From Bacteroidetes bacterium CG12_big_fil_rev_8_21_14_0_65_60_17 (GTDB lineage: Bacteria > Bacteroidota > Rhodothermia > Rhodothermales > UBA10348), in contig PCUY01000082.1 of assembly GCA_002787815.1 (NCBI GenBank), positions 1 through 48,965 of the forward strand: a DNA stretch of 48,965 nt, given 5' to 3'. The translations under genes and the position numbers were made by a program. The notes beneath the pieces were generated by a model. That model did no database searches and was not told where the DNA came from. It worked only from the letters and a program-made list of their open reading frames with translations. Below are positions 1-48,965 of this stretch, one piece after another (positions within the stretch are counted from its first letter, which is position 1; the number at the start of each line of letters is the position of its first letter).

Positions 1-1136
1 GTCGAGAAATCGCGCCCATTGCCACCGAGCGTAAAGCGCTGTCCATCCTTCCAGCGGCCTCGCATGTAGTTGTACATATCGGGACCCGTCTGCGGGTCAC
101 CGGTCACACCACCACCGTTATTGTAGAACGCGAACGCGGTCATCTTGAGACGCTCGCCTTCCTCGTCAATCTGACCATCACCGTTGTCATCAATGCCGTT
201 TGAGTCAACGAGGGGGCCTTGGAAGAAATCATAACCGGACGCCGGTACATTCGGCCCGTAATGGCCTTCATCATCATCGTCAGCGTTGTACACGAATCCG
301 AGACCAAGCGTCGTGTCGGAACCTACGTAGTCATCCGTAAACTGGCCGAGGTCCGGGTCGGAAAAAATACCCATATAGGTATCCACGAGGGGCACGGTCC
401 CTTTGTAGAACAGGCGGAACTTGTAGAACGTCGTGTTCCCGAGCGCACCCGCGCTGTTGAAAGCGAAGGCCGAGCCATGCCCTTCGATTCCCATTGGGGG
501 CGTATCGGTACGGTTGTGCTGGTTTCCCATGTCATTCATGATCCACCAGACCAGCTGGTCACCCAGGATCTGAGGACGCTCTCCTGCCGCCAAGTTGATC
601 TTGCGATCAATGCGGCTGGCAAGCGGTTGGTCCAGCAGGTCAATCAAATCTCCGTTCGCGTCAAGCGTCGGAGCGCCGAGTCCCGTTGGCCAGTCCTGGA
701 GGTCAGGCGTAGCCGGAGCGCCACCATCGAATGCGATGACGTCCTCCTTTGAGACCTTCCAGAGCCGGTCCCATGGCGAGCAGTCGGACTGGGACGTACC
801 GTCGTCGTTCAGAGGGCCAGCCCAGAACTCCCAGGGGCCGTACGTTGAGCCGGCAAGCCGAAGCTGGCCGTCTACGAGGCCTCCCATCCATATACCCGAG
901 GCAAAGATGGTGTTTTCACCACCACCCTTCGGAAATTCATAGACAGGGTCTCCGCCATTCCAGACGATACCACCATTATTCATGATCTTTGCACGAATGT
1001 TGTTGATATCCAGGAAGGCTTCCGCCGTCGACTGCTCGCAGTTGCCGACCGACTGAGCATGCGTCTGCGTACTCACCAGGCCGAGCGCTGCCGCAGCGAC
1101 GAGGAATGTAATGTTTCGTATTAGTTTTAATTGCAT
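1..1136 (-). CDS. Secreted protein, probable type IX secretion substrate (3' end cut by window edge)
   Basis: The reading frame is open from an ATG at 1136 to the left edge, about 378 codons, so the C-terminus is missing. The start is preceded by an AAAGGATG ribosome-binding site. Residues 1-28 form a signal peptide (Lys/Arg n-region, FLVAAAALGL core, cleavage after THA). The mature N-terminus has the pattern common in Bacteroidota surface proteins: NNIRAKIMNNGG, then an aromatic/Gly-rich stretch and FASGIWMGG. A DDNGDGQIDEE calcium-loop-like motif lies near residue 325. Such proteins usually end in a type IX sorting domain, but that end is outside the window. It lies 124 nt downstream of the TonB-dependent receptor gene on the same strand and could be co-expressed with it. 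Function unknown; secretion is well supported, the export route is inferred. Confidence 0.75.
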   Translation of the reverse strand, partial: MQLKLIRNITFLVAAAALGLVSTQTHAQSVGNCEQSTAEAFLDINNIRAKIMNNGGIVWNGGDPVYEFPKGGGENTIFASGIWMGGLVDGQLRLAGSTYGPWEFWAGPLNDDGTSQSDCSPWDRLWKVSKEDVIAFDGGAPATPDLQDWPTGLGAPTLDANGDLIDLLDQPLASRIDRKINLAAGERPQILGDQLVWWIMNDMGNQHNRTDTPPMGIEGHGSAFAFNSAGALGNTTFYKFRLFYKGTVPLVDTYMGIFSDPDLGQFTDDYVGSDTTLGLGFVYNADDDDEGHYGPNVPASGYDFFQGPLVDSNGIDDNGDGQIDEEGERLKMTAFAFYNNGGGVTGDPQTGPDMYNYMRGRWKDGQRFTLGGNGRDFS

Positions 1137-1191
1137 AGTCATCCTTTTATGATAATTGGATTTCTGTTGGCTTCATACTACACCCGCTCGC

Positions 1192-1244
1192 GGGGCGGGA
1201 ATCAAGTCGTAACGGAAAACCGTCACGCGCCTTGTCCCCGCCCC
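1192..1244 (-). other. Nested hairpin between the receptor gene and the secreted-protein gene
   Basis: On the minus strand GGGGCGGG pairs perfectly with CCCGCCCC across about 37 nt. Inside that loop GTGACGG pairs with CCGTTAC (one G-T wobble) around a TTTT tetraloop (plus-strand arms 1209-1215 and 1220-1226). There is no T-run after the outer stem, so a classic intrinsic terminator is not shown. It could attenuate transcription between the two genes or protect the upstream mRNA. Confidence 0.4.
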
Positions 1245-1260
1245 AACGGGCACAGCATCA

Positions 1261-4200
1261 TCAGAAGTCCAGGCGGACGCCGACTCGGGTCAGGCGGGGA
1301 ATTCCGAAATTACCAAGGTTTCTGTTACGGTGGCGATAGAGCTCCTCAGCAGCCGGGATGTTACCGGCGAGGAAGCTCTGTCCACCAGGAGTAGACAGGA
1401 AACCGTCATCGTCCGGAAGGCCCGTGAAGCGCCATACGCCAAACTCGTTGTCCTCGTCAAGCAGGTTCTGCACCCAGACGAACGCGGACAGTGTGGAACG
1501 ATCCCCAACCGCGAACTTGCGGTCGACGCGAATATCTATACGCGTCGTCCAATCCGTACGGTCCGAATTGATTCCACCACGGGGATTCGGAGCTTTGGAT
1601 TCGATCACGCTGAACGGCTCTACGACGGGTGTATACGGCAAGCCGGAACCCAGCTTGAGGAGCACGTTGGCACCGAAGTTCTCAAGCAACTTTGTACCTC
1701 CAACCGTTGGCCCCTGACCCTTGCCGAGACGGTAGTCGAGCGACAGGTTCATGTTGTGACGCTGGTCGAAGTCAAGCGGCGAAATGAAGTTCGGTGGTGT
1801 TTCACCGATCCATACGATCGTGCTGGTCGTGGTTGAGCTCGAACCCGTTCCCTGTGCGAACGACAACGTGTAGTTTGCATTGAGGGAAATATTACGCGTG
1901 CGGCGCAGGTCGAAATCGAACTCCAATCCCTTGACCGTTCCGAAGTCGCGATTCGTGAACGAGGACGAAGCCGTCGGGAACGTTGTCGGCATGTCTTCGA
2001 GCTGAATCAGATTTTCGATCTGGCGGAAGAAGCCCGAGATCGTCAGCGCGCTACGCGTCGAAAGACGCTGGCGGAAGCCGAGCTCGTATTCGGTCGTTTC
2101 TTCCGGTTCCAGGGCATTGTTGTTCTTGCGGCCGCGTGTGGACGCAAGTGCCTGCATGGAGCTGAAAGAGTTTGCCGATGGACGCTGTGCCACCTTGCCG
2201 TACCGGGCGAAGAAGAGCGCCTGGTCCGTGACGGGGAACGACACGCCTATACGCGGCATGACCGTTACCTGCGGATCATAGTCTTCAAAGACCTCTTCAG
2301 TCACCACGTTGCTCTTCGTGCTTGGCGTCGCGCCCGAGAGAATGATTTCTCCTCCCTGCACGCGCTCGCCGGTCGCATTGAAGAAGCGGCCTTCCAGATC
2401 GCGGAAACCGACCGGTTGATCCTGGCTGTCGAAGTAGACAACGAACTTGTCGCCGATCCGGTCATTGGCCAGACCAGCTTCGCCGGCGCGGACTACCGGT
2501 AGACGCGTGAACCGGTCGATGTAGGTACGTGTATTGTTGTCAAACACGTCCACACGCAGACCCAGGTTCAGCACGATGTCGCGGAATTCGATCTTGTCCT
2601 GCACGTAGCCACCATAGTAGATGGGCTCGTGCGGCTCGACATTATACGCCCCATCGCCGAACTCGTCCGTGAGATCGTTGACGAACGCATCCAGATTCTC
2701 ACTGTCCACTTCGTCCGTACCGCGGAAGTTGAAACCGAAATAGCTAACACGGCTTTCCAGCTGGTTCCACGTCAGCTCTTCATAACGCGTTACGCCCTGC
2801 TCGCCTGTTGACAGGCTTTCCGGGCCGTCGGCGTCCTGCACGAAGCGGGACAGCGAGAGACCATTTACGGAGTGCTGGCGATTGGTGCGCTTTTCGAACT
2901 CACCACCAAACTCGATCTGGTGGATACCGACCTGTGTGGTGGCCATGGCGTTCACACGGATCTGGTTGTTCTTGAAACGAAAGAGCGTGTTTGAAGGACC
3001 GGCTCCTCCAACGTTTGTCACCAGGTTACCAACCTCTTCCCGCGTCGGGAAAAAGCCGTCGTCCCAGCGGTTCGTGAACTGGGGAATCTGGACCGTGAAG
3101 TCATTTCCGTCGACATCCTGCCGTGTTTCTGTAACGAACGACGTGTTCTTGAAGCCACGGAGCGTCGCCCACTGGTCCGCTTCAATATCGCCATACGTCA
3201 GGATGTCGGAAAAGCTGTCGCCAAAGCGCGGATCGTAGTTGCGCCCGCGACGGTCGCTCCAGTCGACCTGCAGCTGATAGAATGTCGAATTCGACAGGTA
3301 GTGTGTCCAGGTCGTGAAGAACTGCCAGTCACGCCTGTCCCGCTGATCCACGTCCTCATTGGGCGCAAAGACGGAAGAAAGCGAGGAGTTCAGGAACTGG
3401 TTCTCCGAATCCACCAAGCGACCACCTACGCGCAAACGTACATTCTCAATCAGATTGAACGTCACGTTCGTGTTGATGGCGAGGCGCTCGAACCCGTTGT
3501 TCTGGCGCTTGTCCACAAGCCGGAAGTCATCCGGTTTGACAAAGTTGGCCGAGCTGACGAGTTCCGGGTTGGAGATGATGGCCCCGTCCGGCGCATTGGC
3601 GGTCGTTCCGTCGGTAAACCCGATAACACCACCAACCGGTACTACGTTACCGTCATCATCCACATACTGGGATGCAACGGTCGCGCCGTCGGCAAGCGTA
3701 GCAGATACCGGGATGTTGATCCTGTTACCGTCAGCGTCCACAGCGCCGAATGACATGGGAGCCTGCTGCAACTGTTCGAGAACACCTTTGTCAAGACGGA
3801 GCTGTCCGACAGCCCGTGGATTCGAATCCGTCTGGTCGGTGTATTCAACGGCCACAAAAAAGTTGGCCTTTTCGCCCGCAATGGGGCCACCGATGGCCAT
3901 GGACGCCAGGTTGTACCCGAAGTCGTCGAGCGCTTCCGAGGTTATGCCCTCAAACGAACCAAAGAATTTCGGTGAACCGGATTTTGTCGTGATGTTGATG
4001 ATTCCGGACATGGCGTCGCCGTAGCGCGCGGACATGTTGCCGATCATCATTTCCTGCTCCTGGATGGCTGACTGCGGCAGGGCGGCCGTTCCGACCACTT
4101 TGACGCCGTCAATGAAGAAGACGACTTCCGCTCCACGACCACCACGGATGTTCAGCGTACCCGAGCCTTCCTGGCTCACAACGCCAGCCTGGATCGAGGC

Positions 4201-4647
4201 CACAGCCTCAACACCACGTACGGGCAGGTTTACAATCTCTTCCGAGTTCTTGATTTTCGGAACACCGATGGCATCCCTCTGAATCATGGGACGTTCGTAC
4301 TCCACCACGATTCCCTCCAACTCGACACCAGCGCTGAGTGTGAAGTCAATATCCTGGGCGGTGTAACCCGAGGACACTTCCACACCGCTGATGACGGATG
4401 ACGAGTAACCGACAAATGAAGCCTGCACGTCATAGGTCCCTACCGGAACGCCGATGATAAAGTAGTTTCCATCGGCATCGGTAATCGTACCCAACTGCGT
4501 GCCAACGAGAGCGACACTGGCACCCGGCAACGGATCTCCAGTATCTCCATCGAGCACCGTGCCCTCGATCTTACCCGTATTCTGGGCAAAAACGAGTGCT
4601 GGCGCTGCAAGCAGCATGAGTACTACCATGCCCCATTTACGTAACAT
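1261..4647 (-). CDS. TonB-dependent outer-membrane receptor with CarboxypepD_reg-like N-terminal domain
   Basis: 1128 residues. The first 21 form a signal peptide ending in VFAQ. Residues about 25-110 are a carboxypeptidase-regulatory-like beta-sandwich (GKIEGTVLDGDTGDPLPGASV, then GxYxIxGVPxGxYxVxxSxxGY), typical of Bacteroidota receptors. The plug follows at about 125-230 (LPVRGVEAV, NIRGGRGAEVVFFIDG, GDAMSGIINITTKSG). The rest alternates aromatic and polar residues as in a 22-strand barrel and ends in RLDF, a C-terminal aromatic signature. Acting in the outer membrane with TonB-ExbBD, it should import a large ligand or help place surface proteins; the ligand cannot be read from the sequence. 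No SusD partner is next to it, so a SusCD glycan system is unlikely. A sigma-70-like promoter lies about 350 nt upstream. Family assignment is firm. Confidence 0.93.
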   Translation of the reverse strand: MLRKWGMVVLMLLAAPALVFAQNTGKIEGTVLDGDTGDPLPGASVALVGTQLGTITDADGNYFIIGVPVGTYDVQASFVGYSSSVISGVEVSSGYTAQDIDFTLSAGVELEGIVVEYERPMIQRDAIGVPKIKNSEEIVNLPVRGVEAVASIQAGVVSQEGSGTLNIRGGRGAEVVFFIDGVKVVGTAALPQSAIQEQEMMIGNMSARYGDAMSGIINITTKSGSPKFFGSFEGITSEALDDFGYNLASMAIGGPIAGEKANFFVAVEYTDQTDSNPRAVGQLRLDKGVLEQLQQAPMSFGAVDADGNRINIPVSATLADGATVASQYVDDDGNVVPVGGVIGFTDGTTANAPDGAIISNPELVSSANFVKPDDFRLVDKRQNNGFERLAINTNVTFNLIENVRLRVGGRLVDSENQFLNSSLSSVFAPNEDVDQRDRRDWQFFTTWTHYLSNSTFYQLQVDWSDRRGRNYDPRFGDSFSDILTYGDIEADQWATLRGFKNTSFVTETRQDVDGNDFTVQIPQFTNRWDDGFFPTREEVGNLVTNVGGAGPSNTLFRFKNNQIRVNAMATTQVGIHQIEFGGEFEKRTNRQHSVNGLSLSRFVQDADGPESLSTGEQGVTRYEELTWNQLESRVSYFGFNFRGTDEVDSENLDAFVNDLTDEFGDGAYNVEPHEPIYYGGYVQDKIEFRDIVLNLGLRVDVFDNNTRTYIDRFTRLPVVRAGEAGLANDRIGDKFVVYFDSQDQPVGFRDLEGRFFNATGERVQGGEIILSGATPSTKSNVVTEEVFEDYDPQVTVMPRIGVSFPVTDQALFFARYGKVAQRPSANSFSSMQALASTRGRKNNNALEPEETTEYELGFRQRLSTRSALTISGFFRQIENLIQLEDMPTTFPTASSSFTNRDFGTVKGLEFDFDLRRTRNISLNANYTLSFAQGTGSSSTTTSTIVWIGETPPNFISPLDFDQRHNMNLSLDYRLGKGQGPTVGGTKLLENFGANVLLKLGSGLPYTPVVEPFSVIESKAPNPRGGINSDRTDWTTRIDIRVDRKFAVGDRSTLSAFVWVQNLLDEDNEFGVWRFTGLPDDDGFLSTPGGQSFLAGNIPAAEELYRHRNRNLGNFGIPRLTRVGVRLDF

Positions 4648-5095
4648 AAGCTACCTCCTCTTGTGATATGATGTGTGGCTGATAGTCATGCACCTCGAAC
4701 AGTGCAATCTTTTTCGTGCCAAACGGAAACGCCCAGACGGACGATGCCGCGACGCACGAGTTTTCGGGGACAGAGACGCTGGTCTCCCAATCAATCCATT
4801 TGGTGTTCAAGCTTTCCATTCCTGAAGCTGCTGACATCCTCTGACACGTTCCAACAGGAACAGCCCCGGGCCCGCGGACGGGCGGAGACTGATTTCAGGT
4901 ATTGCTTGAAAGGTGGGGTTGGAAATGCTGTAGCAGATGTCCAAATGCGTTTTGCGATTGGTTGAACAGGTCTTGTCTTCGTTCTGAATGGGAATATAGA
5001 GGGCTTTGAACCCTTTGTCAAGGCATTATGAACAGGGTATTTCTATTTGCATGCACGAACCTGTCCCCATACGGCACGTCTGGAGGGGACATTCC
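4648..5095 (-). other. Intergenic region and long leader upstream of the receptor gene
   Basis: This 448-nt stretch holds no convincing gene. From its upstream end it contains a weak 7-bp inverted repeat (TGTCCCC/GGGGACA at 5062-5091) just after the engB stop, the promoter at 4993-5021, and then an untranslated leader of about 340 nt. The leader includes a GTTCC-loop-GGAAC hairpin near 4848-4861 beside a GC-rich block (4863-4884). Short open frames inside it (for example 4637-4837, overlapping the receptor start) have no recognisable protein features. Confidence 0.5.
4993..5021 (-). promoter_or_regulatory. Near-consensus sigma-70-type promoter for the receptor gene
   Basis: On the minus strand TTGACA (5021-5016) is followed, after exactly 17 nt, by TATATT (4998-4993), predicting transcription from about 4986. 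That gives the receptor mRNA a leader of about 340 nt. The perfect -35 hexamer and ideal spacing make chance unlikely. It differs from the TTTG / TAnnTTTG pattern common in Bacteroidota. Confidence 0.6.
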
Positions 5096-5710
5096 TTATA
5101 ATATATGCGGCCCAACGTGTACGTCTACCCACTCCCACAACCCGGTGCGGCCGCGTCCATCTTCCGAACTTGTGAGCACAACCGGGAGCTCCAGTCCCAG
5201 ATCGTGCATGTACCGTGTAGTACGATGTAATGCCTGCTGCCGACCGTTGCCCGACAGTTTGTCCGCTTTCGTCAGCACCACCACATGGGCAGCGCTGCTC
5301 TCCTTCATGAGGAGGAGCATGTCACGATCGAGTCCGGTCGGCGCATGCCGCGCATCGATGAGCTGGAACACAAGCCGGAGCGCAGCGCGCTCCGTCACAT
5401 AACGGCCAATGGTCTGTCGCCATGCGTCGCGCTGGGCGCGAGAGAACTTGGCGTACCCATACCCGGGAAGGTCGACCACGTGGAACGCTCCATTGACCAG
5501 ATAGAAATTGATTTCCCTTGTTTTGCCTGGAGATCCGGACACGCGGGCCATGCTGCGCCGCGCCAGGAAGCAATTGAGAAGTGAGCTTTTACCGACATTG
5601 GACCTGCCGACGAACGCCACCTCCGGCACATTGCCCTCGGGCATGTGCGAAAAGCGCGTAGCGCCCCCCACGAAGACGACATCCTGGACCTCGGCACCGG
5701 TCCCCACCAC
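5096..5710 (-). CDS. engB: Ribosome-biogenesis GTPase EngB/YsxC
   Basis: About 204 residues from a GTG at 5710, immediately after the sucD stop and with AGGAAG upstream. The frame is open further upstream inside sucD, but starting at 5710 gives the family's usual ~200-residue length, and the first in-frame ATG (just before the P-loop) would remove the first strand. GTPase motifs: G1 GRSNVGKSS, G2 PGKTREINFY, G3 DLPGYG, G4 TKAD, G5 TSSE. EngB is an essential TrmE-Era-EngA family GTPase in late 50S ribosomal subunit assembly. It is the third gene of a tatA-sucD-engB run. Assignment is very secure; the exact start is inferred. Confidence 0.93.
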   Translation of the reverse strand: MVGTGAEVQDVVFVGGATRFSHMPEGNVPEVAFVGRSNVGKSSLLNCFLARRSMARVSGSPGKTREINFYLVNGAFHVVDLPGYGYAKFSRAQRDAWRQTIGRYVTERAALRLVFQLIDARHAPTGLDRDMLLLMKESSAAHVVVLTKADKLSGNGRQQALHRTTRYMHDLGLELPVVLTSSEDGRGRTGLWEWVDVHVGPHIL

Positions 5711-5711
5711 C

Positions 5712-6578
5712 CTATACCGACTTCCTGACGGTCTCCCCGATCGCAGCCGGGTTGAGTACGATGGTGGCACCGGCTTCTTCAAGTGCCGCAAACTTGTCTT
5801 CTGCCGTCCCCTTTCCACCCGATATGATGGCACCGGCATGCCCCATCCGGCGGCCAGGTGGTGCCGTGCGGCCTGCAATAAACCCGAAGACCGGCTTTGT
5901 CATATGATCCTTGATGAAGGATGCGGCTTCCTCTTCGGCTGTCCCACCGATCTCTCCGATCATGACCACGGCATCCGTTTCCTCATCCTCCTGGAAGAGC
6001 CGGAGAATATCAACAAAACGGGACCCGACAATGGGATCACCGCCAATGCCAACGGCGGTGGATTGTCCGAGGCCCTGCCGCGTAAGCTGATCCACCGCTT
6101 CGTACGTCAACGTCCCGGATCGGGACACGACGCCCACCCGACCGGGGTGGAATATCATGGCCGGCATGATACCCACTTTGGCCTGACCCGGCGTCAGGAG
6201 TCCGGGGCAGTTCGGTCCGACCAGATGCGCACCTGATTTCCTTACATAATGATAGACCGGGACCATATCACGCGGAGGAATGCCCTCCGTAATGCAGACA
6301 ATGACTTTGATACCTGCCTCGGCGGCCTCCAGAATGGCATCGGCAGCGAACGGTGGCGGCACAAAAATTACCGACGTGTCTGCTCCCTCGTGTTTCACCG
6401 CATCGGCCACCGTGTCAAAAACCGGCCGATCCAGGTGGCGATGACCACCCTTGCCGGGTGTCACGCCTGCCACGACCTGCGTGCCGTATTCCATCATCTG
6501 TTCGGCGTGGAATGATCCTTCCTTGCCGGTGAACCCCTGCACTACGAGACGGGTCGATCGGTCTGCGAGAATACTCAT
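5712..6578 (-). CDS. sucD: Succinyl-CoA ligase (ADP/GDP-forming) alpha subunit
   Basis: 288 residues, full length. The CoA-binding domain is residues 1-125 ([39 protein letters not shown]) and the ligase domain follows. The active-site histidine phosphorylated in catalysis is His247 in RRMGHAGAI. The enzyme interconverts succinyl-CoA and succinate with substrate-level phosphorylation in the TCA cycle. It needs the beta subunit SucC, which is not adjacent here, so the two subunits are encoded apart. sucD lies 10 nt downstream of tatA, and only 1 nt separates it from the engB GTG start. Confidence 0.95.
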
Positions 6579-6588
6579 ATGTCAATAA

Positions 6589-6864
6589 TCAGCGGTTTGG
6601 CGTCGAGTCGGACTGGGCAGATGGCGTATCCTGCTCTGACTTGTTTCCCTGCCTGGGCGTCGTGTGAGACGCCTGCCTCGGTGGGTCTATTCTGTTGGCA
6701 GAGTCGTCCACATTGAATTCATTCGATATTTCCCGCGTAGCGGATTTGAACTCCTTGATCCCCTTGCCCAGTCCACGCGCAATTTCCGGAATGCGTTTGG
6801 CACCGAAAATGAGAAGGATGGCAAGAAAAATCAGGACCAGTTCGAAGGGGCCCAGACTACCCAT
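6589..6864 (-). CDS. tatA: Sec-independent protein translocase subunit TatA/E
   Basis: 91 residues with classic TatA architecture: one N-terminal membrane helix (about 5-22, ELVLIFLAILLIFGAKRIPE), the FGxKRIPEIARGLGKGIKEFK hinge and amphipathic helix (about 20-45), then a polar, disordered, Gln/Ser/Pro-rich tail. TatA oligomers form the variable-size pathway for folded proteins with twin-arginine signals, working with TatC (not in the window). It is transcribed divergently from the adenosine deaminase gene, 77 nt away, and is the first gene of the tatA-sucD-engB run. TatB is less likely because of the short tail. Confidence 0.92.
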   Translation of the reverse strand: MGSLGPFELVLIFLAILLIFGAKRIPEIARGLGKGIKEFKSATREISNEFNVDDSANRIDPPRQASHTTPRQGNKSEQDTPSAQSDSTPNR

Positions 6865-6941
6865 GACGCTGTCCAGTTGTGGTGTGAATGGTTACCCGCA
6901 GAGAACCACATGCGGCAACGGCTGTTCCACGCAGGTAAAAA

Positions 6942-7985
6942 GTGCACTCCATGACACTCGATTCCATAAAAACTTGGCCAAAGGCCGAGCTCCACTCCCA
7001 CCTTGACGGCGCCATGCGGCTCGAAACCATGTTGTCCCTCGCGCGCGAGCAAGGCAAGATGGCCCTTCTTCCTGCCGATTCCGTGGAAGGCCTGCACGAC
7101 GTTCTGCTGGGCGTGGACACGTCCGAGAGCCTGGCCGAATATCTCGCCTGGTTCCAGTATACCATCGGGCTCATGCAGGATGCGTCGTCGCTGCGACGCG
7201 TGGCGTACGAAATGGCGGAGGATTTTGCCACCGAAAACGTACGTTACCTCGAAGTCCGATTCGGTCCAATCCTGCATACGGAAGAAGGGCTGTCACTCGA
7301 GCAGGTACTCGACGCCGTGCTCGACGGTCTGCGGGCCGCCAGCCATGATTTCGGGATCAGAACGGGTGTGATCGTGTGCGCGCTTCGCGACAGGTACATG
7401 GAAGCGTCGGTACGCCAGGCCCAGGCGGCGGTCTCGTATATCCACCGCGGTGTCGTGGGATTCGACCTCGCCGGAGGCGAGGCGGGGAATCCTGCAAAGC
7501 AGCACCTCGAAGCCTTCTACATTGCCCGCAATCACCTTCTCGGCCTGACGGTCCACGCGGGTGAGTCCTGGGGCCCGGAGTCCATCCGTCAGGCCCTCTT
7601 CTACTGTGGTGCCCATCGCATTGGGCACGGCATCACCATGGTCCAGGACCCGGAGCTGCTGGAATACGCCGCCATGCACCGCATCCCCCTGGAAATATGC
7701 CCGACGAGCAACGTGCAGACACATGTTGTACCATCCTACGAAGAACACCCTCTGAAAGTGCTCATCCGCTCCGGTGTACCGGTCTCGATCAACACAGACA
7801 GTCGCCTCTTCAGCCACACGTCAACATCCGAGGAGTTGTACCTGGCCCACTCGCGTTGTGGGTTGACCGAAGATGAGACCCGCGCCGCGGCGCTGGCCAC
7901 CTTCGACCATGCTTTCCTGCCACACGATGAGCGGGCGGAGCTCGCACGCAGTGCGCGGCTCGATCTTGACGCGCTTGCCGTATGA
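6942..7985 (+). CDS. add: Adenosine deaminase
   Basis: 347 residues from GTG 6942, which has AGG six nt upstream; ATG 6951 is an alternative that removes three residues. Metal and catalytic motifs of the adenosine/AMP deaminase amidohydrolases are intact: AELHSHLDG, LTVHAGES (zinc ligand and catalytic Glu), HRIGHG, ICPTSNVQT and SINTDS. The enzyme hydrolyses adenosine or deoxyadenosine to inosine and ammonia in purine salvage in the cytoplasm. Aminofutalosine deaminase, a relative used in the alternative menaquinone route, is unlikely because this genome carries classical men genes. The stop overlaps the aroA start by 4 nt. Confidence 0.88.
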   Translation: MHSMTLDSIKTWPKAELHSHLDGAMRLETMLSLAREQGKMALLPADSVEGLHDVLLGVDTSESLAEYLAWFQYTIGLMQDASSLRRVAYEMAEDFATENVRYLEVRFGPILHTEEGLSLEQVLDAVLDGLRAASHDFGIRTGVIVCALRDRYMEASVRQAQAAVSYIHRGVVGFDLAGGEAGNPAKQHLEAFYIARNHLLGLTVHAGESWGPESIRQALFYCGAHRIGHGITMVQDPELLEYAAMHRIPLEICPTSNVQTHVVPSYEEHPLKVLIRSGVPVSINTDSRLFSHTSTSEELYLAHSRCGLTEDETRAAALATFDHAFLPHDERAELARSARLDLDALAV

Positions 7986-9256
7986 GTACCGTCACGGTCC
8001 ACCCGGCCAGTGCACTTTCAGGTACCGTCGTCCCCCCCGCCGACAAATCCATTGCACACCGGGCGGCCATGCTCTCCGCCATGGCTGACGGTACGTCGCG
8101 CATCGTGAACTGGCCGTCGTCTGCCGATCCGGCGTCGACGCTTGCGTGCCTGCGCCAGCTCGGCGTGGAAACGGGCGAAGAAGACGGCGTGCTGCTCATC
8201 TACGGTGGCACGCTTCACAGACCGTCTGCCCAGCTCGACTGCGGAAATTCCGGCACGACCATGCGGCTGCTCTCCGGCATCCTGGCCGGGCACGATTTCG
8301 ACGCGACGCTCATGGGAGATGCATCGCTCACGCCACGTCCCATGCAGCGGATCATGGACCCGCTCCTGCAAATGGGAGCCCGCATTGAGAGTACCGACGG
8401 ACACGCTCCTCTCCGCGTGCGGGGAAGCCGGGGTCTGCAGGGCATTACATACCGACTCCCCGTTGCCAGCGCCCAGGTAAAGTCCACCGTGCTGCTGGCC
8501 GGCCTCTTCGCCGAAGGGGAAACCACAGTGATTGAAAGCACGCCCACACGCGACCATACGGAGCGCATGCTCGGGCTTTCAACCGTGGAGATGGGCGAGG
8601 ATCGGTACATTTCGTCCACGCGGGAAAACCGTCCCCGTCCGGGAATGTGGTCCATTCCCGGGGACTTCTCGGCGGCCGCGTTCTTCATTGCAGCCGCATC
8701 GATCGTACCCGATGCCCTGATACGGATCACGGGAGTCGGGCTCAATCCGTCCCGTACGGCGCTACTCGATATTCTCCGCGCCATGGGAGCAGGCGTTGAC
8801 GTACGGAATGAGCGTACGGTGGGTGGTGAACGCCTGGCCGATCTGACGGTACGCAACAGACCCCTTTCCGGCGTCCAGGTTTCCGGCAGCATCGTGGCCA
8901 ACGCCATCGATGAACTACCCATCCTGTGCGTAGCCTGTTGCGCGGCAGGTGGTCCATCGGATATCAGGGATGCCGGCGAACTGCGCCACAAGGAAACCGA
9001 CCGGATCCAGGCCATGACAGCAGGACTCCGTGCGCTCGGCGCCGACATCACGGAGCACGCAGACGGCTGGACCATCCGCGGCGGCAAGCCACTCACGGGC
9101 GGACACGTGGACAGCTGTCACGACCACCGCATTGCCATGGCGCTCGGCGTCGCTGCGCTCTCGGCCACGGACGCGGTCCACATCCACGGAGCCGAGATTG
9201 CCGCCGTCTCGTATCCGGGGTTCTGGGACGAACTGGCCCGCGTGGCAATCCGCTGA
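7982..9256 (+). CDS. aroA: 3-phosphoshikimate 1-carboxyvinyltransferase (EPSP synthase)
   Basis: 424 residues, the usual length, starting in an ATGA overlap with add. EPSP synthase signatures are present: PPADKSIAHRAAMLSAMA, LDCGNSGTTMRLLSG, GDASLTPRPM, DELPILCVACCAAGG, ELRHKETDRIQAM and SCHDHRIAMALGVAAL. It joins phosphoenolpyruvate to shikimate 3-phosphate in the sixth step of the shikimate pathway, which supplies aromatic amino acids and also chorismate, the precursor used by the men genes in this window. It converges with the alkyltransferase-like gene, leaving 6 nt between the stops. Assignment is secure. Confidence 0.95.
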   Translation: MSTVTVHPASALSGTVVPPADKSIAHRAAMLSAMADGTSRIVNWPSSADPASTLACLRQLGVETGEEDGVLLIYGGTLHRPSAQLDCGNSGTTMRLLSGILAGHDFDATLMGDASLTPRPMQRIMDPLLQMGARIESTDGHAPLRVRGSRGLQGITYRLPVASAQVKSTVLLAGLFAEGETTVIESTPTRDHTERMLGLSTVEMGEDRYISSTRENRPRPGMWSIPGDFSAAAFFIAAASIVPDALIRITGVGLNPSRTALLDILRAMGAGVDVRNERTVGGERLADLTVRNRPLSGVQVSGSIVANAIDELPILCVACCAAGGPSDIRDAGELRHKETDRIQAMTAGLRALGADITEHADGWTIRGGKPLTGGHVDSCHDHRIAMALGVAALSATDAVHIHGAEIAAVSYPGFWDELARVAIR

Positions 9257-9262
9257 TCCCGA

Positions 9263-9571
9263 TCAGGTCGGAACCCATAAATGCCGTCCCAGGTCGACGC
9301 ATCCATCGTCCTTGAATGCGATGCCCTCGGAACGCAGGCGTTCTTCCATCACGAAAGGGCCCTCAAACGCATGCCGCCCGCTGAGCGCACCCACCCGATT
9401 CACGACGCGGTGACAGGGTAAACCCGTTCCCGCAGCCTGGTTCATGGCCCATCCGACCGTTCTTGCCGACCGCTTCGCGCCGAGAAAGGCGGCAATGTGC
9501 CCATAGGTGGTGACCCGTCCCGCAGGAATCCGGGCCACCACCTCGTACACACGGTCAAAAAAGTCACTCAC
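9263..9571 (-). CDS. Short MGMT-family (Ogt/ATL-like) DNA-binding protein with intact PCHRV site
   Basis: 102 residues from a GTG start that overlaps the upstream SPFH gene stop (GTGA). It consists only of the C-terminal winged-helix domain of O6-alkylguanine-DNA alkyltransferases: VYEVVARIPAGRVTTYGHIA, the recognition-helix region ARTVGWAMN, and the reactive site LPCHRVVN. The cysteine that accepts the alkyl group is present, unlike true alkyltransferase-like proteins, which carry PWHRV. The N-terminal domain of full-length Ada/Ogt is absent. Direct repair of alkylated guanine or damage recognition for excision repair are both possible. Confidence 0.82.
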   Translation of the reverse strand: MSDFFDRVYEVVARIPAGRVTTYGHIAAFLGAKRSARTVGWAMNQAAGTGLPCHRVVNRVGALSGRHAFEGPFVMEERLRSEGIAFKDDGCVDLGRHLWVPT

Positions 9572-10401
9572 TGATTACCGAGAATGATCGGCAGTCCGTC
9601 CGATCCACCGATCACCACCACCTTTGCGTTCGGCGAATTCGCGAGCATCTGTGTCGCTTCGACGCCCTTGAATTTGAGGAAGCGATCCGAGAGGCTCTCT
9701 GTAATGATGCGCTGGTATTCGGCCTGTCCCGTGGCCTCGATCTGCTTGCGCTGCGCTTCGAGCTCTTCCTTCACGAGCGTGAACTGGTAGCGCTCCGCCT
9801 CCTGCTCCTCCTTGAGCTTGTTCTCGATCGCGCCCCGGATCTGATCGGGCAGCGAAATATCGCGGATCAGAACGGCTTCCAGCTCGACCGATTCCCCGGC
9901 CACCGCTGTGCGTACGCGGTTGAATATCTCGGACTGCAACTCCTGCCGCCGGCTCGAATAGAGCTCTTCCGGTGTAAACTGACCCACCACCTCGCGCACC
10001 GCCGAGCGAAGTTCCGGCTGGACGAGCTTGCGGTAGTAATCCGTCCCGTAGGTTACGTGCAGGTCCGGCAGCTCTTCGGCATTCGGCCGCCAACGGACCG
10101 ATGCATCCATTCCGATCGAGAGTCCGTTCGAGGAAAGCGCATTGATGTCTTCGAGCTGCTCCTGCATGCGCACGTCGTAGCGGATCAGGCTCACCCAGGG
10201 AGGATGAATCTGCAGCCCTTCGCCGTAGACCTTGCCAAGATCCGTACCTCCGAAGACGCTGTATTTTACGGCCCCTTCGCCAGAACCGATGGTCGTAGTC
10301 ATGCAACCCCCGGCCAGCGTAATGACCATCAGGATCACAAAAGCGAAAATGCCAAGCCGGGCGGCCGCCTTGGATACATTGGGATATTGGTTCGCAGCCA
10401 T
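9568..10401 (-). CDS. SPFH/prohibitin-family membrane protein
   Basis: 277 residues from ATG 10401; an in-frame ATG at 10449 would add 16 residues and starts further upstream run into murB. A hydrophobic segment at about 12-31 (IFAFVILMVITLAGGC) anchors the protein; the cysteine could be a lipobox but is more likely the helix end. The SPFH domain follows (GLQIHPPWVSLIRYDVRMQ, LSSNGLSIGMDASVRWRP, REVVGQFTPEELYSSRR), then a charged coiled coil (about 185-245: ENKLKEEQEAERYQF, EELEAQRKQIEATGQAEYQ). Prohibitin-like proteins form large membrane rings that organise membrane domains and regulate FtsH-type proteases; the partner here is unknown. It is divergent from murB. Confidence 0.88.
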   Translation of the reverse strand: MAANQYPNVSKAAARLGIFAFVILMVITLAGGCMTTTIGSGEGAVKYSVFGGTDLGKVYGEGLQIHPPWVSLIRYDVRMQEQLEDINALSSNGLSIGMDASVRWRPNAEELPDLHVTYGTDYYRKLVQPELRSAVREVVGQFTPEELYSSRRQELQSEIFNRVRTAVAGESVELEAVLIRDISLPDQIRGAIENKLKEEQEAERYQFTLVKEELEAQRKQIEATGQAEYQRIITESLSDRFLKFKGVEATQMLANSPNAKVVVIGGSDGLPIILGNQ

Positions 10402-10477
10402 TTCTTCGTAGTGGGTAAGGTGATGAAGTATATTCTCCCTACGATACATCCGCTTAACAGTTGCCGCCGAGCCTCCT

Positions 10478-11452
10478 ATGTTGAAAATGGTCCAGGAAGA
10501 ACTTGAGACCAGCCTTGGCCAGGGCAGGATCCGGGTAGATGCGTCCCTCGCGCCGTACACAACCTTCCATATCGGTGGACCCGCCCGACTGCTGGTGGAG
10601 CCCCGCTCGACGGCCGAGCTCGTGGCCGCGCTGCGTATTGTCCAGAATTACGGCGTGCGCCACTTCGTGCTCGGAATGGGGGCGAACATTCTCGTTGGGG
10701 ACAGGGGGTTTGACGGTGTGGTCATCCGCAATACGGTGCGGGATTTCCGCGTCCATCCATCGGGCCGATTGCATGCGGCGGGCGGCGCCATTGTCTGGCC
10801 TGACATTATCCGAGAGACGACACGGGCCGGCTGGTCGGGCCTGGAGCATTTTGCGGGCATTCCGTCGACCATCGGAGGTGCGCTCTGGCAGAATCTGCAT
10901 TTCCTGTCGCCGGCTCCGAAGCGGGAGCGGACGGTGTTCCTCGATGAGATCGTGGTTCAGGCCGAGCTTCTCGGCGGCGACGGTACGGTGCGCACAGAGG
11001 ATCATTCCTGGTTCCGGTTCGGATATGACTACTCCATGCTCCACGATACGGACGACATCGTGCTCGAGGCGACCTTCCAGCTGACAGCAGCTTCACCGGA
11101 CGACATGCAGCGCGTTATTGAGGAAAACCTGGCCTGGCGGGCGGAGCGCCACCCGCCACTCGATACAGAGCCGAGTGCCGGCAGTATTTTCCGGAAAATC
11201 GACGGTGTCGGCGCAGGCCGCCTGATAGATGAGTGCGGACTCAAGGGCACGCGCATTGGAGGCGCCGAGATAACACACCGACACGCCAACATCATGATAA
11301 ACCGGGGTGGTGCGACGGCACGGGACGTCCGCAGACTGATTGCACACGTCCGGGAGCGCGTCGAGCGCGAAACCGGCCACAAGCTCATCCCGGAGATCAT
11401 GTTCGTCGGAGAATTTATTGAAGAGGACAGCAACACCGGGGACGACGTCTGA
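10478..11452 (+). CDS. murB: UDP-N-acetylenolpyruvoylglucosamine reductase
   Basis: 324 residues. The FAD-binding domain includes YTTFHIGGPARLLVEP and LGMGANILVGDRGFDG, followed by GLEHFAGIPSTIGGALWQN. The MurB-specific C-terminal domain carries the catalytic serine (Ser236) in PSAGSIFRKI and the closing Glu region HKLIPEIMFVGEF. MurB reduces UDP-GlcNAc-enolpyruvate to UDP-MurNAc with NADPH in peptidoglycan precursor synthesis. The segment after the GIP motif (QNLHFLSPAPKRE) differs from the common MNAGAYG form, so this is a divergent subgroup. The stop overlaps the ccmB start by one base (TGATG), joining it to the cytochrome maturation genes. Confidence 0.92.
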   Translation: MLKMVQEELETSLGQGRIRVDASLAPYTTFHIGGPARLLVEPRSTAELVAALRIVQNYGVRHFVLGMGANILVGDRGFDGVVIRNTVRDFRVHPSGRLHAAGGAIVWPDIIRETTRAGWSGLEHFAGIPSTIGGALWQNLHFLSPAPKRERTVFLDEIVVQAELLGGDGTVRTEDHSWFRFGYDYSMLHDTDDIVLEATFQLTAASPDDMQRVIEENLAWRAERHPPLDTEPSAGSIFRKIDGVGAGRLIDECGLKGTRIGGAEITHRHANIMINRGGATARDVRRLIAHVRERVERETGHKLIPEIMFVGEFIEEDSNTGDDV

Positions 11453-12147
11453 TGCCGGGTTTTCCAACAGCAATGGCCATGTGGATCCACGGCGCGCGTG
11501 CCGTGCTCATGAAGGAGTTGCGCATGGAGTGGCGCAGCCGCCACGCCATCAATCTGCTGTTCATGTTCGTGCTCAGTTCACTGCTCCTGGTGGTATTCGC
11601 GCTTGGCACGGGCCAGATCGAGCCGCCGCTCCAGGCTGCGCTGCTCTGGATTGTGATTGTCTTCTCCGCCGCAGTGGGGCTGGGCCGATCGTTCCTGGCT
11701 GAGGAGGAGCAGGGCACCTTGCTGCTGCTGCAGGTGAATGTGCCCGGAAGTCAGGTCCTGGCCGGGAAACTGGCATTCAACCTGGTACTCATCATGGCGG
11801 TAATGAGCGTGACGGTCGTGGCCTTCATGGGACTCATGGGTATGCGCATTGTGCACGCCGGCCTGCTGCTTGCGACACTGGGCCTGGGTTCGGTCGGGCT
11901 GGCTGGCGCCACGACCCTGCTCGGAGCGCTCATTGCAAAAGCCTCCGCCCGCGGGCCTCTCCTGCCCGTACTGCTCTTCCCCATGCTGTCGCCGCTGTTC
12001 CTTTCCGTGGTCCGGGCCACGCAGGAAGCCCTCACCGAGGGCGCGACCTGGTCCGGTTCCGCGACCGACCTGACAGCACTGGTTGGTTTTGCCGGCGTGG
12101 TGAACACGGCGGCGTTTCTGTTGTTCGAATACGTCTGGACGGACTGA
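11452..12147 (+). CDS. ccmB: Heme exporter subunit CcmB
   Basis: 231 residues with about six membrane helices. A charged N-terminal amphipathic segment (KELRMEWRSRHAIN) precedes the first helix, and the cytoplasmic loop with SFLAEEEQGTLLLLQV is the CcmB family signature that contacts the ATPase CcmA. CcmB is the membrane partner of CcmA in the ABC complex that, with CcmC and CcmD, releases heme-loaded CcmE in system I cytochrome c maturation. CcmA is not adjacent. Tight spacing (5 nt) to ccmC supports one operon. Confidence 0.9.
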   Translation: MPGFPTAMAMWIHGARAVLMKELRMEWRSRHAINLLFMFVLSSLLLVVFALGTGQIEPPLQAALLWIVIVFSAAVGLGRSFLAEEEQGTLLLLQVNVPGSQVLAGKLAFNLVLIMAVMSVTVVAFMGLMGMRIVHAGLLLATLGLGSVGLAGATTLLGALIAKASARGPLLPVLLFPMLSPLFLSVVRATQEALTEGATWSGSATDLTALVGFAGVVNTAAFLLFEYVWTD

Positions 12148-12152
12148 TCCCT

Positions 12153-12839
12153 ATGAATCGTCGTTACACCCTCATTCGCAATGTTGTTTTTGTCTGGATG
12201 ACGCTCATGATTCTGGGTGCCTTCCTGCTCAACATTCCGCGTATCAACATTCTGGAGCACACGGCCCGCAACCTGTATTTCCACGTACCCATGTGGTTTA
12301 CCATGATGGCGGCTGTTCTGGTATCGGCCTGGTATTCTGCCCGGCACCTGAAGACAGGTAGCGTCGAAAGCGATATCCGGGCGCTCCAGTCGGCCCGCGT
12401 CGCGACGCTTTTCGGCGTTCTGGGTCTCGCCACAGGCATTCTGTGGTCCCGGTTCACATGGTACGTGGGAACCGACGTCTGGTGGAATTTCGACCCGCGG
12501 CAAACCATGGCTGCCGTACAACTGCTCATATACGGTGCCTATTTCGTGCTTCGCTCCTCGTTCGACGAGCCCGTCCGGCGAGGTCGGATTGCGGCCGTAT
12601 ACAATCTGTTCGCCATGATCACCGTGCCGTTCCTGCTCTACATCCTGCCACGGCAGCGGGCCAGCCTGCATCCGGGAGCAGACGGCAACCCGGCCTTCGA
12701 CGAAATCACCGCCCCCGTCATGCGCCTTGTTTTTTATCCAGCCGTCCTCGGGTTCATCGGACTCTTCTGGGTGCTCTACACGCAGCGCGTCCGCATGGCG
12801 CACATAAAGAACCGACTCACCTCCAACCCGGAACTCTGA
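12153..12839 (+). CDS. ccmC: Heme-handling protein CcmC
   Basis: 228 residues, six predicted membrane helices. The tryptophan-rich heme-handling motif is at about 103-126 (WYVGTDVWWNFDPRQTM), a variant of WGxWWxWDxRLT. Two external histidines expected to ligate heme are His44 (LYFHVP) and His173 (SLHPG). CcmC loads heme onto CcmE at the periplasmic face of the inner membrane. It lies between ccmB and the small ccmD-like gene. CcmF-type proteins are much larger, so CcmC is the better name. Confidence 0.92.
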   Translation: MNRRYTLIRNVVFVWMTLMILGAFLLNIPRINILEHTARNLYFHVPMWFTMMAAVLVSAWYSARHLKTGSVESDIRALQSARVATLFGVLGLATGILWSRFTWYVGTDVWWNFDPRQTMAAVQLLIYGAYFVLRSSFDEPVRRGRIAAVYNLFAMITVPFLLYILPRQRASLHPGADGNPAFDEITAPVMRLVFYPAVLGFIGLFWVLYTQRVRMAHIKNRLTSNPEL

Positions 12840-12841
12840 CC

Positions 12842-13177
12842 ATGACTACCCCTGTCCGCTCCTTCCGCCCGCCCACTTTTCCTATCCTTCTTGCACTTCT
12901 CATGGCGGCGATCACCCTTGCACCTGCCACCATGGCCCAGGACGCCCCCAAGCGGGAAGGTATAGCCACCGGCTTTGACAGTATCTGGACAGGTGCCAAT
13001 ATTCCTACACAGGAAGCGACCGGCCTGGAACGCATCATGCTCAGCGATGACAAAATCCTGGTTGTGCTGGGCGTCGTCCTCATCATATGGTTCGGTATCA
13101 TTGGTTTCTTGCTGCGAAACGACCGGCGGATAGGGCAGTTGGAACGCGAGCTCGAGAATCATCGTTCAGACTTCTGA
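12842..13177 (+). CDS. ccmD: CcmD-family small membrane protein
   Basis: 111 residues from the ATG at 12842, two nt after the ccmC stop. An upstream in-frame extension through ccmC is not coding. It has a signal peptide (about 1-32, ending in TMAQ), a polar region, and a single C-terminal membrane helix (about 73-92, ILVVLGVVLIIWFGIIGFLL), followed by a charged tail (RNDRRIGQLERELENH). The position between ccmC and ccmE and the single helix with charged tail fit CcmD, which aids release of holo-CcmE. CcmD proteins are poorly conserved, so context carries much of the call; this one is longer than the proteobacterial form. Confidence 0.7.
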   Translation: MTTPVRSFRPPTFPILLALLMAAITLAPATMAQDAPKREGIATGFDSIWTGANIPTQEATGLERIMLSDDKILVVLGVVLIIWFGIIGFLLRNDRRIGQLERELENHRSDF

Positions 13178-13224
13178 CCCCAACGCCCGAGTGCCCAGCG
13201 CCTCCTGACTCCACCGAACGCCCC

Positions 13225-13617
13225 ATGAACACAAAAAAAATCGTTGGCTTTTTGCTGATTATCGGCTTTTCCTCGCTGCTGCTGCTGAATTTCGGCAACC
13301 AGGTGGGGGGATACATGAATTTTGAGGAAGCCGAATCGGCGGGCGCGTCGGCCCATGTTGTGGGCATGTGGGTTGAGCCGGAGACCTTCCGCTACAATGC
13401 GGCCGACAATATTTTCTCATTTCGCATGAGGGATGACGCCGGGAACGTGCGCACGGTCCACTATGCCAATCCGAAACCTGCCAATTTTGAAGACGCCGAG
13501 CAGGTCGTGATCGAGGGCAAGCCGGGGTCGGATGGCGTGTTCGTTGCCGACAATATCATCGTGAAGTGCCCGTCGAAGTACAATGACCAGCGGGCGCTGC
13601 AGCAGACGGGACTTTGA
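13225..13617 (+). CDS. ccmE: Cytochrome c maturation heme chaperone CcmE, CXXXY type
   Basis: 130 residues from ATG 13225. One N-terminal membrane anchor (about 6-22, IVGFLLIIGFSSLLLLNF) is followed by an OB-fold beta-barrel (VVGMWVEPETFRY, FSFRMRDDAGNVRTVHY, QVVIEGKPGSDGVFVADNIIVK). In classical CcmE heme is bound covalently by His in an HDE-like motif. Here the equivalent position reads VKCPSKYND, giving Cys115 and Tyr119 in a CXXXY arrangement, known from archaeal and some deltaproteobacterial CcmE proteins. It receives heme from CcmC and passes it to the cytochrome c ligase. Last gene of the murB-ccm run. Confidence 0.88.
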   Translation: MNTKKIVGFLLIIGFSSLLLLNFGNQVGGYMNFEEAESAGASAHVVGMWVEPETFRYNAADNIFSFRMRDDAGNVRTVHYANPKPANFEDAEQVVIEGKPGSDGVFVADNIIVKCPSKYNDQRALQQTGL

Positions 13618-13640
13618 AAGCTGCTGAAAGGTTGCCAGCC

Positions 13641-13672
13641 TGATATATCTATGATATATTACAGATATATCA
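13641..13672. other. AT-rich palindrome cluster between convergent ccmE and mgtE
   Basis: TGATATATC (13641-13649) and GATATATCA (13664-13672) are a perfect 9-bp inverted repeat, with a third GATATAT in the loop (13653-13659). It sits in the 61-nt gap between convergent genes. It may act as a bidirectional terminator, although it lacks the GC-rich stem of a normal one. Confidence 0.4.
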
Positions 13673-13678
13673 TCATTC

Positions 13679-15070
13679 TCAGAGGTACAGCCACGTCGCC
13701 AGCAGGAAAAAAATCAGGATTCCCAGAATATCGTTGCTGGCCGTTATGAACGGACCGGTGGCCAGCGCCGGATCAACGTCGAACCGGTCCAGCAGAAGGG
13801 GTACCGACGCGCCAATCGTCGTCGCGATCGTAACCACGATGAGCAGCGCCAGTCCGGCAGTCATGGCAAGCCGCACAACCCGTGCCCCGTCAATCGGCGT
13901 GATGTACGAGAGTATGAGCACGGCCAATGCCAGCACCACCGATGCGGCCAATCCATTGAGCAGCGCAACACCCATTTCCTTCATGATGCGACTGCTGAAG
14001 TCCGACGCCCATACATTGCCCGATGCCAACCCCTGAACAGCAACCGAAGAGCTCTGTATTCCAGCATTTCCGGCCGTTGCCATCACAATCGGAATGAAGC
14101 TTGCAAGTACAGTCGCCTCGACAAGGGCACTTTCAAAGTAGAGGATAACCGTGGCTGCGAACGCCGACCCGAGCATGCCGGTCAGAAGCCAAGGTAGCCG
14201 TCCCCGTACAATGCGCAGTACCGAATCGGTGGGTTCTTCCCCGACGCCGAGGCCCGACATGCGCTGCATATCCTCCTCGGCCTCTTCCCGGATGACGTCC
14301 ACAATGTCATCGATCGTAATACGCCCTACCAGCCTGCCGTCATGATCGACAACCGGGAGCGACACCAGATCGTAGCGCTCCATGAGGCGTGCCACGTCTT
14401 CCTGGTCCACACTCGTATTGACCGAGATCACATCTTCGTTCATGATGTCCCGGATACGCACGTGCGCCGGTGAGAGCAGCAGTCGCTTCAACGACACGAA
14501 TCCAACCAGTCGCTCGTTGTCGTCCACCACGAAAATGGCATACACGAACTCCACGTTTTCGGCATTGAGACGTACCTCTTCGGTGGCCTCATCCACGGTG
14601 GCCGTCTCATGTACAAAAACCAGTTCCGTGGCCATGCGACCACCCGCCGTCTCTTCATCGTAGCCGAGCAGCTCCTGGACGTCGGCCGCGTACTCCAGAC
14701 CTGGAATGACCTGGTCGGCCAGGTGCTGAGGCAGGTCGGCGAGCACGTCCACGGCGTCGTCCGTGTCGAGTTCATCGAGCATGCTGGCAATGCGCTCGTG
14801 CGGCGTGTCTTCGAGCAGATCGGCGCGATAGTCGTCGTCGAGTTCGGCCAGTACCTCACCCGCGTCCTCGTCCGGTAACCAGTGGAACAGGGTCGAGGCC
14901 AGATCGTCGTCCATGTGCATGAGCACATCGGCCAGATCGGCAGGATGCAGGTCACGGGCAATGTTGAGCACCATTCCCTCCTCTCCAGCCTCGACGAGCG
15001 CTTCCAGGTTATCGAGGAGTTCCCCATCGAGATCAATCCGTGAGGACATATTCTGATCGGTCTGTTCCAT
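13679..15070 (-). CDS. mgtE: Magnesium transporter MgtE
   Basis: 463 residues with the full MgtE layout. The N-terminal superhelical domain (about 15-135) is rich in Asp/Glu (LHPADLADVLMHMDDD, DEDAGEVLAELDDDYRADLLEDTP). A tandem CBS pair (about 140-265) includes RMATELVFV, LVGFVSLKRLL, IMNEDVISV and LVGRITIDDIVDVI. A connecting helix leads to five membrane helices with the pore signature IPIVMATAGNAGIQSSS. The acidic N and CBS domains sense cytosolic magnesium and close the channel when it is high. It is the last gene of the long minus-strand run, 33 nt after rsmA. No magnesium riboswitch-sized leader is present. Confidence 0.94.
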   Translation of the reverse strand: MEQTDQNMSSRIDLDGELLDNLEALVEAGEEGMVLNIARDLHPADLADVLMHMDDDLASTLFHWLPDEDAGEVLAELDDDYRADLLEDTPHERIASMLDELDTDDAVDVLADLPQHLADQVIPGLEYAADVQELLGYDEETAGGRMATELVFVHETATVDEATEEVRLNAENVEFVYAIFVVDDNERLVGFVSLKRLLLSPAHVRIRDIMNEDVISVNTSVDQEDVARLMERYDLVSLPVVDHDGRLVGRITIDDIVDVIREEAEEDMQRMSGLGVGEEPTDSVLRIVRGRLPWLLTGMLGSAFAATVILYFESALVEATVLASFIPIVMATAGNAGIQSSSVAVQGLASGNVWASDFSSRIMKEMGVALLNGLAASVVLALAVLILSYITPIDGARVVRLAMTAGLALLIVVTIATTIGASVPLLLDRFDVDPALATGPFITASNDILGILIFFLLATWLYL

Positions 15071-15103
15071 GGGGCAATACGGAATGGGTCTCGAGAGGAG
15101 CGC

Positions 15104-15892
15104 TCAGGTGGGGTCGGAAAGATAGCCCGTAAGCTCGACAAAATCGTCTGGAGCGAGCTCCTCGGCGCGTACGCCACGCCACTTTTCGGGAATACGATGG
15201 CCGTCCTCGCCGGAAAGTGAACGCAAACTGTTCCGAAGGGTCTTCCGACGCTGGTTGAACGCCGTTCTGACCACGGTGCGGACCTCGCGGGCCTCTGCCA
15301 GGGACAGTGCTCCCGTCCGGGGCACCAGCCGCACGACCGCGCTCCGCACGTCCGGCTTGGGGTGGAATACATGGCGGGACACGGGAAACAGTACTTCGGA
15401 GTTACACAGGAGTTGTACGGCCACGGACAGGATGCCGTACGTCTTGGTCCGGGGCACTGCAATAAGACGCATGGCCACCTCGTACTGCATCATGATGACC
15501 GCCTCGTCGAGAGCCCCTGCAGCCGCCGCATCGAGCAGGGAAAACAGAATGGGCGAGGTAATGTAGTATGGCAGGTTTCCTATGACCGCGAGCGGTGCGC
15601 CCATGTCCCGGGCGATGGCCGACCAGTCGGCCTCCAGTACGTCTCCTTCCGTTATATCGAGGTCAGGCCAACGGGCTGCAAGAAGCATGGCTGCCCGGGG
15701 ATCGACTTCAATGACACGAAGCCGCTTGAATTGCGCCCGCAGGATTTCCGTCAGCGCACCGGTGCCTGGCCCGATTTCCACGACCGGGTCCTCTTCTCCA
15801 GCTGCAAGACCAGCCACGATGCGGCGCGCCGTATTGGGATCCCGCAGGAAATTCTGGCCAAGGTGTTTTCTGGGCGTGAGCGGCGTCGTCAT
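15104..15892 (-). CDS. rsmA: 16S rRNA dimethyladenosine transferase RsmA/KsgA
   Basis: 262 residues. The opening PRKHLGQNFLRDPNTARRIV is the family N-terminus, followed by S-adenosylmethionine motif I (EIGPGTGALTEIL), VIEVDPRA, motif IV NLPYYITSPI, and the C-terminal FNQRRKTLRNSL. It dimethylates two adjacent adenosines in the helix 45 loop of 16S rRNA, a late 30S assembly step. Its ATG overlaps the stop of the TPR-protein gene (ATGA), so the two are likely translationally coupled. Confidence 0.95.
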   Translation of the reverse strand: MTTPLTPRKHLGQNFLRDPNTARRIVAGLAAGEEDPVVEIGPGTGALTEILRAQFKRLRVIEVDPRAAMLLAARWPDLDITEGDVLEADWSAIARDMGAPLAVIGNLPYYITSPILFSLLDAAAAGALDEAVIMMQYEVAMRLIAVPRTKTYGILSVAVQLLCNSEVLFPVSRHVFHPKPDVRSAVVRLVPRTGALSLAEAREVRTVVRTAFNQRRKTLRNSLRSLSGEDGHRIPEKWRGVRAEELAPDDFVELTGYLSDPT

Positions 15893-17076
15893 GGGCGGGA
15901 CTTCAGGAGCGTTCGGGCGCGATCATGGGAATTTTCACGGTCGGGCCATGCAAGCACGCGTTGCCATGCGGCATGCGCGCCCTCCTCATCGCCGAGCCGT
16001 TGGAGCGCCGTACCCAGGCGTAGCATGGCATGCGCCCTGAAAAAAGATACATGGTCGTAGGCACCTTCGGCATCGACAGCACGCTGGAAGTCACGCGCAG
16101 CCTTCGCCCAGTCGGCATTGCGCATGGCCAGGCGTCCCAGGTAATAGTGCCCAATGACCTGGAGTGGTGCCGGCGTGGGAGTAGAGTGCGCCAATGCGCT
16201 GTCCCGGCTTACGAGCTCCGTGAACATATCCCGGGCTGTTTCCCAGTCGGCCCACCGGAAGGCCACACGCCCGCGCAGCATCAGAAACAACGGATTCGTC
16301 GGATACTGCGTAACCATCCAGTCCGTCCAGTAGGTGGCCTCCTCTCCATCGGGCTCGTAGAACGCGTGGATCTGCACCAGGAACCAGGCCGCTTCCATGC
16401 GCACGAAATGCCCTTCCCTTGCCACACGCTCCAGGATCCGTATGCCCCTGTCCCGGTCACCACCAGGAAAAAACCACATGAAAGGGCGCACGAGGGGGTA
16501 CTTCTCCGGAATCACGTCGGCGAAATAGAGATAGACCCCGTCACCGAAGACGAGATCGGCATTCGTGGTATCGTAGGCGGCCAGCTCGAACAGGTCTCCG
16601 ATGGCCCTGCGGCCCGAGCGCGATGCCTTCCACCACTGCCCGCGATCACTGTAAAGGCGCCCCCGAAAACCGTGAGCCGCGGCACGAAAATAGCGGGCAT
16701 CGAACACCCGGCCCGGTGGTCCGCCCTTTGACTTGCCAAGCGCCCGGGCACGTTCTTCGGTACGGCCCATGGCGTCAAGGAACGCCTCGTCGTGGGCATC
16801 ATCTTCAACGGTCAGGCCAGGCAGTATGCGCCACCAGAGCAACATCCCCTCCAGAAACGGCCCCACGGGGTGTCCTTCATGGCGCGTGGCAATCGCTGCG
16901 ACCACGGAATCGAACGCCGCGAGGTCGTAGCGGTAGAGGTGTTCGAGCGCAGCGTCCGCGTCGGCCCGGAAAGTGGAATCGGTCAGAATGGAGCCTTCGA
17001 GCGCCGCGGGCCAGGCGCGGCCAGGGGCCTGCTGCGCTGCCGTCGGCGACGGACACAGGAGACACAACGGGAGCAT
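15889..17076 (-). CDS. Exported TPR-like repeat protein of unknown function
   Basis: About 395 residues from ATG 17076. The frame is open upstream through bioY, but codons before 17076 offer no standard start after the bioY stop; a CTG at the overlap with that stop would give a fuller signal peptide. The N-terminus has a hydrophobic core (MLPLCLLCPSPTAAQQ), suggesting export. The body is helical with tetratricopeptide-type repeats near the end (IGHYYLGRLAMRNADWAKAARDF; RAHAMLRLGTALQRLGDEEGAH). The middle has a Trp- and Tyr-rich region. No catalytic motif is visible. It lies between bioY and rsmA and overlaps the latter by 4 nt; the envelope location is inferred. Confidence 0.65.
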   Translation of the reverse strand: MLPLCLLCPSPTAAQQAPGRAWPAALEGSILTDSTFRADADAALEHLYRYDLAAFDSVVAAIATRHEGHPVGPFLEGMLLWWRILPGLTVEDDAHDEAFLDAMGRTEERARALGKSKGGPPGRVFDARYFRAAAHGFRGRLYSDRGQWWKASRSGRRAIGDLFELAAYDTTNADLVFGDGVYLYFADVIPEKYPLVRPFMWFFPGGDRDRGIRILERVAREGHFVRMEAAWFLVQIHAFYEPDGEEATYWTDWMVTQYPTNPLFLMLRGRVAFRWADWETARDMFTELVSRDSALAHSTPTPAPLQVIGHYYLGRLAMRNADWAKAARDFQRAVDAEGAYDHVSFFRAHAMLRLGTALQRLGDEEGAHAAWQRVLAWPDRENSHDRARTLLKSRP

Positions 17077-17108
17077 CCACCAGAAAAAAACCGGTGTCCG
17101 GAAGCGGT

Positions 17109-17702
17109 TCAGGACCGCTGGCGCCCCAGATGGCGCGCGCCCGAGTACAGGAGCCCGACACACAGGATCTTGGCCACATCGACGGGAATGAAACGCAGCC
17201 ATCCCTTGTCGAGCGACTCCATCCAGGTGGCATGACCGGCGGCGAAGTGCAGCCAGGTGACACCGATGGTGAAGAGTATGATGGATGCGACGAGGAGCGA
17301 AAGCATACTGCCCGTCGGCGAATTCCACCGCGTGGAAAGCGCGCCGGCGGCCGCTGCCGACAGCGGATAGGCCAGCAGGTAGCCGGCCGATACGGCAGTC
17401 ATGAGATAGGCGGGACCGAATCCGTCACCGGCAAATACGGGCAGGAACATCCCGAGCGCGATGTAGAGCCCCTGGGCCAACATGCCGTTGCGCCAGCCAA
17501 GGAACAGGCCACTCCCGTAGACGGCGAGCGTCTGAAGCGAAAAGGGTACTTCCCAGAGGTAGATCCGGAATTGCGCCCCAAGGGCCGTCAGCAGTGCAAA
17601 ACCGGTGACAGCAAGAAGTTGCGTTGTGGCCGATGCCGAGCTGCTGCGGATGGCATCGATCGTGGAGCGGGTGCCGGAATGTAGACGGAGGGCTTCGGTC
17701 AT
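17109..17702 (-). CDS. bioY: Biotin transporter substrate-binding component BioY
   Basis: 197 residues with six membrane helices. Family motifs include GFALLTALGAQFRIYLWEVPFSLQ (positions about 34-57), GLFLGWRNGMLAQGLYIALGMFLPVFAG and the YLLAYPLSA stretch. BioY is the S-component of an ECF-type biotin transporter and can act alone or with the EcfA/T energising module, which is not next to it. Its gene follows metH after 50 nt and precedes the TPR-protein gene. No BirA operator or riboswitch is evident in the short upstream gap. Confidence 0.92.
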   Translation of the reverse strand: MTEALRLHSGTRSTIDAIRSSSASATTQLLAVTGFALLTALGAQFRIYLWEVPFSLQTLAVYGSGLFLGWRNGMLAQGLYIALGMFLPVFAGDGFGPAYLMTAVSAGYLLAYPLSAAAAGALSTRWNSPTGSMLSLLVASIILFTIGVTWLHFAAGHATWMESLDKGWLRFIPVDVAKILCVGLLYSGARHLGRQRS

Positions 17703-17752
17703 GGATCTTGGCGCGTGGTTTCAGTAAGGTGGAAGATAACAACCTGGCTGGA

Positions 17753-20700
17753 TCAACGCTCGTAATTGAGATTCGCGGCGAGCCACTTTTCCATGTCGGC
17801 GGGTGCCATCCCCTTGCGACGGGCGTAGGCGTGTACCTGGTCGCGTCCAAGGAGGCCTACATTGAAATAGGAGGCCTCCGGATGGGCGAAGCAGATCGCG
17901 CTCACGGACGAGGCCGGGTTCATGGCGAGGTTTTCCGTCAGCGTGATACCCGTACGGGCTTCGACATCCAGAAGATGCCATATGGTGGGTTTCTCCGTGT
18001 GGTCGGGCTGTGCAGGATACCCCGGGGCCGGTCGTATGCCCGTATACCGTTCGGCCACAAGCTCCTCGTTCGACAGGGCAGGGCCCGTTTCGTAGCCCCA
18101 GGCTTCGCGCCGGATGTGCTCGTGCACGAACTCTGCACAAGCTTCAGCCAGTCGGTCCGATACGGCCTTGAGCATGATGGACCGGTAGTCGTCGTGATCG
18201 GTCTCGGCGGCCGCTGCTTTCTCCTGCGTGCCGTGCCCCGCGGTGACCGCAAACAAGGCAATCCAGCCGTTTTCGTCAGGGATAAAATCGGCCAGGGCAC
18301 GATTCGCGTGGCCTTTGCCTTTCTGCGCCTGTTGCCGGAGCGTGTGGAGTCTGGCCTTTTCGCGGGCATCGCCGTCGGTGATGACAATATCATCGCCCTC
18401 ACGATGCGCTGGAAACAGGCCGTAGACGGCCGCCAGGTTGGTGCTGCCCTCCGCTTCGAATTCGTCCAGAATCGCGTTGGCATCGGCCAGCAGGCGCCTG
18501 GCCTCCTCGCCTTTGTCGGCGTCCTCCAGAATGGCCGGATACTTGCCCTTCATTTCCCACGCCTGGAAAAACGGGGTCCAGTCAATGTAGGGCCTGAGCG
18601 TGGTAACGGTCACGCCTTCAGGCTGATACACTCCGAGTTGTTTCGGAGCCGGATTCGTATCGGCGTCGAATGTGAGCACGAGCCGGTTGGCACGGGCCTC
18701 CTCGAGTGACAGAAACGTGGTTTTTCGACGCCGGCCGGCGTGACGCTCCCGCAGCGTGGCATACCGGGTGCGTATCGCGGCCGCAAAGTCGCCCTTCTCA
18801 TCGGCCGACAACAGGCTGCCCATGACGGGTACGCTGCGCGAAGCATCGAGCACGTGGACAACCGGACCACTGTAGGCTTCATCAATACGGACCGCTGTGT
18901 GCATTTCGCTTGTCGTGGCGCCTCCGATGAGCAGTGGAATGGTCATGCCCCGTCGCTCCATTTCCGTGGCAACGTGAACCATCTCGTCGAGCGACGGCGT
19001 GATGAGGCCGCTGAGCCCGATGGCCTCCACGTCGTGCTCCTCGGCTTGGCGCAGGATGTCCTCGGCAGGAACCATCACGCCCAGGTCTATGACATCGTAG
19101 TTGTTGCAACCGAGCACGACCCCTACAATGTTCTTTCCGATGTCGTGGACATCGCCTTTGACGGTCGCCATCAGGACGCGATCCCGGCGACGAGAGGTAC
19201 CGGCCGCCGCGTTCTCCGCCTCGATGTAGGGTATGAGTCGGGCAACCGCCTTTTTCATGACCCGTGCACTTTTGACCACCTGGGGCAGAAACATTTTTCC
19301 GGCTCCGAACAGATCGCCCACGCGCCCCATTCCAGCCATGAGCGGCCCTTCGATGACGTCAAGTGCCGAACCCAGCTCCTGCCGTGCCTCTTCGGCATCG
19401 GCCTCTGCGAACTCCACAATACCCTTGACGAGGGCATGTTCGAGACGCTTGTCGACCGGCTGTTCGCGCCAGGCCATGGACGGCCCCGATGCCTCTTTTC
19501 CCGCTCCTGAAAACCGGTCCGCAAGCGTCACGAGTCGTTCCGTGGCGTCGTCCCGGCGATCGAAGAGTACATCTTCGACAGCGGTCAACAGTTCCGGGTC
19601 AATTTCCTCATACACCTCGATCTGCCCGGCATTCACGATGCCCATATCCATACCCGCCCGGATGGCATGATACAGGAAGGATGTGTGCATGGCTTCGCGC
19701 ACGCGATCGTTGCCCCGGAAGGAAAACGACAGGTTGCTTACGCCACCCGAAACCCTCGTGCCCGGCAGCGTATCCTTGATCCAGCGTGTGGCCTCCAGAA
19801 AGTCGATGGCATAGCGGCGGTGCTCCTCGATGCCGGTGGCGATGGCAAAAATATTCGGGTCGAAGATGATGTCCTCCGCAGGAAAGCCTACCTCCTCCGT
19901 GAGCAGGTCGCAAGCCCGGCGAAGGATGGCCTTTCGGCGCTCCAGCGTCGCCGCCTGCCCCTCCTCGTCGAACGCCATCACGATCACGGCTGCGCCGTAG
20001 GAGCGGGCCAGACGGGCCTGCCGGAGGAATTCGTCGGTTCCCTCCTTGAGACTGATCGAATTCACGATACACTTCCCCTGCACACACTTCAGCCCAGCCT
20101 CGATCACGCTCCATTTCGAGGAATCGATCACGAACGGTACGCGCGCAATGTCCGGCTCGGCGGCCAGAAGCAGCAGGAAGCGCCGCATGGCGTCCTCGCT
20201 GTCGAGCATGCCCTCGTCCATGTTGATGTCGATCATCTGAGCGCCGGCATCCACCTGCTGCAGAGCCACGGAGACCGCCTCTTCGTAGTCATCTGCCTGT
20301 ATGAGCCGTGAAAAGCGACGACTCCCCGTGACGTTCGTGCGCTCTCCGATGTTTACGAAGTTCAGATCGTCGCGGAACACCAGGGGTTCGAGACCCGACA
20401 CCCGGAGCGTCCGGTGGGGCTCGGGCGGAACGCGGGGAGCGTGTCCCCGGACGGCCTCGGCCATGGCCCGGATATGCGATGGCGTCGTGCCGCAGCACCC
20501 ACCCACGATGTTCAGCCATCCGGCCTCGGCATAGGCGGACACCTGCCCGGCCATATAGGTCGCCGACTCGTCGTAGTCCCCGAATTCGTTGGGTAGACCA
20601 GCATTGGGATAGAGGCTTGTGTAGACGTGCGCCGTACGCGAGAGTGTTTCGAGGTAGGGTCGCATCTGGGCCGACCCGAGTGCGCAGTTGAGCCCGACGG

Positions 20701-21418
20701 AGAGCAGTTCGGGACAGTGCGAAATGGAAATCCAGAACGCCTCGGTGGACTGGCCACTCAGTGTGCGACCGCTCTGATCGACGATGGTGCCCGAAATCAT
20801 GACCGGGAGCCGCACATTCCGCTCGTGGTACGCTGTCTCGATGGCGAAAATGGCGGCCTTTGCGTTGAGCGTGTCGAAAATGGTCTCGATCAGGAGCAGA
20901 TCGACCCCACCGTCCAGAAGCCCGTGGATCTGATCGAGGTACGCACCTGAGAGCTCGTCGAAGGTGGCGGCCCGGTACCCGGGGTCGGAGACATCCGGGG
21001 AGAGCGACAGGGCGACATTCGTCGGGCCCATGCTTCCGGCGACGAAACGGAGCTTGTCACCAGACCAGTTGTCGGCCGCCGCGCGGGCCACCCGCGCGGC
21101 GGCCGCATTCATTTCCCGGGCGTGGCGCTCGAGACCGTAATCGGCCTGCGAGATGGCATTCGCACTGAACGTGTTCGTTTCAATGATATCCGCCCCGGCC
21201 TCCAGGTAGCGCTCGTGGAGCGACTGGATGAGGGCCGGCTGCGTCCAGGCCAGCAGATCATTGTTACCCGCGAGGGGAGTGTCATGGTCCCGAAACAGGT
21301 CCCCGCGGAAATCTTCTTCGGTGGGTTTTTCCTGTTGGATGAGCGTTCCCATGGCCCCGTCAAGAACCAGAATACGTTCATTGAGGGCATCTCGTAGCAG
21401 GTGGGTTCGGAGCGACAT
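17753..21418 (-). CDS. metH: Cobalamin-dependent methionine synthase
   Basis: 1221 residues, full four-module MetH. The homocysteine-binding barrel is about 1-320 ([17 protein letters not shown] and zinc-binding [11 protein letters not shown]). The folate-binding barrel is about 345-640 ([35 protein letters not shown]). The B12 module includes [15 protein letters not shown] and [19 protein letters not shown], whose His is the lower cobalt ligand. The reactivation domain is at about 900-1221 ([27 protein letters not shown] binding AdoMet). It transfers methyl from 5-methyltetrahydrofolate to homocysteine. It follows the esterase gene after 30 nt, so no cobalamin riboswitch separates it from the upstream run. 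Confidence 0.97.
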
Positions 21419-21448
21419 GGATTCGGGGGTGTCAGGAACTGGTGAGCA

Positions 21449-22237
21449 TCAGGCACTGGCGGGTGTCAGAAAGGAGAGTACGGCCTCGGAGAAGGCATCG
21501 GGTGCCTCGGCGTGAACCCAGTGCCCCACGCCCGGCAGAACGTGGAGCCGGGCATCGGGAAACCTGGCGCGAACACGAAGCATGTCCGATGCATCCAGAT
21601 AACCCGACGCCCCACCGGCCACGAACAGCGTTTTTCCGGGAAAGGTGCCCCTTGCCTCGATGTCACCGCGTATATGATCGTACGCATCCGATATCGCAGG
21701 CAGGTTCATTTTCCAACGATAGGAGTTGCCGTCGCGATCGAGGTTCTTCATCAGGAACTGCCGCACCGCTGCCGACGGGATGTGCTGTGCAAGAGCCAAC
21801 TCTATGGCATCCCGATCCGTGTACGAGGCCGGGTCAACGGCGCTCAGCACCTCCAGGATACCGGCATGGTCCGGAGCATACGCTTTCGGTGCAATGTCGG
21901 CGACCACAAGCCGGTCAACGCGGCTCCCGTGCGCCAGGGCAAGCGTCATGGCCACCTTCCCACCCATGGAGTGGCCCAGGACATGCGCCCGTTCGATGTC
22001 CATGCTGTTCATGAGTTCAACCACATCGTCTGCCATGACCGCGTAGGTCATGTCACGGCTGTGTGGAGAGCGGCCGTGGTTTCGAAGGTCCACGGCAATG
22101 GTCCGGAAATGCTTTGAGAATACATTCCTTGACAGGGTTCGCCAGTTCCCACTGGCGCCGAGCAGGCCATGCAGGATGATGAGGTCGCGGGCATCCGTGC
22201 CCCCCTGGTGCTCGCTGATCTGGGCGAAGAGTTTCAT
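21449..22237 (-). CDS. Alpha/beta-hydrolase, YbfF-like esterase
   Basis: 262 residues with a canonical alpha/beta-hydrolase fold. Oxyanion-hole HGLLGASGNW is near 22, the nucleophile elbow GHSMGG (Ser near 94) is intact, and the catalytic His is in GVGHWVHAEAP near the C-terminus. The block VDLRNHGRSPHS and DIAPKAYAPDH closely follows the YbfF subfamily, which hydrolyses short acyl esters and acyl-CoA analogues. The natural substrate is not known. It lies between the menaquinone genes and metH in the same direction. A second hydrolase upstream is the better MenH candidate. Confidence 0.85.
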   Translation of the reverse strand: MKLFAQISEHQGGTDARDLIILHGLLGASGNWRTLSRNVFSKHFRTIAVDLRNHGRSPHSRDMTYAVMADDVVELMNSMDIERAHVLGHSMGGKVAMTLALAHGSRVDRLVVADIAPKAYAPDHAGILEVLSAVDPASYTDRDAIELALAQHIPSAAVRQFLMKNLDRDGNSYRWKMNLPAISDAYDHIRGDIEARGTFPGKTLFVAGGASGYLDASDMLRVRARFPDARLHVLPGVGHWVHAEAPDAFSEAVLSFLTPASA

Positions 22238-22291
22238 GCGCGAGCGTACGCACGAGCCGTCGGCGCGTTCTGTCCTGTTTGCCTTACCGGA

Positions 22292-22471
22292 TCAACAATC
22301 GCGTCCGCACTTCCCGGACCTCATGAGCCAGATACCCGCGATGATGATCAGGATGATGGTCAGGGCACCCGGTTGGAAGAAAGACAGCGATACGACCTTC
22401 ATTCCACCCTTCAGGGCCAGGACGAGCGCAACAAGTGCAACCAGTATCAGAATTTTCTGTGAGTCTTTCAT
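22292..22471 (-). CDS. Small two-helix membrane protein, unknown
   Basis: A 59-residue open frame starting 9 nt after the menC-menE stop. It has two hydrophobic helices (about 6-20, KILILVALVALVLAL, and about 36-50, ALTIILIIIAGIWLM) and a short polar tail with two cysteines, RSGKCGRDC. The position in a tight same-strand run and strong hydrophobic periodicity support coding. No family recognised. The terminal CGRDC could bind metal or form a disulfide; this is speculation. Confidence 0.55.
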   Translation of the reverse strand: MKDSQKILILVALVALVLALKGGMKVVSLSFFQPGALTIILIIIAGIWLMRSGKCGRDC

Positions 22472-22480
22472 GGGGTGCCT

Positions 22481-24883
22481 CTACGGTGTGCGGCGTTCAT
22501 GGTTGCGCTCAGCCCATGCCACCAGCTCCGCGGCCGTCCACTTAAGGTGTCCATGGGGCAGCTCCGGTTCCTCGAAAATGCGATCGGGCACCATGTATCC
22601 AGGCAACAGGGCGCGCAGTCGGCGGCGCAGCACACGCTCCCTTCCCTGTGGGACGTCATCCCGGGAAGCCTGCGGGCGCACATACCGCACGAATGCCACC
22701 GGCCGAACCCCGAACTCCCGGTCCGGGATGCCTGCTACGCGTGCCGTTTCCACACCAGGCTGCGCGAGGAGAGCCTCCTCGATGACTGCCGGATCGATGT
22801 TTTCACCACCCGAAATGAATACCCTGTCGAGACGATGCGTTACCACGACGCGGCCCTCGGCGTCGATGTAGCCTGCATCGGATGTGAGCAGACGCGTGTG
22901 GCCACGGGCGGCCCACGGTGAGTGTACCTCCAGCCGGTTCGCCCCGGCAGCCACCCCGATCCCCGGCAGCGGCGAACCGGCATGGATGGGCGCAGGGTCA
23001 ACGTCAGCCAGATCGTCCACCGTCCACACATCGCTGCAGCTGATCATGGACCCCGCCTCTGTCATGCCCCATGTGGTCCTGACCCGGAGCCCGGCACGCA
23101 CCACCCGCTGCAGGAGATCCCGGGGTACGGGGCCGCCACCAACCAGAATACACGCTTCGGGCATGTCCCCTTGCCTGAGCAGACGGTCAACCTGGGTAGG
23201 CACCATTGAGCAGTGCGTAACCTGGTCCGGCACGCCCGTCGTATCCGGATCCCCGACGACCAGTTCGCCGCCGGCGACGGCGCAGCGGACCACGATGGAC
23301 AATCCGCCCACATGCCAGCAAGGCAGCGACCAGGCCCAGGAACTGCCTGCTCCGAAGCCAACGCGCCGGTTGACCTGCCGTCCGTGGCCCAGCATCCGCG
23401 CCCAGTCGAGTGCCACCAGGCTGGGAGTGCCCGTCGTGCCCGATGTGGCAACCAGGACTCCGCCGCCCGCCACCATGTGCGACTCAACCCCGGGCGAAAC
23501 CCGCGCGTCCCAGTCGTCAATGGCTGGATGCGACGCTTCCTCGCCAACCCATACGGCCCCGGCCCTGGCCAGCAGGTCTTCCTGCGCCGGTTCGGGCAGG
23601 CGGGTGCTCACCGGGAGGATGTGCCAGCCCAGTCGCATGGCCGCAAACAGAACCTCACAGAAGAATACGGTCCGCTGTCCCCGCACCGCCAGGATGGTAT
23701 CCGATGGATGCTGTTTCCGGGACAGGGCGGCTGCCGTCCGTGATATGCGGTCATGGAACTGCCGGTAGGTCAGCGTCCCGCCAGAGTGCCGAACAGCGAT
23801 GGAGTCCGGGGCCCGGAAAGCGGAAAAAGCAACCGGACACACGGCCGGGTTGCCGGACACGGGCTCCGTCATCAGGTGCGGCATCCTCTCGCCGGTACCG
23901 AATCCTGCCGCTTCGTCAGGACACAGGGAGGCAACCTCGCGGAGATCGGCCAGGCCCACGCCCGACTCCCAGGACGATGACCAGACAACGCGCTTTCCGA
24001 TGGCCTGCGCCCGACGAAGACCCTCAAGGACGTCGGTAAGTCCGCCATGCAGGGACGGCTTGAAGACCCATACATCTGCACGCGAGACGAGCGGATCGTT
24101 GAATGTATCCGATCCGACCGACAGCCGCCCTGCCCATACCGCTTCCCGAAGCGTTTCATCGGCGGCCAGGGAAACGTCGATACCGGCTGGAATGGTGACG
24201 CCGGCAGGCAGGGGCTCCTCGATGAAGTCAATCCGGTCGACAACGTCGTCGATACGCGCCAGAAGAGTGGCGAGCGCAGCCGCCGTCCCTGTACGGTTTG
24301 CGTCAAGCCGAATTCGGATGTCCGGCCGGCGGGCAACCAACTCCCGGATACGGGCCGCATCAGAATCGATACACCGGGCGGGATCGGAAGGCGCTCCCGC
24401 CGTGGCAGTCGACGCTGTGTACGGCCCGATTTTCATTTTCACAACACGGGGCAGCGGGCCTGCACCAGCGAAATTCGTCGCATCTCCCCGCAGAAGAAGG
24501 CCGGCGGTTTGAACGTCGACGTCCGGACTACCACCCAGCCAGGTGCCGATTGCCATACCCGCATCGTGGCAGGCCAGCTTTGCGAGCAGCAGTTCTGCTC
24601 CCCACCGGAGGGACGGCACATCCTGCAGAAGGGTCCGGCTCGATGGAAGGGCGTCGGGGGAGGTGGGAAGGTGTGCTGCGTTTTTTCCCAGCCAGTCGAG
24701 GGCCGTCGGGAGGAGCGCGCAGACGTCGGCCATGGTGTCTTGTCCGTATCCGTCAAGCGGCGCAACCTCGGCCCAATGGACATCGGGACCTGCGGCGCAA
24801 AGATAGAGTCCTTCGCGCACCCACGTCCCCATGTCGATCCCGAAGGACCAGGCGGAGAACTGCACGCGCGGACGGCCTGTCAT
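22481..24883 (-). CDS. menC-menE: Fused o-succinylbenzoate synthase (MenC) and o-succinylbenzoyl-CoA ligase (MenE)
   Basis: 800 residues from ATG 24883, chosen because it forms an ATGA overlap with the menA stop. Residues 1-345 are an enolase-superfamily MenC: KMK lysines 149/151, metal ligands Asp194 (RLDAN), Glu222 or Glu223 (IEEPL) and Asp242 (ADET), and Lys275 (FKPS). Residues about 352-800 are an acyl-adenylate ligase: P-loop TSGTTGTPS at 480-488, TTWGMTEAG at 603-611, hinge ISGGENIDP and Lys781 in HGHLKW, resembling the NGGIK end of E. coli MenE. It would dehydrate SHCHC to o-succinylbenzoate and then activate it with CoA and ATP. All key residues of both halves are present and the frame is unbroken, so this looks like a working bifunctional enzyme. 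Confidence 0.9.
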   Translation of the reverse strand: MTGRPRVQFSAWSFGIDMGTWVREGLYLCAAGPDVHWAEVAPLDGYGQDTMADVCALLPTALDWLGKNAAHLPTSPDALPSSRTLLQDVPSLRWGAELLLAKLACHDAGMAIGTWLGGSPDVDVQTAGLLLRGDATNFAGAGPLPRVVKMKIGPYTASTATAGAPSDPARCIDSDAARIRELVARRPDIRIRLDANRTGTAAALATLLARIDDVVDRIDFIEEPLPAGVTIPAGIDVSLAADETLREAVWAGRLSVGSDTFNDPLVSRADVWVFKPSLHGGLTDVLEGLRRAQAIGKRVVWSSSWESGVGLADLREVASLCPDEAAGFGTGERMPHLMTEPVSGNPAVCPVAFSAFRAPDSIAVRHSGGTLTYRQFHDRISRTAAALSRKQHPSDTILAVRGQRTVFFCEVLFAAMRLGWHILPVSTRLPEPAQEDLLARAGAVWVGEEASHPAIDDWDARVSPGVESHMVAGGGVLVATSGTTGTPSLVALDWARMLGHGRQVNRRVGFGAGSSWAWSLPCWHVGGLSIVVRCAVAGGELVVGDPDTTGVPDQVTHCSMVPTQVDRLLRQGDMPEACILVGGGPVPRDLLQRVVRAGLRVRTTWGMTEAGSMISCSDVWTVDDLADVDPAPIHAGSPLPGIGVAAGANRLEVHSPWAARGHTRLLTSDAGYIDAEGRVVVTHRLDRVFISGGENIDPAVIEEALLAQPGVETARVAGIPDREFGVRPVAFVRYVRPQASRDDVPQGRERVLRRRLRALLPGYMVPDRIFEEPELPHGHLKWTAAELVAWAERNHERRTP

Positions 24884-25809
24884 ATCACGTACCCCACTGA
24901 AAACAGGATACAATAAACGAGCAGGAGACGGGCCGTGCGACCCAGCAGCGGGTTGAGCGACCGGGGATCAGAGACGGGCGCCCGCACGAGAGCACGATGA
25001 AGGGACCAGGCCTGGGGGGACGCCAGAAGTGCAATCAGAACGGTCCACGGAGCCAGTGACAGCATACCTGCCAGGACGGGTATGGAGAGCGCGGCGGCCA
25101 GACACGCACGGAAGAGCCGGATACCTCCCTCGCGTCCCACCCGAACGACCAGTGTGCGCTTGCCGGCAGCCTGGTCTTCATGGCGGTCACGGATATTGTT
25201 GACAAGCAGGATGGCCATGGACAAGAGGCCGGGGCCAAGGCCCACGATAACGGCCGCGGGCGAAAAAACGAGTGTCTGTACATAGTGTGTTCCAGCGACC
25301 GCGACAGGACCAAAAAAAATCAATACGAAAAGATCGGCAATGCCCAGGTAGGCCAGTGAACGCTTTCCGCCCGTGTAGGCGAGTGCGCTCGCAATGGAAG
25401 CGGCGCCCACTGCAACAACGGGCCAACCTCCCCGCCACATGAGCCAGGAACCGAACAGCACGGCACATCCCATGGCCACATGCACGGCGCGGCGCATGGC
25501 GCGTGGGGAAATGAGACCAGCAGCCACCATACGACGGGGACCCGACCTGTCCTGCCTGTCAGCTCCTTTCTCGAAATCCGCCACATCGTTGTGGAAATTG
25601 GTGGCGATCTGGATACTGACAGCCGCCAGGAGTGCCAGTGCAGCCGCCAGGCCGTGAAAGGCGTCGTCGGAGAGCGCCATGGCCGTACCGAGAAGAACGG
25701 GCGCGGCAGCGGCTGGCAGTGTCTTCGGACGCGCCGCTTCCACGTACCGGGCGGCGAAGCCAGGCTCGGCTCGGGGATGCCCACCAGCGTCTGGACCTCC
25801 TGTGTTCAC
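24880..25809 (-). CDS. menA: 1,4-dihydroxy-2-naphthoate polyprenyltransferase
   Basis: 309 residues from GTG 25809, which overlaps the menB stop (GTGA). About eight to nine membrane helices and the two Asp-rich prenyl-diphosphate/Mg motifs of the UbiA superfamily: [18 protein letters not shown] near 70 and [17 protein letters not shown] near 205. The opening [19 protein letters not shown] is typical of MenA. It attaches the isoprenoid side chain to DHNA to give demethylmenaquinone in the inner membrane. Context between menB and menC-menE removes doubt over UbiA versus MenA. Confidence 0.94.
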
Positions 25810-26630
25810 GGCCTGTACGGGAACTTCGAGAAATCAGGATCCCTTTTCTGCTGGAACGCATTGCGTCCTTCCTGGCCTTCTTCCGTCTGGTAGAACAGGA
25901 GTGTGGCGTTGCCTGCCAGTTCCTGCAGACCCGCCTGCCCGTCGCAGTCCGCGTTCAGTCCCGCTTTCAGGCAGCGGATGGCCATCTGGGAGTTGGCCAG
26001 GATTTCGCGACACCACTGTATGGTCTCCTCCTCCAGGCGGTCAAGCGGGACGACGGTGTTGACCAGGCCCATGTCGAGTGCCTGCTGTGCATTGTACGCA
26101 CGACAGAGAAACCATATTTCACGGGCTTTTTTCTGCCCCACGATACGCGCCAGGTAACTGGCCCCATATCCTCCGTCGAACGACCCCACCTTGGGTCCGG
26201 TCTGCATGAAACGGGCATTTTCGGCGGCGATCGTCAAATCGCACATGACGTGCAGCACGTGTCCGCCTCCGACGGCCCATCCGGCCACCATGGCAATGAC
26301 GGGCTTGGGACAGGTCCGGATTTCGCGCTGGAAATCGAGCACATTGAGCCGCGTGACGCCTGTGCCCTCCTCAACATACCCGGAATCGCCCCTGATTTTC
26401 TGGTCACCACCGGAACAGAAGGCATCCGGACCTTCGCCGGTCAGAATCACGACACCAATCCGGTGGTCATCCCGGGCATCCTGAAGGGCCTGCCGCATTT
26501 CCGTAACCGTCTCAGGACGAAACGCGTTCCGGACATGGGGCCGATTGATTGTGATCTTGGCAATGCCCTCGGATTTCTCGAATCGGATATCTTCCCAGGT
26601 GCCGACGGGACTCCACTGTACTGTTGACAT
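25806..26630 (-). CDS. menB: 1,4-dihydroxy-2-naphthoyl-CoA synthase
   Basis: 274 residues, crotonase fold. Oxyanion-hole and active-site motifs: [57 protein letters not shown] and the C-terminal [16 protein letters not shown]. The QTG at the bicarbonate-binding site marks type I MenB, which uses bicarbonate as catalytic base, rather than type II with Asp. It cyclises o-succinylbenzoyl-CoA to DHNA-CoA. Three nt separate it from the upstream menH stop and it overlaps menA. Confidence 0.96.
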
Positions 26631-26633
26631 GGC

Positions 26634-27575
26634 TCAGGAAATGCAGGTTGTGACGAATGACTGGAGTGCCTGAAGATACGCGTCCGGCGCATCCCTGTGC
26701 ACGGTGTGACCCGCGTCGGGGACCGGGACATGGTGCACGCCGGAAGGGTTGCCGGCAAGCCGGCGGCCCACGTCGTCGTAGCGGTGATCCCGGCTGCCCG
26801 AAACATACCAGCCCCGCCCCCCGAAACGGTGCGGAACGGACCAGAAGTCCGGTTGTGCAGCCAGGGAGTGGGCGCGAAGGGCGGCCGCAAGAGGTGCCAC
26901 ACGCGCGGACAGGTCAGCGCACGGCGCTCCGCGCGGCAGTATGGAATCCAGACGGTCTTCGACGCGCTGCGTGAACGTGTCCGCAGGACGTCCGTCGTGC
27001 AGAAAAACCGACTGCCGGTACCAGTCCGTCAGGAAGGCACGTAGATCGGCTTTTGTCGTCGTGCGTTGGAGCCGCAGGGCCATTTCCGTATCGTGCCGTG
27101 CGCGTGCGCGCCGGTCCCCGGCCGTGGTCAGCCCGGGATGAGCCGACTCAATAAAGAGGCCATCGGCCACGTCCGGGCGGGCATGCGCCATGGCCAGTGC
27201 CACACGTCCGCCCATCGAATACCCGGCGAGAAGCACACGTGCCGGCGCGGATCCACAGCGCTTCGCAGCAGGATGTGCATGAATGGCGTCCCAGACGAGG
27301 GTAGCGGTATGCCCGAGAGAAACGGGCATGACATGCGCACTTCTGCCGTGACCTGGCAGGTCGGGCAAGAGCGCCTGGCAACCGCTCCGCACGGCGGCCT
27401 CCCGGGCGACGGCGTCCAGATCTGCACTGCACCCGAGGAAACCGTGGAGGATGACGAGGAGCGGCGCCGCGCCGGGCGGTTCATCGGCTTGCGGCCCCGG
27501 GAAGCGCTCGGCTTGCGGCCCCGGGAAGCGCTCCGAGCGCGGATCGATGTGGTGCAAATGGAGCTTCGTCTTCAC
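26634..27575 (-). CDS. menH: Probable SHCHC synthase MenH (alpha/beta-hydrolase)
   Basis: 313 residues. Alpha/beta-hydrolase motifs: oxyanion ILHGFLGCSADLD, DLPGHGRS, nucleophile elbow GYSMGGR and C-terminal His in DAGHTVH. MenH eliminates pyruvate from SEPHCHC to form SHCHC; position between menD and menB fits that step. The N-terminus has two identical copies of ERFPGPQA (27485-27532), a polymorphic-looking extension before the fold. The ATG overlaps the menD stop by 4 nt. Other hydrolase roles cannot be excluded by sequence alone. Confidence 0.85.
   Translation of the reverse strand: MKTKLHLHHIDPRSERFPGPQAERFPGPQADEPPGAAPLLVILHGFLGCSADLDAVAREAAVRSGCQALLPDLPGHGRSAHVMPVSLGHTATLVWDAIHAHPAAKRCGSAPARVLLAGYSMGGRVALAMAHARPDVADGLFIESAHPGLTTAGDRRARARHDTEMALRLQRTTTKADLRAFLTDWYRQSVFLHDGRPADTFTQRVEDRLDSILPRGAPCADLSARVAPLAAALRAHSLAAQPDFWSVPHRFGGRGWYVSGSRDHRYDDVGRRLAGNPSGVHHVPVPDAGHTVHRDAPDAYLQALQSFVTTCIS
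27485..27532. repeat. Perfect 24-bp tandem duplication in menH
   Basis: Two identical 24-bp units (27485-27508 and 27509-27532) encode ERFPGPQA twice in the poorly conserved N-terminal tail of MenH. Exact identity suggests a recent in-frame duplication. It lies outside the catalytic core. Confidence 0.9.
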
Positions 27576-29407
27576 GAGAGGGAAACGGCCTCCTCCAACA
27601 CGCGATCCAGTTCCTGGAGCATTTCCCGCTGGTATGCCAGTGTCTGGTCGCGGTCGGTCCTGAGTTCAATGAGGACGCCGCCACGGGCGGACATGCTCCG
27701 CTCTACGGCCAATCCCACGTCCCGGGCCGAGCCGGGTGCTTCATGGATGAGGCCGAACAGGTCAGCGGCCGCCTTGAAAGAAAGTCCATGTGGCGTAGAG
27801 AATAGCGGCGTGAACAGGTCCTCTTCGGAGGCGACTGGTAGCCACGAGAAAATGCCGCCACCATCGTTGTTCAATACGACGATGGTGACGTCGCGCGCAG
27901 CCGCAAGCGCGTTGATGTCATGCAGCAGCGTCAGGTCGCCAAGGATGAGCACGGCGCGTCTGCCTGCCGCCCGGGCGGCTCCGATGGCGGTCGAAACCTG
28001 TCCGTCAATGCCGGATGCGCCGCGGTTGACTACGACCGGCAACGGCCCGCGGGCCGGATGTGAGAACGTGTCGGCGTGGCGTACGGTCAGGCTGTTACCG
28101 AGCACGAGCGGGACCGGGCCCGTCTGCATGCCATCGAGAGCCGCCGTGACCTCGCGCACGCAGGCCTGTTCCACAAGGACGCCGGTGGCCGCCCGGGCAG
28201 CGGTCGTCGCATCCATCAGGGAAGGAATCCGCTCCGAGGCGGCGCGGGAAAGTGACTTCCAGTGGGCAGCCCAGGCTACATCCCGGGGACAGTACTCCCT
28301 CTGGGCAACAGCCGCAACCATGGCGTGCGGCGACACATCCCAACGTGCGGTGACGAGGTGCCCGGGATCAATGCGCCCCTCTGCCAGATCGGCCACGATG
28401 ACACGGTCCGGCCGAACGGCCTCAAGGAACTGCTGCCACCGCTTCGACACCGGGGGACGCCCCAGTTGCAACACCAGGTCGGGTGAGAGCGCAGCCCATC
28501 GCCTTCTGTCGTGCAGAATGGCATCGTAGTGGAACACGAACGTCCCCAGCGCCGCCGCGTCGAGCGACCGGTACTGGGACGATATGTCCGCCAGGACCGG
28601 CCAGGAACTGGAGTTTGCTCCCGGGTGCGCGCGGAATTCGACGCGCCCCGGTATGGGCATGCGCCCCAGCATCAGCAACGGTCGTTGGCTCTCGGCAAGA
28701 AGCCGATCCAGTTCCTGCAGGGCCTGCGCTGCTGCTGCACGCTGCTGCGCCGTGGTGAACGAATCGCCGGGCCCTCCCGGGATCGAGGTCCACGGCGTGG
28801 ACGCGTTCTTCCACCGGGCCACGTCGGCGGCCCATGCTCCGGTCCATCCGGACTCGCCTTCGGACAAGGCCCTGTCGTGGAGCGGCTCGCGGAACATGCA
28901 GTTCAGATGAACGGGACCACTTCGGCTGCGGCGTACGGCCTCCGCGACTGTTGTGAACACGAACGACGGCGGCAGAAGTGTCGACGGCACGGGCATGTCG
29001 AAAGACCAGACCACATCCGCCCCGAAGAGACCCGGTTGACGGATGGTCTGGTTGGCGTACGTGTCCCGGAGCTCCGGTGGACGATCGGCTGTCAACAGGA
29101 GCATCGGAATGCCTTCCAGCCGGGCTTCGACGACGGCTGGATGCCCGTTCGCAACAGCGGTCCCGGATGTGGTAATCCAGGCAGCCGCAATCTGGCTCAT
29201 GCGGGCATGACCGAGAGCCATGAATGCCGAGCCGCGTTCGTCAACGTGCATGTGGATGTCGGCACGCGGATTGCGTCCGGCAGCGAGGACAAGGGGGGTC
29301 GACCGGGATCCGGGAGATGCGTAGAATGCCGTTACGCCGTGACGCACGAGTTCTTCCACGACGAGCGCTGCCCATTCCTGCTGGATACTGGCCTGGTCAG
29401 GATGCAT
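27572..29407 (-). CDS. menD: SEPHCHC synthase MenD (thiamine diphosphate enzyme)
   Basis: 611 residues, longer than the usual 550-580 but with standard domains. N-terminal pyrimidine-binding part: VTAFYASPGSRSTPLVLA, MHVDERGSAFMALGHA, TTSGTAVANGHPAVVEA, LLTADRPPELRDTYANQTI. C-terminal diphosphate-binding part: NRGASGIDGQVSTAIGAA, ILGDLTLLHDINAL and VVLNNDGGGIFSWLP. It adds the succinic-semialdehyde unit from 2-oxoglutarate to isochorismate, the committed step of classical menaquinone synthesis. Its start overlaps the end of menF by 11 nt and its stop overlaps menH. Confidence 0.96.
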   Translation of the reverse strand: MHPDQASIQQEWAALVVEELVRHGVTAFYASPGSRSTPLVLAAGRNPRADIHMHVDERGSAFMALGHARMSQIAAAWITTSGTAVANGHPAVVEARLEGIPMLLLTADRPPELRDTYANQTIRQPGLFGADVVWSFDMPVPSTLLPPSFVFTTVAEAVRRSRSGPVHLNCMFREPLHDRALSEGESGWTGAWAADVARWKNASTPWTSIPGGPGDSFTTAQQRAAAAQALQELDRLLAESQRPLLMLGRMPIPGRVEFRAHPGANSSSWPVLADISSQYRSLDAAALGTFVFHYDAILHDRRRWAALSPDLVLQLGRPPVSKRWQQFLEAVRPDRVIVADLAEGRIDPGHLVTARWDVSPHAMVAAVAQREYCPRDVAWAAHWKSLSRAASERIPSLMDATTAARAATGVLVEQACVREVTAALDGMQTGPVPLVLGNSLTVRHADTFSHPARGPLPVVVNRGASGIDGQVSTAIGAARAAGRRAVLILGDLTLLHDINALAAARDVTIVVLNNDGGGIFSWLPVASEEDLFTPLFSTPHGLSFKAAADLFGLIHEAPGSARDVGLAVERSMSARGGVLIELRTDRDQTLAYQREMLQELDRVLEEAVSLS

Positions 29408-30656
29408 CGCGGACCGATACCCCGAGAATATGCGTAAAATCCGTTATTTTCTGCTCAATTTCCAGCCATTCCGCTCCCGGTTCCGAACCTTTCACAATCC
29501 CGGCACCGGAAAACAGTGTCAGTTGACGCCCTTCCACCACGCCGCAACGCAAGGCAACGGCAAATTCGGCCGAGTCGCGCCCAATCCAACCAATGGGCCC
29601 GGCATACCAGCCCCGGTCGAAGTCTTCGAGGCTGTCAATGATGTCCAGCGCATCGGCCGTGGGGGCGCCCCCGACGGCTGGCGTTGGATGCAACGTGCGC
29701 AGCAGGTCAAGGTCCGAAATGTCCGGGCGCAGGGTTCCGGACAGCCGCGAACAGAGGTGGCGCCCTCCGGCCAACCTCATCTCGGAAGCGACCTCATCGA
29801 CAGTCACTTCATCACACTGGGCTTCCAGTACGGACCGGATGTATTCCCTGACATAAGCGTGTTCACGCTGGTCCTTTTCGCTGGCCAGAAGCGACTCCCT
29901 GTACGCCTCGTCATCCTGGACGTTGTTGCCCCGAGGTCGCGTGCCCGCGACGGCCTCCGAAAACACTTCCCGACCGCGACGGAAAAACAACCGTTCGGGA
30001 GATGCGCCCATGAACACGGCGCCGCTGGGCGACTCCACGAGGTAGTGAAAGCAGTTCGGCGTGGATTCCTGGAGCGTGGAAAGAAGTGTTGCGGCTTCCA
30101 GGCTGGCCGCAAACTGGACATCTACCCGACGGGCCAGCACCACTTTCTGGAGAATGTCCTGGGAAAAGGCATCGAGCGACCACCTGATCTGCGTTTTCCA
30201 GCCTTCAAAGCCGGGATTGTCGGTCCGCGTCCTCGGAAGTGGAACCGAGCGGAGTTCATCCGGGTCGGGCAGCACGAGTTCGTCCACCTCCCGGAGTACC
30301 TCACGGAGGTCCTCTCCATCCTCGGGAAGCACAAGATTGCAACAAAGAAGTGTTTTTGAGCCGCGCTGGTGCCACTCGAAGCGTGGCAGCACAAAACGAT
30401 AGGCTGGAAACTCAAACCAGTCAGACGTCGCATGACGGGCCAGATTGAAGCGCATTCCGCCATGAAAACGCAAATTGGCTCCCGGCCGGTGCAGAATACC
30501 GTCCAGGTCCTTTTCCATGCGCGTCCAGTCCGGACGACCGTGCCCCTCAACGACCATGGCTTCACCGGTCATGGCCGTCATGTCATCGGCATGGCGTCCC
30601 CTCCAGTACATGCGGGGACCCTGTTGGACATTGAGCCAGACGAGAGGATCGATCAA
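29397..30656 (-). CDS. menF: Isochorismate synthase MenF
   Basis: 419 residues from TTG 30656. Chorismate-utilising motifs: KVVLARRVDV, FHYLVESPSGAVFMGASPERLF, EAVAGTRPRG, HLCSRLSGTL, LHPTPAVGGAPT, GPIGWIGRD and FSGAGIVKGSEPGAEW. It isomerises chorismate to isochorismate with Mg. The frame is open upstream to a stop at 30789-30791, and its first 37 or so codons before the TTG (for example TGIALRLKNAIKRQYEAY) look coding and match the helical N-terminus of MenF proteins. There is no ATG, GTG or TTG there, so a CTG (30767), ATT (30764) or ATA start may be used. The stop lies inside menD (11-nt overlap). Confidence 0.92.
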   Translation of the reverse strand: MIDPLVWLNVQQGPRMYWRGRHADDMTAMTGEAMVVEGHGRPDWTRMEKDLDGILHRPGANLRFHGGMRFNLARHATSDWFEFPAYRFVLPRFEWHQRGSKTLLCCNLVLPEDGEDLREVLREVDELVLPDPDELRSVPLPRTRTDNPGFEGWKTQIRWSLDAFSQDILQKVVLARRVDVQFAASLEAATLLSTLQESTPNCFHYLVESPSGAVFMGASPERLFFRRGREVFSEAVAGTRPRGNNVQDDEAYRESLLASEKDQREHAYVREYIRSVLEAQCDEVTVDEVASEMRLAGGRHLCSRLSGTLRPDISDLDLLRTLHPTPAVGGAPTADALDIIDSLEDFDRGWYAGPIGWIGRDSAEFAVALRCGVVEGRQLTLFSGAGIVKGSEPGAEWLEIEQKITDFTHILGVSVRDAS

Positions 30657-30855
30657 TGGGACGGGGACTTCAACCCGGACCAGACGCCTTTCACCCGCGT
30701 CATATGCCTCATACTGCCGTTTGATGGCATTCTTGAGACGGAGGGCAATACCCGTTATGTCAATCAGCGGCGGTTCTATGGCGACGCCTCAGTCTGGATG
30801 GTGAACCCGTTGGTGCGGCGCAATATACGTGTATCCGGCCGGTTCGATTCACGCT

Positions 30856-31479
30856 TCACGACTTTCCGGATTTTCTGTAATTCCAGATGCGGAGCATGGC
30901 GGCCTCCATGTCGGCCACCTCCTGCGTATGGATTCCCTGCTGCATGGCGTAGCGGATAATCAGATTGCGGAGCGTGCGGTCGGGCGCTGGCAGGGTTTGC
31001 CGCATGCCGGGCGCGCGGCGGGCAAGGGGTCGCAGCACGGCATCGACACCCCCCCAGCGCAGGGCCACGAACCCTGCCAGCCCAGCGCCTGTGGCGCCGA
31101 GGCGCCCGTCTGCGGCCAGGAAACTGAGCGCGCCCACGTAGGCCAACCCCTGGAACAGGGGTTTCGAGAAACGCAGCGCCAGACGGGCGCCGCCCGGCCG
31201 CACGAGCCCCGGGCCAAAAATGGCCAAAAAGACGTACACGGCCAGCGTACCCAGTGTGGCCTGCCGCGTCGTTGCCGTAAGCAGGAAGATCAGTAACATC
31301 CAGATGGCAGCATGCGATGGAAACCGGGCCCACGCCGAGGCCTCCCGGAGCAACCTCTCCAGTCCGATGTGATCAATCACTTCCGGGGAAAATTCCCGCA
31401 GGAGCGCGTCAGTGGTGTGGAACCAGACACCCTCGGCCGTGAAGATGCCATGGGGCATGGAAACGAAGAAACTGCTCAC
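30856..31479 (-). CDS. Uncharacterised multi-pass membrane protein
   Basis: 207 residues from GTG 31479, which overlaps the ybbR-like stop (GTGA). Hydrophobic segments lie at about 53-72 (FPSHAAIWMLLIFLLTATTRQ), 75-93 (LGTLAVYVFLAIFGPGL) and, weaker, 112-145. The N-terminus (SMPHGIFTAEGVWFHTTDALLREF) and C-terminal amphipathic region (TLRNLIIRYAMQQGIHTQEVADMEAAML) are hydrophilic and would face the cytoplasm. I recognise no family. Fixed between ybbR-like and menF in a coupled run, it may belong to envelope or quinone metabolism; that is only inference from position. Confidence 0.7.
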   Translation of the reverse strand: MSSFFVSMPHGIFTAEGVWFHTTDALLREFSPEVIDHIGLERLLREASAWARFPSHAAIWMLLIFLLTATTRQATLGTLAVYVFLAIFGPGLVRPGGARLALRFSKPLFQGLAYVGALSFLAADGRLGATGAGLAGFVALRWGGVDAVLRPLARRAPGMRQTLPAPDRTLRNLIIRYAMQQGIHTQEVADMEAAMLRIWNYRKSGKS

Positions 31480-32417
31480 TGGTCCTCTCCTTCCAACACA
31501 TCATAGTAGCGTAGACCGGACGGGGACCAGCGGGGTTGCAGCACATACAGATACGGTGGTGTCCGCAGAGTCGGGAAAATCATCCCCGAGTCATCGTCGC
31601 GCATGGCCGCCCACGGCACTTCCAGGTACAGATCGTCGGATTCCTGGGCCGCATCGAACTGGGAAAGCGGAATCTGATAGGTCAACTCCACGCGCGACGG
31701 ATCCAGGGATACCTGCCTGCCATCGGGCATTCCCGTAACGCGGACATCCACCATTCGAACGGCCTGTGTGAATTCCTGAACGTTGGCAAAGTACGCCACT
31801 TCACGCGTATCGAACTCGACAAGACCGGCCAGCGAGTCCCGAAGGGGAATCATGGTACTTACCGAGTCGTCTACGCCACCCAGCGTACGCCGCTCCGTCG
31901 GCCAGGAACGGATGCCCTCGAGAATGGACCGGGCACCCACGAGGGTAACAGAATCGGGACGGATCCGGACAGGTGGGATAATCCGGTGCCCCGCCTTCAA
32001 TTGCAGTTCTACACGGGGCTGTACGCGCACGCGCTTCCATTCCACAGGCCCGGTCATGATATCCACCGTGCGGGGCGAAACCGACTGCAGGATAACGTTT
32101 CCGAGCGCTTCCCGTGCCGCAGATTGCACGTCAACCTCGCCCTCCTGGTGGCCCCGCAGGAAAATCCGTGGAGGATTGTAATAGTACCGCAGAAGCTGCA
32201 CGCCCTCTCCGACTACCTGGACCTGTGCCCTCTCGGGGGGCAGACGCGTAAGGGCTCTCCCATCGGGGATGTCGGCCACCTCCATCGGCAGTTCGAGAAT
32301 GCGCGTATAGGTTTCCTGGAGCGAGAATATGAACCAGAGAAACGCGGCGGTCAGCACACAGAACGTGATGACCCACCCGCGATAACGGTCATCGTGGTCG
32401 CGCCCGATTCCCCTCAC
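31476..32417 (-). CDS. YbbR-like domain protein
   Basis: 313 residues from GTG 32417, overlapping the upstream BMC gene stop (GTGA). One N-terminal membrane helix (about 14-32, GWVITFCVLTAAFLWFIFSL) is followed by extracytoplasmic beta-rich repeats with YbbR features (PPERAQVQVVGEG, QPRVELQLKAGHRIIPPVRIRPDSVTLVGA, MVDVRVTGMPDGRQVSLDPSRVELTYQI). YbbR/CdaR proteins in Firmicutes modulate the diadenylate cyclase CdaA; no cyclase gene is adjacent here, so a regulatory link to c-di-AMP is not shown. In Bacteroidota, YbbR-like genes often stand near housekeeping genes. Confidence 0.8.
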   Translation of the reverse strand: MRGIGRDHDDRYRGWVITFCVLTAAFLWFIFSLQETYTRILELPMEVADIPDGRALTRLPPERAQVQVVGEGVQLLRYYYNPPRIFLRGHQEGEVDVQSAAREALGNVILQSVSPRTVDIMTGPVEWKRVRVQPRVELQLKAGHRIIPPVRIRPDSVTLVGARSILEGIRSWPTERRTLGGVDDSVSTMIPLRDSLAGLVEFDTREVAYFANVQEFTQAVRMVDVRVTGMPDGRQVSLDPSRVELTYQIPLSQFDAAQESDDLYLEVPWAAMRDDDSGMIFPTLRTPPYLYVLQPRWSPSGLRYYDVLEGEDQ

Positions 32418-32830
32418 GACGAGAGCACCCGCAATAGTTCCGCTTTGTTGGCACGGGCAATTTCACGGCCCTGGATGGGAAGGTCTTCGCGCGTGCGCGC
32501 CAAGGCCCTGAGTTCATGCACCGTCATGGCCTCCAGACCCGGTGCACTGCCGGAAGACTGCATGCGTCTCGTCTGCTCATCCGGACGCGCAATCACATGA
32601 CTCGAAACCAGTTCTCCGACGCGTTCCGCAGCCGCGGCGCCCGCATCTACCGAACTCCGGACGGCAGCCGTTTCACCTTCCACGATCACCGTCACAAGGG
32701 CGGCCACGGTCCGCTCCATGCGGACAAGCCGGACGTCGGACGCCTTGCACATGGCATCGGCTGCTTCGAGTGCCGCCACCAGTCCACGCGTTTCGACGAA
32801 CCCCGTTGCGGTATGCGCGGAGTCCTTCAT
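32414..32830 (-). CDS. Bacterial microcompartment BMC-H shell protein with C-terminal SAP/Rho-N-like extension
   Basis: 138 residues. Residues about 8-90 are a single BMC domain ([43 protein letters not shown]), homologous to the preceding gene's product. At the pore-loop position, where EutM/PduA-type proteins have Gly-rich K-I-G-G-G, this one has ERTVAAL, so the hexamer pore would differ or be closed. Residues about 100-138 (LEAMTVHELRALARTRED, ARANKAELLRVLSS) resemble a small helix-extended-loop-helix like SAP or Rho N-terminal domains, which may bind nucleic acid or protein. Six nt separate it from the first BMC gene and it overlaps ybbR-like. No pentameric vertex protein or cargo enzyme is adjacent. 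Confidence 0.9.
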   Translation of the reverse strand: MKDSAHTATGFVETRGLVAALEAADAMCKASDVRLVRMERTVAALVTVIVEGETAAVRSSVDAGAAAAERVGELVSSHVIARPDEQTRRMQSSGSAPGLEAMTVHELRALARTREDLPIQGREIARANKAELLRVLSS

Positions 32831-32836
32831 GGGAAA

Positions 32837-33130
32837 TCAATCAGACAGGCCTCTCGGCAGTATGGCTTCCACATCGCTGTGGGGCCGCGGAATCACGTGG
32901 ACAGATATCAGTTCACCCACGCGCTCGGCTGCGGCTGCACCTGCATCGGTGGCCGCCTTGACGGCACCCACATCTCCCCGGACCATGACGGTCACGTATC
33001 CGCCACCGATTTTTTCCTTGCCCATAAGCTGGACCTTGGCCGCCTTGACCATGGCATCGGCCGCTTCGACCGCTCCGACAAGCCCTCGCGTTTCAATCAT
33101 GCCGAGGGCGATACCGTAATCTTCTGACAT
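32837..33130 (-). CDS. Bacterial microcompartment BMC-H shell protein (EutM/PduA-like)
   Basis: 97 residues from ATG 33130, chosen because it gives the typical BMC-H N-terminus; an in-frame ATG at 33172 would add 14 residues. The sequence closely follows canonical hexamer-forming shell proteins: [76 protein letters not shown]. The pore loop KIGGG (Lys40 to Gly44) is intact. Such proteins tile flat sheets and enclose enzymes, letting small metabolites through the pore. It starts after an AT-rich gap downstream of wecB and is first in the coupled run with the second BMC gene and ybbR-like. Confidence 0.95.
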
Positions 33131-33193
33131 TGCGCGTGTGGATTGATTCAAATTCAATATACTGGTTTTCATATCAATATGGATGCATCGCCA
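33131..33193 (-). promoter_or_regulatory. AT-rich gap, possible promoter for the BMC genes
   Basis: This 63-nt gap between the wecB stop and the first BMC gene is markedly more AT-rich than its surroundings. On the minus strand it contains TTGATG-N18-TATGAA and a TATATTGAATTTG stretch resembling a Bacteroidota -7 element. It is the most plausible place for a promoter serving the BMC-ybbR-men run, but no element is a clean match. Confidence 0.3.
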
Positions 33194-34255
33194 TCAATCG
33201 CTTCCGGCCACGAGCCGGGAAATGTGCTCCGAGGGCGTTTCATCCGTGCTTCCCGCTCCAAAAACCGGCACCAAGCCCGCTGGAACCCGTTCCACGGCGG
33301 CCGCGATGGCCTTCCGGTCTGCTCCCACCACCTGGTTCCACCCCCCTTGCGTGGTTTCCGTCCATTCTGTTTCGTCGCGGAGCGTGATACACCGCGTGCC
33401 CAGCCAGAGAGCTTCCTTCTGCAATCCTCCTGAGTCGGTCAGCACGCAGGCCGCACCGGCGGTCAGCGTTAGCATGGCCAGGTATGAGACGGGCGCCATC
33501 ACTTCCACGTTGTCGGGGATGTCCACGTCCGCAAGGCGCGTCCGGGTCCTCGGGTGCAGAGGCAGTAACACGGGCATGTCCAGGGAACCGAACGCGTCGA
33601 AAATGGCCGAGAGCCGCCCTGGATGGTCCGTGTTCTCGGCGCGGTGCACGGTGGCCAGGGCGAACGATCCTGCTTCGTGTCGCGTGAGGGATATGAGCGG
33701 ACGACGCAGCGCCGCCCGCTCCGCAAACACCCGCGTGGCATCGAGCATCACATCGCCCGTCAGATGGACGCCTTCCGTGCGGCCTTCGGAGGCCAGGTGT
33801 TCCACGGCAGTCTGCGTTGGACAGAAACAAAATTCACTCAGCCTGTCGGTCACGATCCTGTTCACCTCCTCCGGCATCCGGCGGTTGAACGATCGCAGTC
33901 CTGCCTCGACATGATCGACCGGAATATGCATTTTTGCAGCCACGAGAGCGGCCGCCAGTGTCGAATTCGTGTCGCCGTACACCAGAACCCGCTCCGGCCG
34001 CAGATCCAGGAAGGCGATTTCGAGCGCCATCATCATGCGGGCCGTCTGATCGGCGTGTGACCCGGAGCCGATTCCCAGGTTTCGTTCGGGTGCTGGTATG
34101 CCCAGCTCGTCAAAGAACACGGCGCTCATGTCATCGTCATAGTGCTGGCCGGTATGCAGCAGGTATTCCCGGACGCCGCGACTCCTGAGGGCATGGCTGA
34201 CCACGGCGGCCTTTACAAACTGTGGGCGGGCGCCCACTACGGAACAGATCGTCAT
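33194..34255 (-). CDS. wecB: UDP-N-acetylglucosamine 2-epimerase (non-hydrolysing)
   Basis: 353 residues with a GT-B fold. Motifs: VVGARPQFVKAAVV, HTGQHYDDDMS, VYGDTNSTLAAALVA, HVEAGLRSFNRRMPEEVNRI, ATVHRAENTD, LPLHPRTR and DSGGLQKEALWLG. It converts UDP-GlcNAc to UDP-ManNAc, a precursor of surface polysaccharides and protein glycans. Its ATG overlaps the glycosyltransferase stop (ATGA), tying it to the two upstream envelope genes. Confidence 0.95.
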   Translation of the reverse strand: MTICSVVGARPQFVKAAVVSHALRSRGVREYLLHTGQHYDDDMSAVFFDELGIPAPERNLGIGSGSHADQTARMMMALEIAFLDLRPERVLVYGDTNSTLAAALVAAKMHIPVDHVEAGLRSFNRRMPEEVNRIVTDRLSEFCFCPTQTAVEHLASEGRTEGVHLTGDVMLDATRVFAERAALRRPLISLTRHEAGSFALATVHRAENTDHPGRLSAIFDAFGSLDMPVLLPLHPRTRTRLADVDIPDNVEVMAPVSYLAMLTLTAGAACVLTDSGGLQKEALWLGTRCITLRDETEWTETTQGGWNQVVGADRKAIAAAVERVPAGLVPVFGAGSTDETPSEHISRLVAGSD

Positions 34256-35595
34256 GATGTCCTGATTGGATGTTGCGCTCCGGCCGGGAGCGTAAGGTTG
34301 TCGAGCAGGGAGGCTATCTCACCTGTCTGTATGCGCCGGGACCACGGGGCAGCGCGTGCGGGATCGGCCCCGGCCACGGGAGCACCCCGGCGCCAGGCCT
34401 CTACGTGAGAGCGCAGGTACGACCCGATGCCCTCGATGTCATCCCAGGCCAGCACGCGCCCTGCACCGCTCGCGCGCAGCACGCGATCGGCCTCTCCTCC
34501 AGGCTCTCCCAAACCCAGAACGGGCCGGCCGCTGGCCACGTATTCATAGATCTTGCCGGTCACGATGCCTGCCGCCTGGGCAACCCGGTTGATGGGCAAG
34601 AGCAACAGGCTCGCCCCCTTCATGAATGCGATGGCCTCCTCATGGGGCACATAGGCCCTCTCGAGGACCCGGTCACCGATACCGCACGTATCGATGTCAT
34701 CCCTGACCGCCCGGTCCACGTTTCCTACAAGCACGATCCGGATGTCCTCGAAGAGCTCAGGGTCAACCTGGAAAAGGTGCCACAACGGAGACAGATTGCG
34801 AGACGCGCCAAGGTTTCCCGTGTGGACCAGACTGAAGCCGGGCATTGCCACAGGCTGCGCCCGCGCGATGTCCTCCGGGTCGAACCCGTTGGGCACAACG
34901 ATATACGGGAGATGCGTCCGCCCAGCCATCCACCCGGCTACATCCCTGGACACGGTAACGCGAACCGATGCCGCCCGAAGCGTATGCGTACACAGAAGCC
35001 GGTCCAGATCCTGTGCTGCCGGTCCCATCGGCAACTCGGCCATGTAGGACATGTCCGGCCACGCATCGCGCAGGTCTGCCAGCCACGGCAGACCGAAGAG
35101 GTGTTTCATACCCCGGCCCACAAAGTGTGCACTGTGCGGCGGGCCACTCGTGAATACAGCCTCTACGGGAGCCGTCCGGTGCAGGCGTACAGCCGCGACC
35201 AGGGCAAACAAAGCCCACCCCACACGGGCATCGGGAATAAACACATTGGCGCGGACCCAGCGCGCCAGACGCTCCCGCACCCCCGGAACACGATCCCGGG
35301 CCATGAAGCCCACGCCCACGGCGTCGTTTCGTTGCACGCCCAGAAACCGGGCGTACGCGGCATACGGATCCCAGGAGCGGGTCCGGATGACACGAGTGCC
35401 GTCGGGGACATCGGCTTCGAGGCCCGGATCGCGGTCGGGCCAGGCGGCCCAACGCTCCCCCACCGTCAGAACGACCGGCTCCCAGCCCCACTCCCGCAGG
35501 TACTTGCAGAACTTGAGCGTGCGCTGCACGCCCGATCCACCGGAAGGCGGCCAGTAATATGTGACGACGAGTACCCGTTTGCGAGGGATGCTCAT
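34252..35595 (-). CDS. Glycosyltransferase family 4 protein
   Basis: 447 residues from ATG 35595, which overlaps the YfhO-like stop by 4 nt; the longer open frame upstream runs through that gene and is not coding. The N-terminal GT-B domain opens VLVVTYYWPPSGGSGVQRTLKFCKYL, the pattern of GT4 enzymes. Later motifs are TSGPPHSAHFVG, VPNGFDPEDI, SLVHTGNLG and KIYEYVASGRPVLGLGEPGGEADRVL (donor-binding Glu region). It probably adds a sugar to a lipid-linked or surface glycan; donor and acceptor cannot be told. Sits between a membrane glycan protein gene and wecB, so surface polysaccharide synthesis is the likely setting. Confidence 0.88.
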   Translation of the reverse strand: MSIPRKRVLVVTYYWPPSGGSGVQRTLKFCKYLREWGWEPVVLTVGERWAAWPDRDPGLEADVPDGTRVIRTRSWDPYAAYARFLGVQRNDAVGVGFMARDRVPGVRERLARWVRANVFIPDARVGWALFALVAAVRLHRTAPVEAVFTSGPPHSAHFVGRGMKHLFGLPWLADLRDAWPDMSYMAELPMGPAAQDLDRLLCTHTLRAASVRVTVSRDVAGWMAGRTHLPYIVVPNGFDPEDIARAQPVAMPGFSLVHTGNLGASRNLSPLWHLFQVDPELFEDIRIVLVGNVDRAVRDDIDTCGIGDRVLERAYVPHEEAIAFMKGASLLLLPINRVAQAAGIVTGKIYEYVASGRPVLGLGEPGGEADRVLRASGAGRVLAWDDIEGIGSYLRSHVEAWRRGAPVAGADPARAAPWSRRIQTGEIASLLDNLTLPAGAQHPIRTS

Positions 35596-38102
35596 GGTCT
35601 GGCCAACAACCGCCGCCGCATGCCCAGCACGAATACAACGAGCAACCAGCCATAGACGAGCGCGGCAGCAAGTCCTGTAATCCACGTTCCCGCAAGGTGT
35701 GAGACCGGCTCGAAACGGAGCTCCAACGTGTGTTCGCCGGCAGGTACGGTAATACCACGCAGAAAGTAATTGGTCTGCAGAATGTCTACCGGCACGCCGT
35801 CGAGCAGCGCCATCCACCCTTCCGGGTAGAATATTTCACCGATCACGAACAGGCGCTCCCGGTCCGTCTCCACCTCGAAGGTCATTTCCTGGCCATTGAG
35901 CCAGGACACGAGCCGGGCTGCATGTATCCCCACCGGTCCTGTGACGCGCTCGGCAACGTGTCTGTCTTCGTCGAACAATATCGCCTCGCGCCCCGGATCA
36001 AATACCGGCGAGGTCAGACGCTCCCAGATAGCGGGCGCATTGGACGCCGTGGCCACCGAGTCCACAAACCACCCTCTCGCGCCTTCCCACGGGGCTTCAA
36101 AGACGGACGCGCGTGCCTGATCGTCCTGGAATACGAGTTCCCATCCGGGCAGGCCCCGATCGGCTATCATGTATCGCACGTCCAACAGACGCAGCGTGGA
36201 CGCCTGCACACTGCGTCGGTCGTCGGTAAAGAGCAGATGGTCGAGCACGTCCTGGTACACCCGCAGCTTGGCGCCTGTATAACCGCCGATCGATTCATGG
36301 AAATACGATGGGCGGGCATTCTGGGACGGATCGCGCCCGCCCTCGAGCGAGAATACGCGGAAGGCGCCGCCCCCACCCTCCTCGGCGCGCCGCTCCAGCA
36401 GCCATGAATCGAACGCATGACGGGTAATCCCGTCCTCAACGTTGCGGGCAGGTACCAGTGCATCTTCATTCAGGTAGTTCCTGCCCATGCTGCCCAGATC
36501 GAGCGCCGCAAGGAGGATCAGCGCCGCCGCAAGCATCCACCCGGAAATCACTCTGCGGTACACGAGCCAAAAAAGAAGCGTAGCCACTACCAAGACCACC
36601 AGTGTGCGGAGGGCGTCGCGCGAGAACAGGGATTCGCGCTGCTCGTGGCGGCGTGCCATCTCCTGGTCAATGACCTGCACCACCTGCGGCTCATTGCCAC
36701 GGATGTCCGGGTACTGCGTCTGGACCTGTCGCAGGATCTGGTCCCGCTCACCCGTCTTCTCGAAGGACATGAACGAGGGCCCGAGAATGACCAGAATGGA
36801 TGCCACGGCCACGAGGCCGATGGCCACGCGCGCTGGGCGCCAGGCAGAGAATCGCGCCATGATGGTGCCGTCTGACACGTGGGCGATGCCTATTCCTGCC
36901 AGCACGCTGGCATACAGGGCCAACACGCTCAGCCAGGTCTCAGGTACCCGGAAAGCGGAGAACAGAGGGAAATAATTGAACATGAACCTGTTCAGCGCGG
37001 AGAAATGCTCCCCCAGGGAGAAGAGGAGCATCAGCACAACGGCCACAGCGAGCGGCACAGCGTGACGTACCCTGCGCCGCGCTGAAAAAACGGCGATGAG
37101 CGCCAGAAGCACTGTCAGACCGCCCAGGTAATGGGGACCGGCCGTAAAAATCTTGGGACCCCAGTAGGTCGCGCCCGATCCTCCATACGAACGGGCAATC
37201 AGTAGCGTCAGAAGTTCTCCCACGCCCTGGCTCCAGGACATGGCATAGGACCACGCCATTCCACCGGGCGTTCCACCGGATGCCGCCCCCCTGATGGTGT
37301 GCGGCGTGAACTCGGCATGGGACAGGTAGGGTTGAGCCACCATGGCCAGGCCGAGTACGCCTCCCACGGCCAGATACACATTCATCTTCAGGAACGACCT
37401 CGCCTCGCCCTCGCGCATCCGACGAACGCCCTCGAACAGCCACCACACGCCAGCACCGAACACAACGTAATAGGTGATCTGCACGTGGCCTGCACGCAGG
37501 TTGACAGCGGCCGCCACGGCGAAGAGCAGTGCCGCCACCCACCGCGGATTCTGCATCACATTGTAGAATGCGGCAAGCAACCAGGGTGCCCAGGCGAGCG
37601 CAATGAACTTCGAATTGTGCCCTGCAACGAGTATCACCGGCATGTACGTGGTCAGCCCGTAGGCGACGGCAGCAAAAACCGACGGCAGCGGCTTTCGCGA
37701 GACGAGCCAGACGAGCACATACATTCCCGAGAAAAGCAGAAAGAGGTGTGATGACGGCCAGATCCACGGCCGGACCACGCGCAGTACATCATCCACCTGC
37801 GGAATACTCAGCTCCGGCGAAATCATGTACGCGGGCATGCCCGAAAAGGCGCGACCCGCCCACAGACCAGGATTCCCCGTTTCCGCCTCGTAGTCCATGA
37901 CCGATTTAGCCATTCCAAGCCAGTTCACCGTATCTCCAGCAAGCAATCGTTTGCCGCTGAAGTGCGTCGGTGCCAGGAACGCCACCGCCAGGATCAGCAG
38001 GAATGCCAGACAGAGCGCATGTTGGTGGGAGGGGCTCAACGCAGCCCACCACGTGGGTTCCAGGTGCCCGGGTCTGCGTTTTTTGTCTTTTCGTTTGGCC
38101 AT
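35592..38102 (-). CDS. YfhO-family multi-pass membrane protein
   Basis: 836 residues from ATG 38102, chosen to avoid running into the acyltransferase gene; ATG 38147 would overlap that gene by 38 nt. About 11-13 membrane helices in the first 560 residues are followed by a periplasmic domain and a last helix near 810-830. Conserved YfhO-type features include GDTVNWLGMAKSVMDYE, AGHNSKFIALAWAPW, FRVPETWLSVLAL, SYFHESIGGYTGAKLRVYQD and YPEGWMALLDG. YfhO proteins resemble GT-C glycosyltransferases and are implicated in glycosylating envelope polymers. Overlap with the GT4 gene points to joint work on a surface glycan. Confidence 0.87.
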   Translation of the reverse strand: MAKRKDKKRRPGHLEPTWWAALSPSHQHALCLAFLLILAVAFLAPTHFSGKRLLAGDTVNWLGMAKSVMDYEAETGNPGLWAGRAFSGMPAYMISPELSIPQVDDVLRVVRPWIWPSSHLFLLFSGMYVLVWLVSRKPLPSVFAAVAYGLTTYMPVILVAGHNSKFIALAWAPWLLAAFYNVMQNPRWVAALLFAVAAAVNLRAGHVQITYYVVFGAGVWWLFEGVRRMREGEARSFLKMNVYLAVGGVLGLAMVAQPYLSHAEFTPHTIRGAASGGTPGGMAWSYAMSWSQGVGELLTLLIARSYGGSGATYWGPKIFTAGPHYLGGLTVLLALIAVFSARRRVRHAVPLAVAVVLMLLFSLGEHFSALNRFMFNYFPLFSAFRVPETWLSVLALYASVLAGIGIAHVSDGTIMARFSAWRPARVAIGLVAVASILVILGPSFMSFEKTGERDQILRQVQTQYPDIRGNEPQVVQVIDQEMARRHEQRESLFSRDALRTLVVLVVATLLFWLVYRRVISGWMLAAALILLAALDLGSMGRNYLNEDALVPARNVEDGITRHAFDSWLLERRAEEGGGGAFRVFSLEGGRDPSQNARPSYFHESIGGYTGAKLRVYQDVLDHLLFTDDRRSVQASTLRLLDVRYMIADRGLPGWELVFQDDQARASVFEAPWEGARGWFVDSVATASNAPAIWERLTSPVFDPGREAILFDEDRHVAERVTGPVGIHAARLVSWLNGQEMTFEVETDRERLFVIGEIFYPEGWMALLDGVPVDILQTNYFLRGITVPAGEHTLELRFEPVSHLAGTWITGLAAALVYGWLLVVFVLGMRRRLLARP

Positions 38103-38109
38103 TCTGCGA

Positions 38110-38883
38110 TCAATTTTGTCCCAATCTACGGGGCCCTGCTTCCGCATTCCACCGATCCAACTCCGTCTGCATCTGATCCCGTACCTGCTTCATCAGACTG
38201 TCAACGTGATCGCGCGTCATGCCTGAAACAGGTATGGGATGTCCTGACACGACATGGACCATGCCCCATCGCGCCCGGCGATGTTTCTCGTTGACCAGAT
38301 CCCATGCATTGACAACGGTGATGGGAACAACGGGTACGCCCGCTTCAAGAGCCAGAAGAAAGGCGCCCCTTTTGAAGGAACCAAGACCAGGACCGTACGA
38401 GCGGGCACCTTCCGGAAAAATAGCGACGGAAAGCCCTGACCGTATTTGTTTGCCTGCCCTGCGCAGGCTTTCTGCCGATCTCCGGGGCGTGCTTCGATCC
38501 AGGAAGATGGAGGGCGACGCCCGGATGGCCGCTCCCAGCACGGGAGTGCGTTCCAACTCCGCTTTCGCGACCCACCCGAACGGTCCGGGTATGACACAGC
38601 TTGCGACCGGAATGTCAATGGCCACCTGGTGATTGAGGACAAAGACGCAGGGTTGTCGGGGATCCAGTCTTTCCCGATACGTAACATGCACCCGGATACC
38701 CATACCCAGAAACATGGATCGGCTCCAGAAGAGGGACCACCATCGAAAAACGGATTTGTCACGGGACACCAGCTGGTGCGTGACCGACCCGGCAGCAGCG
38801 AGAATGGTCATTCCTGCCGCCCATCCGGTATCGAGCCAAAAAAGCAGTCGCGAGCCGGAATGATGCCTTTGGGGCTGTGTCAT
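38110..38883 (-). CDS. plsC: 1-acyl-sn-glycerol-3-phosphate acyltransferase (PlsC family)
   Basis: 257 residues. The acyltransferase signatures are clear: FVLNHQVAID (NHX4D catalytic block), FGWVAKAELERTPVLG, IFLDRS and AIFPEGARS (block III, acceptor phosphate binding), VPVVPITVVNAW. An N-terminal hydrophobic stretch (AAGMTILAAAGSV) anchors it to the inner membrane. It acylates lysophosphatidic acid to phosphatidic acid in phospholipid synthesis. It heads the long minus-strand run and is divergent from the outer-membrane barrel gene. Another PlsC-like acyl acceptor is possible. Confidence 0.88.
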   Translation of the reverse strand: MTQPQRHHSGSRLLFWLDTGWAAGMTILAAAGSVTHQLVSRDKSVFRWWSLFWSRSMFLGMGIRVHVTYRERLDPRQPCVFVLNHQVAIDIPVASCVIPGPFGWVAKAELERTPVLGAAIRASPSIFLDRSTPRRSAESLRRAGKQIRSGLSVAIFPEGARSYGPGLGSFKRGAFLLALEAGVPVVPITVVNAWDLVNEKHRRARWGMVHVVSGHPIPVSGMTRDHVDSLMKQVRDQMQTELDRWNAEAGPRRLGQN

Positions 38884-38931
38884 GGATGGGCTTGGGGGGT
38901 TCGAAGTGCCTTTTCCTTTACGAATGCAGCG

Positions 38932-38937
38932 TATACT
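38932..38937 (+). promoter_or_regulatory. Possible -10 element for the outer-membrane barrel gene
   Basis: TATACT followed by TTTG lies about 50 nt before the start codon in the divergent gap, approximating both a sigma-70 -10 box and the Bacteroidota TAnnTTTG element (spacing off by one). No convincing upstream hexamer was found. Confidence 0.3.
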
Positions 38938-38986
38938 TTGTCAGTCACATTCAGGATTCCATTCACGTTCCGGCTCTGGAAAGTCC

Positions 38987-39601
38987 ATGAGATATTTGAT
39001 TCCAACCCTTCTTGGATTGCTTTTGGGCATCACCACAACGGCAAATGCCCAGTGGCGCGCACAGCTCCACCTCGGAGTGGCCGGTTCCAGCTTCCGGGGT
39101 GACATCGAGTCCGACACGTCGCCCATATACCGTCTGTCCGGAGGAGGAGGCCTGCAATACCAGTCTCCCTCCGGTTTCGTGTTTGAACCGGGTGTACTGT
39201 ACATGCAGAAAGGAGCACAGCTTGAGGGAGAATTGGAAGGCATACCCATCAGCGCCACATCCGAGATTACGTACGTTGAATTCCCGCTTCTTGTGGGATA
39301 CCGGTGGCGTAAAATCGGAAAAATCCGTCCCAAGGTCCTGGTTGGCCCCACAACGGCCTTTCGTCTCGAATCGAGCATCAGTTTCAAGGCGCTGGGTGGT
39401 TCCCTCGAACAGGAGGAGGAAGATGAGAGCGTTCAGGAGCGGGACACGTCGCTCATGCTCGTGCTTGCGGGCGAAACCACTGTTGGAGGCGAAACACTCG
39501 TTGGCGGTATCCGGACGTCGACCGGCGTGACCAACATCCGTTCGACGAATCCCGAAATCTACAACGCCACAATAGGGCTCTATTTCGGCATTATTTTTTA
39601 G
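38987..39601 (+). CDS. Outer-membrane beta-barrel protein (PorT/OMP_b-brl-like)
   Basis: 204 residues from ATG 38987 with GGAAAG upstream; longer frames upstream lack a signal peptide at the right place. Residues 1-20 are a signal peptide (LIPTLLGLLLGITTTANAQ). The remainder alternates in amphipathic strands (QWRAQLHLGVAGSSF, GGGLQYQSPSGFVFEPGVLYMQKGAQ, YVEFPLLVGYRW, RPKVLVGPTTAF) as expected for an 8-stranded barrel, ending in LYFGIIF with the C-terminal Phe. An acidic loop (LEQEEEDESVQERD) is external. Function is unknown; many such proteins are structural or assist secretion. Its 3' end overlaps the converging TIM-barrel gene by 11 nt. Confidence 0.82.
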   Translation: MRYLIPTLLGLLLGITTTANAQWRAQLHLGVAGSSFRGDIESDTSPIYRLSGGGGLQYQSPSGFVFEPGVLYMQKGAQLEGELEGIPISATSEITYVEFPLLVGYRWRKIGKIRPKVLVGPTTAFRLESSISFKALGGSLEQEEEDESVQERDTSLMLVLAGETTVGGETLVGGIRTSTGVTNIRSTNPEIYNATIGLYFGIIF

Positions 39602-40358
39602 ATGGGTGTTGAAGAACCAGCGTGCGCCTGGATGCGGCGGCCGCGGCCTTGATGAGTGCTGTGGACACACGAAGACCCACCTTGCCGGACTCGGCCCGGG
39701 ACGTAAACTCGAAAACGATATCGCCGGAGAACCCGTCCGCAACTTTCTCCGTGAGGAACTCCGTCCAGATGGCGCACAGAGATGCTTCATCAGGGAGTGC
39801 TTCAAACTCGCCGACACCCCGAATCATGCCCACCTGTGACATATTCCCGTGAGCAACGGGAGCCGTGAGCGAGGTTGTCACGGCGCGTAACAGGTTTTCC
39901 GACCCGATCCCCAATATCAATTCGTCGGCCTTCTGGTCGCCGGCTGAATCGGCAACCAGAAGGCGAAGACCGGGGACAGTCCCAGTCAATTGCAAGGCTT
40001 CTCCAAATGCCTCGAGCGCAGACGGCCCGGATCCGTCCAGTCCTTCCAGCAGAATGGCGCCTGCCGAAACTTGCGTGCAAAAACGGACTACGTCAGGAAG
40101 TTGCTGGAGATCGTTCATCCAGACGGCGCGCTCCAGCGCACGGGCGGCGAACAGCCCCGGATCCACGACCGCAATGTCGACGTCCCCATCATCCACCCTG
40201 CGCCTTACGGCCGCCACGTTGACGTCCGGAACACGCTGTCGATGCCGACCCAGCGTGCGCAACTCCACGCCGTCCACGCCCCAGAGTCCGGCATAGTGAA
40301 CAATCCTCCCAAGGTCGGATGTCATTGGCGCAGGTTGCCACAAAACGGATAATGTCAT
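39591..40358 (-). CDS. Probable TIM-barrel (sugar-phosphate isomerase/epimerase-like) protein
   Basis: 255 residues from ATG 40358, which overlaps the upstream stop (ATGA). The pattern LGRIVHYAGLWGVDGVELRTLG, VRRRVDDGDVDIAVVDPG and later beta-alpha units suggest an AP-endonuclease-2/xylose-isomerase-type barrel. The usual metal-binding His/Glu residues are not convincingly seen, so activity is uncertain. Last gene of the pilus-like operon and convergent with the barrel gene, sharing 11 nt at the 3' ends. Confidence 0.5.
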   Translation of the reverse strand: MTLSVLWQPAPMTSDLGRIVHYAGLWGVDGVELRTLGRHRQRVPDVNVAAVRRRVDDGDVDIAVVDPGLFAARALERAVWMNDLQQLPDVVRFCTQVSAGAILLEGLDGSGPSALEAFGEALQLTGTVPGLRLLVADSAGDQKADELILGIGSENLLRAVTTSLTAPVAHGNMSQVGMIRGVGEFEALPDEASLCAIWTEFLTEKVADGFSGDIVFEFTSRAESGKVGLRVSTALIKAAAAASRRTLVLQHPSKK

Positions 40359-41485
40359 CGGGAAGCGGGGTTGGAGGCCTGTACAGTAATCCACGCGAGG
40401 ATGTCGTCAAACATGCGGCGCGCTTGACCTGATGGGGTCGCATCCGGCGGCGGCTGCGACTGCGGCTCCACAACGGTCATGTGATCCATCCGATCCCAAC
40501 AACCGGACACTGGACCCACGTGCAGCACTCCGGTAATTGCCTTGCGTGACCAGGGAATATTGCGGACGAGCCAGTCAGGACCCTGGCAGGCTTCTTCCGT
40601 ACCGGAGTATGCTGCAAAATAGATACTCCGTGGAATCGGCGTCCGCTCAAGGCGCAACATCTGAACGCGTCGGGCCGATTCCAGAAATGCGGCAATGGCA
40701 CCGTTTGAAGCTTCAACGTCGCTCTCGAGCACATCCATGCGTACGAGTATAACCAACAGGGAGTCGCGCATGCGCGGTACGGCGCCTGCGTACAGCCCAC
40801 CTGCATGACGCCCCGAAACAATATCCTCGCGAGAAGACACCATGGCGCGCACCGTGGTTGCATAAGAAACGGTTCGTTCGAAAGCGGGTCTTGCCCTTTC
40901 GGCAAGCACGAGACGGATACCACCCTGTCCCGGCTCGAAGACGGCCGGTGCGGCGGCCGTAGTATCGAGGCGGAGTACGCTCCGTGCGCCGGAGAGCAAA
41001 GACCTTCCCGGCATGACGCGCACGTCCACACGACCTGTGGCAGATTCAGGATGAACCACGAAGTCTCTGCCTGGCACGAACTGGACCGTGTCGGGACCCA
41101 GAAGCCAAAGCTCCTGCTCGTCCAGCAGGTGTTTCCGAAGTGGATACGATCGTTCATATCCACCGGCAACAGGAGGTTGGAGGTCAAACCGGGAGAAGTG
41201 ACTCGCTATGTAGTTTGAAACATGGGCTTCTCCCTGCGAAGATGTTTCCCGATTCTGCAAATCGTCGGAGGCCAGCGCACGCATGTGAGACATCAATCTC
41301 CGCGACACACCGTCTGCCGCTGATGGCGCCTCACCTGTCATGGGCGCGACCTTCTGCGACGACCCGCAGCCCACTAGGAGCAAAAGCCCCAATCCGAGGA
41401 AAAGATCAGCGGACCGGTTGATGTGTTTCCGGTTGGTGTGTTTCCGGTTGGTGTGTTTCCGGTTGGTGTGTTTCTGGCAGCGCAT
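40355..41485 (-). CDS. Degenerate M28-family peptidase-like lipoprotein
   Basis: 376 residues. After an unusual repeat-bearing n-region (KHTNR x4), residues 25-40 form a lipoprotein signal (LFLGLGLLLLVGC, lipidation at Cys40). The mature part starts like M28 aminopeptidases: HMRALASDDLQNRETSSQGEAH, YIASHFSRFDL. Where active members have the zinc-binding HYDH and a DDNASG motif, this protein reads ILVRMDV (246-252) and DVEASNGA (256-263), so His and the bridging Asp are missing. The later EE dyad survives in SGTEEACQG (294-302). I infer an inactive, possibly scaffold or carbohydrate-binding, envelope lipoprotein. It follows the secretin gene by 22 nt and overlaps the next gene. Confidence 0.7.
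   Translation of the reverse strand: MRCQKHTNRKHTNRKHTNRKHINRSADLFLGLGLLLLVGCGSSQKVAPMTGEAPSAADGVSRRLMSHMRALASDDLQNRETSSQGEAHVSNYIASHFSRFDLQPPVAGGYERSYPLRKHLLDEQELWLLGPDTVQFVPGRDFVVHPESATGRVDVRVMPGRSLLSGARSVLRLDTTAAAPAVFEPGQGGIRLVLAERARPAFERTVSYATTVRAMVSSREDIVSGRHAGGLYAGAVPRMRDSLLVILVRMDVLESDVEASNGAIAAFLESARRVQMLRLERTPIPRSIYFAAYSGTEEACQGPDWLVRNIPWSRKAITGVLHVGPVSGCWDRMDHMTVVEPQSQPPPDATPSGQARRMFDDILAWITVQASNPASR
41417..41476. repeat. 15-bp tandem repeat, four copies
   Basis: Four 15-bp units (41417-41431, 41432-41446, 41447-41461, 41462-41476; two identical, the outer two with one change each) encode KHTNR three times and KHINR once. They lie between the start codon and the signal-peptide core of the M28-like lipoprotein. 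Confidence 0.9.
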
Positions 41486-41507
41486 ACCTCAAAGGTACGG
41501 CCTGGGA

Positions 41508-42869
41508 TCAGTTTCGTGAGCCTTCACCCATCTTTCCCTTGTCCACTTTCTGCTCGACACCTTCATTGAACCGCCGCAGAGCATCCTGTACCGATTGACG
41601 CCGTTCTTCGAGCAGATTGTCTGCATTCATGCGCGCCATGCGGGTACGGATCGGATCGACGAGGCGCACCTGAATGGCAATCACAAGCTCCTTCTGTGTA
41701 ATCTGCTTCTGCGATTTACCGAATACGTACTTGAGGCCGAAGAACCAGCCCGGAAGATCTTTCAGGATGGGCACACCGCTGCGTGATATTGTCTCATCCG
41801 TGCTGTATAGGCCCCCGATAATGGTCTGCTCTCCATCAAGGAGGACGACCTGGGTAGTGGCCTTGCTGCGGTCAATGATGGCCCCGGCTGCCGATGGTCG
41901 GCTACCGGATTTCTCAACTTCTACATCCAGGTGTATGAAGTCCATCACGGGAGATCCAAGCGTATCGGCGAGAGCCTCCTGGATCAACGTCGGTGTGACG
42001 TTTACGATGATACCAGTCTTGAAAAGTTCAGTGACCGTGTTGCCGGAAAAGTCCCGTATCTGAATAGGTACATCCGATCCGATCTGAAGATCTCCTTCCA
42101 CACCGCTCTGGACTGTGACAGACGGGTTGGCAACAGTCTCTCCGATTCCTTCGGCTTCCGCGACACGGAATAGCCTATTCAGGTCGGAAAAGTTGATTTT
42201 GTCCGGTGTCTCCAGGACATCGTCAAAGCTTGAGAAGAGTTCTTTCGTCTTGAGCGAAACGCTGAGGCTGTTTTCTGATCCTTCCCCTCCCGACGCACCT
42301 CCGCCCGTAGCGGCAGCATTGGCTCCGGTGCTACCGAGAATCACACTCCAGTCAATACCAGACTGCTTGGCCTTCGTGTGATTGACCTCGAAAAGAATGG
42401 CGTTTATTTCGATTTGGCGCGTATCGAGTCCGGCCAGTATGGATGCCTGTGCGTTTTCGGTCCGGGGACCCGTCGCTTCCGCCATCAGGGATTCGTTGCC
42501 GCGTATGGGTGCGTCCTCTGGCGCCTCGCTGATCAGGAAGTAACGGTCCGTCTCACGGAACGTCATCCCGTTCTGTTGCAGAACCAACTCAAGGGCATCC
42601 ATGAAGTGCATGCCGGAGATGGACAGGCCGATTGGTTCAGTCCGGCTTTCGGTATCGATGACTTCTTTTCCCGTCGCCCGCTTGAAAATGGGATTCAGGA
42701 ACTCAATGAACGTATCAAATGGCGTGGACGGCAGGAAGGAGACCAGATGTTCGGGCGGGATGTACGTGCGGATCTGACGCTGTGCAACGTCCTGTGCCTC
42801 TGCGGACCTGAAGGATGTCATCGACATCGTGGTGAGCAGAATCAGAATGTAGGCGGCGATTTTTCTCAT
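41508..42869 (-). CDS. Secretin (PilQ/GspD-like outer-membrane pore)
   Basis: 453 residues with a signal peptide (about 1-25, ending in AEAQ). A short N-terminal STN/N0-like domain (GLSISGMHFMDALELVLQQNGMTF) and an N1-type region lead to the secretin domain: RQIEINAILFEVNHTKAKQSGIDW, ETVANPSVTVQSG, VNVTPTLIQ, VVLLDGEQTIIGGLYS and the signature VPILKDLPGWFFGLKYVFG. Secretins form 12-15-mer outer-membrane channels for type IV pili or type II secretion. It is short, with only one or two N domains. Upstream genes of PilMN, PilOP and PilT type make a pilus-like machine most likely. Confidence 0.9.
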   Translation of the reverse strand: MRKIAAYILILLTTMSMTSFRSAEAQDVAQRQIRTYIPPEHLVSFLPSTPFDTFIEFLNPIFKRATGKEVIDTESRTEPIGLSISGMHFMDALELVLQQNGMTFRETDRYFLISEAPEDAPIRGNESLMAEATGPRTENAQASILAGLDTRQIEINAILFEVNHTKAKQSGIDWSVILGSTGANAAATGGGASGGEGSENSLSVSLKTKELFSSFDDVLETPDKINFSDLNRLFRVAEAEGIGETVANPSVTVQSGVEGDLQIGSDVPIQIRDFSGNTVTELFKTGIIVNVTPTLIQEALADTLGSPVMDFIHLDVEVEKSGSRPSAAGAIIDRSKATTQVVLLDGEQTIIGGLYSTDETISRSGVPILKDLPGWFFGLKYVFGKSQKQITQKELVIAIQVRLVDPIRTRMARMNADNLLEERRQSVQDALRRFNEGVEQKVDKGKMGEGSRN

Positions 42870-42876
42870 GAGGGGC

Positions 42877-43791
42877 TCACTGTTTCCGTGATGGTGCCAG
42901 TCTGACAGGTCCGATGGCCTGACGGTAGCTGGCGCCCGTATCCAACATCAATTCAATTTCGTCGGTAATGCCGCCCCTGTTGAGGCGGACCACTACCCGT
43001 CCTTCCCTTGGATCGACAGAAATCAGCGTTCCTAAATAGACCTTGTCTCCAGGCTCGAGCCCGACGTATGAATCATTCCAGAAGAAAACGGCCTGTCCAC
43101 CGGCGATCATGGCCAGTTCAGCCCGCTCTACATCGACCAGGTCGTCGGTATTGGGGGGCAGTTCGGACAATACCAGCGGCTCAAATGGATTGTCGGCAAG
43201 AGACGGCGACGGAAACCAGCTGGCCGGGATTTCGGGCAGCGACTCCCGTTCGTCGGCGCTCATGCCGGTCATCCCGCCGTAGAACGCCGTGAGCTCAAAG
43301 TTGAACTCTATCATGGCATCTGCCGATGCCTGTAGTTCCAGGTCCGTGACACGGTAGAGAACCGGGGAGTTTTCAATGGACCAGATCAATGAGTACAGGT
43401 CAGGCCAATCAGCCCTGCCCTTGATATCAAAATCGAATCGGTTGAATTTTCTACTCTCGCGGTGGGCCTTGAACGTAATATCGAATGGATCGAAGCCGGA
43501 AGACGTATGCTCATTCAGGAATCGGATGACGTCTTCCGATGACAAGCGCCCGGGAACTGATTTGTAGCGAGCCTGCCACCGGGTCATGGCTTCCCCCGCC
43601 AACGATTCCGACGCGGACACATCACCGAGTAGGGAATTCATCTCGGCGGCTTTCAGACGTGCGACTTCTTCCGCCTTTTCCAAACGGGACATTTCCGCCG
43701 GCTGCTTGAGCAGCGTAAGGTAGGCACCGCCGCCGGTCGCAAGGAGCCAGCAGAAGCCAAGAATCAAGATATTTTGGACGAGATTGGACAT
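42877..43791 (-). CDS. PilO-PilP-like fused inner-membrane/periplasmic assembly protein
   Basis: 304 residues. One N-terminal membrane helix (about 5-26, LVQNILILGFCWLLATGGGAYL), a coiled coil (SRLEKAEEVARLKAAEMNSLL) and a ferredoxin-like PilO-type domain (about 85-170, FDITFKAHRESRKFNRFDFDIKG, WPDLYSLIWSIENSPVLYRV) are followed by a Pro-rich linker and a small beta domain (GLEPGDKVYLGTLISVDPREG, VVVRLNRGGITDEIELML) like PilP or the GspC HR domain. This resembles PilO and PilP joined in one chain, linking the inner-membrane platform to the secretin encoded just downstream. Sequence similarity is weak; order and topology carry the call. Confidence 0.65.
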   Translation of the reverse strand: MSNLVQNILILGFCWLLATGGGAYLTLLKQPAEMSRLEKAEEVARLKAAEMNSLLGDVSASESLAGEAMTRWQARYKSVPGRLSSEDVIRFLNEHTSSGFDPFDITFKAHRESRKFNRFDFDIKGRADWPDLYSLIWSIENSPVLYRVTDLELQASADAMIEFNFELTAFYGGMTGMSADERESLPEIPASWFPSPSLADNPFEPLVLSELPPNTDDLVDVERAELAMIAGGQAVFFWNDSYVGLEPGDKVYLGTLISVDPREGRVVVRLNRGGITDEIELMLDTGASYRQAIGPVRLAPSRKQ

Positions 43792-43800
43792 GTATCCTTA

Positions 43801-45636
43801 TCAGGAACCGTTGGTATGGTTATCGGCAGTTGCCGGTCCTGATGTAAGCGGCAGTGCCTCCATTGTGCTCTCATCCACATCGGCTTCACCCGCGACCTCC
43901 GCCTGGACCTGCTCTCGAAGAAGTCTGGCTGCTTCGGGAAGATCACGTTCCAGTTTCATGGTCATCTCCCAGATATAGACCGGCCAATCCCGCACGTCGG
44001 AGAACCGGACGTATTCAAGAATGGCATCGAGCTCAGATGCCAGGGCAACGACGGCTTCCCTGGTCATGGATTTTCCGGACAGCTTGAGAATGTCCGCGTC
44101 CCGATCTGCCGACCATTGTTCAATCCAGATATTGGATACGCTACCGGTGGCCATGGCCGTCCTTTCCATCGTGCGAGACCAGATATCGCTTCCCACGAGA
44201 AGGGAATCCAGCACATCCAGGGCCTCGGTCAGGCCATCCGACTGTGCGCGCAAGCTGTCTATGCGATTTTCGAGTTGGTCCAGATCCGCCTCAATGACGG
44301 AACGTGGATATGCATTGAGCTGCGAGCGGTATGAGATAATGTCCGATTGCTGATGGAACCATTTTCCCACGAAGAACAGGGTCGACCCGAAGAGGACCAC
44401 AATCATCGCCGCCACCGGCCACGAGAACGGGAGTCGAAACTGCGGCCCGGCCAGTTTGTGATCCAGAAAGTCCACATCGGCAAATGCTCCGGACCAGCTG
44501 GGGTGAGGACTCGTCCGCAGTGCTGCCACAGCTGCCATCAGTCCGACTCTGCTCATGGCGTCGACGTCCGACTGATTCTGGGCGGGCAGGAGGGTTCGGA
44601 GAAGTTGGGTATGCGTCTCCTGGAAAAACTCCCGGAAGCTTTCGGCGAGGGCCGTCTCCCGTTCATCACTGAACAGGTAAATACACTCAACGTCACCACG
44701 TCCCAACTCATCCTGCAACAGCAACACGCGGCTGCAAATCGTTTCAGCAGGATCGAAAACAGTTACCGAACGCAGGTTCTCCACATGCCAAAGCGTATTA
44801 CCCTGCATGAAGATGACCATGGTGTCGTCCGTGCCGACACGTACGACAAGACGTGTCGATTCGTCTTCGGACGACTCCCGCGCCGTTACCAGCCCCGCCA
44901 ACAGACTGATTTCGGTATCTATCAGCAGCACATTCGGAAACGGCCGGCGTCTGTCTCTGATGGCGCGAAGTGTCGGAGTCACAGGCTCAAACGGTTGCGC
45001 GCATACGGCCAATCTGGAGGCCGTCGAGCCCGGCGTAGAAACAAGGGGCAGGAATACCGTCTTGTCTTCGTCGAACCGGGCCTTCTGTTTCGTTTCGAGT
45101 TGTTTGAGGAGGAATTCCTTCGATGGCTCGTTCGGATTCGCCTTGTTGGCCTTGCGTTTGGTCGTGCCATCAGCCTGCAGGGAAGCGGATGGAATGTGGA
45201 TCGACTCCGTGTGCGTGTGCTCCGAACCGAGTGCGAATACGACACGAAACGAATCGTATCCGGCCGCCTCACACTCTGTAATAATTTCAAGGACCTCCAG
45301 ATCGAATGGAGTGGCACCGCTCGACGGAATCGTGAAGTCGGCGCCACCCGTATCTGAGCCCTCACCCGGAGCATCTACATTGAACTCTGATGCCAGGAAA
45401 AGCGAATTGTCGGCTGTGTCACCCTCCGAGAGGGTGAATGAAAAATCAGTTCCCGATTCCTCCTCCACCTGGGGCGTATCCAGGTCTGCCCCCATGAAGT
45501 GTCCTGATGTGCGGGACCGGTGAAAAGTCCGTACCAGTTCCGGGCCATCCGGACCGTTGTGAAGCAATACCGCTTCCACTTCAGAAGCCGATGCAGCTAC
45601 ACCGAGTACATATTCCTGTGTCTTTCTGAGTTTCAT
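43801..45636 (-). CDS. PilM-PilN-like (GspL-like) fused assembly protein
   Basis: 611 residues in two parts. The first 390 resemble PilM/GspL actin-like proteins (EYVLGVAASASEVEAVLLH; NVLLIDTEISLLAGLV; LVVRVGTDDTMVIFMQGNTLWHVENLR), without the clear nucleotide-binding DIG motif of PilM. A single membrane helix (about 404-421, WPVAAMIVVLFGSTLFFVG) follows, then a coiled coil (VIEADLDQLENRIDSLRAQ) and a periplasmic ferredoxin-like domain as in PilN (IWIEQWSAD, ILKLSGKSMTREAVVALASEL). Classical GspL also joins these two modules. It would form the inner-membrane platform with the next gene's product. Confidence 0.7.
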   Translation of the reverse strand: MKLRKTQEYVLGVAASASEVEAVLLHNGPDGPELVRTFHRSRTSGHFMGADLDTPQVEEESGTDFSFTLSEGDTADNSLFLASEFNVDAPGEGSDTGGADFTIPSSGATPFDLEVLEIITECEAAGYDSFRVVFALGSEHTHTESIHIPSASLQADGTTKRKANKANPNEPSKEFLLKQLETKQKARFDEDKTVFLPLVSTPGSTASRLAVCAQPFEPVTPTLRAIRDRRRPFPNVLLIDTEISLLAGLVTARESSEDESTRLVVRVGTDDTMVIFMQGNTLWHVENLRSVTVFDPAETICSRVLLLQDELGRGDVECIYLFSDERETALAESFREFFQETHTQLLRTLLPAQNQSDVDAMSRVGLMAAVAALRTSPHPSWSGAFADVDFLDHKLAGPQFRLPFSWPVAAMIVVLFGSTLFFVGKWFHQQSDIISYRSQLNAYPRSVIEADLDQLENRIDSLRAQSDGLTEALDVLDSLLVGSDIWSRTMERTAMATGSVSNIWIEQWSADRDADILKLSGKSMTREAVVALASELDAILEYVRFSDVRDWPVYIWEMTMKLERDLPEAARLLREQVQAEVAGEADVDESTMEALPLTSGPATADNHTNGS

Positions 45637-45640
45637 TTTT

Positions 45641-46987
45641 TCAGGCCAATTTTGCGAGTCTTCGCTTGTTGTTGGCGTAGGCGAGCGCTGTATCCGGCGT
45701 AATATGTCCCTGTTTCATCAGACGAAACAGATCCTGCTCCAGTGTAATCTGTCCCTGACTCCACCCCTCCCACATCATCTGATATATTTCACCCGTGTTG
45801 CCATTTTTAACTGCAGCGCGTGCTTGGGGTGACATCCAGAGGACCTCCTTGGCCAGGATGCGTCCGCCCCCCCGCTTGGGCAGCAGCTTCTGGGACACAA
45901 CACAGCGAAGCACATCCGCCAGGCGTTGACGTATCCGATCCTGCTGATCGCCGGGATACTCTGCAATAATCCGGTCAATACTTTCTACGGCCGAAGAGGT
46001 ATGCAACGTGGAAAAAACCTTGTGTCCCGAGTCGGTGATTTCCATGGCGGACGTGATGGTCTCAGGATCCCTCATCTCGCCAATTACTACGATGTCGGGG
46101 TCCTGCCGGAGCGCCTGAACTATCCCATCCTTGAAACTGGGCACATCTACGCCTACTTCCCGGTGACGAACAATACACTTCTTGGACTCATGGACGTACT
46201 CAATCGGTTTGCCAATCACCACAATATGTCCCTCTGCATCCCCGTTGTTGGCATCGACGATTGCGTCGAGAGTCGAACTTTTGCCAGATCCCGTCACTCC
46301 CGTGATGAGCGTAAGGCCATCACGCACGTGGCTGAAAAGCAGTCCCTTTTCGATAACGGGGTGAAATCCCAGTGAGCGGAGTGACCTGATCTCATTCGAG
46401 ATTGCACGCATGTTCAACACCAGGTTGCCGAGATCCAGGTAGGCTGACGCTCTGAATCGTTTCCGGGCCCTGTTGTGGGACGTGTTCAATTCGTACGAGA
46501 AATCTGCCGCTCTCCACGAAAGCAGACGCTCAATACCCGATCTCGTCAGCAGGTTCAATATCAGAAGTGCGCTTTCATCCGGAGACAATGGATCGCCCTG
46601 CGTGTCCGGCCGCTTGCGACCATCGACGCGGAACCATACGGATCCCCGCTCTGCCATGCCCCCGATATCAATGTCTGACGCGTTGAGTGTCGCCATGCGG
46701 CTCAGCAATGTATCGATATACGAACGCATCCCGGCACGCTGCGTCAACTCCAGGCCTGCAAGTTGTTCGACGTGGTGTCGAATCCGCTCTTCACCGGTGA
46801 GCAGTGCAGGCGTACTCTGCGCCAATGATCTGACAAAAGGTGGTAGATTGGGCCTGTTTTCGCTCGGAGAGCCCGGAGAGCCCGCATGCGCCGATCGCGA
46901 AGGACCTCGCATTGTGTTCTGAGTATGGGAAAGGGTCTGTTCCACGTGGCTCGACGACTCCATTGATTCGGTACCTGCTTGACTCAT
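45641..46987 (-). CDS. PilT-like type IV pilus/secretion ATPase
   Basis: 448 residues. A disordered N-terminal 60 residues precede a PilT-like N domain (LNASDIDIGGMAERGSVWFRVDG). RecA-like core: Walker A GVTGSGKSST, Asp box PIEYVHESKKCIVRHREVG, Walker B ALRQDPDIVVIGEMRD, His box STLHTSSAVESIDRII. The C-terminal block WSQGQITLEQDLFRLMKQGHITPDTAL matches the PilT retraction signature. It powers pilus retraction or acts as the main motor if no separate PilB exists. It heads the operon; an unusual Ser/Pro/Gly-rich N-terminus suggests ATG 46987 or a nearby downstream ATG. Confidence 0.9.
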   Translation of the reverse strand: MSQAGTESMESSSHVEQTLSHTQNTMRGPSRSAHAGSPGSPSENRPNLPPFVRSLAQSTPALLTGEERIRHHVEQLAGLELTQRAGMRSYIDTLLSRMATLNASDIDIGGMAERGSVWFRVDGRKRPDTQGDPLSPDESALLILNLLTRSGIERLLSWRAADFSYELNTSHNRARKRFRASAYLDLGNLVLNMRAISNEIRSLRSLGFHPVIEKGLLFSHVRDGLTLITGVTGSGKSSTLDAIVDANNGDAEGHIVVIGKPIEYVHESKKCIVRHREVGVDVPSFKDGIVQALRQDPDIVVIGEMRDPETITSAMEITDSGHKVFSTLHTSSAVESIDRIIAEYPGDQQDRIRQRLADVLRCVVSQKLLPKRGGGRILAKEVLWMSPQARAAVKNGNTGEIYQMMWEGWSQGQITLEQDLFRLMKQGHITPDTALAYANNKRRLAKLA

Positions 46988-47021
46988 GGTATCGACTTCC
47001 AGCGATTGGTCTTAAACGACA

Positions 47022-47052
47022 ACAGGGGATGCGCTTACCGCACATCCCCTGT
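47022..47052 (-). terminator. Hairpin after the subtilase gene, probable terminator
   Basis: ACAGGGGATG pairs perfectly with CATCCCCTGT (10 bp) around an 11-nt loop, between the subtilase stop and the PilT-like start. The following minus-strand bases (TGTCGTTTAAG) have only a short T-run, so it is either a weak terminator or a processing hairpin. Confidence 0.5.
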
Positions 47053-47082
47053 CGCTTCATGCCAACACAGAACAAACACGCA

Positions 47083-48420
47083 CTACCAGGTATCGCCGCG
47101 CCTGGACCTCACGTTGAGGATTTTATCCGTCGTGTTTTCCGGTACGTTCCGGGCCTTGGACAGACCTCGCTCAACAAGGGCCCGAGCCACTTCTTCAGGT
47201 GAGGCCGACGGGTGTTTCGCCAGATAGAGCGCTGCAGCGGCCGTCACATGCCCAGCGGACATGGACGTGCCTGACATGACCTCTATGCCACCGCCTGCAC
47301 CCAGTGAGAGCACGCCTTCGCCCGGCGCATGAATATCTATCAGCTCTCCGAAGTTCGAGAACCATGTCATGGCGCCGCGCTGGTCCGTAGCACCAACGGT
47401 GACGGCACGCTTCACGTGCGCTGGCGTGACATTTTCTGCATTCACGGACTCGTTTCCCGCGGCCACGACCACGGTTACACCGGCCTCGATGGCCTTTTCA
47501 ACAGCGTCATCCAGCCCCGTCCAACTTCCTTGGACATTTTCTCCGAGACTCAGATTCAGTACAGCCGGCTCGTCTCCATGCGCACCCTTCCAGGCTATCA
47601 CGTGTTCAATAGCCTTGATGACCGTCGCGTCATCGGTCGTTCCCGATTCTCCAAATACCTTCAGGTTATGGACACGCACACCGGGAGCAAGACCGACGAG
47701 ACCATTGGCATCGTCGAGCGCTCCTATGATACCCGCGATATGGGTTCCGTGACCGTCGCTGTCATCAGGTGAACCAGCTCCCGAGAAGTCTACACGTTCG
47801 ACCACATTCAAATCAGAATGACTTACGCCGGAATCCACAATGAATACATCTACATCTACCGTTCCCTCGCCATCTCCCGACACGGTCCATGAGTGGCGTC
47901 CGCCTACGGCCTCAATCGACCACGGTACCAACTGATTCCCACCCGGTCGAGAGCCACTGAAAACGGGTGAATGCATTCCGAAAATCGGTTCGACCCATTC
48001 GATTTCGTCATCGCCGTCCATCAGGTCGAGTAATTCGTTGAGGTGCTCGGTGGCGGCCCAGATGGCAAACCCGTCAAACGCCTTGCTGAATTCGTACCGG
48101 TCGAGCACCTTGTACCGATCAAGTACCTTGTAACGGTCAAGCACCTTATAGCGATCGAGCACTTTGTAGCGGTCCAGTACTTTCTCCATATCTATGGAGA
48201 ACATGACTGCCGTGAGCTCACCGCTCTTCCCCATCGTGGTTACCCCCTGATCCAGAAGGTGCATATTCCGCACTTTCTCGTTAGGCGTGACGCGGTGCGA
48301 TGCATTGTCACTTGTAGCCGTATCAACAACGTTGTCTACGCATCCTGACAACAGAACCAACGTGAGGAGAAGGGCACCGAGTGGTAACACACGGGTTGTT
48401 CTATGGGTAAATATAGACAT
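47083..48420 (-). CDS. Lipoprotein subtilisin-like serine protease (S8) with hexapeptide-repeat propeptide
   Basis: 445 residues from ATG 48420, which gives a proper lipoprotein signal (LGALLLTLVLLSGC, Cys27). Residues about 65-150 are an inhibitor-I9-like propeptide (AVMFSIDMEKVLDRY ... KAFDGFAIWA, IEWVEPIFGMH). Within it KVLDRY is repeated five times (80-109). The catalytic domain carries Asp196 (IVDSGV), His224 (DGHGTHIAG), oxyanion Asn323 (AAGNES) and Ser386 (SGTSMSAGHV). The Pro usually following the Ser motif is Gly here, but the triad is intact. Probably membrane-anchored and exported, it would mature by cutting off the propeptide. A hairpin follows the gene. Confidence 0.92.
   Translation of the reverse strand: MSIFTHRTTRVLPLGALLLTLVLLSGCVDNVVDTATSDNASHRVTPNEKVRNMHLLDQGVTTMGKSGELTAVMFSIDMEKVLDRYKVLDRYKVLDRYKVLDRYKVLDRYEFSKAFDGFAIWAATEHLNELLDLMDGDDEIEWVEPIFGMHSPVFSGSRPGGNQLVPWSIEAVGGRHSWTVSGDGEGTVDVDVFIVDSGVSHSDLNVVERVDFSGAGSPDDSDGHGTHIAGIIGALDDANGLVGLAPGVRVHNLKVFGESGTTDDATVIKAIEHVIAWKGAHGDEPAVLNLSLGENVQGSWTGLDDAVEKAIEAGVTVVVAAGNESVNAENVTPAHVKRAVTVGATDQRGAMTWFSNFGELIDIHAPGEGVLSLGAGGGIEVMSGTSMSAGHVTAAAALYLAKHPSASPEEVARALVERGLSKARNVPENTTDKILNVRSRRGDTW
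48094..48183. repeat. 18-bp tandem repeat, five copies, synonymous variants
   Basis: Five 18-bp units encode KVLDRY exactly five times in the subtilase propeptide. No two units are identical in DNA, yet every difference is synonymous (Val GTG/GTA, Leu CTC/CTT/CTG, Asp GAC/GAT, Arg CGG/CGT/CGC, Tyr TAC/TAT, Lys AAG/AAA). Confidence 0.95.
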
Positions 48421-48532
48421 GGGTCTGGAGGGTTGATTGTAGAGTTTCCTGCCTCGCCGTTCAGCGGACATATTGCGTGTATCGGCACTTCAGGTTTGTT
48501 TTTAAATGCCGCCTGACTACCAGACACACAAA

Positions 48533-48566
48533 GGGGGCCGACATAACGTCAGCCCCCCTTTTTTTT
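48533..48566 (+). terminator. Strong intrinsic terminator, bidirectional in form
   Basis: GGGGGC-C-GAC, a short loop, then GTC-A-GCCCCC form a stem of nine pairs with one mismatch, followed on the plus strand by eight T. On the minus strand the same stem is followed by TTTGTGTG, adequate to end the transcript of the gene at 48620-48965. It is in the gap between two minus-strand genes, so the minus-strand use is the one with an obvious client. Confidence 0.75.
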
Positions 48567-48619
48567 CAGACTCCATGGTCCATGCTGTCCTGCAGTCTGA
48601 ACCACGTAAACATCCCCGC

Positions 48620-48965
48620 TTACTTCACTGCACCTTCAGACTTGCGCTTTATGTGAACAGCCTCCTCGCCGACATCCACCTGTTCCAGCAGGTTTTTGAG
48701 CGGTCTTATGGCTTCGGATGAATAGCGAATGGTCGCCCGGTCCTGCAGGATGATCCTGAATGCATCCCCCGGCTCCGTTTCACCAGTGTCTCCCTGACAG
48801 GCACCCTCGGTATCCCCATGTGCCAGGTGTGCCGCCAGTGCTGCAGCATCAATTGACAGCGTATGACTGTTTCCTGGATTACCGGGAGGGATGTGACATA
48901 CATATACCAACCCATCTGGAGCTGACTTCTTGGACTTCTTGGACTTCTTGGACTTCTTGGACTTC
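48620..48965 (-). CDS. C-terminal part of a protein with Lys/Lys/Ser repeats and a CHIPPGN-type motif (5' end cut by window edge)
   Basis: About 115 codons, open to the right edge. It begins within tandem K-K-S units, followed by PDGLVYVCHIPPGNPGNSHT and DAAALAAHLAHGDTEGACQG. The Cys-His-Ile-Pro-Pro-Gly motif with the closing AHLAHGD...C pattern occurs at domain boundaries of many secreted proteins in Bacteroidota and other phyla; its role is not established. The C-terminal 60 residues (ILQDRATIRYSSEAIRPLKNLLEQVDV) are more ordinary. The full product lies outside the window, so no overall function is assigned. Confidence 0.6.
   Translation of the reverse strand, partial: KSKKSKKSKKSKKSAPDGLVYVCHIPPGNPGNSHTLSIDAAALAAHLAHGDTEGACQGDTGETEPGDAFRIILQDRATIRYSSEAIRPLKNLLEQVDVGEEAVHIKRKSEGAVK
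48922..48965. repeat. 9-bp tandem repeat at the right edge
   Basis: The plus strand repeats GACTTCTTG in perfect tandem up to the window edge, encoding K-K-S on the minus strand. At least four copies are visible; the array continues beyond the window. Confidence 0.9.

Follow-up and report, generated by a model that had tools for sequence, protein, structure and literature searches.

A tandem hexapeptide array in the predicted propeptide of a Rhodothermales subtilase is kept at the protein level while its synonymous sites are saturated

Why does a predicted subtilase precursor carry five identical copies of one hexapeptide ahead of its protease domain, and by what process are these copies kept the same? 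The question is raised by the window, i.e., the whole stretch of DNA analyzed here (48,965 nucleotides), which is the entire contig PCUY01000082.1 of a Bacteroidetes bacterium of the order Rhodothermales. The features of the gene are as follows.

47083..48471, minus strand: S8 subtilase precursor, an open reading frame of 462 amino acids counted from the upstream-most ATG
48340..48351, minus strand: lipobox LSGC, predicted lipoprotein signal (reading of the open reading frame)
48193..48213, minus strand: TAVMFSI, predicted strand β1 of the propeptide (AlphaFold pro-region model; alignment A1)
48094..48183, minus strand: array of five KVLDRY copies, residues 97–126 (translation of the open reading frame; Tandem Repeats Finder)
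48094..48111, minus strand: last KVLDRY copy, adjoining EFSKAFDGFAIWA; proposed position of strand β2 (alignment A1; low-confidence model)
47965..48093, minus strand: remaining I9-like propeptide (β3, α2, and β4), end approximate (alignment A1; model)
47086..47931, minus strand: mature protease region, start approximate, near LVPWSIEAVGG (PF00082 match; alignment of relatives)

PF00082 matches residues 211–434 of the protein (E 2.1e-40; 139.3 bits versus the Pfam gathering score of 21.8), the DSG, HGTH, AAGN, and GTSMS motifs are present, and the catalytic residues D148, H176, and S338 and the oxyanion residue N275 (A2 numbering) are aligned with those of relatives. A motif pattern for these residues recovered 45 of the 68 related genes, a count lowered because the pattern was too strict; Asp, His, Asn, and Ser are read in all 46 aligned genes (46/46). 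A later ATG (MSIFTHRT) is the likelier start of the protein than the upstream-most one, because a short predicted lipoprotein signal comes after it. This signal, LTLVLLSGC, has the lipobox and the terminal Cys behind a hydrophobic stretch that are expected of a bacterial lipoprotein; the lipobox pattern recurs in 53 of the 68 relatives, and the other 15 likewise have a Cys behind a hydrophobic stretch. The array is located between the signal and the S8 domain, the same place in the gene as that of the I9/subtilisin propeptide (PF05922), and the region bearing it probably keeps the enzyme off until maturation.

The array is perfect in the protein and is encoded by 90 bases, copies 1–5 in protein order being AAAGTACTGGACCGCTAC, AAAGTGCTCGATCGCTAT, AAGGTGCTTGACCGTTAC, AAGGTACTTGATCGGTAC, and AAGGTGCTCGACCGGTAC. 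All DNA differences among the five copies are synonymous (pS 0.90, pN 0), as the original prediction had stated. Codon identity among the copies is 0.37, compared with 0.38 for random draws from the codon use of the gene itself, and a simulation reproduces this random level; the copies are saturated at silent sites, because their codons agree no better than random draws, with the protein unchanged. Furthermore, none of the ten pairs of copies is identical over its 18 bases (0/10), and the near-identical DNA of a recent slippage repeat is absent. The array is old, as had been proposed from the window, and we hold with great confidence that it is selected at the protein level. It constitutes a clean case of amino-acid identity maintained in a repeat without identity of the DNA. 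Two simpler origins were rejected. Fresh slippage is excluded for the window array by the saturated synonymous sites and the random level of codon identity. Chance is excluded because the five sites of a degenerate KVLDRY pattern in this 2.9 Mb genome all belong to the array, with no site for the backwards control pattern in the same genome, and because a pattern scan of 84,980 species genomes finds just four contigs with two tandem KVLDRY units.

All four contigs carry the same subtilase gene family, as found by blastp, and a whole-protein scan of the contig collection of the 84,980 genomes gave no match. Many genes across the order carry such arrays, and the word is often peculiar to the gene, which could not be seen from one window. 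Within the order, a pro-region profile derived from alignment A1 (31 pro-region rows) matches 35 of 114 genomes; across the class it matches 35 of 244, every one in the order and none in the rest of the class, and in a sample of the phylum 14 of 394, of which 13 are in the order and one, outside it, is a weak partial match (G338, 6e-4). Viral contigs gave no match to the unit pattern or the pro-region profile, and no match was obtained in plasmids.

The set of 68 non-duplicate genes was drawn from fetched loci; some ten profile matches, nearly all weak (G016, G019, G033, and G086), were left out, and the counts exclude duplicates (L015, L018, L033–L035, L037–L066, L067, and the secondary frames of L027 and L028). 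At least two contiguous hexapeptide units are present in 53 of the 68 genes, ranging from two to seven copies (two in 12 genes, three in 10, four in 14, five in 11, six in 5, and seven in 1), and all copies are identical in 30 of the 53. The 53 genes have 31 distinct last units, of which AVTKRM (L105) comes from a doubtful array. The words include KVLDRY, KIVDRY, EVVDRY, KILDRY, RILERY, KVLERY, KLFRRY, KFFRRY, KFLSRY, KLLRRY, KMMRRY, KIVSRY, RVARRY, and NFLKRH, and in most genes the last unit is followed by E[FY]xxxFxG. The unit pattern demanded R or K at position 5 and Y, F, H, N, or M at position 6, so that constancy at these positions is partly by construction; in alignment A1, which was built without the pattern, the R and Y columns are likewise invariant or nearly so. 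Degenerate copies are found in the distant genes L021, L022, L025, and L077, such as RLIERY GVVERF SVLERY KVLERY HVVERY. At the same place, L106 (50–1516), L100, L105, and L108 have a unit of about ten residues (VTRRVISKYD twice in L106), a different period on a similar word.

Within lineages, the arrays are frozen. Variable or degenerate copies in close relatives had been named in advance as the observation that would speak against constraint; in each of the four species covered from the genus of the window (g1), the array has five perfect KVLDRY copies, no more and no fewer, and in another genus (g5) each of the four array genes has six KIVDRY copies. The claim that five copies are kept stands within the genus; farther away the picture is richer, as copy number runs from two to seven, the word differs by gene, and some distant genes have degenerate copies. 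In four genus-level groups, array residues are invariant at 120 of 120 positions, compared with 689 of 1116 (62%) positions of the protease domain. On a tree of 63 protease domains, from which the too-short L014 was excluded, the g1 genes span approximately 1.54 changes per site with zero array change; by a rough hand estimate, the absence of change over approximately 134 site-lengths in the four groups limits the rate to approximately 0.02 per unit length. The level of conservation is about the same in upstream copies and in the last copy.

Between lineages, the copies are replaced together. At positions 1–4, upstream copies agree with the last copy of their own gene in 0.874 of cases; when that last copy is taken from a random gene instead, in a shuffle that ignores kinship, agreement is 0.396 (sd 0.034). 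In the tree, a KVLDRYx5 clade and a KIVDRYx4 clade are sisters, with internal branches of 0.19 and 0.42 between them, and at the rate estimated above by hand, independent change of each copy is out of reach because approximately ten parallel changes would be needed on a branch length of 0.6. All copies very probably change together, lineage by lineage. Codon tests were performed on hand-picked arrays in which all or most copies are identical. In 26 arrays, no positional codon match between congeners was detected (P 0.21, 0.10, and 0.88), and the order of events is hidden from this uninformative test because of synonymous saturation. A codon choice that avoids identical neighbors was also considered and found no support, adjacent codon identity being slightly higher, if anything, than in shuffles (0.525 vs. 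0.501). In 29 arrays, 12 identical 18-base unit pairs were counted against 1.75 expected and a simulation maximum of 9; direct copying of units does occur in some other arrays, as exemplified by copies 1, 3, and 4 of L004 and by L089. The original denial of fresh slippage is upheld for the window array.

The fold of the array-bearing region was approached by profiles and models. Pfam I9 (PF05922) does not match the window protein at E values up to 1, and among 31 relatives that share the pro-region it gives weak matches in 9 (best E 5.8e-4). The AlphaFold model of the pro-region (pLDDT 62 overall and about 44–56 in the array) has a helix at 5–15, a strand at 21–28, short helices where the first copies lie, two bridge residues close to the last one, a strand at 69–75, a helix at 76–87, and a strand at 92–98; a model of the pro-region with the protease from a five-row alignment (pLDDT 48) was not used. 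Among the structural matches to the model is Thermococcus prosubtilisin (ProN-Tk-SP; 3afg) with a Z of 5.6 and an rmsd of 3.0 over 80 residues, on a par with ribosomal protein S6, ACT, and other unrelated ferredoxin-like folds; we know of no such repeat in that prosubtilisin. A PDB sequence profile gave marginal matches only, the best being an unrelated flagellar protein (E 0.068), followed by an extracellular serine proteinase (E 0.31). The predicted order, strand–helix–strand–strand–helix–strand, fits that of I9, with the α1/β2 part represented here by the tandem hexapeptides. It is plausible, if weakly so, that the propeptide is I9-like and that the array replaces α1 and β2, and similarly plausible but weak that the last copy occupies the position expected for β2 and the other copies that expected for α1. 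The earlier proposal that one copy is the I9 strand fares in the same way, given the missing Pfam match and the low pLDDT of the array.

We tentatively prefer, at somewhat less than an even chance, the explanation that the array is an expanded α1/β2 segment of an I9-like propeptide, made of exact and equivalent units, that folds or holds its own protease. It starts from what was directly observed, namely, the array, its conservation as protein, the synonymous saturation, the lineage-wise change, and the constant copy number within two genera. Each hexapeptide would be an equivalent, sequence-specific building unit of the propeptide; the last would form or lead into β2, and the upstream units would be a regular extension in place of α1 that helps the propeptide to fold and to hold its own protease. 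Strong purifying selection would act on the units individually and on their number. When the word changes in a lineage, the new word may spread across the array by rare copying of one unit over its neighbors within the gene, or alternatively under shared pressure from one cognate partner, after which only synonymous changes would build up. In modeled propeptides, a four-stranded sheet lies over the protease with two helices on the far side (PMC10580911), so that a longer α1 need not block inhibition. Several observations stand against this explanation: the window protein has no Pfam I9 match, the models are weak (pLDDT 48 and 62) with structural matches shared by unrelated ferredoxin-like folds, and the degenerate distant arrays imply that exact identity is not always required. 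Furthermore, in L101, L102, and L107, two copies are separated by approximately 20 non-repeated residues, one being ahead of β1, which misfits a purely local extension of α1.

The chief rival to this structural extension, unlikely in our estimation, is that each copy is read by the cleft of the protease itself, the copies being equal secondary sites of self-cleavage or docking; with the same modest likelihood, the array would set the inhibitory lifetime of the cut propeptide, and the subsite preference of one enzyme would move all copies. Tyr or Phe and a hydrophobic residue are good P1 and P4 residues for subtilisin, and they are found at positions 6 and 3 of the unit, respectively. Genes of one genome have different words (e.g., in G012 and G074), as would be expected if every protein had a partner of its own, and copies also occur at other spacings (10 residues in L106, 12 in L030 and L031, and 27–28 in L101, L102, and L107). 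In L092 (308–1696), KIVSRY occurs twice with its Ser encoded once by TCC and once by AGT, codons that no single synonymous change connects, a pair again suited to this reading. In an exploratory analysis that covered 46 of the 53 arrays (three genes being too short and four deliberately omitted), unit position 4 associates with residue 244 in NLS[L]G (z 13.2), which we take from the motif to be the cleft position of subtilisin Leu126; kinship confounds this association, since most Phe rows come from one clade. The region of the pro/mature junction is unlike the unit in alignment A1, and a protease of broad specificity should not need full identity, position 1 included. A bolder form, in which each subtilase has a private, multi-copy self-recognition word and selection acts on the sameness of the copies as such, since every copy would contact one common surface of the cognate protease, or the copies would contact one another, is also unlikely; if true, the array and enzyme would switch words together, and paralogues in one cell would be orthogonal through their differing words.

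It is less probable still that the copies are interchangeable strands, any of which pairs as β2 in one of several registers with variable loops, buffering folding or tuning the inhibitory strength. The nearly equal conservation of upstream and last copies and the full identity of 30 of the 53 arrays are as swapping would need; against it, there are relatives with two copies only or with degenerate copies, and the AlphaFold models do not resolve the array. Ordinary turnover, in which slippage expands and contracts the units and perfect copies are merely recent, could draw on the excess of identical pairs in L004 and L089, and it is very improbable, being refuted by the codon data for the saturated window array and opposed by the constant copy number within g1 and g5. 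Hardly probable at all is a precursor from which proteolysis releases several identical hexapeptides as a signal, for although the use of different codons for identical copies and the variation of the word from gene to gene would suit it, the folded propeptide appears to include the last copy and no spacers separate the copies.

Subtilase propeptides usually diverge fast; here, conservation within genera is higher in a stretch of the propeptide than in the protease domain, but between lineages this stretch is replaced as a block. In tandem-repeat proteins with concerted evolution, copies are more alike within than between genes, and the present family shares this likeness within genes and differs in that amino-acid identity is kept while synonymous sites are saturated. 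The propeptide of pernisine acts selectively on its own protease and has a contact in the β2/β3 loop; unlike for the propeptide of the window, no tandem array is mentioned in the text consulted (PMC10580911). No published description of such arrays, tandem and self-similar within a propeptide that looks I9-like, was found in the literature searched. The arrays, with two to seven copies and about 30 words, offer a natural series for testing how propeptides recognize their own protease.

A cluster resembling those of type II secretion and type IV pili (41508–46987) adjoins the subtilase gene and includes a T2SSE ATPase (45641–46987), a gene of 611 amino acids (43801–45636), and a secretin (41508–42869); a T2SSE neighbor is found, within the fetched flanks, beside 6 of the 13 genes of the clade of the window. 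Upstream of the subtilase, a gene open at its 5′ end encodes a KSK repeat in 48924–48965, where the contig ends in a perfect 9-base tandem repeat, and the assembly probably broke there because of this repeat. Two further repeats were observed in the window: a 15-base tandem repeat at 41414–41474 (4.1 copies, 97% match) within the open reading frame 40355–41485, which adjoins the secretin, and a 24-base repeat of two perfect copies at 27484–27542.
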